The notes beneath the pieces are model-generated. The model saw only the letters and a list, made by a program, of their open reading frames with translations. It had not been told where the DNA came from and searched no databases. This document shows, one piece after another, positions 1 through 64,000 of a stretch of 64,000 nucleotides of DNA. Each line of letters starts with the position of its first letter. Within the stretch, counting starts at the first letter, position 1. Source of the DNA: Flavobacteriaceae bacterium (lineage in GTDB: Bacteria; Bacteroidota; Bacteroidia; Flavobacteriales; Flavobacteriaceae); assembly GCA_017857815.1 (NCBI GenBank), contig JAFMCL010000002.1, positions 1 through 64,000 of the forward strand. The letters run 5' to 3'. Made by a program: the position numbers and the translations under genes.

Positions 1-1427
1 AAGTGCATTGGCAAAAAGACACCATAAGCACAAACTGCGGTCACCCAGAAATGAACATAACCGAGATTCTTGTTCATCATCGTACCAAACATTTTGGGGA
101 ACCAATGATAAACCCCTGCAAAAAATCCGTACAAAGCAGAGATGCCCATTACTAAGTGAAAGTGAGCTACAACGAAATAAGTGTCATGCACGTTGATGTC
201 AAGCGTGCTATCTCCCAATATTATTCCTGTGAGTCCTCCAGATATAAAGGTAGAAACCAAACCGATTGAAAAGAGCATTGCCGGATTCAATTGAAGATTT
301 CCTTTCCATAATGTTGTGATATAATTAAAAGCTTTAACAGCCGAGGGAATTGCAATAAGCAAAGTTGTAAATGTAAATACTGATCCTAGAAATGGATTCA
401 TTCCTGAGATAAACATGTGATGTGCCCATACAATAGTAGACAAAAATGCAATGGCTAAAATAGACGCAACCATCGCGCGGTATCCAAATATGGGTTTACG
501 TGCATTCGTTGCAATAACTTCAGAAGTAATTCCAAGTGCGGGTAGTATTACAATGTATACTTCTGGGTGGCCAAGAAACCAAAACAAGTGTTCATACAAT
601 ACGGGGGATCCACCTTGATAATGTAAAACCTCTCCTTGAATAAAGATATCTGACAGAAAGAACGAAGTGCCAAAACTTCTGTCCATTATTAATAATAAAG
701 CCGCAGATAACAAAACTGGAAATGAAACCACACCAATAATAGCAGTGACGAAAAATGCCCAAATTGTTAAAGGTAAACGCGTCATGGTCATTCCCTTTGT
801 TCTAAGATTAATGACTGTAACAATGTAATTTAATGATCCCAAAAGTGAGGAAGCAATGAAAATTGCCATAGAGACCAACCAAAGTGTCATTCCCAAACCA
901 GATCCGGGTTGTGCTTGTGGTAAAGCACTCAGAGGAGGATAGATAGTCCAACCAGCAGCGGCAGGTCCAGCTTCAACAAAAAGAGAACAAACCATAATAA
1001 CACTGGATAAGAAAAACATCCAATAAGAAATCATATTTAAAAGTCCAGACGCCATGTCTCTGGCGCCAATCTGTAGTGGAATTAAAAGGTTACTAAAAGT
1101 TCCACTCAATCCTGCTGTCAAAACAAAAAACACCATGATGGTTCCATGAATCGTTACCAATGCAAGGTATACGTTAGGATCCATTATACCGTCAGGAGCC
1201 CACTTCCCTAACAAGACTTGCATCACACCCATTGGCTGCTCTGGCCAAGCCAGCTGTAGTCTAAAGAGCAAAGACATTGCAATCCCAATGATACCCATAA
1301 AAATCCCTGTAATAAGATATTGCTTGGAGATCATTTTATGATCTTGACTAAAAATATATTTAGTTACAAAGGTTTCTTTGTGATGATGTCCGTGATCTTC
1401 TTCGTTTATTTGTGCTGCTGTTGACAT
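1..1427 (-). CDS. ctaD: Cytochrome c oxidase subunit I (partial, C-terminus outside window)
   Basis: This is the catalytic heme-copper subunit of an aa3-type terminal oxidase, which reduces O2 to water and pumps protons in the inner membrane. The ATG at 1427 opens a frame that runs off the window after about 475 codons. The N-terminus is His-rich (residues 12-16). The active-site motif GHPEVY, holding the CuB histidine and its cross-linked tyrosine, is encoded near 560-580. The paired-histidine segment WAHHMF lies near 415-430, and HDTYFVVAHFH further on carries the heme ligands. It is the last visible gene of the act-cox operon, 21 bp after coxB. The call is secure; only the 3' end is missing. 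Confidence 0.97.
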   Translation of the reverse strand, partial: MSTAAQINEEDHGHHHKETFVTKYIFSQDHKMISKQYLITGIFMGIIGIAMSLLFRLQLAWPEQPMGVMQVLLGKWAPDGIMDPNVYLALVTIHGTIMVFFVLTAGLSGTFSNLLIPLQIGARDMASGLLNMISYWMFFLSSVIMVCSLFVEAGPAAAGWTIYPPLSALPQAQPGSGLGMTLWLVSMAIFIASSLLGSLNYIVTVINLRTKGMTMTRLPLTIWAFFVTAIIGVVSFPVLLSAALLLIMDRSFGTSFFLSDIFIQGEVLHYQGGSPVLYEHLFWFLGHPEVYIVILPALGITSEVIATNARKPIFGYRAMVASILAIAFLSTIVWAHHMFISGMNPFLGSVFTFTTLLIAIPSAVKAFNYITTLWKGNLQLNPAMLFSIGLVSTFISGGLTGIILGDSTLDINVHDTYFVVAHFHLVMGISALYGFFAGVYHWFPKMFGTMMNKNLGYVHFWVTAVCAYGVFLPMH

Positions 1428-1448
1428 AACCTTTATTTATTTTATTAA

Positions 1449-2513
1449 TTATTGAATTACCTGAGCAAAAGTTTGCTGATTAGCTATCCATTTTTCAAAT
1501 TCTTCAGGTGTTTCAACAATAATTTTCATTTGCATGTTATAATGTGAAGCACCACATATTTTATTACAAAGCAATAAATAATCAAAAGTATAAGGCTCTA
1601 AAGCTTCTTCTCCATTTGCAACCAATGCTTTGCTATTCTCTACTCTTATTTTATTGATTTTTTTGACTTTGGCCACAACATCTGGATTTTGTCTCATGTC
1701 GCTTGTTGTTGTAACAGGCACAAAAGCAAACTCGGTGATCATTCCAGGAACACAATTCATTTGCGCTCTAAAGTGAGGCATGTATGCAGAATGAAGTACA
1801 TCTTGAGAACGCATTTTAAAAATAACTTCTCTGCCCACAGGCAAGTGAAGTTCTTGAACAACTATATCATCAAACCCATTTGGGTCGGTAGCGTCAATTC
1901 CCACTTGATTTTTACCGTCAAAGTCTTGTAAGAAACGAACATTTGCGTCTCCTAAAACACCATCGTCTCCAGAATAACGTGCTTTCCAGTTGAATTGCTG
2001 AGCGTATAACTCAATGACAAGTGAGTCCTCGTCTTCTTCCACCGACATAATGTTTGTCCAAGTATACAATCCATAGAGAATCAATCCCGCTAAAACGATA
2101 ACTGGAATGATGGTCCAAACGGCTTCTAGTCTATCGTTGTCAGCATAGAAGTAAGCTTTTTTACCTTTTTCTCCGCGATACTTATAAGCAAAATAATGGA
2201 GTAATGCTTGTGTTATGGTTTGAACAAAAAAGATAATTGCAAACGAAATCCACATCAAATTATCATAATCAGCTCCATGTTCTGAGGAAGCGTCAGGAAG
2301 CAAAACATCTCCCCACTTCCAAAATGAAAATAATGTCAAAGCATAGATGAAAATCAAAAATGCAAACATCAACTTTCCATTAAGCTGATTGTCATCGTCA
2401 TCCGCAACCTGAGTGTTGACTTTTGGCGTTTGAGACAATTCAAATATTTTTGTGATTTGCCAAATGGCTATCGCAATTAATGCTAGAACCGTAAGTGTCA
2501 GTATAACCGTCAT
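1449..2513 (-). CDS. ctaC: Cytochrome c oxidase subunit II
   Basis: This subunit carries the CuA electron-entry site of the aa3 oxidase. The 354-residue product has an N-terminal membrane segment (about 2-20), then two more (about 48-66 and 90-108) followed by a third hydrophobic stretch (about 132-150), and a periplasmic cupredoxin domain. Candidate CuA ligands are H241 and the motif CNKICGASHYNM (C316, C320, H324, M327). The residue between the two cysteines that is usually Glu is Lys here (CNKIC). About 35 extra charged residues (about 272-307) separate the His ligand from the Cys motif. The spacing to actF (21 bp) and coxA (21 bp) supports one transcript. The act-cox gene order matches the alternative complex III-aa3 supercomplex described in Flavobacterium johnsoniae. 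Confidence 0.95.
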   Translation of the reverse strand: MTVILTLTVLALIAIAIWQITKIFELSQTPKVNTQVADDDDNQLNGKLMFAFLIFIYALTLFSFWKWGDVLLPDASSEHGADYDNLMWISFAIIFFVQTITQALLHYFAYKYRGEKGKKAYFYADNDRLEAVWTIIPVIVLAGLILYGLYTWTNIMSVEEDEDSLVIELYAQQFNWKARYSGDDGVLGDANVRFLQDFDGKNQVGIDATDPNGFDDIVVQELHLPVGREVIFKMRSQDVLHSAYMPHFRAQMNCVPGMITEFAFVPVTTTSDMRQNPDVVAKVKKINKIRVENSKALVANGEEALEPYTFDYLLLCNKICGASHYNMQMKIIVETPEEFEKWIANQQTFAQVIQ

Positions 2514-2534
2514 TTATTTCTTACAATTTATTGT

Positions 2535-3899
2535 TTAATAATGAAAACGTTCACTCTCTCCCATGAAAGGATCTCCCTTTGCATGAAGTGGTGCTTTCGA
2601 AATTTCTTTGAATACTACATAAATAAACAGGCCAAAGAAGAATAAAAATCCTCCTATTTCAGGAATCCCTATGAACCATTGATCTCCAACTGCTGATGGC
2701 ATGATCATGTTAAATATGTCTATATAATGTCCTAGAAGAATTACTATTCCAGCCATTACTATAAAATAATTAATTCTTTTATAATCACTATTCATAAGGA
2801 GTAACAATGGAAATATAAAGTTCATCACCAACATTCCAAAAAACGGAAGGTTGTAATCCTCAATTCTAGTAATGAAATAAGTTACTTCTTCTGGAATGTT
2901 TGAATACCAAATCAGCATGAATTGAGAAAACCATAAATAGGTCCAAAAGACACTGATACCAAACATAAACTTTCCTAAATCATGAATGTGACTGTCATTC
3001 ACCTTTTCTAGGTATCCTTTTGATTTAAGGTAGATTGTAACTAAAGCAATCGCTGTGATTCCAGAAACAAACATGCTTGCAAAGACATACCATCCAAACA
3101 AAGTACTGAACCAGTGCGGGTCAATGGACATGATCCAGTCCCAAGACATCATGGATTCAGTAACGATATAAAAAACTAGGAAACCTGCAGAGATTCTAAA
3201 GTTTTTCTTGTGGTTTGAAATATCATTGGCTTGATCTTGCGCCAAAGAAAATTTTCTAGAAAAATACCTGTATGTTGACCAACCTGCTATGTAAAATAAG
3301 GCACGAGCTAAGAAAAAAGGAACGTTTAAAAAACCTGTTTTTGAAGCAATCAATTTATCATGAGCTACGACTTCAGGATCCATCCATATGAATAAATGAT
3401 TCATATGAAGACCAGAGAGTACAAGAATTACAAACACGATAAGTGCTCCTGGTAAAAGGTAGCCTGTTATTCCCTCCATGACACGATACAGTGCAGGAGA
3501 CCACCCGGCTTGTGCTGCTCTTTGTATTGCATAAAATGCCAATACACCCAACGATATCATAAAAAAGAAAAAGGCAGCTACATACAAAGCAGCCCAAGGC
3601 TTATTTTGCAATTGGTGTAACAAATGCTCTCCGTGAGCATCGTCTGCATGTGGATCGGCAGCATGACTATTGTCTTCATGAGAAGCGTCATGAGTTTTTT
3701 CTTGTTTCGCATCAGTTGCATGATCTGCTCCGTGAGCAGCTTCTTGCTGGTGCTCGTCACCTAGATGCGCTTCGGCAACCATAGCTTGTGCTTCTTTAAC
3801 CGTGCTTGGTATAGAAAGAAAACCATAGACCAAGCCTAAAAATCCAACCACCATAAAGACGATAGAGAAGTTTCTTAATTTATTTGTAAAAGTATACAT
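2535..3899 (-). CDS. actF: Alternative complex III membrane subunit ActF
   Basis: ActF is one of two NrfD/PsrC-like polytopic membrane subunits of alternative complex III, the menaquinol:cytochrome c oxidoreductase. The start is placed at the ATG at 3899 (MYTFTNKLRN); an upstream in-frame TTG at 3911 is less likely. The protein is 454 residues with about ten predicted membrane helices. After the first helix there is a strikingly His/Asp/Ala-rich loop (residues about 45-95, eleven His), expected to face the periplasm. Position between actE and coxB fits the conserved act order. The call rests on context and membrane pattern, since ActF is poorly conserved in sequence. Confidence 0.88.
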   Translation of the reverse strand: MYTFTNKLRNFSIVFMVVGFLGLVYGFLSIPSTVKEAQAMVAEAHLGDEHQQEAAHGADHATDAKQEKTHDASHEDNSHAADPHADDAHGEHLLHQLQNKPWAALYVAAFFFFMISLGVLAFYAIQRAAQAGWSPALYRVMEGITGYLLPGALIVFVILVLSGLHMNHLFIWMDPEVVAHDKLIASKTGFLNVPFFLARALFYIAGWSTYRYFSRKFSLAQDQANDISNHKKNFRISAGFLVFYIVTESMMSWDWIMSIDPHWFSTLFGWYVFASMFVSGITAIALVTIYLKSKGYLEKVNDSHIHDLGKFMFGISVFWTYLWFSQFMLIWYSNIPEEVTYFITRIEDYNLPFFGMLVMNFIFPLLLLMNSDYKRINYFIVMAGIVILLGHYIDIFNMIMPSAVGDQWFIGIPEIGGFLFFFGLFIYVVFKEISKAPLHAKGDPFMGESERFHY

Positions 3900-3915
3900 A
3901 CTGCGATTCAATAAA

Positions 3916-4470
3916 TTATTTCTTAATCAAGTTTTGACGAAGTTCCATCACGTGTTGTGCGATTTGCCAGCGTTCTATTGCGTTTACTTGTCCTGCATGA
4001 GATCCCATTGCATTTTTACCATACATTAAAACATGATAAACACTACCAGGAGTAATCTCACGATCTGCATAACTGGGTACTCCCAGAAATTTTTCTCTAG
4101 TCATCAATATTCCTTGACCGTCTCCTTTAGATCCGTGACAAACTGCACAATAAACTCCGTACAATTCCTTTCCCTCTGCTAAATGTTCAGGAGTTTTTTC
4201 TATTCTAGATATCAAATTTTGTTTGGCATCTTCATAACCCTCGTTTGTGTCAGCATAATCATAAGGCTCCCAACCTCTAGCTACTGTTCCATCTACAGGA
4301 GTTTGTGCCTCAATTCCATTTGAAAAAGCATCAGAATCGGCATAAGTCTCATATCCAACAGGCTCGTACATGTTAGGGAAATATTGATAATTTGGTTTCG
4401 CTGGGTTAAAACAAGAATGCATAACCAAAGTCACGATCGCAAATGTCAATAAAGAGAAATAGTTTTTCAT
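3916..4470 (-). CDS. actE: Alternative complex III monoheme cytochrome c ActE
   Basis: This 184-residue lipoprotein is the mobile-type cytochrome c subunit of alternative complex III, passing electrons towards cytochrome oxidase. A lipobox ending in VMHSC puts the acylated cysteine at residue 20. A single heme-binding motif CAVCH lies at 108-112, and M155 in the segment GKNAMGSH is a good candidate for the axial ligand. The protein is followed by a short C-terminal helix. It starts 1 bp after the stop of actD and ends 16 bp before the chosen start of actF, consistent with tight translational coupling in the operon. Confidence 0.92.
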   Translation of the reverse strand: MKNYFSLLTFAIVTLVMHSCFNPAKPNYQYFPNMYEPVGYETYADSDAFSNGIEAQTPVDGTVARGWEPYDYADTNEGYEDAKQNLISRIEKTPEHLAEGKELYGVYCAVCHGSKGDGQGILMTREKFLGVPSYADREITPGSVYHVLMYGKNAMGSHAGQVNAIERWQIAQHVMELRQNLIKK

Positions 4471-4471
4471 T

Positions 4472-4999
4472 TTATCCCTTTTTTTCTGTTAATGTTATTT
4501 CAATTGCCCCAGTCTTTTCCAACAAAGTCTTGAGTTCTTCTTCATTGTTATGAATTTCGATCTCAACTAAAAACTTATCATCAGTAGTTAAAGGGTTAGG
4601 GTTTTCAGCTTCTTTAAAAGGCCACAACTTACTTCTTAAATAGAAAGTTATTACCATTAAATGCGCTGCAAAAAATATTGTCAATTCAAACATAATTGGA
4701 ACGAATGCAGGCATGTTTTCCAAGTAAGAAAAACTAGGTTTTCCTCCAATATTTTGAGGCCAGTCTTCTATCATTATGTAATTCATCATCCAAATGGAAA
4801 CACAAAAACCAATGCAACCATAGATGAACGCCATGATTGAAATTCGGGTATCTGCAAGTCCTAGTACTTTGTCCAAACCATGGACTGGGAAAGGAGTGTA
4901 GACTTCTTCGATGTGATGCTTTTCTGCTCGTATGTCTTTGACTGCCGCTAAAAGGACATCATCATCATCGTAAAGCGCATGTATTACTTGATTACTCAT
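4472..4999 (-). CDS. actD: Alternative complex III subunit ActD (DUF3341)
   Basis: ActD is a small membrane subunit of alternative complex III, of the DUF3341 family, probably structural and needed for assembly around the NrfD-like subunits. The 175-residue product has a soluble N-terminal region with the family-typical YTPFPVHGLD segment (34-43) and two membrane helices (about 55-77 and 99-121). It ends in a charged cytosolic tail. Its start codon overlaps the stop of actC (ATGA, 4996-4999), which indicates coupled translation. Confidence 0.92.
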   Translation of the reverse strand: MSNQVIHALYDDDDVLLAAVKDIRAEKHHIEEVYTPFPVHGLDKVLGLADTRISIMAFIYGCIGFCVSIWMMNYIMIEDWPQNIGGKPSFSYLENMPAFVPIMFELTIFFAAHLMVITFYLRSKLWPFKEAENPNPLTTDDKFLVEIEIHNNEEELKTLLEKTGAIEITLTEKKG

Positions 5000-6384
5000 T
5001 TTTTGCCTTCTCTTAATTTTTTATATTTTTCTCCCGATGATTTTAAAATCGTTTTTACTTCTGCCTGAGCAATCACTGGGAATGTTCTGGAGTACAATAA
5101 AAATAGTACAAAGAAAAAACCAATTGTTCCTATAAAGATACCTATGTCCACAAATGTTGGGGAAAACATCGTCCATGAAGACGGTAAATAATCCCTGTGA
5201 AGTGAGGTTACAATAATTACAAACCTTTCAAACCACATCCCAATATTTACTACTATTGATATGATAAATGAAAACACAATGCTTGTTCTCAATTTTTTGA
5301 ACCACATAAACTGAGGTGAAAATACATTACAGGTCATCATCGACCAATAAGCCCACCAGTAAGGCCCCGTGGCGCGGTTCAAAAATGCGTATTGTTCGTA
5401 TTCTACTCCTGAATACCAAGCAATGAAAAGCTCGGTAATATAAGCAACCCCAACTATAGAACCTGTAATCATGATCACGATATTCATTAATTCTATATGC
5501 TGTACGGTGATGTAATTTTCTAAATTGGAAACTTTACGCATGATAATCAAAAGCGTATTTACCATCGCAAAACCAGAGAATATCGCTCCCGCTACAAAGT
5601 ATGGAGGAAATATTGTAGTGTGCCATCCTGGAATTACTGAAGTAGCAAAATCAAACGATACGATCGTATGAACTGACAATACCAAAGGAGTTGCTAAACC
5701 CGCAAGGACTAATGATACTTCTTCAAAACGTTGCCAGTCTTTCGCTCTTCCGCTCCATCCAAAACTCAACAAGCTGTATATCTTTTTCTGAAAAGGTCGC
5801 ACTGCGCGATCTCGAATCATTGCAAAATCTGGAAGCAAGCCTGTCCACCAGAATACCAAGGAAACAGAGAGATAAGTCGATATTGCAAACACATCCCAAA
5901 GTAAAGGAGAATTGAAATTCACCCATAAAGAACCAAAAGAATTTGGAATAGGTAATACCCAATAAGCCAACCAAGGTCGACCCATGTGTATGATTGGGAA
6001 AAGTCCTGCTTGTATTACAGAAAATATTGTCATAGCTTCCGCAGAACGGTTAATTGCCATACGCCATTTTTGTCTAAACAAAAGTAATACTGCTGAAATC
6101 AGTGTTCCGGCATGTCCAATTCCTACCCACCATACAAAGTTGGTAATGTCCCATGCCCAACCTACGGTTTTATTTAGTCCCCAAGTTCCAATACCTGTAG
6201 AGATAGTGTATATAATACAACCAATACCCCACATAAATGCGGCTAATGCGATGCCAAAAACAATCCACCACTGGCGATTTGCTTTACCTTCAACAGGAGC
6301 CGCTACATCAACAGTAACATCATGATAGGTTTTATCACCTGTTACTAAGGGTTTTCTTATCGGTGCTTCGTAATGAGATGCCAT
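4996..6384 (-). CDS. actC: Alternative complex III quinol-binding subunit ActC (NrfD/PsrC family)
   Basis: ActC is the main NrfD/PsrC-family membrane subunit of alternative complex III. Family knowledge assigns it the quinol-oxidising site and a role in proton translocation. The 462-residue product shows about ten hydrophobic helices with conserved loops such as WNFNSPLLWDVF-like and GMWFERF stretches. The N-terminus is soluble and begins MASHYEAPIRKPL. It follows actB by 23 bp and overlaps actD by 4 bp. Confidence 0.95.
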   Translation of the reverse strand: MASHYEAPIRKPLVTGDKTYHDVTVDVAAPVEGKANRQWWIVFGIALAAFMWGIGCIIYTISTGIGTWGLNKTVGWAWDITNFVWWVGIGHAGTLISAVLLLFRQKWRMAINRSAEAMTIFSVIQAGLFPIIHMGRPWLAYWVLPIPNSFGSLWVNFNSPLLWDVFAISTYLSVSLVFWWTGLLPDFAMIRDRAVRPFQKKIYSLLSFGWSGRAKDWQRFEEVSLVLAGLATPLVLSVHTIVSFDFATSVIPGWHTTIFPPYFVAGAIFSGFAMVNTLLIIMRKVSNLENYITVQHIELMNIVIMITGSIVGVAYITELFIAWYSGVEYEQYAFLNRATGPYWWAYWSMMTCNVFSPQFMWFKKLRTSIVFSFIISIVVNIGMWFERFVIIVTSLHRDYLPSSWTMFSPTFVDIGIFIGTIGFFFVLFLLYSRTFPVIAQAEVKTILKSSGEKYKKLREGKK

Positions 6385-6407
6385 ACGATTTGTTTTATTC
6401 TATTTTT

Positions 6408-9400
6408 TTAAGATTGATCTGTATTTCTTATTTTGGTTTGGTACATAACGTTCGGTTTTGTTCCAACAGACTCCAATAAGTGATACATTCTATCGTTATC
6501 CTTTAATTCAGTTATTTTACTGGACTTATCATTGATATCTCCAAAGGTCATCGCGGCATTGCTACATGCATTTGAGCACGCCGTTTGGAATTCACCATCT
6601 TCAATTTGACGTCCCTCTAGCTTGGCATCTAAGATTGTTTTTTGTGTCATTTGAATACACATAGAACATTTCTCCATTACCCCTCTTGATCTTACAACCA
6701 CATCAGGATTAAGAACCATACGTCCTAAATCATTGTTCATGTGGTAGTCAAACTCATCATTCTTATTGTAAAGAAACCAGTTAAATCTTCTTACTTTATA
6801 AGGACAGTTGTTGGCACAATATCTTGTTCCTACACAACGGTTATAGGCCATGTGGTTTTGTCCTTGGCGACCATGAGAAGTTGCTGCCACAGGGCAAACA
6901 GTTTCACAAGGCGCGTGGTTACAATGCTGACACATCACCGGCTGGAATGCTACTTGAGGATTCTCAGAAGCCTTTTCCATTTGACTGAAAGTCGTAAGCG
7001 AATCAGACAAACCAGAAATGTCATCTTTTGTTTGATCATCCCCTTCAAAAGTTTCCTCTGAAGAATAATAACGGTCAATCCGCAACCAGTGCATGTCTCT
7101 TGACTTTCTTATTTCAGACTTACCAACTACAGGCACATTGTTTTCTGAATGGCAAGCAATAACACACGCGCCACATCCAGTACATGCATTCAAGTCAATT
7201 GATAAATTGAAATGATGTCCTATGGAACGATCAAAAGATTGCCACATGTCTACTTCAGGAGAAGTGACTTCAAATTCAATATGATTTTTAGAAACCTTTG
7301 GAATTGCATTCCAATATTCTTTGTCTTTGGTGTTAAATATTTCTAAAGTAGTTTCCTTAATAATATCTCCTCGACCCATCAAAGTGTTGTGCAACTGAAC
7401 ACAAGCAAATTCATGAAATCCATCTACTGGAGTTATGCTGACTTCTTGAACGCTGTCGAAGTTATTATAAAGTGTATAGGCGTTAACCCCTACTTGCATT
7501 TCATCGTTTAATCCTTTTCTTTCCCCATATCCGAAAGAAAGTCCAACTGTTCCTAATGCTTGTCCAGGTTGAATCAAAACAGGAGCAACAAGAGTTTTAT
7601 TTGCGACTTTAACTTGAGCATAACTTCCATTTAATGCACCATTCGCAACATTAACGTTTTTCAGACCGATTGATTTTGCATCGGCAGAAGAAATTGTGAG
7701 GTAGTTGTCCCAAGATATACGACTTATTGGGTCTGGAAATTCTTGAAGCCATGGATTATTTGACTGCTGTCCATCTCCCATTCCCGTTTTAGAATATAAA
7801 ACCAAAGCCATTCCATTTGTTGAATTGGCTGAAAGGGTTTTAAGATTGGAAGCAATATTAATCAAATTAGCTTCTCCAACTTTAATATTAGAGTTAGAAG
7901 AAATATAACCGTCATGTAGCACTTTACTCCATGGTTTTCCTTCTAATATAGTTTCTTCCCAATTGGCTTTAATTACATCATAATAACTTGATTCGCTATT
8001 GGATAGTTTCAACAATATATCTTGAAACTGTTGAGTGTCAAATAATGGACGAATTGTTGGTTGTGCCAATGCATAATGCCCAGCTTTAAACTCATAATCT
8101 CCCCAGCTTTCTAAGTAATTAGGAGTGGCGGCGATATATTGAGCTGAAGCAGCAGTTTCGTCTTCTTTTGAAGAGAAAGAAACTGACAATTCTAATTTTT
8201 CGAATGCTGAAATAAATTCAGAAGCATTCGGTAAAGTGTATCCAGGATTAATCCCAGCAGTAAGTAATCCTTTTACTTTTCCACTTTTAATATCTTCAAT
8301 CAATTGCATCATTGCCTTGTCATCTCCTTGACGGATCAACCTAGGCTGAGCAACATCCATAACCTCACTTTGGAGGTAATTGTTTATTGCTAAAACGATT
8401 TCTTGTGCAGCTACGTCGTTTATACCTGAAACCACTACACCTTTATTTTTTGAAGCTTTCAAACGACTCACTGCATTTGTAACTGCTTTTTGAACTTCAG
8501 GGTTCAAATCACTCTTTAATGAAGTGTTGGTTAACTGCGCATAAATTTGAGCAATTACTTTTTTATGTGTTGCTGGAGTTGAAGGAACTCTTTTGTCTGC
8601 ATTTGCACCAGAAAGTGTCATGTTTGACTCAAACTGAATGTGGTGAGACATTTTAGAGTGACCGTGTCCTTTTACAGGAACTCTTCCTTTTGTATAGGAA
8701 CTGTCGTATCCTCCCCCTTGCCAATCTCCTAGGATATCAGCAGCGACAGAAACAATAGTTTCGGCTTTAGAGAAATCGTAATCCGCTAAGGCACGAACTC
8801 CATATGCATTTTCAAAGGCAGACAATGCTGCACTTGAAGAAATCGCATCATAAACAACGTGAGATACGTTTGGATATTCTTCTTTAAAGCCTTCAATTAT
8901 TTTATTAGTAGTCGGACTCGCAAAAGTTTGCGTTAAAAGAACAACTGATTTATTGGTTGCAGCGAGTGCTTTTAATTTTGCCGTTACTTGTTTATTTAAA
9001 TCAGACCAAGAAATGTCCTCTCCGTTGGCTTTAGGTCCTTGTAGTCTTTTTATATCATATAGGGATAAAACAGAAGCATGGACACGAGCGTTTGCACCGC
9101 CAAGTGTTGGAGCATCTGGATTATTTTCAACCTTAATTGGTCTCCCCTCACGGGTTTTAATCAATATGCTTGCAAAATCAAAACCATCTGCAATCGTTGT
9201 GGCGTAATAGTTGGCTATTCCTGGACGAATTTGTTCTGGCTGAACGACATAAGGAACAGACTTAATAACAGGACCCTCGCAAGCGGCAAGTGATGCAGCG
9301 GCGGTACTGAAGCCTACATACTTTAGGAAATCACGGCGGTTGGTGCTCGACTCGCTTAAGGTCTCTTCATCTCCCAAAAACTCATCTACTGGAATTTTTT

Positions 9401-9491
9401 CTACAAATTCATTTTGTTCCAGCTTTTGTACAACTTCGCTTTCTTGATCGAGTTGCTCAACGCTTTTCCAATAAATCTTATTTGACGACAT
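6408..9491 (-). CDS. actB: Alternative complex III subunit ActB (molybdopterin oxidoreductase-like plus FeS domain)
   Basis: This 1027-residue periplasm-facing subunit fuses a molybdopterin-oxidoreductase-like domain with a four-cluster ferredoxin domain. It passes electrons from quinol to the hemes of ActA/ActE. A Tat-like signal (NRRDFLKYVG, 51-60) sits unusually far in, after a soluble 50-residue leader, and is followed by a lipobox ending at C71. The C-terminal third carries the cysteine groups CTGCGACVIAC, CQHCNHAPCETVC, RCVGTRYCANNC and CSMC...ACSNAC, enough for three [4Fe-4S] and one [3Fe-4S] clusters. In characterised complexes the Mo-like domain holds no cofactor. Neighbours are actA upstream (28 bp) and actC downstream (23 bp). 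Confidence 0.96.
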   Translation of the reverse strand: MSSNKIYWKSVEQLDQESEVVQKLEQNEFVEKIPVDEFLGDEETLSESSTNRRDFLKYVGFSTAAASLAACEGPVIKSVPYVVQPEQIRPGIANYYATTIADGFDFASILIKTREGRPIKVENNPDAPTLGGANARVHASVLSLYDIKRLQGPKANGEDISWSDLNKQVTAKLKALAATNKSVVLLTQTFASPTTNKIIEGFKEEYPNVSHVVYDAISSSAALSAFENAYGVRALADYDFSKAETIVSVAADILGDWQGGGYDSSYTKGRVPVKGHGHSKMSHHIQFESNMTLSGANADKRVPSTPATHKKVIAQIYAQLTNTSLKSDLNPEVQKAVTNAVSRLKASKNKGVVVSGINDVAAQEIVLAINNYLQSEVMDVAQPRLIRQGDDKAMMQLIEDIKSGKVKGLLTAGINPGYTLPNASEFISAFEKLELSVSFSSKEDETAASAQYIAATPNYLESWGDYEFKAGHYALAQPTIRPLFDTQQFQDILLKLSNSESSYYDVIKANWEETILEGKPWSKVLHDGYISSNSNIKVGEANLINIASNLKTLSANSTNGMALVLYSKTGMGDGQQSNNPWLQEFPDPISRISWDNYLTISSADAKSIGLKNVNVANGALNGSYAQVKVANKTLVAPVLIQPGQALGTVGLSFGYGERKGLNDEMQVGVNAYTLYNNFDSVQEVSITPVDGFHEFACVQLHNTLMGRGDIIKETTLEIFNTKDKEYWNAIPKVSKNHIEFEVTSPEVDMWQSFDRSIGHHFNLSIDLNACTGCGACVIACHSENNVPVVGKSEIRKSRDMHWLRIDRYYSSEETFEGDDQTKDDISGLSDSLTTFSQMEKASENPQVAFQPVMCQHCNHAPCETVCPVAATSHGRQGQNHMAYNRCVGTRYCANNCPYKVRRFNWFLYNKNDEFDYHMNNDLGRMVLNPDVVVRSRGVMEKCSMCIQMTQKTILDAKLEGRQIEDGEFQTACSNACSNAAMTFGDINDKSSKITELKDNDRMYHLLESVGTKPNVMYQTKIRNTDQS

Positions 9492-9519
9492 AGATTATAT
9501 TATAGTTTAACCGTTTTCA

Positions 9520-10797
9520 TTAATAGTGACATTTTCCACATTCCAACCCTCCCATTTGGGCAACTGTGAGTTTCTCTACTCCATATTTCTTAGACAACTC
9601 ATCATGAATTTTAGCATAATATTCATTGCCTTCAACTTTCACATTGGTCTCTCTGTGGCAATTGATACACCAGCCCATTGTTAGCGGAGAATATTGATAC
9701 ATGATTTCCATTTCTTCGACGGGACCATGGCATTTTTGACATTCAATTCCTCCCACTTCAACATGCTGGGCATGATTAAAGTAAACAAAGTCTGGAAGGT
9801 TATGTATTCTTACCCATTTAACAGGCTTGGTCTTTCCTGTATAGGATTGATTTTCTTCATCCCAACCAACTGCAGTGTATAGTTTCTTAATTTCGTTGGT
9901 GTAAAATTCTTTTGTGTATCCGTTTTCCAAATCCTCTTCGCCATTGTATTCTGCAATATTCTCATGACAGTTCATACAAACATTTAATGCAGGAATTCCT
10001 GAATGTTTAGAAACTCTAGCGGAAGAATGACAATACTTACACTCAATTTGATTTGCACCTGCATGAATTTTGTGAGAGTAGTGAATGGGTTGAACCGGCA
10101 TATATCCCTGATCAACTCCAACTTGCATCAAAAATCCATAAGCAAAATATGCACTGCTCAATAAAAGCAGGATAACGGAAACAAATACTAAAAATTGATT
10201 TTGAATAAACAACTTCCAGATTGGAGTTCTTTTTTCTTTAATTGGTGTAGGAGTTATATTTACTCCACTCGCAACTGCAATTCTCATCAAAGTTTTTTGA
10301 ACCAAAAACAACATTACAATGAGTAATGCAAATACAAGCCCTAGGGCCGCCAGTATGATCTCATTTGAAACACCTGAAGGTGCTGCCGTTACAACAGTAG
10401 CGCCTTGTGCAGCAACTGGAACAGCTGGAGGAGTATAGTCTGTGTAAGCAAGAATATTGTCAATGTCTGTATTTGAAAGCAGTGGAAAGGCCGTCATCGC
10501 TGTTTTGTTGTATTCTTCCCAGATCGCAACAGCTTGGGCATCTCCTGCCTTTATCATTGCCGAACTGTTCTTAATCCAACTGTACAACCACTCCTTGTCA
10601 TATTTTGCCGAAACTCCTTTTAGGGCAGGACCCACAGCTTTTTTATTTAATTTATGACAGGCAGCACAATTTGCGTTGAAAAGCTTTTTACCCGATGCCA
10701 CGTCTGCTTCTTGAGCAAAAGATGAGTTCAATGAAATTAATGAAAGCAGTAGGGAGAAGATGAAGAACAATCCTAAAGGATATAGCTTCTTTGACAT
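9520..10797 (-). CDS. actA: Alternative complex III multiheme cytochrome ActA with N-terminal monoheme domain
   Basis: First gene of the act-cox operon. The ATG at 10797 is preferred because it opens a signal peptide (MSKKLYPLGL, cleavage after about residue 28). A frame open further upstream, to 10866, would put extra residues before it. The 425-residue product has a cytochrome c domain (CAACH 44-48), a membrane helix (147-167) and a second helix (202-222). A multiheme domain then carries CKYCH 253-257, CMNCH 274-278, CQKCH 353-357, CINCH 377-381 and CGKCH 420-424. That gives six heme motifs, against five in the classical ActA, so a monoheme cytochrome is fused in front. It receives electrons from ActB and passes them towards ActE and the oxidase. 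Confidence 0.94.
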   Translation of the reverse strand: MSKKLYPLGLFFIFSLLLSLISLNSSFAQEADVASGKKLFNANCAACHKLNKKAVGPALKGVSAKYDKEWLYSWIKNSSAMIKAGDAQAVAIWEEYNKTAMTAFPLLSNTDIDNILAYTDYTPPAVPVAAQGATVVTAAPSGVSNEIILAALGLVFALLIVMLFLVQKTLMRIAVASGVNITPTPIKEKRTPIWKLFIQNQFLVFVSVILLLLSSAYFAYGFLMQVGVDQGYMPVQPIHYSHKIHAGANQIECKYCHSSARVSKHSGIPALNVCMNCHENIAEYNGEEDLENGYTKEFYTNEIKKLYTAVGWDEENQSYTGKTKPVKWVRIHNLPDFVYFNHAQHVEVGGIECQKCHGPVEEMEIMYQYSPLTMGWCINCHRETNVKVEGNEYYAKIHDELSKKYGVEKLTVAQMGGLECGKCHY

Positions 10798-10852
10798 TAT
10801 TTTATTTTTTTTATGGATACGGTCGTGCAAAATATTCTTTCTAAATATTGTA

Positions 10853-10883
10853 CAAAAATAAGTCATAGACTTGTGAACTTAAA
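10853..10883 (-). promoter_or_regulatory. Predicted promoter of the act-cox operon
   Basis: On the minus strand TTTA (10883-10880) is followed after 19 bases by TATTTTTG (10860-10853). The second element is a perfect match to the Bacteroidota -7 consensus TANNTTTG and the first is one mismatch from TTTG. Transcription would begin near 10848, leaving a leader of about 50 nt before actA. Inference from consensus only. Confidence 0.55.
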
Positions 10884-10916
10884 GGGTATAAATTAACAAT
10901 TTCTTAATTTATACCC
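10884..10916. promoter_or_regulatory. Perfect 13-bp inverted repeat next to the act promoter (candidate operator)
   Basis: The arms GGGTATAAATTAA (10884-10896) and TTAATTTATACCC (10904-10916) are exact reverse complements separated by 7 bases. The repeat directly abuts the predicted -33 element of the actA promoter and lies between divergent genes, with no T-tract on either side. This suits a dimeric regulator site, most likely for an activator, better than a terminator. The cognate protein is unknown. Confidence 0.55.
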
Positions 10917-10987
10917 ATTCTAAATAGACTTGTTATTTAAATTACAAATCTTATTGATTCTATCTGAATTTTTTGTTTTTTTGTTGT

Positions 10988-11374
10988 ATGAATAAAGTTA
11001 TTTTTTCTTGGATAGTCGCCTCAATTGTCCTCTGCTTGTTGTCCACAAATATAATGGCTCAGGAAACCTTAGTGAAAGTTAATCAAGATGTGCTCATAAA
11101 GAAGCTAATGACTTTAAAGAAAGAGGTTGATAGCGAGACCTATGCCTCACACTTTTTTACCATTCAACTTTACTATGGGAAATATGAAGTTGCAGAAAGG
11201 ATAATTACAGCGTTTAAAGAAAATTATCCTGAATGGGATGCTGATTTGAGTTTTGAAACGCCAAACTATAAAGTACAAGTGGGTCGATTCAAACAATACT
11301 ACAACGCATTGAATAAGCTTAATGAAATCAAAAAAGTTTATCCTGGTGCTTTTCTATTAACGTTGAAGAATTAA
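10988..11374 (+). CDS. SPOR domain-containing exported protein
   Basis: A 128-residue protein starting at the ATG at 10988, which gives a clean signal peptide ([10 protein letters not shown] then a hydrophobic core, cleavage near IMA/QE). An in-frame start five codons earlier (10973) is possible but less signal-like. The C-terminal part, from about residue 90 ([15 protein letters not shown]), has the pattern of a SPOR domain, a fold that binds denuded glycan strands of peptidoglycan at the septum. The product is therefore probably periplasmic and cell-wall associated. It converges on infB and overlaps its 3' end by 4 bp. Confidence 0.75.
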
Positions 11375-14178
11375 AGTTTTTTCTTGACTGCCACTTCTTG
11401 GAAGCATTCAAGCATATCTCCTTCTTGTATTTCGTTGTAATTCTTAACCTGAAGTCCACAGTCATAGCCTTTGGCAACCTCTTTGGCATCGTCTTTAAAT
11501 CGTTTCAATGAAGACAAAAATCCTGAATGAATTACAACTCCTTCACGGATAATTCTGATTCCAGAATTTCGGAATATTTTTCCAGTCATTACCATACACC
11601 CTGCAACAGTTCCAACTTTAGAAATTTTATAAGTTTCTCTGATTTCTGCAGTCCCTGTAATTTCTTCTTTCATTTCAGGAGATAACATTCCTTCCATGGC
11701 GTCTTTAACATCGTTAATGGCGTCGTAGATGATAGAGTAAGACCGGATATCGATTTCCTCTTTGTCTGCTATTGATCTTGCATTCCCCATTGGTCGAACA
11801 TTAAATCCAATAACAATTGCGTCTGAAGCAGAGGCCAAAAGCACATCTGATTCTGTAATTGCACCAACTCCTTTGTGTATTATATTAACTTGAATTTCTT
11901 CAGTCGATAGTTTTTGTAAAGAATCAGTAAGGGCTTCAACTGAACCATCTACATCTCCTTTAAGTATTAAATTAAGTTCTTTAAATTCTCCTAGAGCAAT
12001 CCTTCTTCCGATTTCATCTAGGGTAATATGACGCTGCGTTCTAACATTCTGTTCCCGTTGAAGTTGCGTTCTTTTAGCAGCAATTTGTTTGGCCTCTTTT
12101 TCATCTTCCAATACGTTAAAATTATCTCCTGCTTGGGGTGCTCCATCGAGTCCTAAAACTGAAACAGGTGAGGAAGGCGGAACGGCGTCAAGCGCATTTC
12201 CACGTTCATCAAACATTGCTTTAATTTTTCCACTATGTTTTCCAGCCAAAATATAATCTCCAATATTCAACGTTCCTGTTTGAACCAGAATCGTAGAAAC
12301 ATAACCCCGTCCTTTATCTAGAAATGCTTCAACAACAGTTCCTTTAGATTTTCGATTAGGATTTGCTTTTAATTCAAGAATTTCCGCTTCAAGTAATACT
12401 TTTTCTAAAAGCTCTTTAATTCCAGTTCCTTTTAGGGCTGAAATATCTTGTGATTGGATTTTACCTCCCCAATCTTCAACCATCAGATTCATTCCGGCAA
12501 GCGCTTCTTTGATCTTTTCTGGATTTGAATTGGGCTTATCAATTTTATTTATTGCAAAAATAATCGGAACCCCTGCCGCCTGCGCGTGACTGATTGCCTC
12601 TTTTGTTTGAGGCATAATATCATCATCCGCAGCAACTACAATAATTGCAATATCAGTAACCTGAGCACCACGAGCTCGCATGGCTGTAAAAGCCTCGTGT
12701 CCTGGTGTGTCTAAAAAAGTGATCTTCTGATCGTCTTTCAACGTTACAGAATATGCACCAATGTGTTGCGTTATACCACCAGATTCCCCAGCAATTACAT
12801 TTTCTTCTCTTATATAATCTAGTAATGAAGTTTTCCCATGATCAACATGTCCCATTACGGTAACGATCGGAGCACGAGGTTTTAAATCCTCCTCTACATC
12901 CTTTTCTTCATCGATATTTTCTTCTAGCTCCGTTTTAACAAACTCAACTTGATAACCAAATTCATCCGCAACAATAGATAAGGTTTCCGCATCAAGCCTT
13001 TGATTCATGGTCACCATGATTCCCAATGACATACATGCTGAGATGATTTCAGTAGAACTAATTTCCATTAAAGTAGCGATTTCTCCTACTGTAATAAATT
13101 CAGTTACTTTAATTGTTTTGCTACTAGCTTCTTGTTCTGCCAATTCTTCTTCGGACTTTTGACGGTGTTGGTCACGTTTGTCCCTTCTGTACTTGGCTCC
13201 TTTGGACTTGTTAGATTTTCCTTGAAGCTTTTCTAAAGTTTCACGAATTTGCTTTTGAACTTCTTCATCTGTTGGCTCGGCCTTAACTGGCTGGGGAGTC
13301 CGTCCTTTTTGTGGTGGTCTCTGTCTAGAATTGGTGTTTGTTTTATTTTGAGTATTAGCAGTTCTAGCTCCTGGTTTAGGTGCGGGATCTTTACTAATTC
13401 TTTTTCTTTTTCTCTTACGCGCGTCTTCTACTGTTTTTTCTTTCTTTTTAAACTCATCTAAATCGATGGTTTGTCCAGTTTTCTTAAAGCCCGTAAGCGT
13501 TTTGTATTTGGTTTTTATTGCATGGGGATCCACTGTAGTCGGAGTTGCTTCTGCAGTAGTTTCTGCTTTGACTTCAGGTGCTACTGAATCTGTCGCAACT
13601 GCTTCGGGTTTGGCAACCTCAGCTTTCACAGGAGCTTCAGTAACCATTTTCGTCACCTCTTTGACAGGAACTGGCACAGGAACTTCTTCTGTTTTTTTAG
13701 CAACCTTTTCCTCAACAACAACTTCCACCTCTTTTTTAGCAACTGGCTTTTGAGCAATAACCTCTGGAGGTTTAGGAGCCACTGGCATTTTTTCTATTGG
13801 AGGCTTGGCAACTGCCTTTGGAGGATTAAGATCAATTTTACCAAGCATTACAGGCTTGGTGATTGTAGCTTTAGCCCTTATAACTTCTTGGCGTTTTTGC
13901 TGCAACTCGATTCGTTCTTGCTCTTTTTTCTCCTGCAAGATTCTTAAAGATTCTTTCTCTTTTTTCTTCTCCTCACTAATTTCATGAGAAGCATCCTTTT
14001 TGGATTTATCTGTGGCAAATTCATCGAGTAAAACACGATAAATATCCTTTGATATTTTTGTAGTAGGACGGGCTTCGATTTCAATATCCTTTTGAGAAAG
14101 GAATTCGACCGCACGATCTAGAGAAATATTTAATTCTCTTAGTGCTACATTTAATCTTATTGTTGAAATATCTGCCAT
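11371..14178 (-). CDS. infB: Translation initiation factor IF-2
   Basis: IF-2 is the GTPase that places initiator fMet-tRNA on the 30S subunit and drives subunit joining. The product is 935 residues. It has a long N-terminal region rich in Lys, Glu, Pro and Ala (about 80-360), then the G domain with GHVDHGKTS (about 443-451), DTPGHE and NKID, and beta-barrel/C-terminal domains ending in the fMet-tRNA binding module. The initial segment (about 1-55) resembles the IF-2 N-terminal helical subdomain. It is the third gene of rimP-nusA-infB, 46 bp after nusA. Confidence 0.98.
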
Positions 14179-14224
14179 TAATTGTTTTTATTCTGTGTCA
14201 AAAGTAGGGAAAAAATACATTTGT

Positions 14225-15457
14225 TTATTCCTCAAACTCAGCTTTTAAAATTCGTAATACTTCACTTACAGTCTCATCTTCCAAATCAGTTCGCTTGATT
14301 ATGTCTTCTTTTTGAAGTTCAAGAATGCTTTTTGCAGTGTCCAAACCAACTTTTTTGAACTCATCAATTATCCACGAATCGATTTCATCGCTGAATTCTG
14401 CAAGCTCAACGTCTTCCTCTGCTCCTTCTCTAAATACATCTATTTCATATCCTGTCAGTTTTCCTGCAAGTCTTATGTTGTGACCTCCCCTTCCAATCGC
14501 TTTAGAAACCTCATCAGGGTTCAAGAACACCTGAACTCTTTTTGTTTCTTCATCTATCTTTAAAGAATTTATTTTTGCAGGACTCAAAGCACGAGTAATG
14601 AACAATTGTGAATTGTTGGTGTAATTGATTACATCAATGTTTTCATTCCCTAATTCTCTTACTATTCCATGAATACGAGAGCCTTTCATACCAACACATG
14701 CTCCTACTGGATCAATACGATCATCGTAAGAATCTACGGCTACTTTCGCTTTTTCACCAGGAATTCTGACTGCTTTTTTGATCGTAATTAAACCGTCAAA
14801 AACTTCAGGGATTTCTTGTTCAAATAATTTTTCTAAAAACAAAGGGGATGTTCTCGAAAGAACAATTCTTGGTTTGTTTCCTCTTAATTCAACCAACTCG
14901 ATGACCCCTCTCACGTTGTCTCCTTTTCGGTAAAAATCACTAGGTATTTGTTGTTCCTTAGGCAATATAATTTCATTCCCATCGTCATCTAGAAGAATGA
15001 CTTCTCTATTACGAATGTGGTGAACCTCAGCAGTAAACAACTCGCCAATTCTATCTTTAAATTGATTGAATGTATTGGTGCTGTCATGCTCAAAAATCTT
15101 TGAAATCAAGTTTTGACGTAAGGTTTGAATGGACCTTCTCCCAAGGTTAATAAGCTTTACTTCTTCAGAAACGTCTTCACCAACTTCAAAGTCGGGCTCA
15201 ATTTTTCTAGCTTCCGTTAATTCAATTTCTTGGTTTGGGTCTTCAACCACTCCATCTTTAACAACAACTCTATTTCTCCAAATTTCTAAATCCCCTTTGT
15301 CTGGGTTGATAATTATATCAAAATTTTCATCTGAACCAAACTTGCGTTTTAAAGTGTTTCTAAAAACTTCTTCCAAAATGACCATCAATGTTACTCTGTC
15401 AATCAATTTTTCATCTTTGAATTCAGAAAACGAATCTATTAGTGCTAAATTTTCCAT
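14225..15457 (-). CDS. nusA: Transcription termination/antitermination factor NusA
   Basis: NusA binds RNA polymerase and nascent RNA, modulating pausing, intrinsic termination and antitermination. The 410-residue product shows the N-terminal polymerase-binding domain (about 1-130), an S1 domain (about 135-205) and two KH domains. The KH domains include the segment GACVGMKGSRIHGI and the second GxxG motif AIGRGGHNIRLA. The C-terminal part (about 350-410) contains one helix-hairpin-type repeat. Length and layout fit the short Bacteroidota form without the two acidic repeats of E. coli. It lies 11 bp after rimP, and autoregulation through the leader hairpin is an attractive inference. Confidence 0.97.
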   Translation of the reverse strand: MENLALIDSFSEFKDEKLIDRVTLMVILEEVFRNTLKRKFGSDENFDIIINPDKGDLEIWRNRVVVKDGVVEDPNQEIELTEARKIEPDFEVGEDVSEEVKLINLGRRSIQTLRQNLISKIFEHDSTNTFNQFKDRIGELFTAEVHHIRNREVILLDDDGNEIILPKEQQIPSDFYRKGDNVRGVIELVELRGNKPRIVLSRTSPLFLEKLFEQEIPEVFDGLITIKKAVRIPGEKAKVAVDSYDDRIDPVGACVGMKGSRIHGIVRELGNENIDVINYTNNSQLFITRALSPAKINSLKIDEETKRVQVFLNPDEVSKAIGRGGHNIRLAGKLTGYEIDVFREGAEEDVELAEFSDEIDSWIIDEFKKVGLDTAKSILELQKEDIIKRTDLEDETVSEVLRILKAEFEE

Positions 15458-15468
15458 CTCTAATTATG

Positions 15469-15936
15469 TTAGAATTTTACAATAACCTTTGTTTGATTTA
15501 TTTGCTCAAAAGCAATAACTTTATTTTTCTTTACAGTAACTTTTCCTTTTCCTATTGGTTTGGGTTCTCTTTGTTTCCACTCCAATTCAATTTCATTTTC
15601 ATCAGCTTTAACCAATTTTCCTTTTATGATTTCACCCTCGAGAAGCATAACTTCTAATTCTCGATTGATATTTTTCAAATATTGCCTCGGGAATTTCAAC
15701 GGGCTTCCCACACCAGCTGAAGCCACTTCCAGCCCAAAATCTTCTTCATCGCGATCTAGCTCATGCTCAATGGCACGGCTAATATTGATGCAATCCTTAA
15801 CGTTAATTTCATCATCTCCGTCAAGAATTATCTTAATAGAATTGTCACCCCCAATTTTGAGGTCAACCAAGAAAATGTGTGGGTTTTCCTTGAGTGCCTC
15901 GGTAAGTAAATCTTCTACTTTTTGGTTAAAATTCAT
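15469..15936 (-). CDS. rimP: Ribosome maturation factor RimP
   Basis: RimP helps assemble the 30S subunit. The 155-residue product has the two usual domains: an N-terminal alpha/beta domain (about 1-80) with the segment CINISRAIEHELDRDEEDF, and a C-terminal SH3-like domain starting after EVASAGVGSPL. Its start at 15936 lies just 4 bases after the T-tract of a leader hairpin, so expression of the whole rimP-nusA-infB operon passes through that structure. Confidence 0.95.
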   Translation of the reverse strand: MNFNQKVEDLLTEALKENPHIFLVDLKIGGDNSIKIILDGDDEINVKDCINISRAIEHELDRDEEDFGLEVASAGVGSPLKFPRQYLKNINRELEVMLLEGEIIKGKLVKADENEIELEWKQREPKPIGKGKVTVKKNKVIAFEQINQTKVIVKF

Positions 15937-15940
15937 GTCA

Positions 15941-15968
15941 AAAAAAAGAGGGACTAATAGTCGCCTCT
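15941..15968 (-). terminator. Hairpin plus T-tract in the rimP-nusA-infB leader (candidate attenuator)
   Basis: On the minus strand AGAGG, a bulged C, GAC, a 5-nt loop TATTA, GTC and CCTCT form an eight-pair stem. It is followed immediately by a run of T (15947-15941). This is the shape of an intrinsic terminator, yet it sits between the predicted promoter and the rimP start codon, where it can only attenuate the operon. The structure is directly visible; its function is inferred. Confidence 0.6.
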
Positions 15969-15991
15969 GATAGATTTTTCATAATGCTTTG

Positions 15992-16021
15992 CAAATATAA
16001 CATTTTTTAGCGTCTTCCAAA
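15992..16021 (-). promoter_or_regulatory. Predicted promoter of rimP-nusA-infB
   Basis: TTTG (16021-16018) and TATATTTG (15999-15992) on the minus strand are perfect matches to both Bacteroidota promoter elements, with an 18-base spacer. Predicted transcription start near 15986, giving a leader of about 50 nt that is mostly occupied by the hairpin at 15941-15968. Confidence 0.65.
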
Positions 16022-16171
16022 ATCTAAAAAGTAAGAAAAGTAAATTAAAACCGCATTCCCTTAAATTCTTACTCCAATGAAAATCATAGACTTAGATATT
16101 TTATTTGGGGAACACAATCATTTGAAATTTAATTATTATTTTTGATTGTATATATTTAAACCCAATCTATT

Positions 16172-17479
16172 TTGAAAAAAAAACACCTTTTCTATTCTTT
16201 TGTGATCCTAATGGGGATAATCTACATTGCACTTAAACCTGGCAAACTCCCTTCTTATAACCCAGAAAGAGATTATCTCGATATGGAAGTCCCAATTCTG
16301 GAAGCTTTTATAACTGCAAAAGACTCCAGTGTGATTCAATTGCCAGAGGGGCATTACTTATTCAGTCAATCCCTAATCTTAGACGGAAAAAAAGGCATTA
16401 CCATCCGCGGGATGGGAATGGACAAGACAATTCTCTCTTTTAAAGGTCAAAAGCAAGGTGCTGAGGGAATCAGAATTTCTAATTGTGAAAACATTATCAT
16501 AGAAAACTTAGCCCTAGAGGATGCTGCTGGCGACAACCTTAAAGTTACTGACACCGACGGAATCATAATGCGTAAAATCAGATCGGCTTGGACGGGACAA
16601 GTTTCCTCTAAAAATGGTGCTTATGCGCTCTACCCTGTTTTATGTAGCAATGTTATCATTGAAGATTGTGAAGCTATTGGCTCTTCAGATGCAGGAATTT
16701 ATGTAGGTCAATCTAATCATGTGATTATAAGGAATAACAAAGCCTATTATAATGTAGCTGGAATCGAAAGTGAAAACAGTACAAATGTTGAGATTTACAA
16801 CAACGAAGCTTATCAGAATACTGGAGGATTATTGATTTTCAATCTGCCCAACCTAACCGTGTATGGATCAAAAATTAAAGCATATGACAATTACATCCAC
16901 GACAATAACATTAAAAACTTTGGAGTTAAAGGATCTATCGTTAGCTCGGTTCCTCGCGGATCAGGGGTGATTATCATGGCTACCAAAGAAGTTGATTTTT
17001 ATAACAATAAGGTTGAAAACCATAAAACTGTTAATGCTTCTATTGTTAGTTATGAAGTGTTTACTTCTGAAAAAAAAGATCGTAAAAAGAAAAAAGAAGA
17101 GCTAAAGGCGCTTGCAAACGGCCTAAGAGCTGTTGATAATGAATATCGTCAAGACGAACAATACAATGCCTACCCTGGCAGGGTATCTATTCATGACAAT
17201 CGTTTTGAAAACAAACACTTTTTCCCCACCTTAGACAATGACTTCGGTTTACTTTGGGTGATGAAAAATGGATTCAAAATTCCTGACGTTGCTTATGACT
17301 TAATCCTTGCCGAGGATTATTATTTAAAGAACAACACTAGGAATCCTGAATATGAAATTTGTGTAAAAAATAATGGTGACATCAATTTTGTTGTCTTAGA
17401 TGCAGCAAATGATTTTGAAAAATTCTCAAATGACCTTGGACCATATGACTGTGATATTGAATTTAAAACATCCATCTAA
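16172..17479 (+). CDS. Membrane-anchored/secreted parallel beta-helix protein (TIGR03805-like)
   Basis: A 435-residue protein with a TTG start (TTG AAA AAA) and an N-terminal hydrophobic segment (about 5-20), so exported and possibly anchored. From about residue 60 to 300 it shows repeated short strands rich in Asn, Ile and Gly (for example IRISNCENIIIENLAL and NVIIEDCEAIGSSDAGIYVG). These are the coils of a right-handed parallel beta-helix. A Lys/Glu-rich insert lies near 305-320. The gene is 9 bp upstream of a two-CXXCH lipoprotein. From memory, families TIGR03805 and TIGR03806 form exactly such a two-gene pair of unknown function. Many beta-helix proteins act on polysaccharides, but no catalytic residues could be assigned. 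Confidence 0.8.
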   Translation: MKKKHLFYSFVILMGIIYIALKPGKLPSYNPERDYLDMEVPILEAFITAKDSSVIQLPEGHYLFSQSLILDGKKGITIRGMGMDKTILSFKGQKQGAEGIRISNCENIIIENLALEDAAGDNLKVTDTDGIIMRKIRSAWTGQVSSKNGAYALYPVLCSNVIIEDCEAIGSSDAGIYVGQSNHVIIRNNKAYYNVAGIESENSTNVEIYNNEAYQNTGGLLIFNLPNLTVYGSKIKAYDNYIHDNNIKNFGVKGSIVSSVPRGSGVIIMATKEVDFYNNKVENHKTVNASIVSYEVFTSEKKDRKKKKEELKALANGLRAVDNEYRQDEQYNAYPGRVSIHDNRFENKHFFPTLDNDFGLLWVMKNGFKIPDVAYDLILAEDYYLKNNTRNPEYEICVKNNGDINFVVLDAANDFEKFSNDLGPYDCDIEFKTSI

Positions 17480-17488
17480 AAAAATTAA

Positions 17489-18577
17489 ATGAAAAACATT
17501 TGGTTGCTTTTACTTGGGGTTCTTTTTATTCAATGTCAATCTGATAAAAAAACAAGAACCGTTCCCGTAGCTCGAAAAGTGGTTTCTAAAATGGAAATCG
17601 ATAATTCGAGTTCAAATGAAATTCAAAAACTTTCTGAATATGGTTTTTTTGAGGGTAAGATTTCTGATTTCAAACCCGCTAAAAACGTACACCCCTATGA
17701 ACTAAACACCCCCTTGTTTACAGATTATGCCTTTAAGGGGAGATTTTTGTACCTCCCCTCAGGCAAGAAAATGAACTACAAAGAAAAAGAGGTTTTAGAT
17801 TTTGAATCGGGAACTATTATTATCAAAAACTTTTATTATCCTGAAGACTTTAAGAAACCCGATGGAGATAAAAATATCATTGAAACCCGATTGTTGATTA
17901 AGGAAGAAAACGATGATTGGAAGGTTTTATCTTACGTATGGGATGACAAACAAGAAGATGCTCTTCTCAATATCATTGGAGGAGAAAAACAAGTCAGTTG
18001 GAAAGACTACAATGGTAAAACACAAAATATTAGTTATGTGATACCGAATCAGACCCAATGCAAAAGCTGCCATATGTCTGGAAAAAAAATCTCCCCAATA
18101 GGCCCCATTGCTGGCCAATTAAATAGGGATAATATTTACCACGGTATGGTGCGCAATCAATTGGAATATTTCGAGAGTCAAGGACTTTTGACGGGGCTTC
18201 CTGAAAAAGAAAATTGGCCTTTTATGCCCGTTTGGAACCAGCTAACTTCAGGATCATTAGAAGATCGTGCGAAAGCCTATTTACACATCAATTGCGCGCA
18301 TTGCCACAGTGACGTTGGGCCGGCAAAAAACTCAGGTCTTAACTTGACTTATTGGGAATCCGACGGAAGAAGTCGAGGCGTTTTTAAACCTCCTATTGCA
18401 GCCGGAAAAGGTTCTGGTAACCTTAAATACAGTATTGTTCCTGGTCAGCCTGAAAACTCTATTTTAACCTACAGACTTGAAAGTACAGACCCGGGAGTTA
18501 TGATGCCTGAAATCGGAAGAACAACTTTTCACCAAGAAGGTTTAGCGCTTATTGAATCCTATATAAAATCACTTTAG
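17489..18577 (+). CDS. Two-CXXCH lipoprotein, HNE_0200 family-like (TIGR03806)
   Basis: A 362-residue lipoprotein: the signal peptide MKNIWLLLLGVLFIQC has its lipobox cysteine at residue 16. Two heme-type motifs are present, CKSCH at 191-195 and CAHCH at 269-273. The second, with its following GPAKNSGLNL segment, looks like a class I cytochrome c start. A conserved C-terminal stretch has PGQPENSILTYRLES and MMPEIGR, the usual planctomycete/cytochrome-type ending with a candidate Met ligand. It probably lies in the periplasm or outer membrane as a one- or two-heme electron carrier or redox enzyme. It pairs with the beta-helix gene upstream (9-bp gap). The substrate is unknown. Confidence 0.8.
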   Translation: MKNIWLLLLGVLFIQCQSDKKTRTVPVARKVVSKMEIDNSSSNEIQKLSEYGFFEGKISDFKPAKNVHPYELNTPLFTDYAFKGRFLYLPSGKKMNYKEKEVLDFESGTIIIKNFYYPEDFKKPDGDKNIIETRLLIKEENDDWKVLSYVWDDKQEDALLNIIGGEKQVSWKDYNGKTQNISYVIPNQTQCKSCHMSGKKISPIGPIAGQLNRDNIYHGMVRNQLEYFESQGLLTGLPEKENWPFMPVWNQLTSGSLEDRAKAYLHINCAHCHSDVGPAKNSGLNLTYWESDGRSRGVFKPPIAAGKGSGNLKYSIVPGQPENSILTYRLESTDPGVMMPEIGRTTFHQEGLALIESYIKSL

Positions 18578-18604
18578 TACTTTCTTTTTTTGTTGCTTCT
18601 GCAT

Positions 18605-18635
18605 TTTAAGTTAGCATCTTTTTAAACTATCTTTG
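18605..18635 (+). promoter_or_regulatory. Predicted promoter of the VWA/AAA+ gene pair
   Basis: TTTA (18605-18608), 19 bases, then TATCTTTG (18628-18635). The -7 element is a perfect TANNTTTG and the -33 element has one mismatch. The start of transcription would be near 18640, about 28 nt before the ATG at 18668. Confidence 0.6.
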
Positions 18636-18667
18636 AATTGTTGTTTTTCACTATAGATAAGTATTAA

Positions 18668-19792
18668 ATGAAGTTTTCCAATTCCAGAACGGGGATGCTA
18701 TTTCTAAAACCAAAGTTAGACAAGCAAACTCCTTTTGAAAAACTTTTTGAGATTTTTAAAGAACTCATCACCCATACCTCAGGGGATTTTGATGAAGCCA
18801 TTGATTGGTTAAGAGAATTGGATGTTGAATATCAGTTAACGGATGAAAATTATACCATTGACGACTTTATCAAGGATCTTTTAGAAAAATCTTACATCCG
18901 TGAAGAAATCAAACCCGATGGAAGTGGGAAAGGAATGGGACTGACTGCCAAAACAGAAAAGCTCCTTCGAGAATACGCCTTGAAGCAAATTTTTGGAAAA
19001 TTAAAGCGGTCTGGAACTGGAAATCACAAAACCAACCACCTCGGACAAGGCGCAGAACCTTCTGGTGAGTTGAAGAGCTTTCAATTTGGAGATCCTATCG
19101 AAAATATCGTTTTAACGGAGAGCCTCAAAAATGCACAAATCCATTCTGGCATTGATGATTTGCAAATAAGACAAGAGGATTTGGTTGTAGAAAAAACCGA
19201 ACACAAGTCTCAAATGAGTACAGTGTTGATGATCGACATCAGTCACAGCATGATTCTTTATGGAGAAGATAGGATAACACCTGCAAAAAAAGTTGCGATG
19301 GCATTGGCAGAATTGATCACTACTAGGTATCCAAAAGATACTCTCGATATTTTGGTTTTCGGAAATGACGCAAGACTCATTCCTATTAAGGACTTGCCCT
19401 ATCTTCAAGTGGGACCTTATCACACCAACACAGTCGCAGGACTAGAGTTGGCAATGGACATGCTTAGACGAAAGAAAAATACGAATAAGCAGATTTTTAT
19501 GATCACTGATGGAAAGCCCAGTTGTCTTAAAATGCCTGACGGAACTTATTATAAAAACAGTGCTGGTTTAGATAAAACAATTGTTGAAAAATGCTATCTA
19601 ATGGCACGTCAAGCGAGAAAACTACACATCCCAATTACTACTTTTATGATTGCTTCTGACCCTTACTTAAAACAATTTGTTCAGGAATTCACCAAAGCAA
19701 ACAATGGAAAAGCATTCTTTACAGGACTTAACAACCTTGGAGAAATGATATTTGAGGACTATGAAAAAAATAGAAAAAAACGTTTTGGATAA
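18668..19792 (+). CDS. VWA domain protein paired with a MoxR/Mg-chelatase-like ATPase
   Basis: A 374-residue soluble protein with no signal peptide. The C-terminal half is a von Willebrand A domain with an intact metal-ion-dependent adhesion site: DISHS (D190, S192, S194), a Thr in HTNT (about 252-255) and the aspartate in ITDGKPS (D281). The N-terminal half (1-170) is helical and charged and not recognised. VWA proteins of this type work with the AAA+ protein encoded next to them, as in the MoxR/VWA and Mg-chelatase I/D pairs, to remodel or insert metal into a target. The next gene starts 4 bp downstream. The target is not identifiable here. Confidence 0.85.
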   Translation: MKFSNSRTGMLFLKPKLDKQTPFEKLFEIFKELITHTSGDFDEAIDWLRELDVEYQLTDENYTIDDFIKDLLEKSYIREEIKPDGSGKGMGLTAKTEKLLREYALKQIFGKLKRSGTGNHKTNHLGQGAEPSGELKSFQFGDPIENIVLTESLKNAQIHSGIDDLQIRQEDLVVEKTEHKSQMSTVLMIDISHSMILYGEDRITPAKKVAMALAELITTRYPKDTLDILVFGNDARLIPIKDLPYLQVGPYHTNTVAGLELAMDMLRRKKNTNKQIFMITDGKPSCLKMPDGTYYKNSAGLDKTIVEKCYLMARQARKLHIPITTFMIASDPYLKQFVQEFTKANNGKAFFTGLNNLGEMIFEDYEKNRKKRFG

Positions 19793-19796
19793 AATT

Positions 19797-21260
19797 ATGG
19801 AAAAGCCCACTATTAAGACCTTAGGAAAATTAAAAAGCTCCTCTTATCAACCCAAAAATATTCAAGAAGAATTGGCTCAAAATTTGAGAGCAAGGATTCG
19901 CAAGGGAATTCCTTCATTCAACGGATTGGTCGGTTATGAAAACACCGTGATTCCAGACGTAGAGCGTGCTTTGCTTTCTGGCCACAGCATCAACCTTTTA
20001 GGATTGAGAGGCCAAGCAAAAACAAGGCTTGCTCGGAAGATGATTGACTTACTTGACGAATGGATCCCCATAGTGGAAGGTTCGGAAATTAATGATGATC
20101 CCCTTCAACCCATTTCTCGATTTTCGAAAGAATTAATAGCAGAAAAAGGAGAGGATACCCCTGTGGATTGGCTCCATAGAACCGATCGCTTTTTTGAAAA
20201 ACTCGCCACTCCTGATGTTACTGTTGCGGATTTGATTGGAGATGTAGATCCCATAAAAGCAGCGACGCTCAAATTGTCCTATGCTGACGAAAGAGTGATT
20301 CACTTTGGGATGATTCCCCGAGCGCACAGAAGTATTTTTGTTCTGAATGAACTGCCTGATTTACAAGCGCGAATTCAAGTTGCATTGTTCTCAATTCTTC
20401 AGGAAAAAGAAATTCAAATACGTGGATTTAAATTAAGAATGCCTTTAGAAATTCAGTTTGTGTTTACCGCAAATCCTGAAGACTACACCAATCGGGGGAG
20501 TATTGTTACCCCACTAAAAGACAGGATAGGTTCACAAATTTTGACGCACTATCCGCACAATATTGAAATCGCTAAAAGAATAACAGCACAAGAAGCCGTG
20601 ATCAGCGAGGAAAACAAGAAAACCATCCACATTCCCGAATTGGCCAAAACGCTTATTGAACAGATTGGTTTTGAAGCACGTAAAAGCGAATTTGTAGACT
20701 CAAAAAGCGGGGTCAGTACCCGTATGAGTATCACAGCTTTTGAAAACTTAATAAGTACTGCCGAAAGACGGTTGTTGATCACCCAAGATGAAACAACTGC
20801 GGTCAGACTGGTTGATTTTTTAGGCGTAATTCCTGCCATCAATGGTAAAATTGAATTGGTCTATGAAGGAGAACAGGAGGGAGCAGAACAAATTTCATTT
20901 CATTTGATATCCCAAGCAATTAAAACACTTTTTCCAAATTATTTTCCAAAAATTGAGAAACTACAAAAGCAAAATGCCAATGGACCTTACGATGACTTGT
21001 TGGGTTGGTTTTTCAATGACAACGAATTGTTCTTGGAGGATGATTTAAGTGAAAAGGAATACAAAAAAGCTTTAGATAAAGTTCCTGCTATTGGGGAATT
21101 AATAAAGAAACATCAAAAGGATTTAGACCCAAACGACACTTATTTCCTTATGGAATTTTTGTTGTGGGGACTAGAATCAAATCAAAAACTGACCAAGGTC
21201 AGAACGCTCGAAGGATTTCACTTTAGGGATTCGCTGGGCAGTTACATCAGTGGTCTGTAA
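19797..21260 (+). CDS. MoxR/Mg-chelatase subunit I-like AAA+ ATPase
   Basis: A 487-residue AAA+ ATPase. The ATG at 19797 (MEKPTIKTLGKLK) is chosen because it lies 4 bp after the VWA gene; upstream in-frame ATGs at 19752 and 19761 would overlap that gene. The Walker A region reads GLRGQAKT (69-76), with Ala in place of the usual last Gly. Walker B ends in NE rather than DE (VLNELPDL, about 182-189). The sensor region FTANPEDYTNRGSIV and the arginine-bearing TPLKDRIGSQ follow. These features occur in the Mg-chelatase-like ATPases of Bacteroidota, which lack the chlorophyll pathway. The partner VWA protein suggests chaperone-like remodelling of a protein complex. No other partner gene is in the operon. 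Confidence 0.85.
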   Translation: MEKPTIKTLGKLKSSSYQPKNIQEELAQNLRARIRKGIPSFNGLVGYENTVIPDVERALLSGHSINLLGLRGQAKTRLARKMIDLLDEWIPIVEGSEINDDPLQPISRFSKELIAEKGEDTPVDWLHRTDRFFEKLATPDVTVADLIGDVDPIKAATLKLSYADERVIHFGMIPRAHRSIFVLNELPDLQARIQVALFSILQEKEIQIRGFKLRMPLEIQFVFTANPEDYTNRGSIVTPLKDRIGSQILTHYPHNIEIAKRITAQEAVISEENKKTIHIPELAKTLIEQIGFEARKSEFVDSKSGVSTRMSITAFENLISTAERRLLITQDETTAVRLVDFLGVIPAINGKIELVYEGEQEGAEQISFHLISQAIKTLFPNYFPKIEKLQKQNANGPYDDLLGWFFNDNELFLEDDLSEKEYKKALDKVPAIGELIKKHQKDLDPNDTYFLMEFLLWGLESNQKLTKVRTLEGFHFRDSLGSYISGL

Positions 21261-21263
21261 TTC

Positions 21264-21680
21264 TTAAACTTTGTTTTTCATTGAAGAAATAGAAGTAGTT
21301 GTTAACACCTCAAGCGTGCGATCACGCACCTTTTCAAAGACGGTTTTAATTTCACAGTTTTCTTCGTCACACTCTTCGCAAGAAGCGTAATAGTTTAGTG
21401 AAACGCACGGTAACATTGCGATTGGGCCGTCAACCATTCTTATTAATTCTGATAAATAAATATCATCAGGGTTTTTAATAAGTCGATATCCTCCTGTTTT
21501 ACCACGTTGACTCTGTAATAATTTAAAATTACGAAGCTCTCTTAATATTGTCTCTAAAAATTTTTTAGGAATGTTTTCTTTTTCCGCAATTTCAGATGAA
21601 AAAACTGAACGTTCGTCAGCCTGATGATCTGCCAGGTACAATAGTGCTTTGATCGCATATTTGCATTTTTTAGAAATCAT
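21264..21680 (-). CDS. Rrf2 family transcriptional regulator with Cys cluster
   Basis: A 138-residue Rrf2-family regulator. It has an N-terminal winged helix (about 1-75, with the recognition region FLETILRELRNFKLLQSQRG) and a C-terminal segment holding C92, C101, C104 and C109. IscR and NsrR use cysteines in this same region to bind an FeS cluster, although their spacing differs, so redox or FeS sensing is plausible. It is transcribed divergently from the sulfate assimilation operon. A perfect palindrome in the shared intergenic region is the obvious candidate operator, so control of cysteine biosynthesis (CymR-like role) plus autoregulation is inferred. Confidence 0.88.
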   Translation of the reverse strand: MISKKCKYAIKALLYLADHQADERSVFSSEIAEKENIPKKFLETILRELRNFKLLQSQRGKTGGYRLIKNPDDIYLSELIRMVDGPIAMLPCVSLNYYASCEECDEENCEIKTVFEKVRDRTLEVLTTTSISSMKNKV

Positions 21681-21693
21681 AAATTGCTTTTCC

Positions 21694-21701
21694 CAAATGT
21701 A
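21694..21701 (-). promoter_or_regulatory. -7 element of the rrf2 promoter
   Basis: TACATTTG on the minus strand is a perfect TANNTTTG match, 14 bases upstream of the rrf2 ATG. The position expected for its -33 element (about 21721-21724) is poor in sequence and touches the palindrome at 21723-21749, which would suit autorepression. Confidence 0.45.
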
Positions 21702-21722
21702 GGGAATTTCTTGTAAACTACT

Positions 21723-21749
21723 TAATTCCTATTAACTTTATAGGAATTA
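21723..21749. promoter_or_regulatory. Palindrome between rrf2 and the cys operon (candidate Rrf2 operator)
   Basis: TAATTCCTAT (21723-21732) and ATAGGAATTA (21740-21749) are exact 10-bp reverse complements around a 7-base centre. A further GGAATT half-site lies at 21703-21708. The palindrome directly abuts the -33 element of the cys promoter and borders the expected -33 region of rrf2. A GGAATT core is, from memory, also part of the Bacillus CymR site. Confidence 0.6.
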
Positions 21750-21781
21750 TTTGTTTAGTATTGTTTAAGTGTTTATATTTA
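21750..21781 (+). promoter_or_regulatory. Predicted promoter of the cys (sulfate assimilation) operon
   Basis: TTTG (21750-21753), 20 bases, then TATATTTA (21774-21781), one mismatch from TANNTTTG. The predicted start of transcription, near 21786, leaves a leader under 20 nt, too short for a riboswitch. Control should therefore act at initiation, through the adjacent palindrome. Confidence 0.5.
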
Positions 21782-21803
21782 CCAAAAATTAAATTATTTA
21801 CCC

Positions 21804-22061
21804 ATGATTATCGACCTGCATTTATTTCGGAAAAACAAAAGTCAAGAAGGAAACACTTCTAAAGAAAAGGTTTCTAGAAGTCTGCTTAAGGCTATTAGCT
21901 GGCGGCTTATCGGAACAATCGACACCATGATTATCGCTTATTTTATCACAGGCACAATCTCTCAGGCCATCTCAATTGGTTTCATTGAATGGGGAACAAA
22001 AATGGTGCTTTACTTTTTCCATGAACGTATTTGGAACAGGTTTCAATGGGGTAAAAAATAA
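21804..22061 (+). CDS. DUF2061 small membrane protein, first gene of the cys operon
   Basis: An 85-residue protein of the DUF2061 family. A charged N-terminus (1-24) precedes the family segment SRSLLKAISWRLIGT (24-38). Two hydrophobic helices follow (about 36-50 and 53-70), then HERIWNRFQWG. No biochemical function is established to my knowledge. Its place at the head of the sulfate assimilation operon, 5 bp before cysH, suggests a membrane role tied to sulfate or sulfite handling. No sulfate permease gene is present in the operon. Confidence 0.85.
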   Translation: MIIDLHLFRKNKSQEGNTSKEKVSRSLLKAISWRLIGTIDTMIIAYFITGTISQAISIGFIEWGTKMVLYFFHERIWNRFQWGKK

Positions 22062-22066
22062 ATAAT

Positions 22067-22774
22067 ATGGAAAATAATTCTATAGAAAAGTTAAATCAGC
22101 AATTCGCGTCTTTATCCTTGGAGGAGGCGTTTGAAACACTGTGTACTCTTGGATTCAAAAACATCGCATTTTCGACTTCTTTAGGTCAGGAAGATCAAGT
22201 GTTGACGGATGTTATTTTTAAGAACAACCATCCTATTAAAGTGTTTACTTTAGACACTGGGAGACTATTTGAGCAAACTTATGACGTATTAGATAAGACA
22301 CAAAAAAAATATATTAAAAGTATTTCTTCCTTTGTCCCAGATAACAATGAGTTGAAGACATTACTCGATTCAAAGGGGCCTTATAGTTTTTATGACAGTA
22401 TTGAAAACAGAAAAGAATGTTGTTCGATTAGAAAGATCAATCCTTTACAAAAAGCACTAAAAGGGGTGGATCTATGGATCACTGGACTTAGAGCCTCTCA
22501 GAGCAACTCGAGAAGCACTTTATCATTTTTCAGTTATGACGATGCTTTTGGGTTGCCAAAGTTTAATCCTTTGGTCAATTGGACTTTAGAAGAAGTTGAA
22601 AACTACTTGGAACAAAACAATGTTCCTCAAAACTCTCTACACAAGAAAGGGTTTGTGAGTATCGGCTGTGAGCCCTGCACTCGTGCTGTGAAACCTGGTG
22701 AAGACATTCGATCTGGAAGATGGTGGTGGGAAGAAAGTAAAAAAGAATGTGGATTACACTTAAATCACAAATAA
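22067..22774 (+). CDS. cysH: Adenylyl-sulfate (APS) reductase
   Basis: This enzyme reduces activated sulfate to sulfite. The 235-residue product has the CysH fold with the P-loop-like SLGQEDQV region (38-45). The cysteine pairs C118-C119 (RKECCSIRK) and C201/C204 (GCEPCTR) are the [4Fe-4S] ligands that mark APS-type rather than PAPS-type reductases. The redox-active cysteine is C228 in the C-terminal ECGLH. That assignment fits the absence of an APS kinase gene or CysC fusion in the operon. It is followed by cysD after 7 bp. Confidence 0.93.
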   Translation: MENNSIEKLNQQFASLSLEEAFETLCTLGFKNIAFSTSLGQEDQVLTDVIFKNNHPIKVFTLDTGRLFEQTYDVLDKTQKKYIKSISSFVPDNNELKTLLDSKGPYSFYDSIENRKECCSIRKINPLQKALKGVDLWITGLRASQSNSRSTLSFFSYDDAFGLPKFNPLVNWTLEEVENYLEQNNVPQNSLHKKGFVSIGCEPCTRAVKPGEDIRSGRWWWEESKKECGLHLNHK

Positions 22775-22781
22775 TAATTTA

Positions 22782-23669
22782 ATGAATACCCTAGAGCAGT
22801 TAGAAGAAGAAGCGATATACATCATAAGAGAAGTCGTCGGACAGTTTAACAACCCTGCCCTACTCTTTTCTGGAGGGAAGGACTCCATTGTTTTGCTTCA
22901 CCTTTGCAAAAAAGCATTCTTACCTGGACGGATTCCTTTTCCTTTACTTCATGTTGATACGGGACACAATTTTCCTGAAACCATTGAATTAAGAGATGAA
23001 TTGGTTGAAAAATATCAGGTTAAATTACATGTTGGTAGCGTCCAAGAAAGTATTGATCAGGGAAAAGTAATAGAAGAAAAAGGTAAATATGCCAGTCGAA
23101 ATACCTTGCAAACCGTAACACTTCTTGAATCAATCGAAGAACTAAAGTTTGATGCCTGTATGGGCGGAGCAAGAAGAGATGAAGAAAAAGCGAGAGCTAA
23201 AGAAAGAATTTTTTCAGTACGTGATGATTTTGGTCAATGGAATGAAAAACTACAACGACCCGAGCTTTTTGACATGCTCAATGGACAAATTCATTCTGGT
23301 GAAAATGTAAGAGTTTTCCCAATCAGTAATTGGACCGAATTGGACGTATGGGAATACATTAGAAAAGAAAACCTAGAAATTCCTTCAATTTATTTTTCAC
23401 ACAAAAGAGCTGTTTTTGTTCGAGACGGTCAATTGATGCCTTCTTCTGAATTTATATTTAACGAAAAAGGAGAAACCTTTATTGAAAGCGTAAGATTTAG
23501 AACTGTGGGCGACATGAGTTGTACCGCGGCTGTTTCCTCAGAAGCAATCGACCTAGATACCGTTATTGATGAAATCAGAAATTCTGCCATTTCAGAACGC
23601 GGTGCGCGAATGGATGACAAACGTTCGGAAGGCGCAATGGAAGAGCGGAAAAAAGTAGGCTATTTTTAA
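22782..23669 (+). CDS. cysD: Sulfate adenylyltransferase subunit 2
   Basis: CysD, with the GTPase CysN, forms ATP sulfurylase, which makes adenylyl-sulfate from ATP and sulfate. The 295-residue product has the PP-loop motif SGGKDSIVLLHL (about 29-40), the MGGARRDEEKARAKER segment and the C-terminal ERGARMDDKR region, all standard for CysD. It ends 12 bp before cysN. Confidence 0.97.
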   Translation: MNTLEQLEEEAIYIIREVVGQFNNPALLFSGGKDSIVLLHLCKKAFLPGRIPFPLLHVDTGHNFPETIELRDELVEKYQVKLHVGSVQESIDQGKVIEEKGKYASRNTLQTVTLLESIEELKFDACMGGARRDEEKARAKERIFSVRDDFGQWNEKLQRPELFDMLNGQIHSGENVRVFPISNWTELDVWEYIRKENLEIPSIYFSHKRAVFVRDGQLMPSSEFIFNEKGETFIESVRFRTVGDMSCTAAVSSEAIDLDTVIDEIRNSAISERGARMDDKRSEGAMEERKKVGYF

Positions 23670-23681
23670 AAAAATCCCTTA

Positions 23682-24920
23682 ATGAAAATCCTTAGAATTA
23701 CAACTGCCGGAAGCGTAGATGACGGCAAAAGCACGCTCATCGGTAGATTATTATACGAAACCAATTCCCTCAAAACGGATCAGTTAGAGCACATAGAAAC
23801 GAAGAGTCGTTCCCTAGGATACGATTACCTCGACTTTTCCCTCGCAACTGATGGACTTCTAACCGAGAGGGAACAAGGCATCACCATAGATGTATCCAAC
23901 CTTTATTTTAGTACCCCTAAGAGAAGGTTTATCATTGCAGATGCTCCAGGTCATGTTGAATATACGCGAAACATGGTTACTGGCGCTTCTAACGCCGAAG
24001 TGGCAATTATTCTATTGGACGCGCGAAAGGGAGTCATGGAACAAACCAAAAGACATCTTTACATCACACAGCTTTTAGGGATAAAACATTTGATTTTTAC
24101 AGTCAATAAGATGGATTTGATTGAATATGACCATAATAAATTCTTGAAAATTAAAACTCAAATCGATAACCTTTTAGGAGAATATACTTGGGAAACACAA
24201 TCTTTTTTTATTCCAGTTGCAGCTTTAAAAGGGGATAATATTATTTCAAAAAGCAAAAACATGCCTTGGTATGAAGGAGAGACACTTTTAAGTCTCATTG
24301 AAACCATTGAGATTGAACAAGACATTCAAGAAAACACACTCTTACAGGTACAGCATGTAATTCGTCCAAAAACTGAAATTCATCATGACTACAGAGGTTT
24401 TGTTGGAAAAGTAAAAAGTGGAATGTTCTCCAAGGGAGATGAAGTCGAAGTTTTTCCATCTGGTTCTAAAAGCAAGATCAAAGCGATTGAAAAGTATGGA
24501 GAAGAAAAAACTAAAATAGGAACAGGGGAAAATGCAACCCTTTTGTTGGAAGACGAAATAGATGCTTCCAGGGGAAATACAATTGTGAAATCTAATCACT
24601 CTCTACAATCAGGTAAGCAAATTAATGCAAAAATATGTTGGATGCAATCTAACGCTTTGAATCCAAACAATAAATATTGGTTGCAACATGGGGTTCAAAA
24701 AAGTATGGTGAAAACTAAGGAGATTCACACAAAAATGAATTGGCAAGAATGGATTTCTGAGTCGACAGAATCTCTACAGATGAATGATATAGGCGAAGTG
24801 AGCTTTCAACTTGCACAGCCATTATTGTATGCGCCATTTCATTTAAACAAAACACTTGGAGCCTTCATTTTGATCGATCCAAACACTAACAACACCGCAG
24901 GTGTCGGTTTTATTCAATAA
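23682..24920 (+). CDS. cysN: Sulfate adenylyltransferase subunit 1 (GTPase)
   Basis: CysN is the regulatory GTPase of ATP sulfurylase. The 412-residue product has the EF-Tu-like G domain with GSVDDGKST (about 10-18), DAPGHVEY and NKMD, followed by two beta-barrel domains. The C-terminus stops there, so there is no fused APS kinase (CysC). That agrees with the APS-type reductase encoded upstream. The sulfite reductase gene starts 4 bases later. Confidence 0.97.
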   Translation: MKILRITTAGSVDDGKSTLIGRLLYETNSLKTDQLEHIETKSRSLGYDYLDFSLATDGLLTEREQGITIDVSNLYFSTPKRRFIIADAPGHVEYTRNMVTGASNAEVAIILLDARKGVMEQTKRHLYITQLLGIKHLIFTVNKMDLIEYDHNKFLKIKTQIDNLLGEYTWETQSFFIPVAALKGDNIISKSKNMPWYEGETLLSLIETIEIEQDIQENTLLQVQHVIRPKTEIHHDYRGFVGKVKSGMFSKGDEVEVFPSGSKSKIKAIEKYGEEKTKIGTGENATLLLEDEIDASRGNTIVKSNHSLQSGKQINAKICWMQSNALNPNNKYWLQHGVQKSMVKTKEIHTKMNWQEWISESTESLQMNDIGEVSFQLAQPLLYAPFHLNKTLGAFILIDPNTNNTAGVGFIQ

Positions 24921-24923
24921 AAA

Positions 24924-27002
24924 ATGCAAAGCTTTAGAACAGAAATAGAAAATCCAATCGTCGAAAAAGACATTTTGGAACTGGAGAAAAAAATAAATGC
25001 TTTTAACAATCAGGAGATTGACGAAGAAAAATTCAGAAGCCTTCGATTGGCAAGAGGAGTTTATGGTCAACGACAACAGGGGGTTCAGATGATTCGAATC
25101 AAATTACCCTTGGGTCGGTTTACGGCAAAACAATTGTTACGTATGGCAGCAGTGTCTGATGAATACGCAAGTAGTAATCTTCACATCACCACAAGGCAAG
25201 ACATTCAATTGCATTATGTTTCTTTGGACAGAACGCCCGAACTCTGGTCAGAATTAGAAAAAGATCAAATCACACTCCGAGAAGCTTGTGGAAATACGGT
25301 TCGAAATGTAACAGCCTCAGTCTATGCGGGTGTCGATCCTGACGAAGCTTTTGACGTTACTCCTTATGCTTATGCATTTTATGAATATTTTCTAAGGAAC
25401 CCCATCTGTCAAGACATGGGTCGAAAATTTAAAGCTGCTTTTTCAAGTGCCGCCTCGGATCAAGCCCTAACCTTTATTCATGATTTAGGATTTATCCCCG
25501 TAATTAAGAAGGGTAAAAGAGGGTTCCGCGTCATGCTTGGCGGTGGGATCGGCTCTCAGCCTGTCGAAGCAAATGAGGTCTTTTCGTTTTTAGAAGCAGA
25601 TCGAATGATTCCTTTTAGCGAAGCAGTAATTCGAGTTTTTGATCGTCATGGAGAAAGAAATAAAAGAAATAAAGCGCGGTTAAAATTTCTTGTAAAAGAA
25701 ATTGGATTGACCACTTTTCTGGAATGGGTTGCTGAAGAAGAAAGTTCTCTGCTACATAAAACTTATCCGATTGCGGTTTATGACCGAGATTTAAAAGAAC
25801 CATTATACAGCGAAGGAGAGACAATTAAATTAAACACTAAAGAATTTAATCTTTGGAAGAAGACCAATCTTTTTAAACAAAAACAAGCTGGATATTTTTC
25901 TGTTGGAATTCCAATTGAAGTTGGGGATATCTCCTCATCTAAAGCAAGAGAATTAGCAAAAGTAATGCTAGAATTTACCCGTGACGACAATCGATTTTCA
26001 TTGGGTCAAAGCATCCTACTTCGCGATGTAAAAGAAGGGCATCTTCCCGCTTTATACACCAGACTAAAAGAGATTAACCTGCACAGAAGCGGTTTTCACA
26101 AACTCAATGATATCGTAGCTTGTCCGGGAACAGACACTTGTAACCTAGGGATTGCAAGCAGCATGGGCTTGGCAAAAGTTTTACAGCAAATGATCGAAAC
26201 AGAGTTTCATACTTTAATCGAAAAATACGACCTCAACATAAAAATAAGTGGCTGTATGAATGCCTGTGGACAGCATACATTAGCGCACATTGGATTTCAA
26301 GGAATGACAGTAAAGGCGAATGAAAATATTGCCCCAGCAACCCAAATATTATTGGGTGGTGGTGTGTTAGGAAATGGAACGGGAAGATTTGCCGATAAGG
26401 TTTTAAAAGTACCTGCTAAGAGAACCCCTGAAGTCTTACGCTGGATTCTTAATGATTATGATACGGAAAGAAAATCTGAGGAAGATTTCTTTGCCTACTA
26501 TGACCGGAGAACCAAAGATTATTTCTATCAGAACCTAAAACACTACAGTGATGTGACCAATCTCAAAGATTCGGATTTAATCGACTGGGGGGTTAAAGAA
26601 AAATATAAAAAAGAAATTGGAATTGGAGAGTGTGCTGGCGTTACCATCGACTTAGTTCAAACGCTTTTATTTGATGCTAAAGAATCTTTTGATTGGGCAA
26701 CGGAAGCTTATAACAATGAACAGTATTCAGACGCCATCTATCATGCCTATAATGCGAGAATTCGTGGCGCAAAAGCGGTTTTAACTCGAACTGATGCAAA
26801 AATCAATAGTCATGCCTCAATCATTGCTGCCTTCGATCCTGAGTTTCCAGAATACGAATCAGAAAACAAGATTGCTTTTAAGGATACGGTTTTAGAATTT
26901 AAAAAAGAAGGTCCTTCCAAATCTTTTGCTTCCAAATATGTAGAACAAACTCAGCCTATTTTGCTGTGGATAGAAAATAGATGTCATGCAAACATTGAAT
27001 AA
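24924..27002 (+). CDS. Siroheme-dependent sulfite (nitrite) reductase with C-terminal HEPN-like extension
   Basis: A 692-residue assimilatory reductase that takes sulfite to sulfide with six electrons. Two ferredoxin-like/siroheme half-domains are present. The ligands for the coupled [4Fe-4S]-siroheme centre are C400 and C406 (CPGTDTC) and C444 and C448 (CMNAC). The C-terminal 125 residues or so form an extra helical domain (EAYNNEQYSDAIYHAYNARI onward) of the type annotated as HEPN in flavobacterial homologues. Nitrite reductase is the alternative. The operon, with cysH/D/N and siroheme synthesis genes, strongly favours sulfite. Its 3' end overlaps cobA by 17 bp. Confidence 0.9.
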   Translation: MQSFRTEIENPIVEKDILELEKKINAFNNQEIDEEKFRSLRLARGVYGQRQQGVQMIRIKLPLGRFTAKQLLRMAAVSDEYASSNLHITTRQDIQLHYVSLDRTPELWSELEKDQITLREACGNTVRNVTASVYAGVDPDEAFDVTPYAYAFYEYFLRNPICQDMGRKFKAAFSSAASDQALTFIHDLGFIPVIKKGKRGFRVMLGGGIGSQPVEANEVFSFLEADRMIPFSEAVIRVFDRHGERNKRNKARLKFLVKEIGLTTFLEWVAEEESSLLHKTYPIAVYDRDLKEPLYSEGETIKLNTKEFNLWKKTNLFKQKQAGYFSVGIPIEVGDISSSKARELAKVMLEFTRDDNRFSLGQSILLRDVKEGHLPALYTRLKEINLHRSGFHKLNDIVACPGTDTCNLGIASSMGLAKVLQQMIETEFHTLIEKYDLNIKISGCMNACGQHTLAHIGFQGMTVKANENIAPATQILLGGGVLGNGTGRFADKVLKVPAKRTPEVLRWILNDYDTERKSEEDFFAYYDRRTKDYFYQNLKHYSDVTNLKDSDLIDWGVKEKYKKEIGIGECAGVTIDLVQTLLFDAKESFDWATEAYNNEQYSDAIYHAYNARIRGAKAVLTRTDAKINSHASIIAAFDPEFPEYESENKIAFKDTVLEFKKEGPSKSFASKYVEQTQPILLWIENRCHANIE

Positions 27003-27753
27003 TGGTAAAGTCACCCTTGTGGGTGCAGGTCCAGGTGACCCAGACTTATTTACAATTAAAGGATTAAAGGCGCTTCAAAAAGCAGAAGTAATCCTCTATG
27101 ATGCTTTGATTAATCCTAAATTGTTAGATCACAATAAAACTGCAAAAAAAATATTTGTTGGTAAAAGACGTGGTTTTACTAAAAAGACACAAGTTGAAAT
27201 CAATGAATTGATTGTTGAATATGCACTAAAAGGATTTAATGTTGTTAGACTAAAGGGCGGAGACCCCCTTGTTTTTGGACGTGCTTGTGAAGAACTTGAA
27301 GTCGCTAGGTCATTTGAAATTCAAACGGCGATTGTTCCTGGAATTTCTTCTTACTCGGGCATCGCTGCGCAACATCAAATCCCCTTAACCAAAAGGGCTG
27401 CTCACGAGAGTTTTTGGGTGGTAACTGGTCACACTAAATCGGGGAAAATCTCTTCCGACATTGCACTTGCTGCGCAGTCTAGCGCTACAGTGGTCGTGTT
27501 AATGGGAATGCGTTTTTTGCCTGAAATTGTCGACACATTTAGACAACACAAAGGAGGAGATTATCCTGTTGCTGTGATTCAAAATGGCACAACCCCAGCT
27601 GAGAAATCTTTAGTTGCAGATTTAGACAGCTTGGTCGACTTGGTGAATACTTTTAATATCGATAATCCTGCTGCCTTAATTTTCGGTTCCGCAGTAATAG
27701 ATCCTGTAACCGACTTTAAAAACTTGGTGAATAAAGAAGTGATTTCAATATGA
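26986..27753 (+). CDS. cobA: Uroporphyrinogen-III C-methyltransferase
   Basis: This enzyme adds two SAM-derived methyl groups to uroporphyrinogen III to give precorrin-2, the first step towards siroheme. The 255-residue product shows the SUMT motifs VGAGPGDPDLFT (about 11-22), RLKGGDPLVFGR (about 83-94) and the SAM-binding VVVLMGM segment. It overlaps the sulfite reductase gene by 17 bp and the next gene by 4 bp (ATGA), so all three are translationally coupled. This supplies the cofactor for the reductase. Confidence 0.95.
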   Translation: MQTLNNGKVTLVGAGPGDPDLFTIKGLKALQKAEVILYDALINPKLLDHNKTAKKIFVGKRRGFTKKTQVEINELIVEYALKGFNVVRLKGGDPLVFGRACEELEVARSFEIQTAIVPGISSYSGIAAQHQIPLTKRAAHESFWVVTGHTKSGKISSDIALAAQSSATVVVLMGMRFLPEIVDTFRQHKGGDYPVAVIQNGTTPAEKSLVADLDSLVDLVNTFNIDNPAALIFGSAVIDPVTDFKNLVNKEVISI

Positions 27754-28316
27754 ATACCCTCTATCCCATTTTTGTAAAAGCAGATCAGTTACAGTTTCTA
27801 ATCGTGGGGGGCGGATTCGTTGCATTAGAAAAACTTGAGTTTTTATTTAAATCAAGTCCCAACGCGCAAGTCACCTTGGTGGCACCTTTTATCCGAGAGG
27901 AAACCCTTGCTTTTATTCAAAATAAATCGGTGAAAATCATCGTTAAAAAATACCACAGACGATTTCTAAGAAACCAACACATCGTTGTTGCTACGACTGA
28001 TGCACATGAAGTGAATTTAAAGGTTCACAGCGATTGTCAAAAAAGAAATCTTTTGGTCAATGTGGCCGATACTCCCGATCTTTGTGATTTTTATATGGGA
28101 GGAATTGTTACCAAGGGAAATTTAAAAATCGCAATTTCTACCAATGGGAAATCGCCTACTGTTGCGAAGAGATTGCGCCAATGGCTTGAGGCTGTTTTAC
28201 CAGACGAAATTGACGATCTTCTAGAGACATTAAGGCAATATCGCAAAACCTTAAAAGGAGATTTTGACTATAAAGTAAAAGCGATGAATGAGGTTACAAA
28301 AAATTTAATAAAATAA
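27750..28316 (+). CDS. Precorrin-2 dehydrogenase / sirohydrochlorin ferrochelatase (CysG N-terminal/Met8-like)
   Basis: A 188-residue protein that oxidises precorrin-2 with NAD+ and may insert iron to give siroheme. It has the Rossmann motif VGGGFVALEKLEFL (about 19-32) and the conserved segments VVATTDAHEVN and NVADTPDLCDFYMGG. The catalytic aspartate expected for this family is in NVADTPDLCDF. Residues ISTNGKSPTVAKRLR match the CysG dimer region. Overlaps with cobA support a stoichiometric siroheme unit. Confidence 0.93.
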   Translation: MNTLYPIFVKADQLQFLIVGGGFVALEKLEFLFKSSPNAQVTLVAPFIREETLAFIQNKSVKIIVKKYHRRFLRNQHIVVATTDAHEVNLKVHSDCQKRNLLVNVADTPDLCDFYMGGIVTKGNLKIAISTNGKSPTVAKRLRQWLEAVLPDEIDDLLETLRQYRKTLKGDFDYKVKAMNEVTKNLIK

Positions 28317-28318
28317 TT

Positions 28319-29341
28319 ATGATTAAAACTGACATTATCATCATTGGAGCAGGCCCCGTAGGATTGTTTACGATTTTTGAAGCTGGATTGATGAAATTGC
28401 ATTGTCATGTCATTGATGCCATACCTCAAATCGGAGGGCAATTAAAAGAAATTTACCCTAAAAAACCCATTTATGACATCCCGGGTTTTCCAAGTGTTTT
28501 GGCAGGGGATCTTATTGATAATTTAGAACAACAAGTTGCTCCATTTCAACCTGGGTTTACCTTGGGAGAAAGAGCTGAAACTATTGAGAAACAAGAAGAT
28601 GGATCTTTTGTTGTAACAACAATTGAAGGAACTGAACACCATGCACCTACCGTAATCATTGCTGGAGGATTGGGCAGTTTTGAGCCAAGAAAACCCATCG
28701 TAGATGGGCTTACTAATTTTGAAAAGAAAGGAATTGAATACATGGTTAGAGAGCCGGAGACTTTTCTAAACAAAAAAGTTTTTATTTCTGGTGGTGGAGA
28801 TTCTGCACTAGATTGGGCGGTTTATATTGCCGAAAACAGCACTGTCCCTGTAGGATTAGTTCATCGATCGGATATGTTTCGTGCTCATAAAGATTCGGTC
28901 GAAAAAGTTTATCAACTTCAAAACGAAGGGAAAATTGATCTGTACACCCATGCAGAAATTAATAAAGTAAACGGAAATGAAACACTAGAGAGCATTGAAC
29001 TGCATCAAAAGAATAGAGCGCCTAAAACTATTGATGTGGACTACTGGCTTCCTCTTTTCGGTTTATCTCCAAAACTGGGACCCATCGGCAACTGGGGACT
29101 AGATATCGAGAAAAACGCAATAAAAGTAAATCATGCGCTCGACTATGAAACTAACATTCCGGGAGTTTTTGCTGTTGGTGATGTAAACACTTATCCCGGG
29201 AAATTAAAATTAATTTTATGTGGTTTTCACGAAGCAACACTTGCCGTGCAAACCTGTTATAAAATCATTAATCCTGACAAAAAGTTTACAATGAAGTATA
29301 CTACTGTTCAGGGAGTTAAAGGATTTGAGAAAGTTTTGTAA
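28319..29341 (+). CDS. Ferredoxin--NADP+ reductase-like flavoprotein (TrxB-type)
   Basis: A 340-residue NAD(P)H:FAD oxidoreductase of the low-Mr thioredoxin-reductase fold. It has the FAD motif GAGPVGLF (about 10-17), the NADPH-binding ISGGGDSALDW region and the FAD C-terminal GVFAVGDV. The CxxC redox pair of true thioredoxin reductase is missing, which fits the YumC-type ferredoxin reductases. Last gene of the cys operon, 2 bp after the siroheme gene. The likely job, by context, is to reduce the ferredoxin that feeds the sulfite reductase. Confidence 0.88.
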   Translation: MIKTDIIIIGAGPVGLFTIFEAGLMKLHCHVIDAIPQIGGQLKEIYPKKPIYDIPGFPSVLAGDLIDNLEQQVAPFQPGFTLGERAETIEKQEDGSFVVTTIEGTEHHAPTVIIAGGLGSFEPRKPIVDGLTNFEKKGIEYMVREPETFLNKKVFISGGGDSALDWAVYIAENSTVPVGLVHRSDMFRAHKDSVEKVYQLQNEGKIDLYTHAEINKVNGNETLESIELHQKNRAPKTIDVDYWLPLFGLSPKLGPIGNWGLDIEKNAIKVNHALDYETNIPGVFAVGDVNTYPGKLKLILCGFHEATLAVQTCYKIINPDKKFTMKYTTVQGVKGFEKVL

Positions 29342-29345
29342 CAGT

Positions 29346-29429
29346 TTATCTTCTAGATTGGAGCACTGCAATAATTCCCAAAACCAAACAAAGTACTACG
29401 GTAGCGATAACGATTGAACCTATTCCCAT
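29346..29429 (-). CDS. Candidate 27-residue single-pass membrane peptide
   Basis: An ATG at 29429 opens a 27-codon frame ending at 29346. The product begins MGIGSIVIATVV, runs as one uninterrupted hydrophobic helix and ends in QSRR, a positive-inside tail. It lies alone between the end of the cys operon and an Ig-like lipoprotein gene, behind an A-rich stretch suitable for Bacteroidota translation initiation. The clean helix-plus-basic-tail design is unlikely for random AT-rich sequence. Expression is unproven and no family is recognised. Confidence 0.45.
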   Translation of the reverse strand: MGIGSIVIATVVLCLVLGIIAVLQSRR

Positions 29430-29508
29430 TTTTTTAATTTTAAATTAATATTTATTTATAACGTTTCATTGACTTTCAAATAAATCAATTTTTTTTCATC
29501 CTCTGCCT

Positions 29509-31185
29509 CTAATTTTGGAACTTTTTTTCTGTATCCGTAGTGTCTATGATGGTTGTTGTTTTTATAATTTGAGTGTTTTTATCAGGAATTCTGAGTGTTT
29601 CATTAACGTCCCAATTGGCACGTAAATCCACTGGTTTGACAGAATATAAAACTTCTTCGGGTTGAATTTTCTTTAAATAATTTCCCGTATCCCATTTTTT
29701 GTTACCGTTTTCGTCTCTGATGTAACGAAATAAATATTCTCCTGGAGACAAGAGAGGAAATTGATAATAGTCTAATTCGTTTGCAGTGTCATAACTCCCT
29801 TTAACCTCTCCCTTTTTATTTAATAATTCTATCACAAACGGGTCTGAATCACTTCTAATTAGCTGGAGATTGAGATTGCCATAATCACTGATGGCTTTGG
29901 TTTTAACTTGATAAAAAATCGTGTCGTGAGTATTTCCCCAAAAGTCTACTAATGCTAGGGGTGACAGTCGGATTTTATAATGATCATTGGGCTGAAGATC
30001 AAACTCGAGCGCAACCCGATCAAAATTATCATCGAGGTGCACAGAAAAAGGCACATCCAAAGTGTCAATGTTGGTGATTTTTATCAAATCAGGATTGACT
30101 TTTGTGATGGGGAGATTCGTCTTTATTTTAAAAGTATCCCTAAGCTCAATTATTTTTGAAAACATGGGTTCAATTATCAATGAGTCCTTTATTTCCTTTT
30201 TGAATTTGATTGTAAATACTTTTGTTGTGTCTACTTCTTTTATGCCAAACTTAAGCGAATCTAAAGCCGGACCTTTAAACCAAAAATCGAGTGTATCTGT
30301 TTCTCGATTTCTTGTGATTAAGGAAGAGAAATTAGTGGCGACTTTACTTAGAACCTCAATCTGGCTTGGGTCTGGAGTTCCATAATAACCAAACCCGATG
30401 TGACGTTTGTTGATGAAAAAAGGGCGTCCCCAAAATAAATTCGGCTCTTCTTGGAAGAGTCTAAAGTTAATGATGCTGTCTTGAGGTAACGTTATTGGGT
30501 GTTCTAAAAAACCGATTTTGTCAACATTTTGGTCAAAAACATAATTCGATCCAACGTCCTTGATTGCAAGAATTTCATAAGAACCTCCCTTTAAATTTCT
30601 AAAATTATAAATTACAGAGTCCAGCGTACTGGTTACATAAAAAGGCTTCTTTAAAAAGATTGTAGAATCGGTATAGGTGCTGTCTATCGGATATAAATGA
30701 ATTGAGGTGTAAGGTTCTGTTTCAATTTCATAAGCATCCGTAACCACACCCTTTATTTCTAAGGAGTCAATTACAGCACCTGTGGATAAGGTGTATTGAA
30801 AAAAAGGCAATAAATTCCCTTCATTGTTATCTAGGACACTTTCCCCAAAATTAAAAGTATAGGTTGTGTTTGGTATTAATGAATCCAATAATTCTATCTT
30901 AATCTTTTTTGCGACCGAACTCTGAGGTTTGATTTTGTATTTATCCTGATCCATTGGAGGGGAAATAATCAACTGCTTTGTGATGTCTTTAAGCTTAATA
31001 AATTCATCGAAAGTGATGGTGATTTCTTCTTTGTCAAAAAAAATGGTGTTCATTTTTGGTGAAGCATTCGTCATTACTGGCGGGAGGGAATCTTTTTCAC
31101 CTCCAGTCGGAGAACTGACCCTTGCACATTGAAAAAGCAACAAAGGAGGGAAAATTAAAATAAAATAACGAACTAAAGTCTGCAT
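29509..31185 (-). CDS. Ig-like domain-containing lipoprotein
   Basis: A 558-residue predicted lipoprotein. The ATG at 31185 is preferred over the adjacent TTG. The lipobox ends FQCAR with the cysteine near residue 20. A bacterial Ig-like (Big_5-type) domain occupies about 30-135 with the typical SPTGGEKDSLPPV and FDEFIKLKDI segments. The rest is beta-strand rich, ending with a repeat-like EYLFRYIRDENGNKKWDTG stretch seen in surface lipoproteins of this phylum. No catalytic motif was seen. Probably periplasmic or surface exposed. A conserved flavobacterial protein of unknown role. Confidence 0.78.
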   Translation of the reverse strand: MQTLVRYFILIFPPLLLFQCARVSSPTGGEKDSLPPVMTNASPKMNTIFFDKEEITITFDEFIKLKDITKQLIISPPMDQDKYKIKPQSSVAKKIKIELLDSLIPNTTYTFNFGESVLDNNEGNLLPFFQYTLSTGAVIDSLEIKGVVTDAYEIETEPYTSIHLYPIDSTYTDSTIFLKKPFYVTSTLDSVIYNFRNLKGGSYEILAIKDVGSNYVFDQNVDKIGFLEHPITLPQDSIINFRLFQEEPNLFWGRPFFINKRHIGFGYYGTPDPSQIEVLSKVATNFSSLITRNRETDTLDFWFKGPALDSLKFGIKEVDTTKVFTIKFKKEIKDSLIIEPMFSKIIELRDTFKIKTNLPITKVNPDLIKITNIDTLDVPFSVHLDDNFDRVALEFDLQPNDHYKIRLSPLALVDFWGNTHDTIFYQVKTKAISDYGNLNLQLIRSDSDPFVIELLNKKGEVKGSYDTANELDYYQFPLLSPGEYLFRYIRDENGNKKWDTGNYLKKIQPEEVLYSVKPVDLRANWDVNETLRIPDKNTQIIKTTTIIDTTDTEKKFQN

Positions 31186-31221
31186 CAACTATAATTATTA
31201 AGGCAAAATAAAGCAATATTA

Positions 31222-31926
31222 TCAAGACAACCTAGTGGCTAGTGTGACAATGCTCAAACGTCCTTTACTTTGTTTTAATATTGTTTTCCCACAACTCACA
31301 AGTGTTGCTCCCGTGGTAATCACATCGTCGACTAGGAGCCAATGACGCCCCTCATGTTTTGACTCAAAATTGACCGAAAAAGCGTCTTTGACTTCCTCCC
31401 AACGATTACTTTTAACAAAGCGCGCAAACTGTTTTGTGTTTTTATTTCGATAAACATAATCTTCAACAAAGGGAACTTCTAATTTATCTGCCAAGGCTTT
31501 TGAAAAACAGCTCACCTGATTGTACCCTCTTTTTTTAAATCTTTTGGGGTGTAAGGGAACCGGAATGACTCCATCAATTTCAGAAAAAATATTTGATTCT
31601 TTTAAATAACTACCCATCCAATTCCCTAAAAATGTTCCGATTTCTTGTTGACCTTTATACTTCAATTGATAAATCATTGATTCAACAAGACTGTCCTTCT
31701 GAAAGAAAAACATGGGCACTGCAAATTCCAAAGGAAGCTGTTGATTGAGTCTCCGCCAAAGCTCATTGTTAGAATTTAAATGAAAATTTGTCAATGGCAT
31801 TGACAACTGACATTGGGTGCAAATACATTTCTCATATGTCGTTAATGACTCCAAACAGCCAGGACATATCCGAGGAAAAAAAAGTGAAAAAAATTCTTTA
31901 AATATAGAAACAGTCAAATTTTTCAT
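31222..31926 (-). CDS. comF: ComF family phosphoribosyltransferase-like protein
   Basis: A 234-residue ComF-type protein. The N-terminus carries a zinc-ribbon-like group (CPGC near 19-22 and CTQC near 36-39). The C-terminal half has the phosphoribosyltransferase signature VDDVITTGATLVS. ComF is involved in DNA uptake in competent bacteria and possibly in recombination after uptake; its exact reaction is not settled. It stands alone, 36 bp downstream of the start of the preceding lipoprotein gene on the same strand, and diverges from glyS. Confidence 0.9.
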   Translation of the reverse strand: MKNLTVSIFKEFFSLFFPRICPGCLESLTTYEKCICTQCQLSMPLTNFHLNSNNELWRRLNQQLPLEFAVPMFFFQKDSLVESMIYQLKYKGQQEIGTFLGNWMGSYLKESNIFSEIDGVIPVPLHPKRFKKRGYNQVSCFSKALADKLEVPFVEDYVYRNKNTKQFARFVKSNRWEEVKDAFSVNFESKHEGRHWLLVDDVITTGATLVSCGKTILKQSKGRLSIVTLATRLS

Positions 31927-31967
31927 GGAAAAACAGATAAGGCCTCTTTAAAAATACGAAAAAGGAT

Positions 31968-31975
31968 TATTTTTG
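31968..31975 (+). promoter_or_regulatory. -7 element directly in front of glyS
   Basis: TATTTTTG ends only 4 bases before the glyS ATG (31980). A weak TTTA lies 17 bases upstream. If used, transcription would start at or next to the start codon, giving a leaderless or near-leaderless mRNA. Confidence 0.4.
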
Positions 31976-31979
31976 TCAG

Positions 31980-33521
31980 ATGACACAACAATCAGAGATT
32001 TTTAAAAAAGTTATATCTCATGCCAAAGAGTATGGATTTATCTTCCCTTCAAGCGAAATATATGACGGACTAAGTGCAGTTTATGATTACGGTCAAAATG
32101 GCGCTGTATTAAAAAACAACATCCGCCAATACTGGTGGAAAGCAATGGTTCAACTCAACGAAAACATTGTAGGAATTGATGCTTCCATATTGATGCACCC
32201 AACCACTTGGAAAGCTTCAGGACATGTTGATGCGTTTAACGATCCTTTGATTGACAATAAGGACTCCAAGAAAAGATACCGAGCTGACGTTTTAGTAGAA
32301 GACTATGTCGCTAAAATCGATGGTAAAATCGAGAAAGAAATTGTCAAAGCTAGCAAACGTTTTGGAGACGCTTTCGACAAAGAAGCGTTTATAAACACAA
32401 ATACGCGTGTTAAAGACTATCAGGAAAAAGCAAATGCCATACTGAAAAGACTAGGGAAGTCTTTAGAGGCAGGAAACCTAGAGGATGTAAAGGCTTTGAT
32501 TGAAGAATTAGAAATTGCATGTCCAGAATCTGGCTCTAGAAATTGGACAGATGTAAAACAATTTAACCTAATGTTTGGCACAAAATTGGGGGCTTCGGCA
32601 GATTCTGCCATGGATTTATATTTAAGACCAGAAACAGCCCAAGGGATTTTTGTCAATTTTTTAAATGTTCAAAAATCAGGAAGAATGAAACTTCCTTTTG
32701 GAATCGCTCAGACAGGAAAAGCTTTTAGAAACGAGATTGTTGCCCGTCAATTTATCTTCAGAATGCGTGAGTTTGAACAAATGGAAATGCAATTTTTCAT
32801 TCAACCTGGGACTCAAAAAGAGTGGTACGAAAAATGGAAGGAAAAAAGATTGAATTGGCATTTATCTTTGGGGATGGGTAGTGAAAATTATCGCTTCCAT
32901 GATCATGAAAAATTAGCCCATTATGCTGATGCAGCTTCTGATATAGAATTCAAATTCCCATTTGGTTTTAAAGAACTCGAAGGAATTCATTCCAGAACTG
33001 ATTTTGATCTAAAAAGTCACGAAGAATTTGCAGGTAAAAAGCTTCAGTATTTTGATCATGAAAAAAACGAAAATTATGTCCCCTACGTGGTAGAAACTTC
33101 GATTGGTTTAGATCGAATGTTTTTGGCAATTTTCTCTAATTCATTGCAGGAAGAAACGCTTGAAGATGGCTCAACAAGAACGGTTTTAAAGTTACCAAAA
33201 ATTTTAGCTCCGACTAAACTGGCTGTTTTTCCATTGATTAAAAAAGATGGACTTCCTGAAATCGCGCGTGAAATTGTAAGTCAACTCAAATGGGACATGG
33301 ACGTTGCATATGATGAAAAAGATGCCGTAGGAAGAAGGTACCGAAGACAAGATGCGCTAGGAACCCCTTATTGCATTACCGTAGATCATCAAACCTTAGA
33401 AGATCAAACCGTTACCCTCAGAGAAAGGGACTCAATGAAACAGGAACGCATAGCAATCGATCAACTTTCGGACTTGTTGAAAGAGAAACTAGACGTGAAA
33501 CATTTTCTAAAACAGCTTTAA
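31980..33521 (+). CDS. glyS: Glycine--tRNA ligase
   Basis: Homodimeric class II glycyl-tRNA synthetase, 513 residues, charging tRNA-Gly. Visible features are the N-terminal catalytic start (KRFGDAF and the AVYDYGQNGAVLKNN segment) and motif 2 (RNEIVARQFIFRMREFEQME). The motif 3 region reads ETSIGLDRM, and the C-terminal anticodon-binding domain begins KLPKILAPTKLAVFPL. Length and motifs match the bacterial alpha2 form found in Bacteroidota rather than the alpha2beta2 enzyme. Single-gene unit followed by a short tandem repeat. Confidence 0.98.
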   Translation: MTQQSEIFKKVISHAKEYGFIFPSSEIYDGLSAVYDYGQNGAVLKNNIRQYWWKAMVQLNENIVGIDASILMHPTTWKASGHVDAFNDPLIDNKDSKKRYRADVLVEDYVAKIDGKIEKEIVKASKRFGDAFDKEAFINTNTRVKDYQEKANAILKRLGKSLEAGNLEDVKALIEELEIACPESGSRNWTDVKQFNLMFGTKLGASADSAMDLYLRPETAQGIFVNFLNVQKSGRMKLPFGIAQTGKAFRNEIVARQFIFRMREFEQMEMQFFIQPGTQKEWYEKWKEKRLNWHLSLGMGSENYRFHDHEKLAHYADAASDIEFKFPFGFKELEGIHSRTDFDLKSHEEFAGKKLQYFDHEKNENYVPYVVETSIGLDRMFLAIFSNSLQEETLEDGSTRTVLKLPKILAPTKLAVFPLIKKDGLPEIAREIVSQLKWDMDVAYDEKDAVGRRYRRQDALGTPYCITVDHQTLEDQTVTLRERDSMKQERIAIDQLSDLLKEKLDVKHFLKQL

Positions 33522-33563
33522 AATCATTTTCTAAGACTTTGATTCTTTCTAAGAACTTTGATT
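33503..33563. repeat. Three degenerate tandem units at the glyS-xthA junction
   Basis: Units begin TTTTCTAA (33503), TTTTCTAA (33527) and CTTTCTAA (33545). The second and third continue AGACTTTGATT and AGAACTTTGATT, differing by one inserted base. The first spans the glyS stop codon. They look like local duplication of about 18-24 bp. Confidence 0.6.
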
Positions 33564-33587
33564 TTTTATCTTAGTAAAAAATAACTA

Positions 33588-34352
33588 TTGAAAATTCTTT
33601 CCTATAATGTTAACGGAATTCGTGCCGCCCTCAACAAGGGTTTTTCCGATTGGTTAGATGCCGCTCGACCCGACGTCATTTGTCTTCAAGAAATAAAAGC
33701 AATGGAGTCGCAAGTTGAAACTTCAGTTTTTGAGGAATTAGGCTACCAACACTATTGGCATTCTGCCCAAAAAAAAGGGTACAGTGGCGTTGCAATATTG
33801 ACTAAGAAAAAAGTTAAAAAAATTACTTATGGAACTGGGATTGATCACATTGACTTTGAAGGAAGAGTGATCCGCGCCGATTTTGATAAAGTTTCTGTGA
33901 TAAGTCTCTACCTGCCTTCTGGCACAAATATTGACCGTTTGGAGTACAAGTTTCAATTCATGTCAGATTTTAAAAATTATATTGATGAATTAAAAAAATC
34001 GCAGCCTAATTTGGTTATCTGTGGTGACTATAACATTTGTCATAAAGCCATTGACATTCACGATCCTGTTAGAAATAAAAAAGTTTCTGGTTTTCTTCCC
34101 GAAGAAAGAGCGTGGATTGATCAATTCATGAACTGTGGATTTATTGATTCGTTCCGTTATCTAAATCCTGATCCCCATCATTACAGTTGGTGGAGCTATC
34201 GTGCTAATGCGCGAAATAATAACAAAGGGTGGAGAATTGATTATAACTTAGTGAGTGAAAACCTTAAGGATAACATTATAAGATCCTACATACTTCCAGA
34301 TGCAAAACATTCAGATCATTGTCCTGTTGGAGTAGAATTAAAATTAAATTAA
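33588..34352 (+). CDS. xthA: Exodeoxyribonuclease III
   Basis: A 254-residue AP endonuclease/3'-5' exonuclease that acts in base excision repair. Start is TTG at 33588 (TTG AAA ATT), fixed by the canonical opening KILSYNVNGIRAAL. Catalytic motifs of the EEP fold are present: LQEIKA (metal-binding Glu), CGDYNICH, a Tyr in YLPSGTN, and the terminal SDHCPVG with the catalytic Asp-His. Length is usual for the family. Eight bases separate it from the OmpA-family gene downstream. Confidence 0.95.
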   Translation: MKILSYNVNGIRAALNKGFSDWLDAARPDVICLQEIKAMESQVETSVFEELGYQHYWHSAQKKGYSGVAILTKKKVKKITYGTGIDHIDFEGRVIRADFDKVSVISLYLPSGTNIDRLEYKFQFMSDFKNYIDELKKSQPNLVICGDYNICHKAIDIHDPVRNKKVSGFLPEERAWIDQFMNCGFIDSFRYLNPDPHHYSWWSYRANARNNNKGWRIDYNLVSENLKDNIIRSYILPDAKHSDHCPVGVELKLN

Positions 34353-34359
34353 TTACAAA

Positions 34360-35256
34360 ATGAAAAAATATTTATTCTTATCACTGTTCTCTTTAATGCT
34401 AACTGGATGTGTATCTTCTAAAGTTTTCAATGACTTGGAGTCACGATATGCATCGCTGAAAGGAGATTACAACGAACAACTAATCATCAATGACACCCTT
34501 ACCAAAAATTTAGCGGATTTGGAAGGCAAACTATTTGATCTTAACACTGATTTAGAAAATAAGCAAGCAGCCTTAAAAAGTAATCTTGAAAAGCTCAACC
34601 AATTGCAAAATTCCTATGATGCTTTGGCAGAAAATAGTGATAGTGAATTAAAAGAGCGAATTGCTGAGAATGAGTTGTTGCTTCAAAAAATTGGTGAAAG
34701 GGAAAACGAACTGGAGGAGCGTATTTCTCGTGTTGAGGAACTAGAAACCCTAATCTCGAATCAGCAAGAAGCCATGCAAATGCTCAAAAAAACACTTACT
34801 GATGCCTTGTTGAATTTTGAAGACAAAGGGCTTACTGTTGAGGCAAGAGACGGTAAAGTATATGTTTCTATGGAAAACAAACTATTGTTTAAATCCGGAA
34901 GCTGGGAAGTAGAATCTGAAGGCAAAAAGGCCATTTCAAGTCTAGGAAAAGTACTGGCGGAAAACCCTGATATTTCTATTTTGATTGAAGGTCATACGGA
35001 CAATGTTCCTTACCAAGGTAAAGGCCCTTTAAAAGGAAACTGGGACTTGTCTACCAAAAGAGCGACTTCAATTGTTACCCTTCTTTTGACAAATAAAGAG
35101 ATTTTACCTCAAAACCTTACTGCTGCCGGTCGTGGAGAATTCCTCCCAGTAGCTCCAAACTCCTCTAAAAATGGACGTGCAATCAACAGAAGAATTGAAG
35201 TGGTGCTAAGTCCAAAACTAGATGAAATCACACAACTTTTAAACACTATTGATTAA
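34360..35256 (+). CDS. OmpA family lipoprotein with coiled coil
   Basis: A 298-residue lipoprotein, with the lipobox LTGC near residue 17. Residues about 25-150 are a long heptad-patterned, Leu/Glu/Asn-rich coiled coil. The C-terminal about 125 residues are an OmpA-type peptidoglycan-binding domain (ILIEGHTDNVPYQG and NRRIEVVLSPK). It is anchored in the outer membrane and probably tethers it to the cell wall. It follows xthA by 7 bp and is followed by an aldo/keto reductase with no real gap. Confidence 0.9.
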   Translation: MKKYLFLSLFSLMLTGCVSSKVFNDLESRYASLKGDYNEQLIINDTLTKNLADLEGKLFDLNTDLENKQAALKSNLEKLNQLQNSYDALAENSDSELKERIAENELLLQKIGERENELEERISRVEELETLISNQQEAMQMLKKTLTDALLNFEDKGLTVEARDGKVYVSMENKLLFKSGSWEVESEGKKAISSLGKVLAENPDISILIEGHTDNVPYQGKGPLKGNWDLSTKRATSIVTLLLTNKEILPQNLTAAGRGEFLPVAPNSSKNGRAINRRIEVVLSPKLDEITQLLNTID

Positions 35257-35257
35257 G

Positions 35258-36295
35258 ATGAAGCAGAATACAATTCCAAATACGGACATTAAAGTGAGTA
35301 AAATTTGTTTGGGTACAATGACCTTTGGTAATCAAAACACAGAAGCAGATGGACATGAGCAAATGGATTATGCAATAGACAATGGTGTGAATTTTTTTGA
35401 TACCGCCGAGCTCTATCCCGTTCCTGCCAATGCAAAAACACAGGGAGAAACAGATCGTATCATTGGATCATGGTTTAAAAAAACTGGAAATCGGGATAAA
35501 GTTATTTTGGCCTCTAAGGTCGCTGGACCAGGAGAATACACAAAACACATTCGAGAAGATTTAAGCTTTAGAAAAGAACACATTGACAGTGCCATTGACA
35601 AAGGTTTAAAAAGATTACAAACCGATTATATTGATCTTTTTCAACTCCATTGGCCGGAAAGAAAAACCAATACTTTTGGACAAAGAGGTTTTAAATACGA
35701 CGAAAACGATCCTTGGATTGAAAATTTTGAAGCAGTCCTTGACGCGCTTCATGATAACATTAAAGCAGGTAAGATTCGACATATTGGACTATCAAATGAA
35801 AATCCTTGGGGCATCATGCGGTTTTTAGCAGCTTCTAAAAGTAACGCTACAAAAATATGTACGATTCAAAACCCTTATTCTCTTCTCAATCGACTTTTCG
35901 AAATAGGTAGTGCTGAAATTTGCCATCGAGAAAATATAGGTCTCTTGGCCTATTCCCCACTTGGGTTTGGAGTGCTCTCTGGAAAATACCTCAATGGAAA
36001 AAAACCTGCAGACGGAAGGGTTACACTATTTCCTAACTTTGCGAGATACAGCAGTGAACAGTCAAATCGCGCTACAGAGATGTATGCTCAATTGGCTGCA
36101 GATAATAACATGACGATTACTCAAATGTCGTTAGCTTTTGTAAATGATCGATCCTTTGTTACCAGTAATATTATTGGTGCTACCAAAATTGAACAACTTA
36201 AAGAAAACATCGCCAGTCACGAGATCACGCTTTCTGAAGAGGTTTTAAAAGAGATTGAGGCCATTCATAATATAATTCCAGATCCGGCGCCTTAA
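35258..36295 (+). CDS. Aldo/keto reductase (Tas-like)
   Basis: A 345-residue NADPH-dependent oxidoreductase of the AKR superfamily. The ATG at 35258, 1 bp after the previous stop, is preferred to the overlapping TTG at 35249. The catalytic tetrad is visible: Asp and Tyr in FDTAELYPV, Lys in ILASKVAGP and His in LFQLHWPER. Length and the insert around RKTNTFGQRGFKYDE resemble E. coli Tas. The substrate is unknown. It converges on an ABC ATPase gene. Confidence 0.93.
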   Translation: MKQNTIPNTDIKVSKICLGTMTFGNQNTEADGHEQMDYAIDNGVNFFDTAELYPVPANAKTQGETDRIIGSWFKKTGNRDKVILASKVAGPGEYTKHIREDLSFRKEHIDSAIDKGLKRLQTDYIDLFQLHWPERKTNTFGQRGFKYDENDPWIENFEAVLDALHDNIKAGKIRHIGLSNENPWGIMRFLAASKSNATKICTIQNPYSLLNRLFEIGSAEICHRENIGLLAYSPLGFGVLSGKYLNGKKPADGRVTLFPNFARYSSEQSNRATEMYAQLAADNNMTITQMSLAFVNDRSFVTSNIIGATKIEQLKENIASHEITLSEEVLKEIEAIHNIIPDPAP

Positions 36296-36300
36296 AGAAA

Positions 36301-37983
36301 CTACTGCGCTTTTGGAATCGAGGCAATTAGTTTTTTGGTGTAAGTGTTTTTTGGATTAATATAAAGATCATCGGCTTCTCCATGTTCAACCAGAAGTCCA
36401 TTTTGCATGACCATGATTTTGTCTGACATATATTTAACAACATTTAAATCATGAGAAATAAACAGATAGGATAAATCGAATTGTTCCTTTAAATCATTTA
36501 AAAGATTGAGTACCTGAGCTTGAACTGAAATGTCCAATGCAGCAACTGCTTCATCGCAGATAATCAACTTCGGCTCAGTCGCCAATGCTCTGGCGATTAC
36601 AATTCTTTGGCGTTGTCCTCCAGACAATTCGTGAGGGTACCTTTCATAAAAACTGGCCGTTAGCCCTACCGCTTCCAGTAACTCCAAAACACGTATTTTG
36701 GTTTCCTTCGAACCAAGGGTTATTTGATGAACCTGAAGGGGTTCGGCAATCGCTTGACCTATTTTTTTAAGAGGATGCAATGCTGAATAGGGATCTTGAA
36801 AAATAAACTGAATGTCCTTACGAATCGATCTAATTTGCTCGGAAGTCATGCTGCTTAACTCTTTCCCTTGAAACAGAATGCTGCCCTCGGTGGGAGGATC
36901 TAAATAAATCAATGCGCGACTTAGGGTTGATTTTCCACACCCAGATTCACCGACCAAACCCAATGTTTCTCCTTTAAATAAATCAAAACTTACGCCCTGT
37001 ACTGCTTTTAAATATTTATTTTTTTTAAACAAGCCAACAGAAAGTACATGCTCTTTTTTTAAATCTTTTACTTGAAGCAAAGGGGGTGCAGAATATATTT
37101 CTTCATGTCTCTTTTTTCTTACATCTTCACTAACTTCATCAGTTTGTTTTACCTCATTGATAAAATCAGCGATTGTAGGCAGTCGCTTGAGTCTTATTTT
37201 TACATCTGGACGTGCATGCAATAATCCAAGTGTATAAGCTTCTTTAGGAGTATTAAAAACTTCAGTAACTGTTCCGCTTTCAACGATTTCTCCTTGATAC
37301 ATTACCAGCACTCTATCAGCCAATTGGGAAACAAGCGTCAAGTCATGTGAGATAAATAAAACACTCATCTTGTTGGCCTTTTGTCGCTCTATGATCAGAC
37401 TAATTATTTCTTTTTGTACTGTGACATCAAGGGCGGTAGTAGGCTCATCTGCAATCAACAATTGAGGATTACAAATCAATGCCATGGCAATCATTACTCT
37501 TTGTTTTTGCCCTCCACTCAGTTCATGTGGATAGGCATTAAAAATACGATCAGGATTATCCAGATAAACTTGCTCAAAAGAAGCTAAAACTTTGTTTTTC
37601 TTATTCTCTGCGCTATCTTGTGTGTGCTGATTGAGCATTTCCATAACTTGAATACCACATTTCATGCTGGGGTTAAGGCTCGATTGTGGTTCTTGAAAAA
37701 TCATCCCGATTTTGTTCCCTCTTATTTTTTGCCACTCACTTTCAGAAAGCTCCTTTAGGGATTCATTATTAAATAGTAATTGATTGCTAGTAACATTCAA
37801 TTTGGTTTCCGGTAAAAGCCCTGCAATTGAAAGTGCAGTGAGCGACTTTCCACTACCCGACTCACCAACAATGGCAACGATTTCATTTGGAAAAACCTCA
37901 AAAGAAATGTCTTTTAAAAGTTCGTTTTCTCCAACAGTTATCCCCAATTTATTTAGTGTCAATAGCGGTTTCTTACTTCTCAT
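36301..37983 (-). CDS. ABC transporter ATP-binding protein with two ATPase domains (peptide-type)
   Basis: A 560-residue protein with two complete ABC ATPase domains. The first has GESGSGKSLTAL, LSGGQKQR and LLIADEPTTALD; the second has GESGCGKSTLSRAL, LSGGQRQR and LIICDEAVAALD. The layout matches the GsiA/YejF-type ATPases that power oligopeptide or microcin importers. The permease and binding-protein genes are not in this window. It overlaps the exonuclease gene by 4 bp (ATGA). Confidence 0.94.
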   Translation of the reverse strand: MRSKKPLLTLNKLGITVGENELLKDISFEVFPNEIVAIVGESGSGKSLTALSIAGLLPETKLNVTSNQLLFNNESLKELSESEWQKIRGNKIGMIFQEPQSSLNPSMKCGIQVMEMLNQHTQDSAENKKNKVLASFEQVYLDNPDRIFNAYPHELSGGQKQRVMIAMALICNPQLLIADEPTTALDVTVQKEIISLIIERQKANKMSVLFISHDLTLVSQLADRVLVMYQGEIVESGTVTEVFNTPKEAYTLGLLHARPDVKIRLKRLPTIADFINEVKQTDEVSEDVRKKRHEEIYSAPPLLQVKDLKKEHVLSVGLFKKNKYLKAVQGVSFDLFKGETLGLVGESGCGKSTLSRALIYLDPPTEGSILFQGKELSSMTSEQIRSIRKDIQFIFQDPYSALHPLKKIGQAIAEPLQVHQITLGSKETKIRVLELLEAVGLTASFYERYPHELSGGQRQRIVIARALATEPKLIICDEAVAALDISVQAQVLNLLNDLKEQFDLSYLFISHDLNVVKYMSDKIMVMQNGLLVEHGEADDLYINPKNTYTKKLIASIPKAQ

Positions 37984-38693
37984 ATACTAATAATTTCATT
38001 TTGAGTTAAAAGTGGTTCATTTCGCAATCGTAAAACTACTTGAGCTATTGTAACTACATCTTTTTCACAATAAACTACAATGCGATCGATGTCTTTATCA
38101 TCATAAAAAACTTTAGCAACTTGACTGCCGTCAATATCATCTTTAGGGGATGGAATTCCCAATACATGGGCCATTAATTTTAAAGAAGTATAATGTTTAT
38201 AATCACCAAACCGCCACAAGTGAAGGGTATCCAAATGGGGGACTTCCCATGGTTTCTTATTGAATAAATTTAGATGGGAGGGAATCGAAACGCTATTAAT
38301 AATCATGCGCCTCGCGATATAGGGAAAGTCAAATTCTTTACCGTTATGAGCGCAAAGCAAATTTGATGGGTGATTAAAATGATTTTCTAGCAGCTCTTTA
38401 AAAGCAATTAATAATTCCTTTTCTCCACCGAAAAAAGTTTTCATTCTAAAGCTTCGGGTTTTTTTATTTTCGCTAAAATATCCCACAGAAATACAAACGA
38501 TTTTTCCAAATTCCGCCCAAATTCCCGCATGTTCATAGAATGACTCTGGAGTTTGATCTTCTTTTCTTTGATAAGCTGATTTTGCATCCCAAAGCTTTTG
38601 AGTTTCCTCAGAGAGTTGGTCGAATCGCTCCACTTCTGGCACGGTCTCAATATCTAAAAATAATATCCTTTTAAGGTCAATTTTGTGTAACAT
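37980..38693 (-). CDS. PolB-related 3'-5' exonuclease
   Basis: A 237-residue DEDD-type exonuclease of the PolB-like family (DNA_pol_B_exo2). Motif Exo I is FLDIETVPE (about 12-20), Exo II is AHNGKEFDFPY and Exo III is YCEKDVVTI. It stands alone without a polymerase domain, as is usual for this family in Bacteroidota. It probably acts in DNA repair or proofreading-type processing. It overlaps the serine hydrolase gene by 17 bp and the ABC ATPase gene by 4 bp, so the three are one unit. Confidence 0.88.
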   Translation of the reverse strand: MLHKIDLKRILFLDIETVPEVERFDQLSEETQKLWDAKSAYQRKEDQTPESFYEHAGIWAEFGKIVCISVGYFSENKKTRSFRMKTFFGGEKELLIAFKELLENHFNHPSNLLCAHNGKEFDFPYIARRMIINSVSIPSHLNLFNKKPWEVPHLDTLHLWRFGDYKHYTSLKLMAHVLGIPSPKDDIDGSQVAKVFYDDKDIDRIVVYCEKDVVTIAQVVLRLRNEPLLTQNEIISI

Positions 38694-39834
38694 CCTGAGT
38701 CATTTCCAACGCAGCCTTAAGGTAAATAAAAATATCCTTTTTTAAGAATCCAACATTATTAATTTCATCGTTAAGATGACCTAGTCTTACGACCATTAAG
38801 TTCTTTTCTGGGAGGACAATAACATACTGACCTAGGTGACCGCGCATCATAAAAATCTTTTCCCCCTCAAATTCATTGAGCCACCAACCATAACCATATT
38901 CTGGACTTTCTTCAAAGCGGGGCTTTAATGATTTTGCAATAAAAGTCGAATCCAAAATTTGTTTTCCGTTCCACCTTCCATGGTCCTTATAAAGTTTTCC
39001 AAACCTAGCAAAATCTCGAGCATTTGAAGCCAAACAACAATAAGCTTTTTCCATTTCTTTTTCATCACTATCTATTTGCCAGACTGCATCATGTTCTGCT
39101 CCTAGAGGTTGCCAGAATTTTTCAGTAAGGTAGTCACTTAAAGATTTTTTTGTGGCGTTTTTAATCACCAAACCCAACAACTGTGTGGCCCCGCTTTTAT
39201 AATTGAAGGCCTTAGCCGGCATTATGTCTATGGGTTGATCGAGAATCAAACCATTTAAGTCGTCAACAAAATAGGAAGCTGAAGTAACCGAAAAAGGTGA
39301 ATAATATTTTTCGGTCCATTTTAAACCTGAAGCCATACTGGAGAGGTCTCCAACCGTCACTTGACTTGCATAGGGTCCTTTTAGTTCAGGGATGAAATCT
39401 TGAACAAGTTGGTCCAAACTTTTAATATACCCTTCTTCAATGGCTTTCCCTAACATTGCCGAAACCATACTTTTAACCATTGAAAAAGAATTACTTTTTG
39501 AATCCAAACCATATCCTTCATAATACTTTTCATGAAAAATACTGTCATTTTTAAAAATCAAAAAAGCAACTGTTTTTTTTTCTTTGTGATAATCGGCCAG
39601 TTCATTGGGAACATTTGCCTTATTATAGGACTCATGAATCGGCCAAGGCTGCGGATTTAAAGAAGCAGAAACCGTATGGTTTGAAAAAGCTTGATAATCT
39701 GACAAATAAGCAGTCGTATGACCTTTTAAATAAATCTTAGTAATCCCTTTTAAAATATAATCATACTTGGAGATATAGAGTAACGAAAAAACAATAACCA
39801 GTAAAAAGCCCAAATAAGCAAAGAATTTTTTCAT
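38677..39834 (-). CDS. Serine hydrolase, class C beta-lactamase/esterase fold
   Basis: A 385-residue protein with an N-terminal hydrophobic segment (about 5-24), so periplasmic or membrane anchored. The nucleophile motif SxxK is SMVK in the run SNSFSMVKSM. The second motif is Y-K-S (FNYKSGATQ), and the third motif HxG is HLG (RGHLGQY). This combination marks beta-lactamase-fold hydrolases that are usually esterases or peptidases rather than drug-resistance enzymes. The Asn of the usual YxN is Ser here. First gene of a three-gene unit. Confidence 0.9.
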   Translation of the reverse strand: MKKFFAYLGFLLVIVFSLLYISKYDYILKGITKIYLKGHTTAYLSDYQAFSNHTVSASLNPQPWPIHESYNKANVPNELADYHKEKKTVAFLIFKNDSIFHEKYYEGYGLDSKSNSFSMVKSMVSAMLGKAIEEGYIKSLDQLVQDFIPELKGPYASQVTVGDLSSMASGLKWTEKYYSPFSVTSASYFVDDLNGLILDQPIDIMPAKAFNYKSGATQLLGLVIKNATKKSLSDYLTEKFWQPLGAEHDAVWQIDSDEKEMEKAYCCLASNARDFARFGKLYKDHGRWNGKQILDSTFIAKSLKPRFEESPEYGYGWWLNEFEGEKIFMMRGHLGQYVIVLPEKNLMVVRLGHLNDEINNVGFLKKDIFIYLKAALEMTQDVTQN

Positions 39835-39870
39835 TGTTTTTTTGTAAAGTAAAGAATTAAATTTTGATAA

Positions 39871-40866
39871 TTATGAAATTAGCAGAGAAGCCTCCTTGGC
39901 GTGATAAGTTGCAATCAGGTTGGCGCCAGCTCTTTTAAAAGCGAGAAGCTGCTCTAACATGACCGTATCGTGGTTTAGCCATCCTTTTTCTGCAGCGGCC
40001 TTTAGCATCGCATACTCTCCGCTAACTTGATAGGCAGCAACAGGAGTGTTTACAGCGTTCTTAATTTCTCTTAGGATATCCAAATAGGCAATCCCCGGTT
40101 TCACCATAACAATATCAGCTCCCTCTTCAATATCACGTAAAGCTTCTACAACTGCTTCCGATCGATTGGCAGGATCCATCTGATAGGTTTTTTTATCACC
40201 AAACCCTGGAGCTGAGTCTAACGCATCGCGAAAAGGACCATAAAAACTAGAAGCATATTTTGCACTATAACTCATGATGAGGGTGTCCTTAAAATTATTT
40301 GACTCTAATGCAGTTCTGATTTTCAATACTCTACCGTCCATCATATCGCTAGGTGCCAAAACATCAGCACCTGCCTGTGCGTGAGAAAGTCCCATTTGAG
40401 ATAAAACCTCAACAGTTGGGTCATTGACGACTTTTCCTTCTTCAACAATACCGTCGTGTCCAAAAGAAGAATAAGGATCCAAGGCTACATCGGTCATTAC
40501 GACCATTTCAGGAACAGCATCTTTTATTGTTTTGACGGAACGTTGCATGAGTCCATCTTTGTTTAATGCTTCTTTTCCCTTATTGTCCTTTAAGTGATCC
40601 GGAACTTTGACAAAAACTAAAACCGCTTTTAGACCAAGTTGCCAAAGTGATTTAACTTCTCCTGCCAAAAGATCCAAACTCATCCGGCTGTAACCAGGCA
40701 TAGAAGGGATTGACTCTCTTAAGTTTTTACCTTCAACGACAAAAAGTGGAACTATAAAATCATTTGGGGTTAGTACATTCTCTCGTATTAAACTCCTGAT
40801 GATTTCACTACTTCTTAATCGTCTATTGCGTTGAATAGGATACATTGATATATTGTTAAGATTCAT
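39871..40866 (-). CDS. hemB: Delta-aminolevulinic acid dehydratase (porphobilinogen synthase)
   Basis: HemB condenses two aminolevulinate molecules to porphobilinogen in heme synthesis. The 331-residue product has the Schiff-base lysines in MSYSAKYAS and MVKPGIAYLD. The metal-binding loop reads DVALDPYSSFGHDG, with Asp/Ala in place of the three zinc cysteines. This points to the Mg2+-type rather than Zn-type enzyme. A second ATG seven codons in (40845) is a possible start. It lies apart from the other hem genes but on the same strand as the hemA-C-D-E-F run. Confidence 0.97.
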   Translation of the reverse strand: MNLNNISMYPIQRNRRLRSSEIIRSLIRENVLTPNDFIVPLFVVEGKNLRESIPSMPGYSRMSLDLLAGEVKSLWQLGLKAVLVFVKVPDHLKDNKGKEALNKDGLMQRSVKTIKDAVPEMVVMTDVALDPYSSFGHDGIVEEGKVVNDPTVEVLSQMGLSHAQAGADVLAPSDMMDGRVLKIRTALESNNFKDTLIMSYSAKYASSFYGPFRDALDSAPGFGDKKTYQMDPANRSEAVVEALRDIEEGADIVMVKPGIAYLDILREIKNAVNTPVAAYQVSGEYAMLKAAAEKGWLNHDTVMLEQLLAFKRAGANLIATYHAKEASLLIS

Positions 40867-40921
40867 TTTAATAACAGTGAATCAAAAATAATTAAAAAGA
40901 TTATTGAAACGGGATAAACGA

Positions 40922-41782
40922 CTAAAGATTTAGATAAAACCCTAAGGAAAGACTCGGAGCATGATAAATTATTTTTCCATAAATGGGCACAGTATAGGCA
41001 AAAGTAACTCCTATTTTTTTGTAAAAATTCCATGCAACTTCACTTCCCAAAACAAGGCTTTCTATATTATTTGCAAAAACAGAACCATTGGAATTCGTGG
41101 CATCCAATGATCCGTTGTAAAGCGGATGGATCCATCGGATTCTTGCTAATAGTAATAATTTATTTTTAAATAATTGTACCCCTGATTCCCCTCCAATAAT
41201 TAATTCATCTGAAAAACCTTTGGTGCGGTTGTTAAACCCAACATCCATCTTAGAATAGACAGGAAATCCTTTTAAATCAAATGAAGTTCCTGCATTGACC
41301 TGCACGTGTTGATTAAACTCTCCGTCACCCGTCTGGTAACTTCCATCGGTACCGCCCTTGTTTTCTCCGCTAGGAATTCCCAAGGTAAGGGTTGTTGAGA
41401 AGTGCCAAAGTCCCAATGTTTTTATTTTAAATTCTAACCCTAAATTGACATCTCCAAAAGCATTTATCCCTTGACCTTTTTCAATGATTCTATCTTTTGT
41501 TTTTGAGACTTGATCGTATTGATAATTTCGAACAAAAAAAGGAATGTATCCAATCAAATTAATTTTTTTGGACAAGCCATGTTGAAAATATAAGCTTGAT
41601 ATAAATAATCCTCTTGTGGCGTTGGGGTCAATTTTACCTTCGTTGGTATAATGTTCGTCAGCCAATAAGGACCATGCCCCAATTTTATAAAATCCTTTAC
41701 CTTTTTCTTTTAACCACTGTGTGTGGAGCGGTTGGATAACAATAACGAATAGAAATAGGAATGATGCAAAATTCTTTTTCAA
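40922..41782 (-). CDS. Predicted outer-membrane beta-barrel protein
   Basis: A 286-residue protein if started at the TTG at 41782 (TTG AAA AAG AAT), which opens a textbook signal peptide. The ATG at 41842 would add 20 residues that spoil the signal. The body is built of alternating hydrophobic strands separated by polar loops (for example INLIGYIPFFV, VNLGLEFKIKTL and GVTFAYTVPIY) and ends in a strand, SLGFYLNL. This suits a beta-barrel of the outer-membrane transporter type. It sits about 60 bp after a Big_2-DM13 lipoprotein gene, suggesting a shared role. No function is recognised. Confidence 0.65.
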   Translation of the reverse strand: MKKNFASFLFLFVIVIQPLHTQWLKEKGKGFYKIGAWSLLADEHYTNEGKIDPNATRGLFISSLYFQHGLSKKINLIGYIPFFVRNYQYDQVSKTKDRIIEKGQGINAFGDVNLGLEFKIKTLGLWHFSTTLTLGIPSGENKGGTDGSYQTGDGEFNQHVQVNAGTSFDLKGFPVYSKMDVGFNNRTKGFSDELIIGGESGVQLFKNKLLLLARIRWIHPLYNGSLDATNSNGSVFANNIESLVLGSEVAWNFYKKIGVTFAYTVPIYGKIIYHAPSLSLGFYLNL

Positions 41783-41843
41783 CGTAAAGATGTTCAGAAG
41801 GGTTATGAGCCAATTACTTTTATGATTTTGAAGGTGCTTCATT

Positions 41844-42854
41844 CTAATAAATTTTCGCCTCGCCTACGGGGACATTAAATGGTTTACACCAATAGAGTAT
41901 GTATTTATAGTCCATTAATTTAATGGAACTGGGCAGCAGGTAAGAATGACTTCCTTTAAAAACTTTTACCGCACCTATTTCATAGGCTCCGGAAGTCGTG
42001 TTGGGGTTGTTGGATAAATAAATATAAAGGCCCGGTAAGGCGGTAGAAGCCTCATAGTCCTCTGCTATTGAAAGTGTCAATCCATCTTCGGTTTCCTCCA
42101 AGACAAAACTGCCTTTCAAGGCATAACTGCTTGTGGTCGCAATGGTTCCGCTAAAAGAAGTTATATTAACTACTTCGGAAGGAAGAATTTCAAATGAGGT
42201 CTGATCCGTCACTGTCAGGGTGTCTAAAACTTGAACTGTAACGCTTACACTAACCGTTCCGGCAGCAATTGCCTCAATTAATCCGTTGTTGTCTATTGTT
42301 AATATATTGGGGTCTGAGCTGGTCCATTTGACATTTGGTAACGAAACCTGTTCCCCCATTATATTTGTATAAACTGTCTCAAAGGTATAGGACGAAGAAG
42401 CAACAATAGAAGAAATTGGGTTAGAAATTAAAACGCTTGCCGTAAGCGTATTTGTCCCTTGACCCGTTGGTGGTTCTTCTCCCGATGGAGGGTCGGTGAC
42501 TACATTACTCGTTATCGTAATATTGTATTCATTTAATACTGTTAAACCCTCTTCTGTATCGACCTTTACGGTAATCGTGACATCTCCCGGTGACTTTGCA
42601 ATGGCTTCTCCTTTGTTATTGATCGTTAACACATCAGTATTAGAGCTTTCCCAAATAAGTTCAACGTTTTCAACTGGATCTCCTACATTATCAAAGTATT
42701 TAACCTCAAAAACATAGTTGGTTCCGGAAGAAAAACTAGTGACAGGATTGGTGATTCGAAGCGCTGGTTCGACAAAATCATCAATTATATCTTCTCCTAT
42801 ACATGAAAAAGCGAAGAGAAATGCAAGTGCAATTAAAGTAGGTTTTGTTTTCAA
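41844..42854 (-). CDS. Lipoprotein with two Big_2 domains and a C-terminal DM13 domain
   Basis: A 336-residue lipoprotein starting at a TTG (TTG AAA ACA) at 42854, with the acylated cysteine at about residue 18 (FAFSC). Two bacterial Ig-like (Big_2) domains lie at about 32-115 and 138-225, each with the GVLTV-type VLTINNKGEAIA or ILTIDNNGLIEAI segment. The last 105 residues match the DM13 pattern: PGLYIYLSNNPN, GAYEIGAVKVFKG and the conserved cysteine of YWCKPFNVPVG (C323). DM13 domains are thought to have a redox role, judged by that invariant cysteine. The paired gene encodes a barrel-like protein. Confidence 0.75.
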   Translation of the reverse strand: MKTKPTLIALAFLFAFSCIGEDIIDDFVEPALRITNPVTSFSSGTNYVFEVKYFDNVGDPVENVELIWESSNTDVLTINNKGEAIAKSPGDVTITVKVDTEEGLTVLNEYNITITSNVVTDPPSGEEPPTGQGTNTLTASVLISNPISSIVASSSYTFETVYTNIMGEQVSLPNVKWTSSDPNILTIDNNGLIEAIAAGTVSVSVTVQVLDTLTVTDQTSFEILPSEVVNITSFSGTIATTSSYALKGSFVLEETEDGLTLSIAEDYEASTALPGLYIYLSNNPNTTSGAYEIGAVKVFKGSHSYLLPSSIKLMDYKYILYWCKPFNVPVGEAKIY

Positions 42855-42959
42855 GACGCAATGAGGCTTAACGTTCTACATTCCTAAAAGTAAATTAATT
42901 ATTTATAAAAGCAAAAAAATAAGATTATCAGTTCAGCTAAATATGAAATTAAAACTCTG

Positions 42960-44249
42960 TTAGTCAATGGGATCCTCCTCGATTAAATCTTCGGAAGAAT
43001 TTAAACCAATCATTTCTTCCTCTTCCAAAACTACTTCTTCAGGGATTGATTTTTGTTTATTACTCAATGTTCCCAATGTCATGGCAAGCATCGAGGTCAA
43101 GATGACAACCAGTAACATTCGCTCATCTATGACACTCTTCTCCAATTTAATAATTTCCAAATCTTTAATTTGCAAGAATAGTAGAATACTAATTAATCCT
43201 CGTGGAGACATATAAAGCAGAACAGAAGGTTTGATTTTAAAGCTCGTTAATACAAAATACAGATACCGAATTAAAAACATAATGGCGAAAACCAATACAC
43301 CATAAACAAGCGGCATAAAACTGTCAAAGTCAGAGATTACTATAGAAAAACCGAAGAACAAAAAGAAAAATGTTCTCACAATAAAAGTAGATTCAGCAGT
43401 TAGGATATGAAACTCGTGAAGATCTTTTTCAGAATGATTTAACTGGAAGTATCGCAGTAAAAATTTTGGCAATAACTCTTTGATATTGGACAAGAAAACC
43501 CCAAAAATAAAGATGGTCAATAAGGCAGGAAGATGGAAAAACTTACCAATTGCGTAGACCAAAATAAGAAGTGAAAGTATGAGGAAAAATTTTACGTGGT
43601 GTTCAATATTCTGAAGCAATCGAAAAAGAACATAAGTAATAAGTATGGAGATTACAACGATACCAAGGATTTGAAGACCCAATCCTACAATCGACTCGAT
43701 CGCTATCATCGGTTGTCCAGACTCTGCTTGGCGAATTGCATAATTGAAAATAACGATTCCTAAAATATCAGAAAAAGTAGATTCATAAACAACAAATTCT
43801 TTGTCTTGATTTAAAAGATTTGCGGCGGATGGTATTGCAACCGCACTGCTGATAATAGAAAGAGGAGTTGCGAAAATGGTTGCCGTGTGTAGCTCCATTC
43901 CTAGAAAATAATTAAAAAACCAACTGATTACAACTATATTTAGAAGTAAAATAACAATAGCGGATAAAAATCCTTTGAGGATAGTGGGTAATTTTTGTCT
44001 ATTAATTTCTAACTCTAGTGCTCCTTCTAAGACAATCAAAATAAGGCCTATAGTTCCCAAAACAGGAATCAAATCATTTAAAAACTCAAAGTCTTCATAA
44101 CCATTTGCTGAAGTAATGACGCGAATGAGAACTCCTGTAAGCAAAAGTAATATGACAGCTGGAAATTTTGTTTTCCTAGCAAAAGCATCAAAGAGGTAGG
44201 AGAAAATCACCAGCAATGGTAAAGCAAAAAGAATAGAAACAGTATTCAC
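42960..44249 (-). CDS. Cation:proton antiporter (CPA family)
   Basis: A 429-residue polytopic protein with about 12 hydrophobic segments starting at a GTG. The conserved pore region reads VVYESTFSDILGIVIFNYA, similar to the ESxxxD region of sodium/proton antiporters. It ends with a charged acidic tail (VLEEEEMIGLNSSEDLIEED). It probably exchanges Na+ or K+ for protons at the inner membrane. It sits between the Big_2-DM13/barrel pair and hemF and has no evident functional link with either. Confidence 0.88.
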   Translation of the reverse strand: MNTVSILFALPLLVIFSYLFDAFARKTKFPAVILLLLTGVLIRVITSANGYEDFEFLNDLIPVLGTIGLILIVLEGALELEINRQKLPTILKGFLSAIVILLLNIVVISWFFNYFLGMELHTATIFATPLSIISSAVAIPSAANLLNQDKEFVVYESTFSDILGIVIFNYAIRQAESGQPMIAIESIVGLGLQILGIVVISILITYVLFRLLQNIEHHVKFFLILSLLILVYAIGKFFHLPALLTIFIFGVFLSNIKELLPKFLLRYFQLNHSEKDLHEFHILTAESTFIVRTFFFLFFGFSIVISDFDSFMPLVYGVLVFAIMFLIRYLYFVLTSFKIKPSVLLYMSPRGLISILLFLQIKDLEIIKLEKSVIDERMLLVVILTSMLAMTLGTLSNKQKSIPEEVVLEEEEMIGLNSSEDLIEEDPID

Positions 44250-44302
44250 TTTTTATTAATTTTAGATTGACCTTAAATTAAGAATTATAATTTAATTCTC
44301 GT

Positions 44303-45211
44303 TTATTTATCAATCCAAGATTTTGGATGCTTTAAAACATCTTCTAATTCGGCTTCAGGACTTCCCGGGTTTGGGTGAAAATCATAGTGCCATTGGACGT
44401 GAGGGGGTAAACTCATCAATATACTCTCGATTCGTCCATTTGTTTTAAGTCCAAAGAGAGTTCCTTTATCATGAATTAAATTAAATTCAACATACCTCCC
44501 ACGTCGAATTTCTTGCCACTTTCTTTGCTGATCATCATAAGGAAGCTCTTTTCGCTTTTCAACAATTGGGACATAGGCTGCTAAAAAATTATTTCCAACT
44601 TCTGTAACAAAATCAAACCAATTTTTTGTAGTAAAGGAATCCGTTGGCCTTAAATAATCAAAAAATAATCCTCCGATTCCTCGGGCTTCATTTCGATGAG
44701 TATTCCAAAAATAATCGTCACACTTTTGCTTGTAAATCTCATGGAAATTTTGATCATGGGCATCGCAAGACTTCTTACAAACTTTATGAAAGTGACGTGC
44801 ATCCTCTTCAAAAAGATAATATGGAGTTAAATCCTGTCCTCCTCCAAACCAAGAGTCTTTGAGACTGCCTGCGGTATCATACAATTCAAAATACCGCCAG
44901 TTTGCATGAACCGTGGGCACCATTGGATTTTTAGGATGAATTACCAAACTCAAGCCACAAGCAAAAAAATTGCCCTCGCTGACTTTAAAATAGTTTTTCA
45001 TGCTCTCGGGAAGCACCCCGTGAACTGCTGAGATGTTAACGCCTCCCTTTTCAAAAACATTTCCATTCTCAATAACCCTACTTCTACCTCCCCCTCCTTC
45101 CGGACGTTCCCATTTGTCTTCGCGAAACTTTGCTCCACCATCAATCTGAGTCAGCTTTTGAGTAATTCGGTCTTGGAGATTTTCAATATAATCAAGGAAT
45201 TCTTTTTTCAT
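44303..45211 (-). CDS. hemF: Oxygen-dependent coproporphyrinogen III oxidase
   Basis: HemF decarboxylates coproporphyrinogen III to protoporphyrinogen IX using O2. The 302-residue product has the family signatures VHANWRYFELYD, WFGGGQDLTPYYLFEED and GRYVEFNLIHDKGTLFG. Its use of oxygen fits the aerobic respiratory chain encoded in this window. It follows hemE after 17 bp, at the end of the hemA-C-D-E-F run. Confidence 0.98.
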   Translation of the reverse strand: MKKEFLDYIENLQDRITQKLTQIDGGAKFREDKWERPEGGGGRSRVIENGNVFEKGGVNISAVHGVLPESMKNYFKVSEGNFFACGLSLVIHPKNPMVPTVHANWRYFELYDTAGSLKDSWFGGGQDLTPYYLFEEDARHFHKVCKKSCDAHDQNFHEIYKQKCDDYFWNTHRNEARGIGGLFFDYLRPTDSFTTKNWFDFVTEVGNNFLAAYVPIVEKRKELPYDDQQRKWQEIRRGRYVEFNLIHDKGTLFGLKTNGRIESILMSLPPHVQWHYDFHPNPGSPEAELEDVLKHPKSWIDK

Positions 45212-45228
45212 CGATTAGGGGTTTAAGA

Positions 45229-46248
45229 TTAATATTCTTTAACTGCGTCAACAAACGCTTTGGCATGATCTACAGGAATGTTGGGGAGAATTCCATGTCC
45301 TAGATTGACAATATAACGATCTTTACCAAAGGCATCAATCATTTGCTTTACGTCTTTCTTAATTTGAAAAATTGGAGAAAATAATCTTGCAGGATCATAA
45401 TTCCCTTGAAGTGTGATTTGACCTCCAGACAAATAGCGGGCATTTCGAGCAGAACAAGTCCAATCTACGCCCAGCGCCGAAGCCCCGGATTTGGCCATTT
45501 CTGGTAAGGCGAACCAACAGCCTTTCCCAAAAACAATTACTGGAGTAATGTCCTTTAAAGCATCTACAATTTGCTGTAGATAAGGCCAAGAAAATTTTTG
45601 GTAATCTTCTGGCGAAAGCAATCCTCCCCAAGAATCGAAAAGCTGAATTGCGTCTGCACCTGCGGCTACTTTAGCTCTAAGATAGGCAATTGAAGTATCT
45701 GTTATTTTTTGCAATAACTGATGTGCAAGCACTTCTTCTTTAAAGCAAAACTCTTTTGCAATATCAAAAGTCTTTGATCCCTGTCCTTGAACTGCATAAC
45801 ACAAAAGCGTCCATGGAGAACCGCCAAAACCAATTAAGGGGACACTACCATTTAGTTCGGCTTGGGTCATTTTTACGGCATCTAGCACATAACCCAAACT
45901 TTCCTCAATGTCTGGAACAATCACTTGATCGAGATCTACGCTGGTCCTAATGGGTGTTGGTAAAAACGGTCCAACTCCTTCTCGCATTTCCACAGGAATG
46001 TTCATCGCCTGAAGCACAACAAGAATATCGCTAAACAAAATGGCTGCATCTACTCCAATTTGATCAATTGGCATTAGAGTGATTTCAGTAGCCAATTCTG
46101 GTGTTTGACAACGGGTGAAAAAATCATATTTCTTTTTAAGCCTCATGAAGTCAGGTAAATATCTTCCCGCCTGACGCATCATCCATACCGGAGGTCGCTC
46201 TAGGACTTCTCCTTTTAAAGCTTTTAAAAACAATTCGTTCTTATTCAT
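45229..46248 (-). CDS. hemE: Uroporphyrinogen decarboxylase
   Basis: HemE converts uroporphyrinogen III to coproporphyrinogen III. The 339-residue product begins with the signature [16 protein letters not shown] (about 19-34). It carries the FSDILVV and [13 protein letters not shown] motifs and ends with the conserved NLGHGILP. It overlaps hemD by 8 bp, indicating coupled translation, and hemF lies 17 bp downstream. Confidence 0.98.
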
Positions 46249-46912
46249 ATCCTTTTTTAAAATAATTTTTAATAATCAATAGCATCTGGGCGTCTTCTGG
46301 TGTTTTGGCAACAGAAAAATTTTTTGTATAATTTTCAACTTCTTTTGCTGTGGAAGGGCCCAAGCAAAACGCATGGGTATTTTTAAAAGTATTTTTTATT
46401 GCATAACTCCTCACTGCACTGGGACTAAAAAACAATACTCCATCAAAATGACCTTTAATCACATGAGGCTGTAGCAAGATGTTGTATAATATTATTGGTG
46501 TGATTTTTATGTTGTTCGTCGATAAAATACGTTCTAAATCGGGCAATCTTCCACCAGCACAAAAAAATGAAAAGTGATCATTTTTATTGTTTTTTGAAAT
46601 AAAATCAGCCAATTCTGATGATTTATAAGCAATTTTTATCACTTTTTTGCCATTTTTAGCCAAAAGTGCTTTTGTTTTTTTACCCACACAGAAAAAAAAC
46701 TTATCTTCTAAAACAGTTCTTATTTTTTCGTTTTTAAAAGCAATATTAACTGCATTTTGACTCGTGAAAATAACGTTTTTTGCTACTTGCCCAACTGCCA
46801 CATCGCTTGTCGGACGAACTTCAATAAATGCTTTTTCAACGACACTGAATTGGTGAAGAACTAATCGTTCTTTTAAAAAATGAGATATTATTTTTGTAGA
46901 TAACAAACGCAT
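46241..46912 (-). CDS. hemD: Uroporphyrinogen-III synthase
   Basis: A 223-residue HemD-type protein, which closes hydroxymethylbilane to uroporphyrinogen III. Sequence identity in this family is low and the assignment leans on its place between hemC and hemE. Recognisable family segments are [24 protein letters not shown] and [13 protein letters not shown]. hemC ends 1 base upstream and hemE overlaps by 8 bp. The product branches to siroheme through cobA, encoded in the cys operon of this window, as well as to heme. Confidence 0.9.
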
Positions 46913-46913
46913 A

Positions 46914-47828
46914 TTAACGGTTGTTTTTTATTTCCTCCATGATTGCTTTACCGCCTCGAGACAATAACTCATCGGCTGTGGATTGTGCTAATTCGTCAAT
47001 AGAATCAAGGTTGACTGTCTTTTCTGTGGTCACCGCTTGCACACCGTCAGTAGAAAACAATCCCGCTTTAAAAGTTATTTTTTTTCCTTCATACTTTGCA
47101 ATTGCCCCTATGGGGGCTGTACATCCTCCCTCAAGAATATTTAAAAAACTTCTTTCAATACCCACACAGATCGATGTCGTTTCACAATGGATATTTTTAA
47201 ACAGTGCTTTAATCTCCAGGTCTTCTTCTCTACAAACAACAGCAATTGCGCCCTGGGCAGGAGCTGGAATCATCCAATCTAAAACTTGGTGATCATTTCC
47301 CAAAAGCTCCATTCTTTCCAGGCCAGCCTTTGCGAAAATTGCTCCATGCCAATCGGATTGATTTAACTTTTCTATGCGTGTCTGAACATTACCCCTGAGG
47401 TTTTCAACCTCATAATTGGGGTACTTATTTAGCCATTGGGCTTTTCTTCTAAGGCTCCCGGTTCCAATGGTCGTGTTTGAATTCTGATTATTGGCATCTG
47501 TTTTTTTTAACAAAACATCCGAGACACTTCCTCGGGATAGAACGGCTGCAATTATAATTCCTTTTGGAAGCTGCGTGGGTACATCTTTTAGACTGTGAAC
47601 AGCAATGTCAATTCTGTTTTGTAATAGTGCGGTGTCTAAGGTTTTAGTGAAAACTCCTTGAACTCCCATGGCGTAAAGTGGCTTTACAAGATCTGTATCG
47701 CCATCACTTTTAATCATAATAAGCGTAGAAGAAGCTCCCTCTTTTTCAAGAGAATTAGCGACATTTTGAGACTGCCAAAGTGCCAACTGACTTTCACGGG
47801 TTCCTATTCGGAGTGTTTTATTAAGCAT
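46914..47828 (-). CDS. hemC: Hydroxymethylbilane synthase (porphobilinogen deaminase)
   Basis: HemC polymerises four porphobilinogen units on its dipyrromethane cofactor. The ATG at 47828 gives the canonical opening MLNKTLRIGTRESQLALWQ and overlaps hemA by 8 bp; an upstream frame (47915) is too long for the family. The 304-residue product has the catalytic aspartate region HSLKDVPT, and the cofactor-binding cysteine in LEGGCTAPIGA near residue 240. Middle gene of the tightly packed hemA-C-D-E run. Confidence 0.97.
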   Translation of the reverse strand: MLNKTLRIGTRESQLALWQSQNVANSLEKEGASSTLIMIKSDGDTDLVKPLYAMGVQGVFTKTLDTALLQNRIDIAVHSLKDVPTQLPKGIIIAAVLSRGSVSDVLLKKTDANNQNSNTTIGTGSLRRKAQWLNKYPNYEVENLRGNVQTRIEKLNQSDWHGAIFAKAGLERMELLGNDHQVLDWMIPAPAQGAIAVVCREEDLEIKALFKNIHCETTSICVGIERSFLNILEGGCTAPIGAIAKYEGKKITFKAGLFSTDGVQAVTTEKTVNLDSIDELAQSTADELLSRGGKAIMEEIKNNR

Positions 47829-49026
47829 CAATTTCGGAATCCAATTGATATAAATCCTGAAGCATTGACAAGGTTTCGTCGGCTTTAGAAGGATTCTTTT
47901 TAAGATAACTAGCAACTCGACCTGCTAGTCTATTTACAGTTTGAGAAAAATCATCTTGATCAGGGAAGTCTTGTGACTGTCCATTTAATAATTTATTTTT
48001 TAAGGCCTTGAGCGTTGGCGCAAATTTGCGATGCTCAATCCACTGTAGAAATTCAGCCCTAACCTCATTAAGAATTTGCTCAGCAATGGGAACAATCTTT
48101 TCTCTTTTGACGAGCGTTGCATTGGTCATTTGAGACAACTCGTCCAAATTAATTAAGGTAACTGACTCCATTAACTTTACCTTAGGATCAACATTGGAAG
48201 GTATTGAAAGATCTATAATTAATAAGGATTTTTCAGGATTAATTAACTCAGGAGTTACAGAAAAATAATCGGCACTTGTGGCGACAATCATAATGTCTGC
48301 TTTCTGAATTTCATCCTTTAAATGATCAAATTTCTTGTATATAAGATTAAATTTTCCTGCAATTTTTTGAGCACTTTCTTCGGTTCTATTAATCAAAACG
48401 ACATGTTCGTTTTGGGTGTGTTTAATTAGATTTTCACAAGTATTTCTACCGATTTTTCCGGTTCCAAAAAGCAAAATGTTTTTATGAAAAACCTCGTCAA
48501 CGTTTTCTAATATGTAATGAACTGAGGCAAAAGAAACAGAAGTAGCTCCAGTTGATATCTCGGTTTCGGTTTTAATTCGTTTGCTGGACTGAATGACCGA
48601 GTTCACCAATCGCTCAGAAAAACCATTGACCATTTTGAATTTTTTAGAAAAATAAAAACTTTTCTTAAGTTGTCCAATGATTTCAAAATCTCCCAAAATT
48701 TGACTTTCCAACCCACAACCAACACGAAAAACATGGTTAATTGCTTCCTTGCCCTCCAAAACGTACCCCTTTTCTCTAAAACATTCCAAATTGCCTTCAG
48801 AAAATTCACACAAATAAGAGATTAACAAATTAGGATCCGGAGTTATACCATATATTTCGGTACGATTACAAGTGGAATTAACCATTAATTCGGTTAACCC
48901 ATCTGTTTTGGCCTTTTCCAATAAAAGTTTGGTTTGTTCTTTGTTTAACGTAAACTTCCCACGGGTCAGCAAATCCGCGTTTTTATAACAAAGTCCCACA
49001 ACAAAATATTGGATGCCGTTTTTCAA
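47821..49026 (-). CDS. hemA: Glutamyl-tRNA reductase
   Basis: HemA reduces Glu-tRNA to glutamate-1-semialdehyde, the entry step of the C5 heme pathway. The 401-residue product starts at a TTG at 49026 (TTG AAA AAC); a stop codon lies seven codons upstream, so no earlier start fits. The catalytic cysteine is in STCNRTEIYG. Also present are GCGLESQILGDFEI and the NADPH region LLFGTGKIGRN. The C-terminal helix is the dimer/tRNA region. It is divergent from an AraC-type regulator and first of hemA-C-D-E-F. Confidence 0.97.
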   Translation of the reverse strand: MKNGIQYFVVGLCYKNADLLTRGKFTLNKEQTKLLLEKAKTDGLTELMVNSTCNRTEIYGITPDPNLLISYLCEFSEGNLECFREKGYVLEGKEAINHVFRVGCGLESQILGDFEIIGQLKKSFYFSKKFKMVNGFSERLVNSVIQSSKRIKTETEISTGATSVSFASVHYILENVDEVFHKNILLFGTGKIGRNTCENLIKHTQNEHVVLINRTEESAQKIAGKFNLIYKKFDHLKDEIQKADIMIVATSADYFSVTPELINPEKSLLIIDLSIPSNVDPKVKLMESVTLINLDELSQMTNATLVKREKIVPIAEQILNEVRAEFLQWIEHRKFAPTLKALKNKLLNGQSQDFPDQDDFSQTVNRLAGRVASYLKKNPSKADETLSMLQDLYQLDSEIDA

Positions 49027-49050
49027 GAGTTTTTTTTGTATTTCTTAACA

Positions 49051-49058
49051 CAAAAATA
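49051..49058 (-). promoter_or_regulatory. -7 element of the hemA promoter
   Basis: TATTTTTG on the minus strand, a perfect TANNTTTG, lies 24 bases upstream of the hemA start. The closest -33 candidate is TTG at 49082-49080, with a 21-base spacer instead of about 19, so the promoter is only half convincing. Confidence 0.4.
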
Positions 49059-49091
49059 AAACGAGGATCTTTTAAAAAACAACGCTAGAAG

Positions 49092-49122
49092 GACTAATTA
49101 TAACCCCTTAGGTTTTTTAGTC
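49092..49122. promoter_or_regulatory. Interrupted inverted repeat between hemA and the AraC regulator
   Basis: GACTAA (49092-49097) pairs with TTAGTC (49117-49122), and inside it AACC pairs with GGTT around a 5-base centre. The site lies just upstream of the hemA promoter elements and also upstream of the araC-type gene. It is a possible operator for that regulator. Imperfect, so tentative. Confidence 0.35.
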
Positions 49123-49152
49123 AATTTATTATTTAAATTCCTTTAAATATAA

Positions 49153-49160
49153 TAATTTTG
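49153..49160 (+). promoter_or_regulatory. -7 element upstream of the AraC-type regulator
   Basis: TAATTTTG is a perfect TANNTTTG. A TTTA at 49132-49135 gives a 17-base spacer. Transcription would start near 49166, upstream of both possible start codons (49187 TTG and 49232 ATG). Confidence 0.4.
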
Positions 49161-49231
49161 AAAAAGATTGTCAGCTGCAAATTAGATTGTCTCTAAATAA
49201 GGTGGCTGATAAAAACAACGACAAAAGTACA

Positions 49232-50089
49232 ATGGAAACTACAAAAATAGAAAATGGGTTTTACATTTCACGTTACAGGAATGAGAGTCTTCAAAATGAG
49301 ACTTATGAGAAAGAAGTGAGTAAAGAATTTATTCAGTTTCACTTTTGTCAAAAAGGAGAAGGGGTTTTTCTGTTCAATGAGGGAAACTATAGTTTTCCAG
49401 TTCAAGGGAAAAACGTAATCGTTTTGTATAATCCTATACAAGCACTTCCCATAAATCTAGATTTACATCCAGACTCCTCAATGGTCAGCCTTGCAATCTC
49501 AATTAAAAAATTTCATGGCCTTTTTTCAGAAGATTCGGATGAAATTCACTTTTTGAATCCAGAAAATAACTCAAAAAAATATTATGACACCCGGCCATTT
49601 AGCCCAGCCATGAGCGTGGTGTTAAGCCAAATTCTGGAAGCCAAGATTCACGACAGCATGAAGTCGTTATATTTTAAGGGCAAAGTGTATGAATTATTGA
49701 GTTTGTTTTTTAACAAGAATGAAAACACCAATATAGAGCAATGTCCTTTTTTGGTGGACGAAGAGAATATTAGAAAAATAAGGAAAGCCAAAGAAATCAT
49801 TTTGGCTCAAATGTCAGAACCCCCAACATTACAAGAGCTTTCCACGGAGATTGGATTGAATATAAAAAAACTTAAAGAAGGGTTTAAACAAATTTATGGT
49901 GAAACGGTTTACGGCTATTTGCTAGATCACAAAATGAATGAAGCCAGAAGAATGTTGAATGCCAAGCAACACAACATCAATGAGATCAGTCTTAGGCTAG
50001 GATACAGCACTTCCAGTCATTTCATATCTGCTTTTAAAAAGAAATTTGGGACCACACCAAAAAAATATTTAATGTCTGTATCTTCGTAA
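49232..50089 (+). CDS. AraC family transcriptional regulator beside the heme genes
   Basis: A 285-residue regulator with a C-terminal AraC DNA-binding domain made of two helix-turn-helix units (about 185-285: PPTLQELSTEIGLNIKKLK and NEISLRLGYSTSSHFISAFK). The N-terminal half (1-170) is an all-beta sensor-like region (FIQFHFCQKGEGVFLF). The ATG at 49232 is preferred because METTKIENGFYISRY resembles homologue starts; a TTG at 49187 would add 15 residues. Divergent from hemA and 10 bp before hemH. Heme regulation is inferred from that position. Confidence 0.88.
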   Translation: METTKIENGFYISRYRNESLQNETYEKEVSKEFIQFHFCQKGEGVFLFNEGNYSFPVQGKNVIVLYNPIQALPINLDLHPDSSMVSLAISIKKFHGLFSEDSDEIHFLNPENNSKKYYDTRPFSPAMSVVLSQILEAKIHDSMKSLYFKGKVYELLSLFFNKNENTNIEQCPFLVDEENIRKIRKAKEIILAQMSEPPTLQELSTEIGLNIKKLKEGFKQIYGETVYGYLLDHKMNEARRMLNAKQHNINEISLRLGYSTSSHFISAFKKKFGTTPKKYLMSVSS

Positions 50090-50099
50090 AAAATATTGA

Positions 50100-51128
50100 A
50101 TGAAAGGAGTTTTAATGATCAATCTGGGCTCTCCAGACAGTCCAGAAAAGAAAGATGTAAGAAAATATTTAGAGGAGTTTTTAATGGACGAGCGGGTGAT
50201 CGATTTGCCCAAAGCGTTTAGAACCTTTTTAGTAAAAGGGATTATTTTAAATACCCGTCCAAAGCAATCCGCAAAAGCATATAAAAAAATATGGTGGAAG
50301 GAGGGTTCTCCACTTATTGTTTTGTCTCAGAGACTCCAAGAAGCTGTCCAAAAACAAGTTGCTGTTCCTGTTGAATTGGCCATGCGTTATGGATCACTTC
50401 CAATCGAGAGTGGAATAAAAAAATTAGTTGATCAAGGCGTGGACGAAATCATGTTGGTCCCGCTTTATCCTCAGTTTGCGATGGCAACCACAGAGACCAT
50501 TGTTGTGCTTGCTGAAGAAATTAGAAATGAAAAATATCCTGATCTGTCTTTCACAATTCTCCCTCCTTTTTACAATCATCCGGACTACATTAGGGTCTTG
50601 GCGGATAGCATTCAAGAAGACTTAAAAGGAAAGGATTGGGAGCATTTATTGTTTTCCTACCACGGAATTCCAGAACGACATATCCGAAAATCAGACATTA
50701 CAAAGTCTCATTGTAAAATCGATAAAAGTTGTTGTCAAACCAAGTCAGATGCGCATCAATATTGTTACCGACATCAATGTAAAGAAACCACACGACAGGT
50801 GGCCGAGTATTTAGAGCTTAAAGAGGGGACTTTCTCCACAAGCTTTCAATCGAGACTGGGCGTTGACCCCTGGCTTCAACCCTATACGGATCAAACAGTT
50901 GCCCGTTTTGCTAAAAATGGAATGAAAAATTTAGCGATTGCTACCCCTGCTTTTGTGTCAGATTGTTTAGAAACACTCGAGGAGATTGGAATGGAGGCTG
51001 CGGAAGATTTTGAAGAAAAAGGAGGCGAAAAGCTTCATGTCATTCCTTGTATTAACGACAGACCTGATTGGGTGAAAGTCCTGAGCAGGTGGATCGATGA
51101 TTGGGCGCTTGCCGAAATCGACGTCTAA
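50100..51128 (+). CDS. hemH: Ferrochelatase
   Basis: HemH inserts Fe2+ into protoporphyrin IX, the last step of protoheme synthesis. The 342-residue product opens with GVLMINLGSPDSPE. It has the metal-site histidine in SYHGIPERH and the conserved glutamate/serine region near SDCLETLEEIGMEA. Right after the histidine motif is an unusual cysteine-rich insert (SHCKIDKSCC, then CYRHQC), five cysteines in about 23 residues. Clusters in some bacterial ferrochelatases bind FeS, but usually with other spacing. Ten bases downstream of the AraC regulator and 1 bp before the MATE gene. Confidence 0.97.
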   Translation: MKGVLMINLGSPDSPEKKDVRKYLEEFLMDERVIDLPKAFRTFLVKGIILNTRPKQSAKAYKKIWWKEGSPLIVLSQRLQEAVQKQVAVPVELAMRYGSLPIESGIKKLVDQGVDEIMLVPLYPQFAMATTETIVVLAEEIRNEKYPDLSFTILPPFYNHPDYIRVLADSIQEDLKGKDWEHLLFSYHGIPERHIRKSDITKSHCKIDKSCCQTKSDAHQYCYRHQCKETTRQVAEYLELKEGTFSTSFQSRLGVDPWLQPYTDQTVARFAKNGMKNLAIATPAFVSDCLETLEEIGMEAAEDFEEKGGEKLHVIPCINDRPDWVKVLSRWIDDWALAEIDV

Positions 51129-51129
51129 A

Positions 51130-52473
51130 GTGAAAAAAGCTTCTGCCTTATTTGGCACCCAACCCATTCCAAAGTTATTAATCACTCAAGCTGTTCCTGC
51201 TTCTATTGGTATTCTTGTAATGTCGTTAAATGTTTTAATTGACACCATTTTTGTTGGACAATGGATTGGCTCCAATGCAATTGCTGCAATCAACGTCGTG
51301 CTTCCAGTTTCTTTTTTTATTGCTGCGCTGGGAATGGCAATTGGACTGGGAGGAGGTTCAATCATTTCCCGCTCATTAGGGGATAAGAATTTACCAAAAG
51401 CAACTAAAACTTTTGGAAATCAAATCATTCTTACACTTTTTTTCACAGTCAGTTTTATGATCTTTGGCTTGTGGTTTGTAGATTCAATCATCCCCTTGTT
51501 TGGAGGAAAAGGCCTGCTTTTTGAACCTGCTAAAATCTATTATAAAATTCTTCTCTATGGGGTTCCAATATTGGGATATTGTATGATGGGGAACAACGTA
51601 ATTCGGGCAGAGGGTAAACCAAAGTATGCAATGTATGCCATGATGCTTCCCTCGGTTTCCAACTTAATTTTAGATTATGTTTTTATTTATGTTTTGGATT
51701 ACGGAATGGCCGGAGCTGCTTGGGCGACCACTCTGTCTTATGGCGTTTGTGCACTTTATATATTTAACTTTTTTAGTTCTAAAAAATCAGAGCTTCATTT
51801 AAAAATAAGTGACTTTAAACTTGATTTAAAAATAACACAAGAAATTGGAGCCCTAGGATTTGTAACTCTTGCTCGACAAGGAGTTTTGAGTATTTCAATC
51901 TTACTTGTCAATAACCTGCTCTATAGTCTAGGTGGCGCTTCTGTTGTCGCAATTTATGCAATTATTAGCCGATTACTAATGTTTTCATTGTTCCCCGTTC
52001 TGGGGATTACACAGGGCTTTATTCCCATTGCAGGATTTAACTTTGGTACAAAAAACAAAGACCGTGTTCAAAAAGTAATTCGGACGGCATTAATCTATTC
52101 TACCTCATTGGCTACGCTGATTTTTATCTTATTAAACATCTTTTCGGAATCCATCGGAAGGGTTTTTACAGAAGATCCATTGGTATTATCTCAAGCACCC
52201 TCGGCAATCCGTTGGGTTTTTGCAGCTACTCCCATTGTTGGAATTCAACTAATCGGTGCAGCCTATTATCAGGCCATCGGAAAAGCACTTCCCGCACTAT
52301 TATTAACTTTGACACGTCAGGGGTTTTTCTTCATTCCACTACTCTATATTTTTCCTAAATTCATGGGGATTAATGGGGTATGGCTTGCCTTTCCCGTTGC
52401 AGAGTTCTTAGCGGCTTTGGTCACAGGATGCTTCTTGTTATTTGAAGTAAAAAAATATTTAAAATCTACTTAA
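51130..52473 (+). CDS. MATE family efflux transporter
   Basis: A 447-residue protein with about 12 membrane segments, of the multidrug and toxic compound extrusion family. A GTG at 51130 (GTG AAA AAA), 1 base after hemH, is preferred to an ATG at 51097 inside hemH. Family features are the duplicated six-helix design and the segments VLIDTIFVGQWIGSNAIA and GMAIGLGGGSIISR. It probably uses a Na+ or H+ gradient for export. Position between hemH and hemJ allows an inferred link with porphyrin export, but nothing in the sequence proves it. Confidence 0.9.
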   Translation: MKKASALFGTQPIPKLLITQAVPASIGILVMSLNVLIDTIFVGQWIGSNAIAAINVVLPVSFFIAALGMAIGLGGGSIISRSLGDKNLPKATKTFGNQIILTLFFTVSFMIFGLWFVDSIIPLFGGKGLLFEPAKIYYKILLYGVPILGYCMMGNNVIRAEGKPKYAMYAMMLPSVSNLILDYVFIYVLDYGMAGAAWATTLSYGVCALYIFNFFSSKKSELHLKISDFKLDLKITQEIGALGFVTLARQGVLSISILLVNNLLYSLGGASVVAIYAIISRLLMFSLFPVLGITQGFIPIAGFNFGTKNKDRVQKVIRTALIYSTSLATLIFILLNIFSESIGRVFTEDPLVLSQAPSAIRWVFAATPIVGIQLIGAAYYQAIGKALPALLLTLTRQGFFFIPLLYIFPKFMGINGVWLAFPVAEFLAALVTGCFLLFEVKKYLKST

Positions 52474-52550
52474 TTTGATCCCTCGGCAAAACCTCCCATT
52501 CATTGAATATGTTTTTGTAATTTGTAACACTATAAAGCGCCAGTGGAATT

Positions 52551-53090
52551 ATGGAGTATTACAATTACATTAAATCATTACACTTAATTTTTATAATAAC
52601 CTGGTTTGCGGGTTTGTTTTACCAACCTCGGCTTTTCATCTACCACATTGAAGCCTCGAAAAAAGAGTCTCCTGAAAAGGAAATCTTGGAAAAACAGCTC
52701 AAACTAATGGCGCGAAGGTTATGGTATATCATCACTTGGCCTTCTGCAATTCTAGCAACTACGTTTGCTGTATGGTTGTTGATTCTTATGCCAAGCTGGC
52801 TTTCTCAATCGTGGATGCTCATCAAGCTCGGGTTTGTTTTATTGTTGATTTTATATCATTTAAAAACGCATCAAATGTTTTTACAGCTACAAAAAAACGT
52901 CATAAATTATTCTTCAGTTTTCATGAGGTTATGGAATGAAGGGGCAACACTGTTTTTGTTCGCCATTGTCTTTTTGGCGATTTTGAAAAGCAGTATCCAC
53001 TGGGTATTTGCATTTGGAGGAATAATAGGTCTTATCGTTTTTCTTGTGGTGGGAATTAAATTATATAAAAAATATAGATCTAAAAATTAA
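52551..53090 (+). CDS. hemJ: Protoporphyrinogen oxidase HemJ
   Basis: A 179-residue membrane protein of the HemJ (UPF0093/CopD-like) family that oxidises protoporphyrinogen IX to protoporphyrin IX. It has four hydrophobic segments. The conserved histidine is in LHLIFIITWFAGLFYQPRLF (about 10-29), and the LIKLGFVLLLILYHLKTH segment carries the family's second signature. Context fits: no hemG or hemY gene is present nearby, so HemJ supplies the missing step between HemF and HemH. It starts 77 bp after the MATE gene and 19 bp before the sensor kinase. Confidence 0.92.
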   Translation: MEYYNYIKSLHLIFIITWFAGLFYQPRLFIYHIEASKKESPEKEILEKQLKLMARRLWYIITWPSAILATTFAVWLLILMPSWLSQSWMLIKLGFVLLLILYHLKTHQMFLQLQKNVINYSSVFMRLWNEGATLFLFAIVFLAILKSSIHWVFAFGGIIGLIVFLVVGIKLYKKYRSKN

Positions 53091-53109
53091 TTGAAGAATC
53101 GTTAATCAA

Positions 53110-54561
53110 ATGGCACCTTTTTTAAGACAGATTTCATTAAGAACCCAGATTTTCATTTCGATGATTCTTCTCGTCTTTATTGCTTGTCTTTTGATTCTTG
53201 GAGCGACTTTTTTTCAATACAAAAATGAGTCCAAGGATTATAACCTTTTCAGACTTAACCGAAAGGAAAATCAGTTGAGGAGTCAAATCAATTATTTGGT
53301 CGATAAAAACAGTTTGATCAACAAACCTAAACCTGTTTGGTCCAAATTTGAAAATGATTTTAGCGCAATAATAAAAATTCATAAAGTAAATTTTTCGCTA
53401 TTTGATCTTGAAGGAAAACCATTATTTACCTCGTTTTTACCGCTAAAAATTATTGCAAATAATTATACCCTCAAACAAGAGCTCATTGAGAAGATCCAGA
53501 ATAGTTTTGAAGGGAGATTCTTAGAGCAGAATAATGATGAAATTGGTAAGTTTCAGTCTTCTTATAGTCTATTAAAAGACAAAAATGGTAGGCCATTCGC
53601 GCTGTTGTTTTTCCCCTACTTTGAGGACGTTTCTTTTTCAGAAAATGAATTGAGTACTTTTTTGCAAAGTCTTTATCAGATCTATCTTTTGATGCTGGTC
53701 TTTGCTATTATTTTAGCCTATTTTATTTCAAGATACATCTCGCGTTCTTTGGAAACGATACGTATGAAAATCGACCAAACGGGCTTGTTAAAACAAAATG
53801 AAAAAATACATCTTAAAAACGCCACAAGAGAGATTTCTAGTTTGATCAATTCTTACAATAAAATGATTGATGACATCGAAAGCAGTGCCGAACTATTGGC
53901 TAAAAACCAAAGGGAACAAGCGTGGCAAGAGATGGCAAAACAAGTGGCTCACGAGATAAAAAACCCATTAACTCCGATGCGTTTAACCGTCCAAAGTTTT
54001 CAAAGAAAATTTTCAGAAAAGGACACGGATAATACGAGTAAAATTGAAGCGTTTTCTCAAACCTTGATTGAACAAATTGACACGATGAGTAATGTTGCAA
54101 ATGCTTTTTCGGACTTTGCAACCCTACCCGTTCCTAAATTGGTGAGTTCAGATTTGGTTGAGGTCACAAGAAGATCTTTAGAAATTTTTGAGAAAAACAA
54201 GATCAACTTTAAAACTTCTAATCCCGTTGTGATGGTTAAATTAGATCGAACACAATGGATTAGAGTGATCACCAATTTAATTCAAAATGCCCTCCAAGCG
54301 GTACCTCAAGGAAAGAAAGCTAGAGTGAAAGTGAAAATAGAAGTTCTTAACACCGAAGTTAAAATCTATTTTACTGATAATGGAAATGGAATTCCTATTT
54401 CAATACAAAAAAAGGTGTTTGAACCCAAGTTTACGACAAAGAGCAAAGGCATGGGATTGGGACTAGGTATTGTGAAAAACATCATAGATTCGCATGGTGG
54501 GAAAATTGATTATAAAACAGGAGAAAAGGGAACCACTTTTTCAATAACATTAAATTTATAA
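53110..54561 (+). CDS. Membrane sensor histidine kinase (NtrY-like), no adjacent response regulator
   Basis: A 483-residue kinase with two membrane helices (about 17-37 and 190-208) flanking a periplasmic domain of about 150 residues, followed by a HAMP-like linker. Next is the phosphoacceptor H-box (KQVAHEIKNPLTPMRL, His at 281). The ATP-binding domain carries NLIQNAL, DNGNGIP and FTTKSKGMGLGLGI. The H-box reading HEIKNPLTP is typical of NtrY-like kinases. No response regulator is next to it, so the partner is encoded elsewhere. The signal is unknown. Confidence 0.93.
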   Translation: MAPFLRQISLRTQIFISMILLVFIACLLILGATFFQYKNESKDYNLFRLNRKENQLRSQINYLVDKNSLINKPKPVWSKFENDFSAIIKIHKVNFSLFDLEGKPLFTSFLPLKIIANNYTLKQELIEKIQNSFEGRFLEQNNDEIGKFQSSYSLLKDKNGRPFALLFFPYFEDVSFSENELSTFLQSLYQIYLLMLVFAIILAYFISRYISRSLETIRMKIDQTGLLKQNEKIHLKNATREISSLINSYNKMIDDIESSAELLAKNQREQAWQEMAKQVAHEIKNPLTPMRLTVQSFQRKFSEKDTDNTSKIEAFSQTLIEQIDTMSNVANAFSDFATLPVPKLVSSDLVEVTRRSLEIFEKNKINFKTSNPVVMVKLDRTQWIRVITNLIQNALQAVPQGKKARVKVKIEVLNTEVKIYFTDNGNGIPISIQKKVFEPKFTTKSKGMGLGLGIVKNIIDSHGGKIDYKTGEKGTTFSITLNL

Positions 54562-54564
54562 AGC

Positions 54565-55335
54565 TTGGAACATTCAATGACCTTGGTAGAAATTCAGGAT
54601 GGTATTGCTTGGTTGAAAATAAATAGAGAAGAAAAGCTAAATGCACTTAACAAAGCTCTTTTGTCTGAATTGAATGAACGATTTGCAGCTTTTAAGGCAG
54701 ATCCTAACGTTAAAGTAATTGTACTAACAGGAAGTGGAAGCAAAGCTTTTGTTGCAGGTGCTGACATTACTGAGTTTTCATCTTTTAACAAATTAGAGGG
54801 GCGCGAATTGTCACAGCATGGAAACGAAAAGGTCTTCAACTTTATAGAGAAAATAGGCAAACCTGTTATTGCTGCCATCAATGGATATGCCCTTGGAGGA
54901 GGATTAGAACTCGCCATGTCCTGTCAGATTAGAATTGCTGCGACTCATGCAAAAATGGGACTTCCTGAAGTCTCTTTAGGGATTATCCCAGGATATGGTG
55001 GCACCCAGAGACTGCCCCAATTGATTGGAAAAGGAAATGCAATGGAAATGATTTTAACAGGTAATATGATCGACGCAAAACGTGCGCTGGAATTGGGCTT
55101 GGTAACCCATGTTGTCGATGGAGAAGAACTATTGTCCAAAGCTGCTTCAATTGCTGGAAATCTACTTAAAAACTCCCCAAATGCACTTAATAACGCTATT
55201 GCCGCAGTTAATGCTGCAGATCAAACAACTGCAGGTTTTAATTTAGAAATGGATCAGTTTTCGAATTGTTTTGGTACGGAAGAGTTTAAGGAGGGAGTTC
55301 AAGCTTTTCTAGAAAAAAGAAAACCAAATTTTTAG
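54565..55335 (+). CDS. Enoyl-CoA hydratase/isomerase family protein
   Basis: A 256-residue crotonase-fold enzyme, probably hydrating enoyl-CoA in fatty acid or amino acid breakdown. The oxyanion-hole segments AGADITEFS and NGYALGGGLELAM are present. Both catalytic glutamates of classic hydratases are kept, in GGGLE and LPEVSLGIIPGYGGTQRL. The start is uncertain: TTG at 54565 or ATG at 54577 (four codons later). It follows the kinase by 3 bp and converges on plsC with a 4-bp overlap. Confidence 0.93.
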   Translation: MEHSMTLVEIQDGIAWLKINREEKLNALNKALLSELNERFAAFKADPNVKVIVLTGSGSKAFVAGADITEFSSFNKLEGRELSQHGNEKVFNFIEKIGKPVIAAINGYALGGGLELAMSCQIRIAATHAKMGLPEVSLGIIPGYGGTQRLPQLIGKGNAMEMILTGNMIDAKRALELGLVTHVVDGEELLSKAASIAGNLLKNSPNALNNAIAAVNAADQTTAGFNLEMDQFSNCFGTEEFKEGVQAFLEKRKPNF

Positions 55336-56072
55336 TTTACTACCACTCCAGAGTGAACTATTCCCTCGATTTTATCAATCAAATCATTTACTTCATACCC
55401 ATTGTTTAAGGTGATTATCGGATGCAACTCAAAAGTCAGCTTTACCCCTATTGGCAGTGGAAAGTATTTATACTTAGCTAACTTCCATGAATTGTTAATG
55501 CTGACAGGAACGACATGTGCATCAGGCATGTTTTCAATTAAAGTCATCAATCCCTTTCTGTGAAATTTTCTCGGATTACCGTCCCTACTTCTAGTCCCTT
55601 CAGGAAAAATGACAGCAGACCATTTTTCTCGATTCACTTTTTGAGCAAAAGTCTTTATCTTATTAATCGATTCTACTGGCTTTTTACGATCAATCAAAAC
55701 AGATCCTCCATTTCGTAAATTAAAAGAAACACTAAGGATTCCCCTACCGAGTTCTATTTTACTTATAAATTTAGGATGGTGTTTTCTTAAATACCAAATT
55801 ATTGGAGGAATATCATAGGTGCTCTGATGGTTAGCAACAAAAATAAGAGGTGTGTCTTTGGGCAACTCATACTTGTTTACAACCTCAAATGTTGTTCCAA
55901 GAAGATTAAGACATTTTAACAACAAAAAGTTTAGGAAATCAACTGAATTTTTGTGGGAATTATAGCCTAGAAATTTTAAGGATAATACCTGAATAGGATG
56001 AAAAACCAGCAATAAGATACCAAACATTAAATAAAATATTACCGTGAAGAAGTATAAAATGATTTTTTTCAC
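55332..56072 (-). CDS. plsC: 1-acyl-sn-glycerol-3-phosphate acyltransferase
   Basis: A 246-residue acyltransferase that adds the second acyl chain in phosphatidic acid synthesis at the inner membrane. Starts at a GTG (GTG AAA AAA). It has an N-terminal membrane helix (about 5-28), the catalytic motif NHQSTYD (HX4D), GGSVLIDRKK and the glycerophosphate-binding FPEGTRSR. It follows the bacilliredoxin gene by 44 bp on the same strand. Confidence 0.93.
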   Translation of the reverse strand: MKKIILYFFTVIFYLMFGILLLVFHPIQVLSLKFLGYNSHKNSVDFLNFLLLKCLNLLGTTFEVVNKYELPKDTPLIFVANHQSTYDIPPIIWYLRKHHPKFISKIELGRGILSVSFNLRNGGSVLIDRKKPVESINKIKTFAQKVNREKWSAVIFPEGTRSRDGNPRKFHRKGLMTLIENMPDAHVVPVSINNSWKLAKYKYFPLPIGVKLTFELHPIITLNNGYEVNDLIDKIEGIVHSGVVVN

Positions 56073-56116
56073 GATAATAAAATTGCTCTAGGATTCTAGA
56101 TTAAGAAGTTTGTTTT

Positions 56117-56530
56117 TTATGAACAAAACTCGTCATAAGCTTCCTTGAGATTTTCCGATATCATTTCTGCCGGACGACCTTCGATGTGATGACGTTCTAC
56201 CATGTGCACCAATTCGCCATCTTTAAACAAAGCAACACTGGGTGAAGAAGGTGGAAAAGGAATCATCTTGCTACGTGCTGTGTCCGTAGCATCTCTGTCC
56301 ACTCCTGCAAAAACAGTAACCAAGTGGTCGGGTGTTTTGTCATTGGTAAGAGAAAATCTAACTCCTGGACGTGCATTTGCAGCAGCACATCCACAGACTG
56401 AATTAACCACAACAAGTGTTGTTCCTGATCTGGATAATGCAGATTCGACATCCTGAGCAGACAATAAATCTTCAAATCCAATCATTGTTAACTCCTCTTT
56501 CATCGGTTTTACAATTTCTTCTGGATACAT
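56117..56530 (-). CDS. BrxA/BrxB family bacilliredoxin
   Basis: A 137-residue thioredoxin-fold protein of the YphP/YqiW family. The redox motif is CGC, in VNSVCGCAAANARPGV (about 53-68). In Firmicutes these proteins remove bacillithiol from oxidised proteins. Flavobacteria also carry bacillithiol-type genes, so a de-bacillithiolation or general disulfide role is reasonable. It is divergent from the TerB-DnaJ gene. Confidence 0.93.
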   Translation of the reverse strand: MYPEEIVKPMKEELTMIGFEDLLSAQDVESALSRSGTTLVVVNSVCGCAAANARPGVRFSLTNDKTPDHLVTVFAGVDRDATDTARSKMIPFPPSSPSVALFKDGELVHMVERHHIEGRPAEMISENLKEAYDEFCS

Positions 56531-56543
56531 AGCTATTTTTTCT

Positions 56544-56551
56544 CAAATATA
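56544..56551 (-). promoter_or_regulatory. -7 element of the bacilliredoxin promoter
   Basis: TATATTTG on the minus strand is a perfect TANNTTTG, 13 bases before the start codon. No good -33 element was seen at the expected distance, so the call rests on one box. Confidence 0.4.
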
Positions 56552-56605
56552 GAAAAAACTACTGTTTTTAGACCTATCTAAAAGCCAATCTTTTAAAGAC
56601 ATTTG

Positions 56606-56613
56606 TATCTTTG
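56606..56613 (+). promoter_or_regulatory. -7 element of the TerB-DnaJ promoter
   Basis: TATCTTTG, a perfect TANNTTTG, lies 22 bases before the chosen ATG at 56636. It lies downstream of the alternative start at 56603, and so argues for the later start. No -33 match. Confidence 0.45.
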
Positions 56614-56635
56614 TTATTCAAAAAATTCGTTCCAA

Positions 56636-57352
56636 ATGATCAAATGGCTGGCAGCTTTTCTTGGGTATTCTTTTTTAAGGTTTCCAGGAGCAATATTGGG
56701 GTTTTTTATCGGAAGTTTTATTGAGCTGCTCAGTAAGGGCTCAATTAAGATTACCTCATTAAACGGGTCTATTAAGCCTGAAAAATTTGAGCTAAATCTT
56801 CTCGCTTTATCGGCACTAATCATTAAGGCTGATGGTAAAATTCAGGAAAAAGAGTTGACCTTTGTTCGCAATTTTTTCATCACTCAATACGGCAAAGAAA
56901 AAGCCGATTCAATATTTAAGACTTTCAATGCCCAGATAAAACAAGAAACACAACATTTGGATCAATTGGCTCAGGTTTTTGTGCAAAAAACCCAATACGA
57001 AACCCGACTTCAGATTCTTCATTTCTTGTACGGAATTGCCAATGCTGATGGAAACATTTCTAGTTCCGAATTGTATAAATTAGCTCAAATCGCTGCCGCA
57101 TTAAAGCTGCGTCAACCAGATGTGGATAGTATTAAAGCAATGTTCATTAAAAATGCCGATAATGCATATAAAATTCTAGAAATTCAACCCTCTGCCACAG
57201 TGGATGAGGTGAAAAGTGCTTATAGAAAAATGGTCAAAAAATACCATCCAGACAAATTGAGAAGTAGTGACCCTGCGATGGTCAAGGGAGCAGAAGAAAA
57301 ATTTAGAGCGGTTCGGAAGGCTTATGAAATAATCATGGAAAAGCGTAAATAA
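56636..57352 (+). CDS. TerB-DnaJ (DjlA-like) membrane co-chaperone
   Basis: A 238-residue protein starting at the ATG at 56636 (MIKWLAAFLGYSFLRFPGA). The N-terminus is a short glycine-containing membrane segment (about 4-32). A TerB-like helical domain follows (about 48-165; LNLLALSALIIKADGKIQEKE-type repeats with ADG motifs). The C-terminus is a J domain with the HPD triad (KMVKKYHPDKL). This is the layout of DjlA, a membrane co-chaperone that stimulates DnaK. It is 12 bp before the HupE-like gene. Confidence 0.9.
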   Translation: MIKWLAAFLGYSFLRFPGAILGFFIGSFIELLSKGSIKITSLNGSIKPEKFELNLLALSALIIKADGKIQEKELTFVRNFFITQYGKEKADSIFKTFNAQIKQETQHLDQLAQVFVQKTQYETRLQILHFLYGIANADGNISSSELYKLAQIAAALKLRQPDVDSIKAMFIKNADNAYKILEIQPSATVDEVKSAYRKMVKKYHPDKLRSSDPAMVKGAEEKFRAVRKAYEIIMEKRK

Positions 57353-57364
57353 AAAATAATAATT

Positions 57365-57940
57365 ATGGATACTTTTTGGTTTTATTTAAATCTGGGTTTA
57401 AATCATGTTACTGACTGGAATGGTTTGGATCACTTTTATTTCCTAATTGCTTTGAGTTTACCTTTTCAGTTCAAGGATTGGAAAAAACTACTGCTTTGGG
57501 TGAGTTTATTTACGCTTGGACACTCTATTTCATTGATTGGATCTTATTTCGGTTGGATTAAGGTTGAAGGAAGTTGGGTAGAATTTTTAATCCCAATTAC
57601 AATCGGATTGACTTGTTTGTCGATACTTTTTAATAAAAATCATTCCTTCTCGGCTGGATGGAAATTCAACGGAATCACTTTGTTTTTTGGAATCATTCAC
57701 GGGCTTGGTTTTGCTAAATATTTTTCCCAGATTGTTTTTGATGATGATGCGATATTGGCACTATTAGAATTTGCGCTTGGGGTTGAATTTGCTCAATTAA
57801 TGATCGTAATCATTATGATTGCAATTAATTTTATCGCCCTTAATGTTCTAAAATTTAATTCACAAAAATGGCAGTGGATCATCTCAGCAATGGTGTTGTC
57901 AGAAGCCATTAGGATGACTTTGAATAATGTCCCATTTTAA
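57365..57940 (+). CDS. HupE/UreJ family membrane protein
   Basis: A 191-residue protein with about six hydrophobic helices. The N-terminal GLDHFYFLIAL segment, with its histidine-aspartate pair, and the second ILHGLGFA-type motif (GIIHGLGFAKYF) match the HupE/UreJ family, which imports nickel or cobalt. No urease or hydrogenase genes are nearby, so the metal supplied and the user are unknown. It follows the TerB-DnaJ gene by 12 bp. Confidence 0.83.
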   Translation: MDTFWFYLNLGLNHVTDWNGLDHFYFLIALSLPFQFKDWKKLLLWVSLFTLGHSISLIGSYFGWIKVEGSWVEFLIPITIGLTCLSILFNKNHSFSAGWKFNGITLFFGIIHGLGFAKYFSQIVFDDDAILALLEFALGVEFAQLMIVIIMIAINFIALNVLKFNSQKWQWIISAMVLSEAIRMTLNNVPF

Positions 57941-57985
57941 ATTATTTTTTCAACTTTCATTTAAAAAATCTTTATATTCGTCTAA

Positions 57986-58411
57986 ATGCCTTTAGAAAAA
58001 CAAAAAAAATACGATTCTGCCTACTTAAAAATGGCGAATATTTGGGGAGAACTTTCCTACTGTGAAAGAAAAAAAGTGGGGGCATTGATCGTAAAAGGCC
58101 GCATGATCATTTCTGATGGATATAACGGAACTCCCACAGGTTTTGAAAATGATTGTGAAGATGAGGAACACTTCACTAAATGGTATGTGCTTCATGCAGA
58201 AGCCAATGCAATTTTAAAAGTTGCTGCCTCCACCCAGTCTTGTGTTGGCGCAACATTATATATCACACTCTCTCCCTGTAAAGAATGTAGTAAATTAATC
58301 CACCAGTCAGGAATAAAAAGAGTGGTCTATGCCAAAGCATATAAAGACACTTCAGGGTTAGCGTTTTTAGATAAGGCGGGGGTAATTCTTACCCACCTTC
58401 CTTTTGAATGA
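57986..58411 (+). CDS. dCMP deaminase family protein
   Basis: A 141-residue zinc deaminase. The catalytic HAEANAI (His ligand and proton-shuttling Glu) and the PCKEC zinc cysteines (SPCKEC) are intact, as is the N-terminal GALIVKGRMIISDGYNGTP segment of dCMP deaminases. It converts dCMP to dUMP, feeding dTMP synthesis, or acts as a ComEB-like competence protein. It is followed by the S41 protease gene after 22 bp. Confidence 0.92.
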   Translation: MPLEKQKKYDSAYLKMANIWGELSYCERKKVGALIVKGRMIISDGYNGTPTGFENDCEDEEHFTKWYVLHAEANAILKVAASTQSCVGATLYITLSPCKECSKLIHQSGIKRVVYAKAYKDTSGLAFLDKAGVILTHLPFE

Positions 58412-58433
58412 GTAAATCTGTCGCCTCGACGAA

Positions 58434-60035
58434 ATGAATATGAAAAAAAACGACCTCTACCTATTTGCCATTGTGCTGTTGTCAATTGGCATTGGATATT
58501 TAGTCGGAAGCAAAGAGATTCCAGCACCATTCAATCCTTTTAGATCTCTCAACACCCAACGTTTAGATCAACTCCTTGAGTATATTTCTAATGATTATGT
58601 TGACGAGATAAACACCGATAGTTTGGTCGGTAAAGTCATCGAAGATATTGTTAATAAGTTAGATCCGCATTCTGTCTATATTCCTGCTTCTCAAAGACAA
58701 TCTATTGCCGAAAACATGCAAGGGAATTTTGAAGGAATTGGGGTAAGTTTCTTAATGGTTAGAGACACTGTTTCAATTTTAAGAGTTCTTGAGGGTGGGC
58801 CCAGTGAAGCGGCAGGGATTCTTGCGGGAGATAAAATTTTAATTGCAGACAATGATACCTTATATCAAAAAAACTATGCTTCCGAGCGTATCATAAAAAT
58901 ATTGAAAGGTCCCTCTGACACTCAAGTGGCATTGACAATTTTTCGAAAGTCTAAAAATGAAACCTTAAAGATCGACCTTAAAAGAGGTAAAGTTCCACTG
59001 AGAAGCGTTGAGTCCTACTATATGTTGGCGGATAACATTGGCTACATAAAAATCAATCGGTTTTCTCAAACGACTTATGAAGAATTTGAGTCCGCTACAA
59101 AAAGCTTAATGGCGAGTGGAATGACAAAAATGATTTTGGATTTAAGAGATAATCCTGGAGGTTATCTTTCGGCGGCAAGAGAAATTTCTGACACCTTTTT
59201 AGACAAAGATCAGACCATCGTAATCACCCAAACCAACAAAGGAAAAGAAGAGCGATCTTTTGCCACGGGCTCGGGTATTTTTAAGGAAGGAAGCTTGGTC
59301 GTTTTGACCAACGGACAGTCCGCCTCGGCAAGTGAAATTGTTGCTGGTGCAATTCAGGACAATGACAGAGGATGGGTGGTCGGAAGAAGAACTTTTGGAA
59401 AAGGGTTGGTGCAGCAACAAATGCCCCTAGGAGGTGGAGATGCCATCAGGTTGACCATCGCCCGTTACTTTACCCCTACTGGAAGATCGATTCAAAAGCC
59501 TTATGGGCGTGATCATGAAGCCTATTATAACGATTTAAACCAGCGTATTGAAAATGGTGAAATGGCTGACGAAAATAAAGTACCTATTACTGATAGCCTT
59601 GCATTTAAGACCCCTAAAGGGAGAACGGTCTATGGCGGCGGCGGAATCGTTCCTGACGTTTATATTTCAAATAATAAGTCTGAGGAAGAGCAATGGAATG
59701 CCTATGTATTAAAGTCAAGTTTGGTAAACAACTTTGTATTTAATGAGCTGGATAAGGATCGGGGGAAATATGAAAAACTAAGTGAAGACGACCTTCTAAA
59801 TGGACAAATTATTGATGAACGGGAATGGTACGAAGGGCTTAAAGAACACCTAAAGAAAAACGGAATGCAACTCAATAATGCCGACAAAAGTATTGCGATC
59901 AACTCCATCAAAGCCTATATTGGATTTCAGCTTTTTGGTGACAATGCCTACAACAGAATCAATAACCAAGATGATGAGTTCATAAAACAAGCAGTTCAGT
60001 CTCTAAATCGTCTGGGACTCACTATTGATTATTGA
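58434..60035 (+). CDS. ctpA: S41 family C-terminal processing peptidase
   Basis: A 533-residue periplasmic serine protease anchored by an N-terminal hydrophobic helix (about 7-26). A PDZ domain covers about 95-180 (VSFLMVRDTVSIL onward). The catalytic serine lies in NGQSASASEIVAG, and the general-base lysine in TFGKGLVQQ. These proteases trim exported proteins and turn over cell-wall factors. A C-terminal helical extension is present. The last 14 bp overlap the small membrane-protein gene on the other strand. Confidence 0.94.
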   Translation: MNMKKNDLYLFAIVLLSIGIGYLVGSKEIPAPFNPFRSLNTQRLDQLLEYISNDYVDEINTDSLVGKVIEDIVNKLDPHSVYIPASQRQSIAENMQGNFEGIGVSFLMVRDTVSILRVLEGGPSEAAGILAGDKILIADNDTLYQKNYASERIIKILKGPSDTQVALTIFRKSKNETLKIDLKRGKVPLRSVESYYMLADNIGYIKINRFSQTTYEEFESATKSLMASGMTKMILDLRDNPGGYLSAAREISDTFLDKDQTIVITQTNKGKEERSFATGSGIFKEGSLVVLTNGQSASASEIVAGAIQDNDRGWVVGRRTFGKGLVQQQMPLGGGDAIRLTIARYFTPTGRSIQKPYGRDHEAYYNDLNQRIENGEMADENKVPITDSLAFKTPKGRTVYGGGGIVPDVYISNNKSEEEQWNAYVLKSSLVNNFVFNELDKDRGKYEKLSEDDLLNGQIIDEREWYEGLKEHLKKNGMQLNNADKSIAINSIKAYIGFQLFGDNAYNRINNQDDEFIKQAVQSLNRLGLTIDY

Positions 60036-60222
60036 TTTTCTCTGATATTTTTTTTGAAATTCTTAAAATTAATAACAGTAGAAACGCACTCAAAGAAGCG
60101 ACTACGCCAATCACGGCGACCATGCTTTTTCCTTCAAAAGGGAGTTCCCAATCGATTTGAAATAAATTGAAGCTTGCCATAATTAGTGCAATAACCATAA
60201 ATATTTGTAATAATATTTTCAT
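60022..60222 (-). CDS. 66-residue two-helix membrane protein of unknown function
   Basis: A 66-residue protein with two clear membrane helices (about 3-20 and 34-54), a short polar loop between them (QIDWELPFEG) and a basic cytosolic tail (RISKKISEKINNQ). No family was recognised. It is 20 bp after marC on the same strand and overlaps the end of ctpA by 14 bp. The design and coupling to marC argue that it is real; it may assist or accompany the MarC protein. Confidence 0.68.
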   Translation of the reverse strand: MKILLQIFMVIALIMASFNLFQIDWELPFEGKSMVAVIGVVASLSAFLLLLILRISKKISEKINNQ

Positions 60223-60242
60223 AAAACTAAATTTTAATAAAA

Positions 60243-60818
60243 TTAATATCCAACGATTTTCCCAACATTCGTGGCGAAAAGTTTAACTGCAATTGCAAGA
60301 AGAATAATCCCAAATACTTTTCGAATAATACTGATTCCGGTTTTGCCCAATATCTTTTGCAATTTCCCTGATGTTTTTAAAATTATATATACAATCAAAA
60401 TATTGATCACAATGGCAGCAATAATATTGATCATTTCATATTCTGCACGAAGTGATAATAATGAAGTCATCGTTCCAGCTCCAGCAATGACTGGAAAAGC
60501 CAAGGGAACAACTGAGGCAACTTCAGGTGGCTCTTCTGTAAATAGTGTAATCCCTAAAATCATCTCCAGCGCCATAAATAAAATAACCAGAGATCCAGCA
60601 ACGGAAAATGAATTTACATCAAGACCAATAAGTGACAAAATCTGCTCACCAATAAACAAAAAAGCAATCATTATGAGAGCCGACACAAGTGAGGCTTTTT
60701 CTGACTGAATGTGTCCTGCTTTTTCTCTTAAACTTATGATTATAGGAATACTCCCTATAATATCAATTACAGCAAACAAAACCATGCTTGCAGTAAGAAT
60801 TTCTTTAAGTATAAACAT
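60243..60818 (-). CDS. MarC family integral membrane protein
   Basis: A 191-residue protein with six hydrophobic segments of the MarC/UPF0056 family. The opening MFILKEILTASMVLFAVIDI, the FPVIAGAGTMTSLL segment and the C-terminal RKVFGIILLAIAVKL agree with that family. Its function is unknown; the original link with antibiotic resistance in E. coli was withdrawn. It is divergent from the DUF3109 gene and followed by the small two-helix protein gene. Confidence 0.92.
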   Translation of the reverse strand: MFILKEILTASMVLFAVIDIIGSIPIIISLREKAGHIQSEKASLVSALIMIAFLFIGEQILSLIGLDVNSFSVAGSLVILFMALEMILGITLFTEEPPEVASVVPLAFPVIAGAGTMTSLLSLRAEYEMINIIAAIVINILIVYIILKTSGKLQKILGKTGISIIRKVFGIILLAIAVKLFATNVGKIVGY

Positions 60819-60833
60819 TGGGTTAATTTTTTA

Positions 60834-60841
60834 CAAATGTA
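60834..60841 (-). promoter_or_regulatory. -7 element of the marC promoter
   Basis: TACATTTG on the minus strand is a perfect TANNTTTG, 15 bases before the marC start. No -33 match at the expected distance. Confidence 0.38.
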
Positions 60842-60877
60842 ATTCAGTTTAAAATTAATTGTAGCAATAAATTATTT

Positions 60878-60885
60878 TAAATTTG
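60878..60885 (+). promoter_or_regulatory. -7 element of the DUF3109 gene promoter
   Basis: TAAATTTG is a perfect TANNTTTG, 33 bases before the ATG at 60919. The only -33 candidate is TTG at 60859-60861, with a 16-base spacer. Its position, overlapping the alternative upstream start at 60883, supports the later start. Confidence 0.42.
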
Positions 60886-60918
60886 CTTAGAACTTTTTCA
60901 TTTAATTATTTATCGATT

Positions 60919-61497
60919 ATGTTTCAAATAGAAAATACAATTGTTTCGGAAGAAATAATAACAGAGGATTTTGTCTGTAACTTGAGCGCATGCAAGGGTG
61001 CGTGTTGTGTAGCAGGAGAAGCAGGCGCCCCCCTTGAAACCGGTGAGACAAAACTGCTTGAAAAGGATTACGATGCAATAGCGCCTTTTTTAAATGAAGC
61101 AGGGAAAAAGTCTATTGAAAAAAATGGAAAGTTCGTAAAAGGTATTGACGGCGATTGGGAAACTCCTCTGGTAAATGACAAAGAATGTGCCTATGTTATT
61201 TTTACCTCAAATGGAGGGACGCAATGTGGTATTGAAAACGCATATAAAGCAGGAAAAATTAATTGGAAAAAACCAATTTCATGTCATTTATATCCCGTCA
61301 GGGTAAGAGCCTATTCTGAGTTTAGTGCTGTAAATTATCATCAATGGCATGTCTGTAGTTCCGCCTGTAAATTGGGAGCTACTTTGAAGGTTCCGGTTTA
61401 CCAATTTGCCAAGGAAGCATTAATTAGAAAATTTGGGGGAAAATGGTATCAAGAATTAGAAGAAACTGCAAATGATTTAAAAAAACGAGCTTTGTAG
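60919..61497 (+). CDS. DUF3109 family cysteine-rich protein
   Basis: A 192-residue soluble protein starting at the ATG at 60919. Cysteines lie in the family pattern: CNLSACKGACC near 17-27, CAYVIF, CGIE, and the later CHLYP and CSSACKLG. That amounts to about nine cysteines able to bind an FeS cluster or zinc. Homologues are widespread in Bacteroidota without an assigned function. Single-gene unit, divergent from marC. Confidence 0.88.
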   Translation: MFQIENTIVSEEIITEDFVCNLSACKGACCVAGEAGAPLETGETKLLEKDYDAIAPFLNEAGKKSIEKNGKFVKGIDGDWETPLVNDKECAYVIFTSNGGTQCGIENAYKAGKINWKKPISCHLYPVRVRAYSEFSAVNYHQWHVCSSACKLGATLKVPVYQFAKEALIRKFGGKWYQELEETANDLKKRAL

Positions 61498-61633
61498 GCT
61501 GAATGGGGCGTTCAAAGGTTTTTTACTTTTAAAGTATTGATTTTCAAGTAATTAATTGGGCTGAATTTAAACCGTTTATTAAAAAAAAAGATCATTTTGT
61601 TAAAAACTTACCTTGTTTGTGGAAAAGTATGTC

Positions 61634-61664
61634 TTTCTTTTTCGATAACATTTTAGAATCTTTG
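61634..61664 (+). promoter_or_regulatory. Predicted promoter of nrdB
   Basis: TTTC (61634-61637), 19 bases, then AATCTTTG (61657-61664): each box has one mismatch from TTTG and TANNTTTG with the correct spacer. Transcription would start near 61670, about 35 nt before the nrdB ATG. No NrdR box was recognised around it. Confidence 0.42.
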
Positions 61665-61704
61665 TTGTAGTAAATAAGTTAATCATAAAATAATACAGAA
61701 AAAA

Positions 61705-62682
61705 ATGGCAGCCATCGAACCTATCCTCCAACAGAATGAAAATAGATTTGTAATATTCCCTATTCAACATCATGATATTTGGGAATGGTACAAGAAAATG
61801 GAGGCTAGTTTTTGGACAGCAGAAGAAATTGACTTACATCAAGATTTAACGGACTGGAACAGTAAGTTAAACGAAGATGAAAAATATTTCATTAAGCATA
61901 TTTTAGCTTTTTTCGCTGCTTCTGATGGAATTGTCAATGAAAATCTTGCTGAAAACTTTGTCAACGAAGTACAATATTCGGAAGCTAAATTTTTCTATGG
62001 TTTTCAGATTATGATGGAGAATATTCATTCAGAGACCTATTCACTTTTAATTGATACTTACGTTAAAAACGAAGAAGAGAAAAATAATTTATTTAGAGCC
62101 ATTGAGGTTTTTCCTGCAATTAAAAAGAAAGCGGATTGGGCTTTGAAATGGATTGATTCGGACTCGTTTGCTGAAAGACTGATTGCATTTGCTGCGGTAG
62201 AAGGTATCTTTTTCTCTGGTGCATTTTGCTCAATTTATTGGTTGAAAAAAAGAGGCCTAATGCCTGGCTTAACGTTTTCAAATGAATTGATTTCTCGAGA
62301 TGAGGGAGTGCACTGTGATTTTGCAGTTCACCTTCACAATGAACACTTGGTGAACAAAGTCCCAAAGGAACGTATCGAAGAAATACTTTTGGATGCATTA
62401 AGAATAGAGCGTGAATTTATTACCGAGTCGTTGCCCGCAAGTTTAATTGGTATGAATGCCAAACTAATGACTCAATACTTAGAATTTGTAACAGACCGTC
62501 TCCTTCTTCAATTGGGTTGCGAGAAAAAGCATAACGTTACAAATCCTTTTGATTTTATGGACATGATCTCGCTGCAGGGTAAAACTAACTTTTTCGAAAA
62601 ACGTGTTTCTGAATACCAGAAAGCTGGCGTTTTAAATAACGAAGCAGAAAACCCCCAATTTACGACTGACGCAGATTTCTAG
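61705..62682 (+). CDS. nrdB: Ribonucleoside-diphosphate reductase subunit beta (class I)
   Basis: The radical-carrying small subunit of aerobic ribonucleotide reductase, 325 residues. Metal ligands are visible in [15 protein letters not shown] and [10 protein letters not shown], and the tyrosine of FFYGFQIMM is in the position of the radical tyrosine in mouse R2. The N-terminus lacks the extra segment of E. coli NrdB; the whole resembles the eukaryote-like class I R2 found in Bacteroidota. It precedes nrdA by 93 bp, a gap that holds a hairpin. Confidence 0.97.
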
Positions 62683-62721
62683 CCCCTAAATCTAATGCCC
62701 TTATTATCAATAATTGTTTAA

Positions 62722-62750
62722 AGATCTCCATTAGGGTAGCTAAGAGATCT
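62722..62750 (+). other. Hairpin between nrdB and nrdA
   Basis: AGATCTC (62722-62728) pairs with GAGATCT (62744-62750). Inside, TTAG (62731-62734) pairs with CTAA (62740-62743) around a 5-base loop, with a 2-base bulge on the left arm. No T-tract follows, so it is not a simple terminator. More likely an mRNA processing or stability element that sets the nrdB:nrdA ratio. Confidence 0.5.
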
Positions 62751-62775
62751 ACTAATTAAAATTTTAAAATAAGAT

Positions 62776-64000
62776 ATGTTTGTAGTAAAGAGAGACGGCC
62801 ACACTGAACCCATAATGTTTGATAAGATTACTGCACGTATTCGAAAACTTAATTATGGTTTAAATCCCCTAGTAGATCCTGTAAGAGTAGCGATGCGGGT
62901 TATCGAGGGGCTCTATGATGGTGTTACTACCTCGGAGCTAGATAATCTTGCCGCTGAAATCGCAGCGACAATGACCACCTCTCATCCAGATTATGCCCAA
63001 TTGGCAGCCAGAATCTCCGTTTCGAATTTACACAAAAACACTAAGAAGTCTTTTTCATCTACGATGAAAGACCTCTATGAATATGTCAACCCAAGAACAG
63101 GTAAAAAAGCACCCTTACTATCTGACGAAGTTTATAAAATTATTTCTGAAAATGCGGAAATAATTGATTCGAACATCATTTATAACAGGGATTTTGGATA
63201 TGATTTCTTTGGATTTAAAACACTAGAAAGATCATACTTGCTTAAGCTCAATGGACAAATCGTCGAGCGTCCACAACACATGCTCATGCGGGTTTCTATC
63301 GGAATTCACATGAATGATTTGGAATCGGCATTTGAAACTTATGAATTGATGTCCAAACGTTTTTTCACACATGCGACGCCTACGCTTTTCAACTCCGGTA
63401 CTCCAAAACCACAAATGTCATCTTGCTTCTTATTGGCAATGAAAGACGACAGTATTGATGGAATTTATGACACATTAAAACAGACCGCCAAGATTTCTCA
63501 ATCTGCAGGTGGCATAGGGCTTTCTATTCACAACGTACGCGCCACCGGCTCCTATATTTCTGGCACCAACGGAACTTCAAACGGAATTGTACCAATGCTG
63601 AGAGTTTTTAACGACACAGCCCGTTATGTTGATCAAGGTGGAGGAAAAAGAAAAGGCTCGTTTGCCATTTATGTTGAACCTTGGCATGCAGATATCTTTG
63701 CGTTTTTAGAATTGAAAAAAAACCACGGGAAAGAAGAAATGCGAGCCAGAGACCTTTTCTATGCGATGTGGCTTTCGGACCTTTTCATGAAGCGTGTTGA
63801 AGAAAACACGACATGGACACTGATGTGCCCGAACGAGTGTCCAGGACTTTATAGCTGTCATGGTGAGGAATTCGAAAAACTCTATACCAAATATGAGCGT
63901 GAAGGAAAAGGAAGAAAAACCATTAAAGCAAGAGAGCTTTGGGATAAAATATTAGAATCTCAAATAGAGACTGGCACGCCATACATGCTCTACAAAGATT
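62776..64000 (+). CDS. nrdA: Ribonucleoside-diphosphate reductase subunit alpha (partial, 3' end outside window)
   Basis: Large catalytic subunit of class I ribonucleotide reductase. The ATG at 62776 opens a frame that runs to the window edge (408 codons seen). The first 90 residues or so are an ATP-cone ([20 protein letters not shown]) for allosteric control by ATP/dATP. The catalytic domain follows with [12 protein letters not shown] and SSCFLL, where the first active-site cysteine lies, then [11 protein letters not shown]. The remaining radical-path residues and active-site cysteines lie beyond the window. Second gene of nrdB-nrdA. Confidence 0.97.

Follow-up and report, generated by a model that had tools for sequence, protein, structure and literature searches.

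What does a hairpin do that stands between the promoter of the rimP-nusA-infB operon and its first gene? The question is raised by a locus in the window, a stretch of 64,000 nucleotides of flavobacterial DNA. The hairpin and the T-run behind it most likely make up an intrinsic terminator of low strength within the operon leader, under feedback control by NusA. The features of the locus are collected in Table 1.

Table 1. Features at the rimP locus, in window coordinates.
Feature	Position	Strand	Description
Promoter	15992..16021	(-)	TTTG (16021-16018), 18-nt spacer, TATATTTG (15999-15992); Bacteroidota -33/-7 type; comparative support
Leader RNA	15937..15987	(-)	Predicted start at 15987, from the placement of the box at -12 to -5
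Terminator-like hairpin	15947..15968	(-)	Nine pairs, bulged C at 15963, loop ATT
U-tract T8	15940..15947	(-)	Read from the sequence
14-codon upstream reading frame through the hairpin	15938..15982	(-)	Judged not functional
rimP	15469..15936	(-)	ORF and RimP identification; ATG at 15936
nusA	14225..15457	(-)	ORF and NusA identification; likely sensor and target
infB (IF-2)	11371..14178	(-)	ORF and IF-2 identification
Divergent neighbour of rimP	16172-17479	(+)	Parallel beta-helix protein, TIGR03805

An earlier note on this DNA had described a two-box promoter, which is borne out as TTTG-N18-TATATTTG on the minus strand. TTTG is the -33 box of this promoter type. By itself the two-box pattern is no commoner than chance in the 64-kb window (one found, 0.91 expected), and the support for the promoter is therefore comparative. 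The motif TAnnTTTG, given in PMC9723704, occurs within up to 250 nt 5' of rimP at 121 of the 122 loci that gave a RimP match; the sole exception, L060, has a sequence that begins inside rimP. The same source places the -7 box at -12 to -5, and transcription is thus predicted to start 5 nt past this box, yielding a leader of about 51 nt and a terminated RNA of about 47 nt. The window holds 56 ATG ORFs that do not overlap and are 100 amino acids or longer; 13 of them have TAnnTTTG within 170 nt. Among all 56, rimP is the only ORF with a terminator-like hairpin between the motif and the start codon. Terminator-like hairpins are also present within 170 nt 5' of a histidine kinase gene at 53110 (+) and an S41 peptidase gene at 58434 (+). 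TAnnTTTG is absent from these 170 nt, and both hairpins may lie in, or form the end of, the preceding genes.

The 5' arm of the rimP hairpin reads A15968, GAGG, the bulged C15963 and GACT; it is closed by ATT and pairs with AGTC, CCTC and T15947. The eight-pair bulged stem with a T-run proposed earlier was confirmed, with eight pairs counted without the outer A-U pair and nine with it. Behind T8 follow GAC and the ATG of rimP, so that the U-tract ends 3 nt before the gene. In the predicted 47-nt leader this hairpin is the lone fold (-10.3 kcal/mol; mean pairing probability of the stem 0.976), and one of 200 shuffles was as stable. The stem has -8.1 kcal/mol without the outer pair. A 71-nt stretch around the hairpin is less striking (z -2.05; 5 of 200 shuffles). 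As a terminator the structure would be suboptimal, with a bulge and a weak stem. It was not reported by a simple terminator scan, which is described as seeking unbulged stems. No rival antiterminator fold was seen among 112 leaders; the mean pairing probability of the stem is at least 0.8 in 101 of them, and the other 11 come from relatives whose stem is short and mismatched.

The gene next to the hairpin on its upstream side is divergent, hence the hairpin ends no other gene, and a terminator of an upstream gene was rejected for the window. A leader peptide was rejected as well: the 14-codon frame or its start differs in relatives, e.g. L004, L005, L012 and L015. Rfam yielded no match at gathering score in the window, and weak matches near the site were treated as chance. 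The family RF01770 (rimP) did not exceed its cut-off in any of 21 genomes, including this one; matches below the cut-off were again treated as chance. In five relatives, tRNA genes alone passed.

Of 22 genomes of the genus, 19 have a single copy of the bulged pattern, located just 5' of rimP. The three that lack it (G005, G006, G013; 65-87% complete) are also the only ones that gave no RimP match. Throughout the class Bacteroidia, the last 170 nt before rimP were searched for a hairpin at or below -6 kcal/mol with a U-tract behind it. This was found in 233 of 241 leaders, the number remaining from 252 once duplicates had been removed, versus 30 of 964 dinucleotide shuffles. The loci are mostly best matches to the proteins of the window, and near relatives are therefore over-represented. 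One of the eight remaining leaders, L037, scores -5.9; the other seven retain a hairpin when inspected by eye, and the U-tract behind it is broken or displaced. The count omits L060 (no upstream sequence), the truncated L170 and L171, L127-L134 (RF01770 matches), and four loci without rimP that entered the test on rimP-less genomes. The score of L256 belongs to a different upstream hairpin; the leader hairpin of this locus has a poor U-tract. An intact leader hairpin with a broken or displaced U-tract was noticed at L166, L186, L188, L218, L229, L248, L255 and L256. In view of such cases, the hairpin may have a role besides plain intrinsic termination.

The typical stem of the class is GAGGGGAC/GUCCCCUC. 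Alignment A3 comprises 49 distinct unbulged cores of one length; all 392 of 392 cells are paired, a figure that refers to this length class alone, and compensatory double changes occur at seven of the eight pairs. None of 500 shuffles matched this set in pairing or in compensatory changes. Examples of compensated stems are GAGCGGAC/GTCCGCTC, GAGAGGAC/GTCCTCTC, GAAGAC/GTCTTC and GAGGCACG/CGTGCCTC. With these changes and with a U-tract in most relatives, one of the two outcomes that the earlier note had named as refuting its claim, lack of conservation of stem or T-run, did not occur. Alignment A2 holds 150 of 169 distinct cores, 19 of unusual length being omitted; its arms are staggered, and no pair counts were taken from it. 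A script counted a bulge or mismatch in 30 of 166 distinct hairpins. Directly behind the stem, at least four T are present in 215 of 234 U-tracts, and the tail is broken before the seventh T in 177 of the 234 in the class. In 112 leaders, between 7 and 107 nt separate the stem from the mapped start. The inverted repeat GGGGAC/GTCCCC is present in 96 of 120 family genomes; among the matches listed with both coordinates (34 genomes, 36 sites), 33 repeats lie within 200 nt 5' of rimP. At L141, L143 and part of L145-L163, the whole stem is swapped (GAGGCACG/CGTGCCTC; GGCTTCGGAAGAAAGCC type), with hairpin and U-tract kept. In the phylum outside the class, a terminator-like hairpin precedes rimP in 25 of 26 loci examined, drawn from 74 same-phylum genomes with a RimP match; the stem sequences differ.

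Among predicted attenuators, the rimP-leader has been described as the most ubiquitous; it has a GGGc/gCCC stem, a T-stretch, no antiterminator and a distance of 4-130 nt from the gene, and NusA was named as best candidate regulator (Naville and Gautheret, 2010, PMC2965389). The window element is the Bacteroidota form of this attenuator. Like the published leader, it lies between the promoter and the first gene of rimP-nusA-infB and has a G-rich 5' arm, a C-rich 3' arm, a T-stretch and no antiterminator. The class consensus GGGGAC/GTCCCC shares the GGG and CCC arms with the published GGGc(...)gCCC and differs from it in the inner bases, whereas the stem of the window reads GAGG(C)GAC/GTCCCTC and is bulged in the clade of the window. 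The start codon follows the U-tract after 3 nt, compared with 4-130 nt in the published set. Bacteroidetes and Flavobacter are not named in the main text of PMC2965389. The idea of the earlier note that the flavobacterium uses a hairpin of its own was thus not upheld: the hairpin is a Bacteroidia-wide form of the known attenuator, and the clade of the window is distinguished by the bulge and the longer T-run alone. For Flavobacteriaceae, among them Flavobacterium psychrophilum, a conserved structured 5' element without Rfam match has been reported in front of rimP; section 19 of PMC9723704 assigns neither mechanism nor family to it. It is very probably the element of the window, given the same gene, the same family and the lack of an Rfam match. 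Escherichia coli has two terminators upstream of rimP (PMC6511841). In strain K-12, GGGCTTTAGGCCC and seven T are located 17 nt before the annotated rimP start; this leader differs in that metY precedes it and in its stem sequence.

Genomes without rimP provide a natural experiment on which gene the leader serves. Four of 80 loci had no RimP match, and the hairpin stands before nusA in all four. It follows directly after TAnnTTTG in three of them; in L064 it follows a one-base variant of the motif, about 120 nt before nusA. This stretch of about 120 nt may be a remnant of rimP; a RimP profile search of it gave no match. The follow-up covered three genomes of the genus and 14 of the family that gave no RimP match, G042 with a marginal match, and 20 of 44 order genomes. 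nusA was found in 24 of these 38 genomes, 13 with usable upstream sequence and 11 with upstream sequence too short or masked. A terminator-like hairpin occurs in the 170 nt before nusA at 16 of 17 rimP-less loci by score and at 15 by reading (L061, L062, L064, L067, L308, L311-L313, L315-L319, L323, L327), whereas any such hairpin before nusA was found at 4 of 157 rimP-containing control loci. L314 was not counted because its hairpin looks like the terminator of another gene and has no promoter motif. The 300-kb genome of L330 has no hairpin before nusA. TAnnTTTG is present at 13 of the 17 loci. The domain RimP_N is absent from all 17 genomes, with 10 of 14 control genomes positive, and the RimP profile gave one weak match, on another contig of G360 (E 0.0026). 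Several of the genomes are incomplete; the upstream region of nusA is present in each. The upstream sequences of L061 and L308 are identical, and both loci probably come from one genome. In the NusA tree, the rimP-less tips form six groups and require five changes, with some branchings poorly supported. Probably, then, the leader has persisted through more than one loss of rimP.

It follows that RimP cannot be required for the leader in these genomes. Since the leader tracks nusA and not rimP, feedback by NusA is favoured over a RimP sensor. Its persistence with nusA fits old reports from E. coli that NusA represses its own operon (cited in PMC2965389). The survival of the leader in front of nusA is new as far as the literature was searched: no description was recognised, most subscription papers and all supplements lying outside the search.

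The clade of the window shows a variation of its own. At 18 of 19 genus loci a bulged C forms the fifth base of the 5' arm; in the remaining one, G021, the 3' arm is changed. Related genera have an A or C bulged or mismatched at the equivalent place. The U-tract consists of 7-10 T in this clade versus mostly five T followed by AT in other family members. Across 234 leaders, a weaker stem goes along with a longer U-tract (raw rho 0.59). Contrasts on a RimP and NusA tree of 157 loci gave a tree-corrected correlation of 0.46 (p 0.001; 39 of 50 signs), unchanged after correction for locus GC. The strictest subset is limited to a full 3' arm (n=103), where stem and U-tract measures cannot trade a base, and the correlation is weak there (0.39, p 0.045, 10 of 18 signs). 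The link is suggestive and comes largely from one clade; in the full set it partly reflects where the stem is said to end. At most, it hints that selection favours an intermediate terminator.

In the proposed mechanism, some of the RNA polymerases leaving the promoter would stop in the U-tract after about 47 nt, while the rest would read into rimP-nusA-infB. NusA on the polymerase would help the weak hairpin to act. With high NusA, the operon that encodes it would then be transcribed less, and with low NusA more. Bacillus subtilis provides the precedent. The earlier note had named it, and a review confirms it: NusA is autoregulated by NusA-stimulated termination in the 5' leader and acts especially at weak hairpins and interrupted U-tracts (PMC12288461). 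Both leaders carry a terminator, here a putative one, in front of the same operon and no visible sensor domain; the feedback in B. subtilis was demonstrated by NusA depletion. Weak stems with long U-tracts and interrupted tails are suboptimal terminators of the kind on which NusA acts in B. subtilis. Stimulation by NusA is proposed because of this precedent and because loss of rimP leaves the leader in front of nusA. Neither ylxS nor rimP nor the nusA leader comes up in the main text of a B. subtilis Term-seq study on NusA and NusG (PMC8060035), which therefore gives no support either way. The suggestion of an attenuator following the Bacillus logic held for the conserved terminator-like leader, the compensated stem and the U-tract, and failed for a hairpin peculiar to this organism. 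Several observations count against the NusA-controlled terminator. In seven of 241 leaders the hairpin stands before a broken or displaced U-tract, a finding that plain intrinsic termination leaves unexplained, and the leader is missing at two of the 17 rimP-less loci (L314, L330). The link between stem strength and U-tract length is weak in the strictest subset. Moreover, the conserved stem sequence exceeds what termination needs.

The absence of a visible sensor domain or antiterminator would also suit a constitutive attenuator, passed by a fixed fraction of polymerases and setting a basal level without NusA feedback. A promoter mutation would lower expression equally well, though, and the class-wide conservation, the retention with nusA after loss of rimP and the feedback known from B. 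subtilis (PMC12288461) suggest a regulatory reason; this reading is unlikely. A protein other than NusA, e.g. a ribosomal protein, might bind the stem in a sequence-specific manner and decide on termination or translation. The GGGGAC/GUCCCC stem is conserved in the class and retained where the U-tract has decayed, as such a site would be. This explanation appears quite improbable, as the stem was replaced with compensation in several lineages (GAAGAC/GTCTTC, GAGGCACG/CGTGCCTC) and differs in sequence outside the class, while the hairpin stays.

A 5' hairpin that guards the mRNA or limits access of the ribosome, with no role in termination, would agree with the position of the window stem near the start codon. 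The variable distance to the start and the T residues directly behind most stems make it very improbable. Autoregulation by RimP, with the protein binding the leader of its own gene, was raised as a possibility in PMC2965389. Of 159 loci tested from the family, order and class, 157 hold both genes, and rimP comes first in these. With the hairpin before nusA at 15 of 17 loci of genomes without detectable RimP, autoregulation by RimP can be practically dismissed. A DNA operator would look alike as a palindrome with compensatory changes; the one-sided bulge and the T-tract favour RNA. A tentative extension of the NusA-controlled terminator holds that NusA itself recognises GGGGAC/GUCCCC and acts on termination, stem strength being traded against the U-tract to keep a NusA-responsive range. 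It is rather doubtful. If true, stem recognition by NusA would explain the class-wide sequence conservation and the hairpins with decayed U-tract, and a nusA-specific device would explain why the leader survived before nusA after repeated loss of rimP.

The analysis offers a probable mechanism for a flavobacterial 5' element previously printed without one and extends a widespread, little-tested attenuator across Bacteroidota. NusA feedback thereby becomes directly testable in tractable flavobacteria. As a side observation in the genomes without rimP, a tRNA-like sequence stands directly 5' of the nusA promoter at L061, L062, L067, L308, L311, L312, L315-L319 and L323; by eye it reads like tRNA-Gln.
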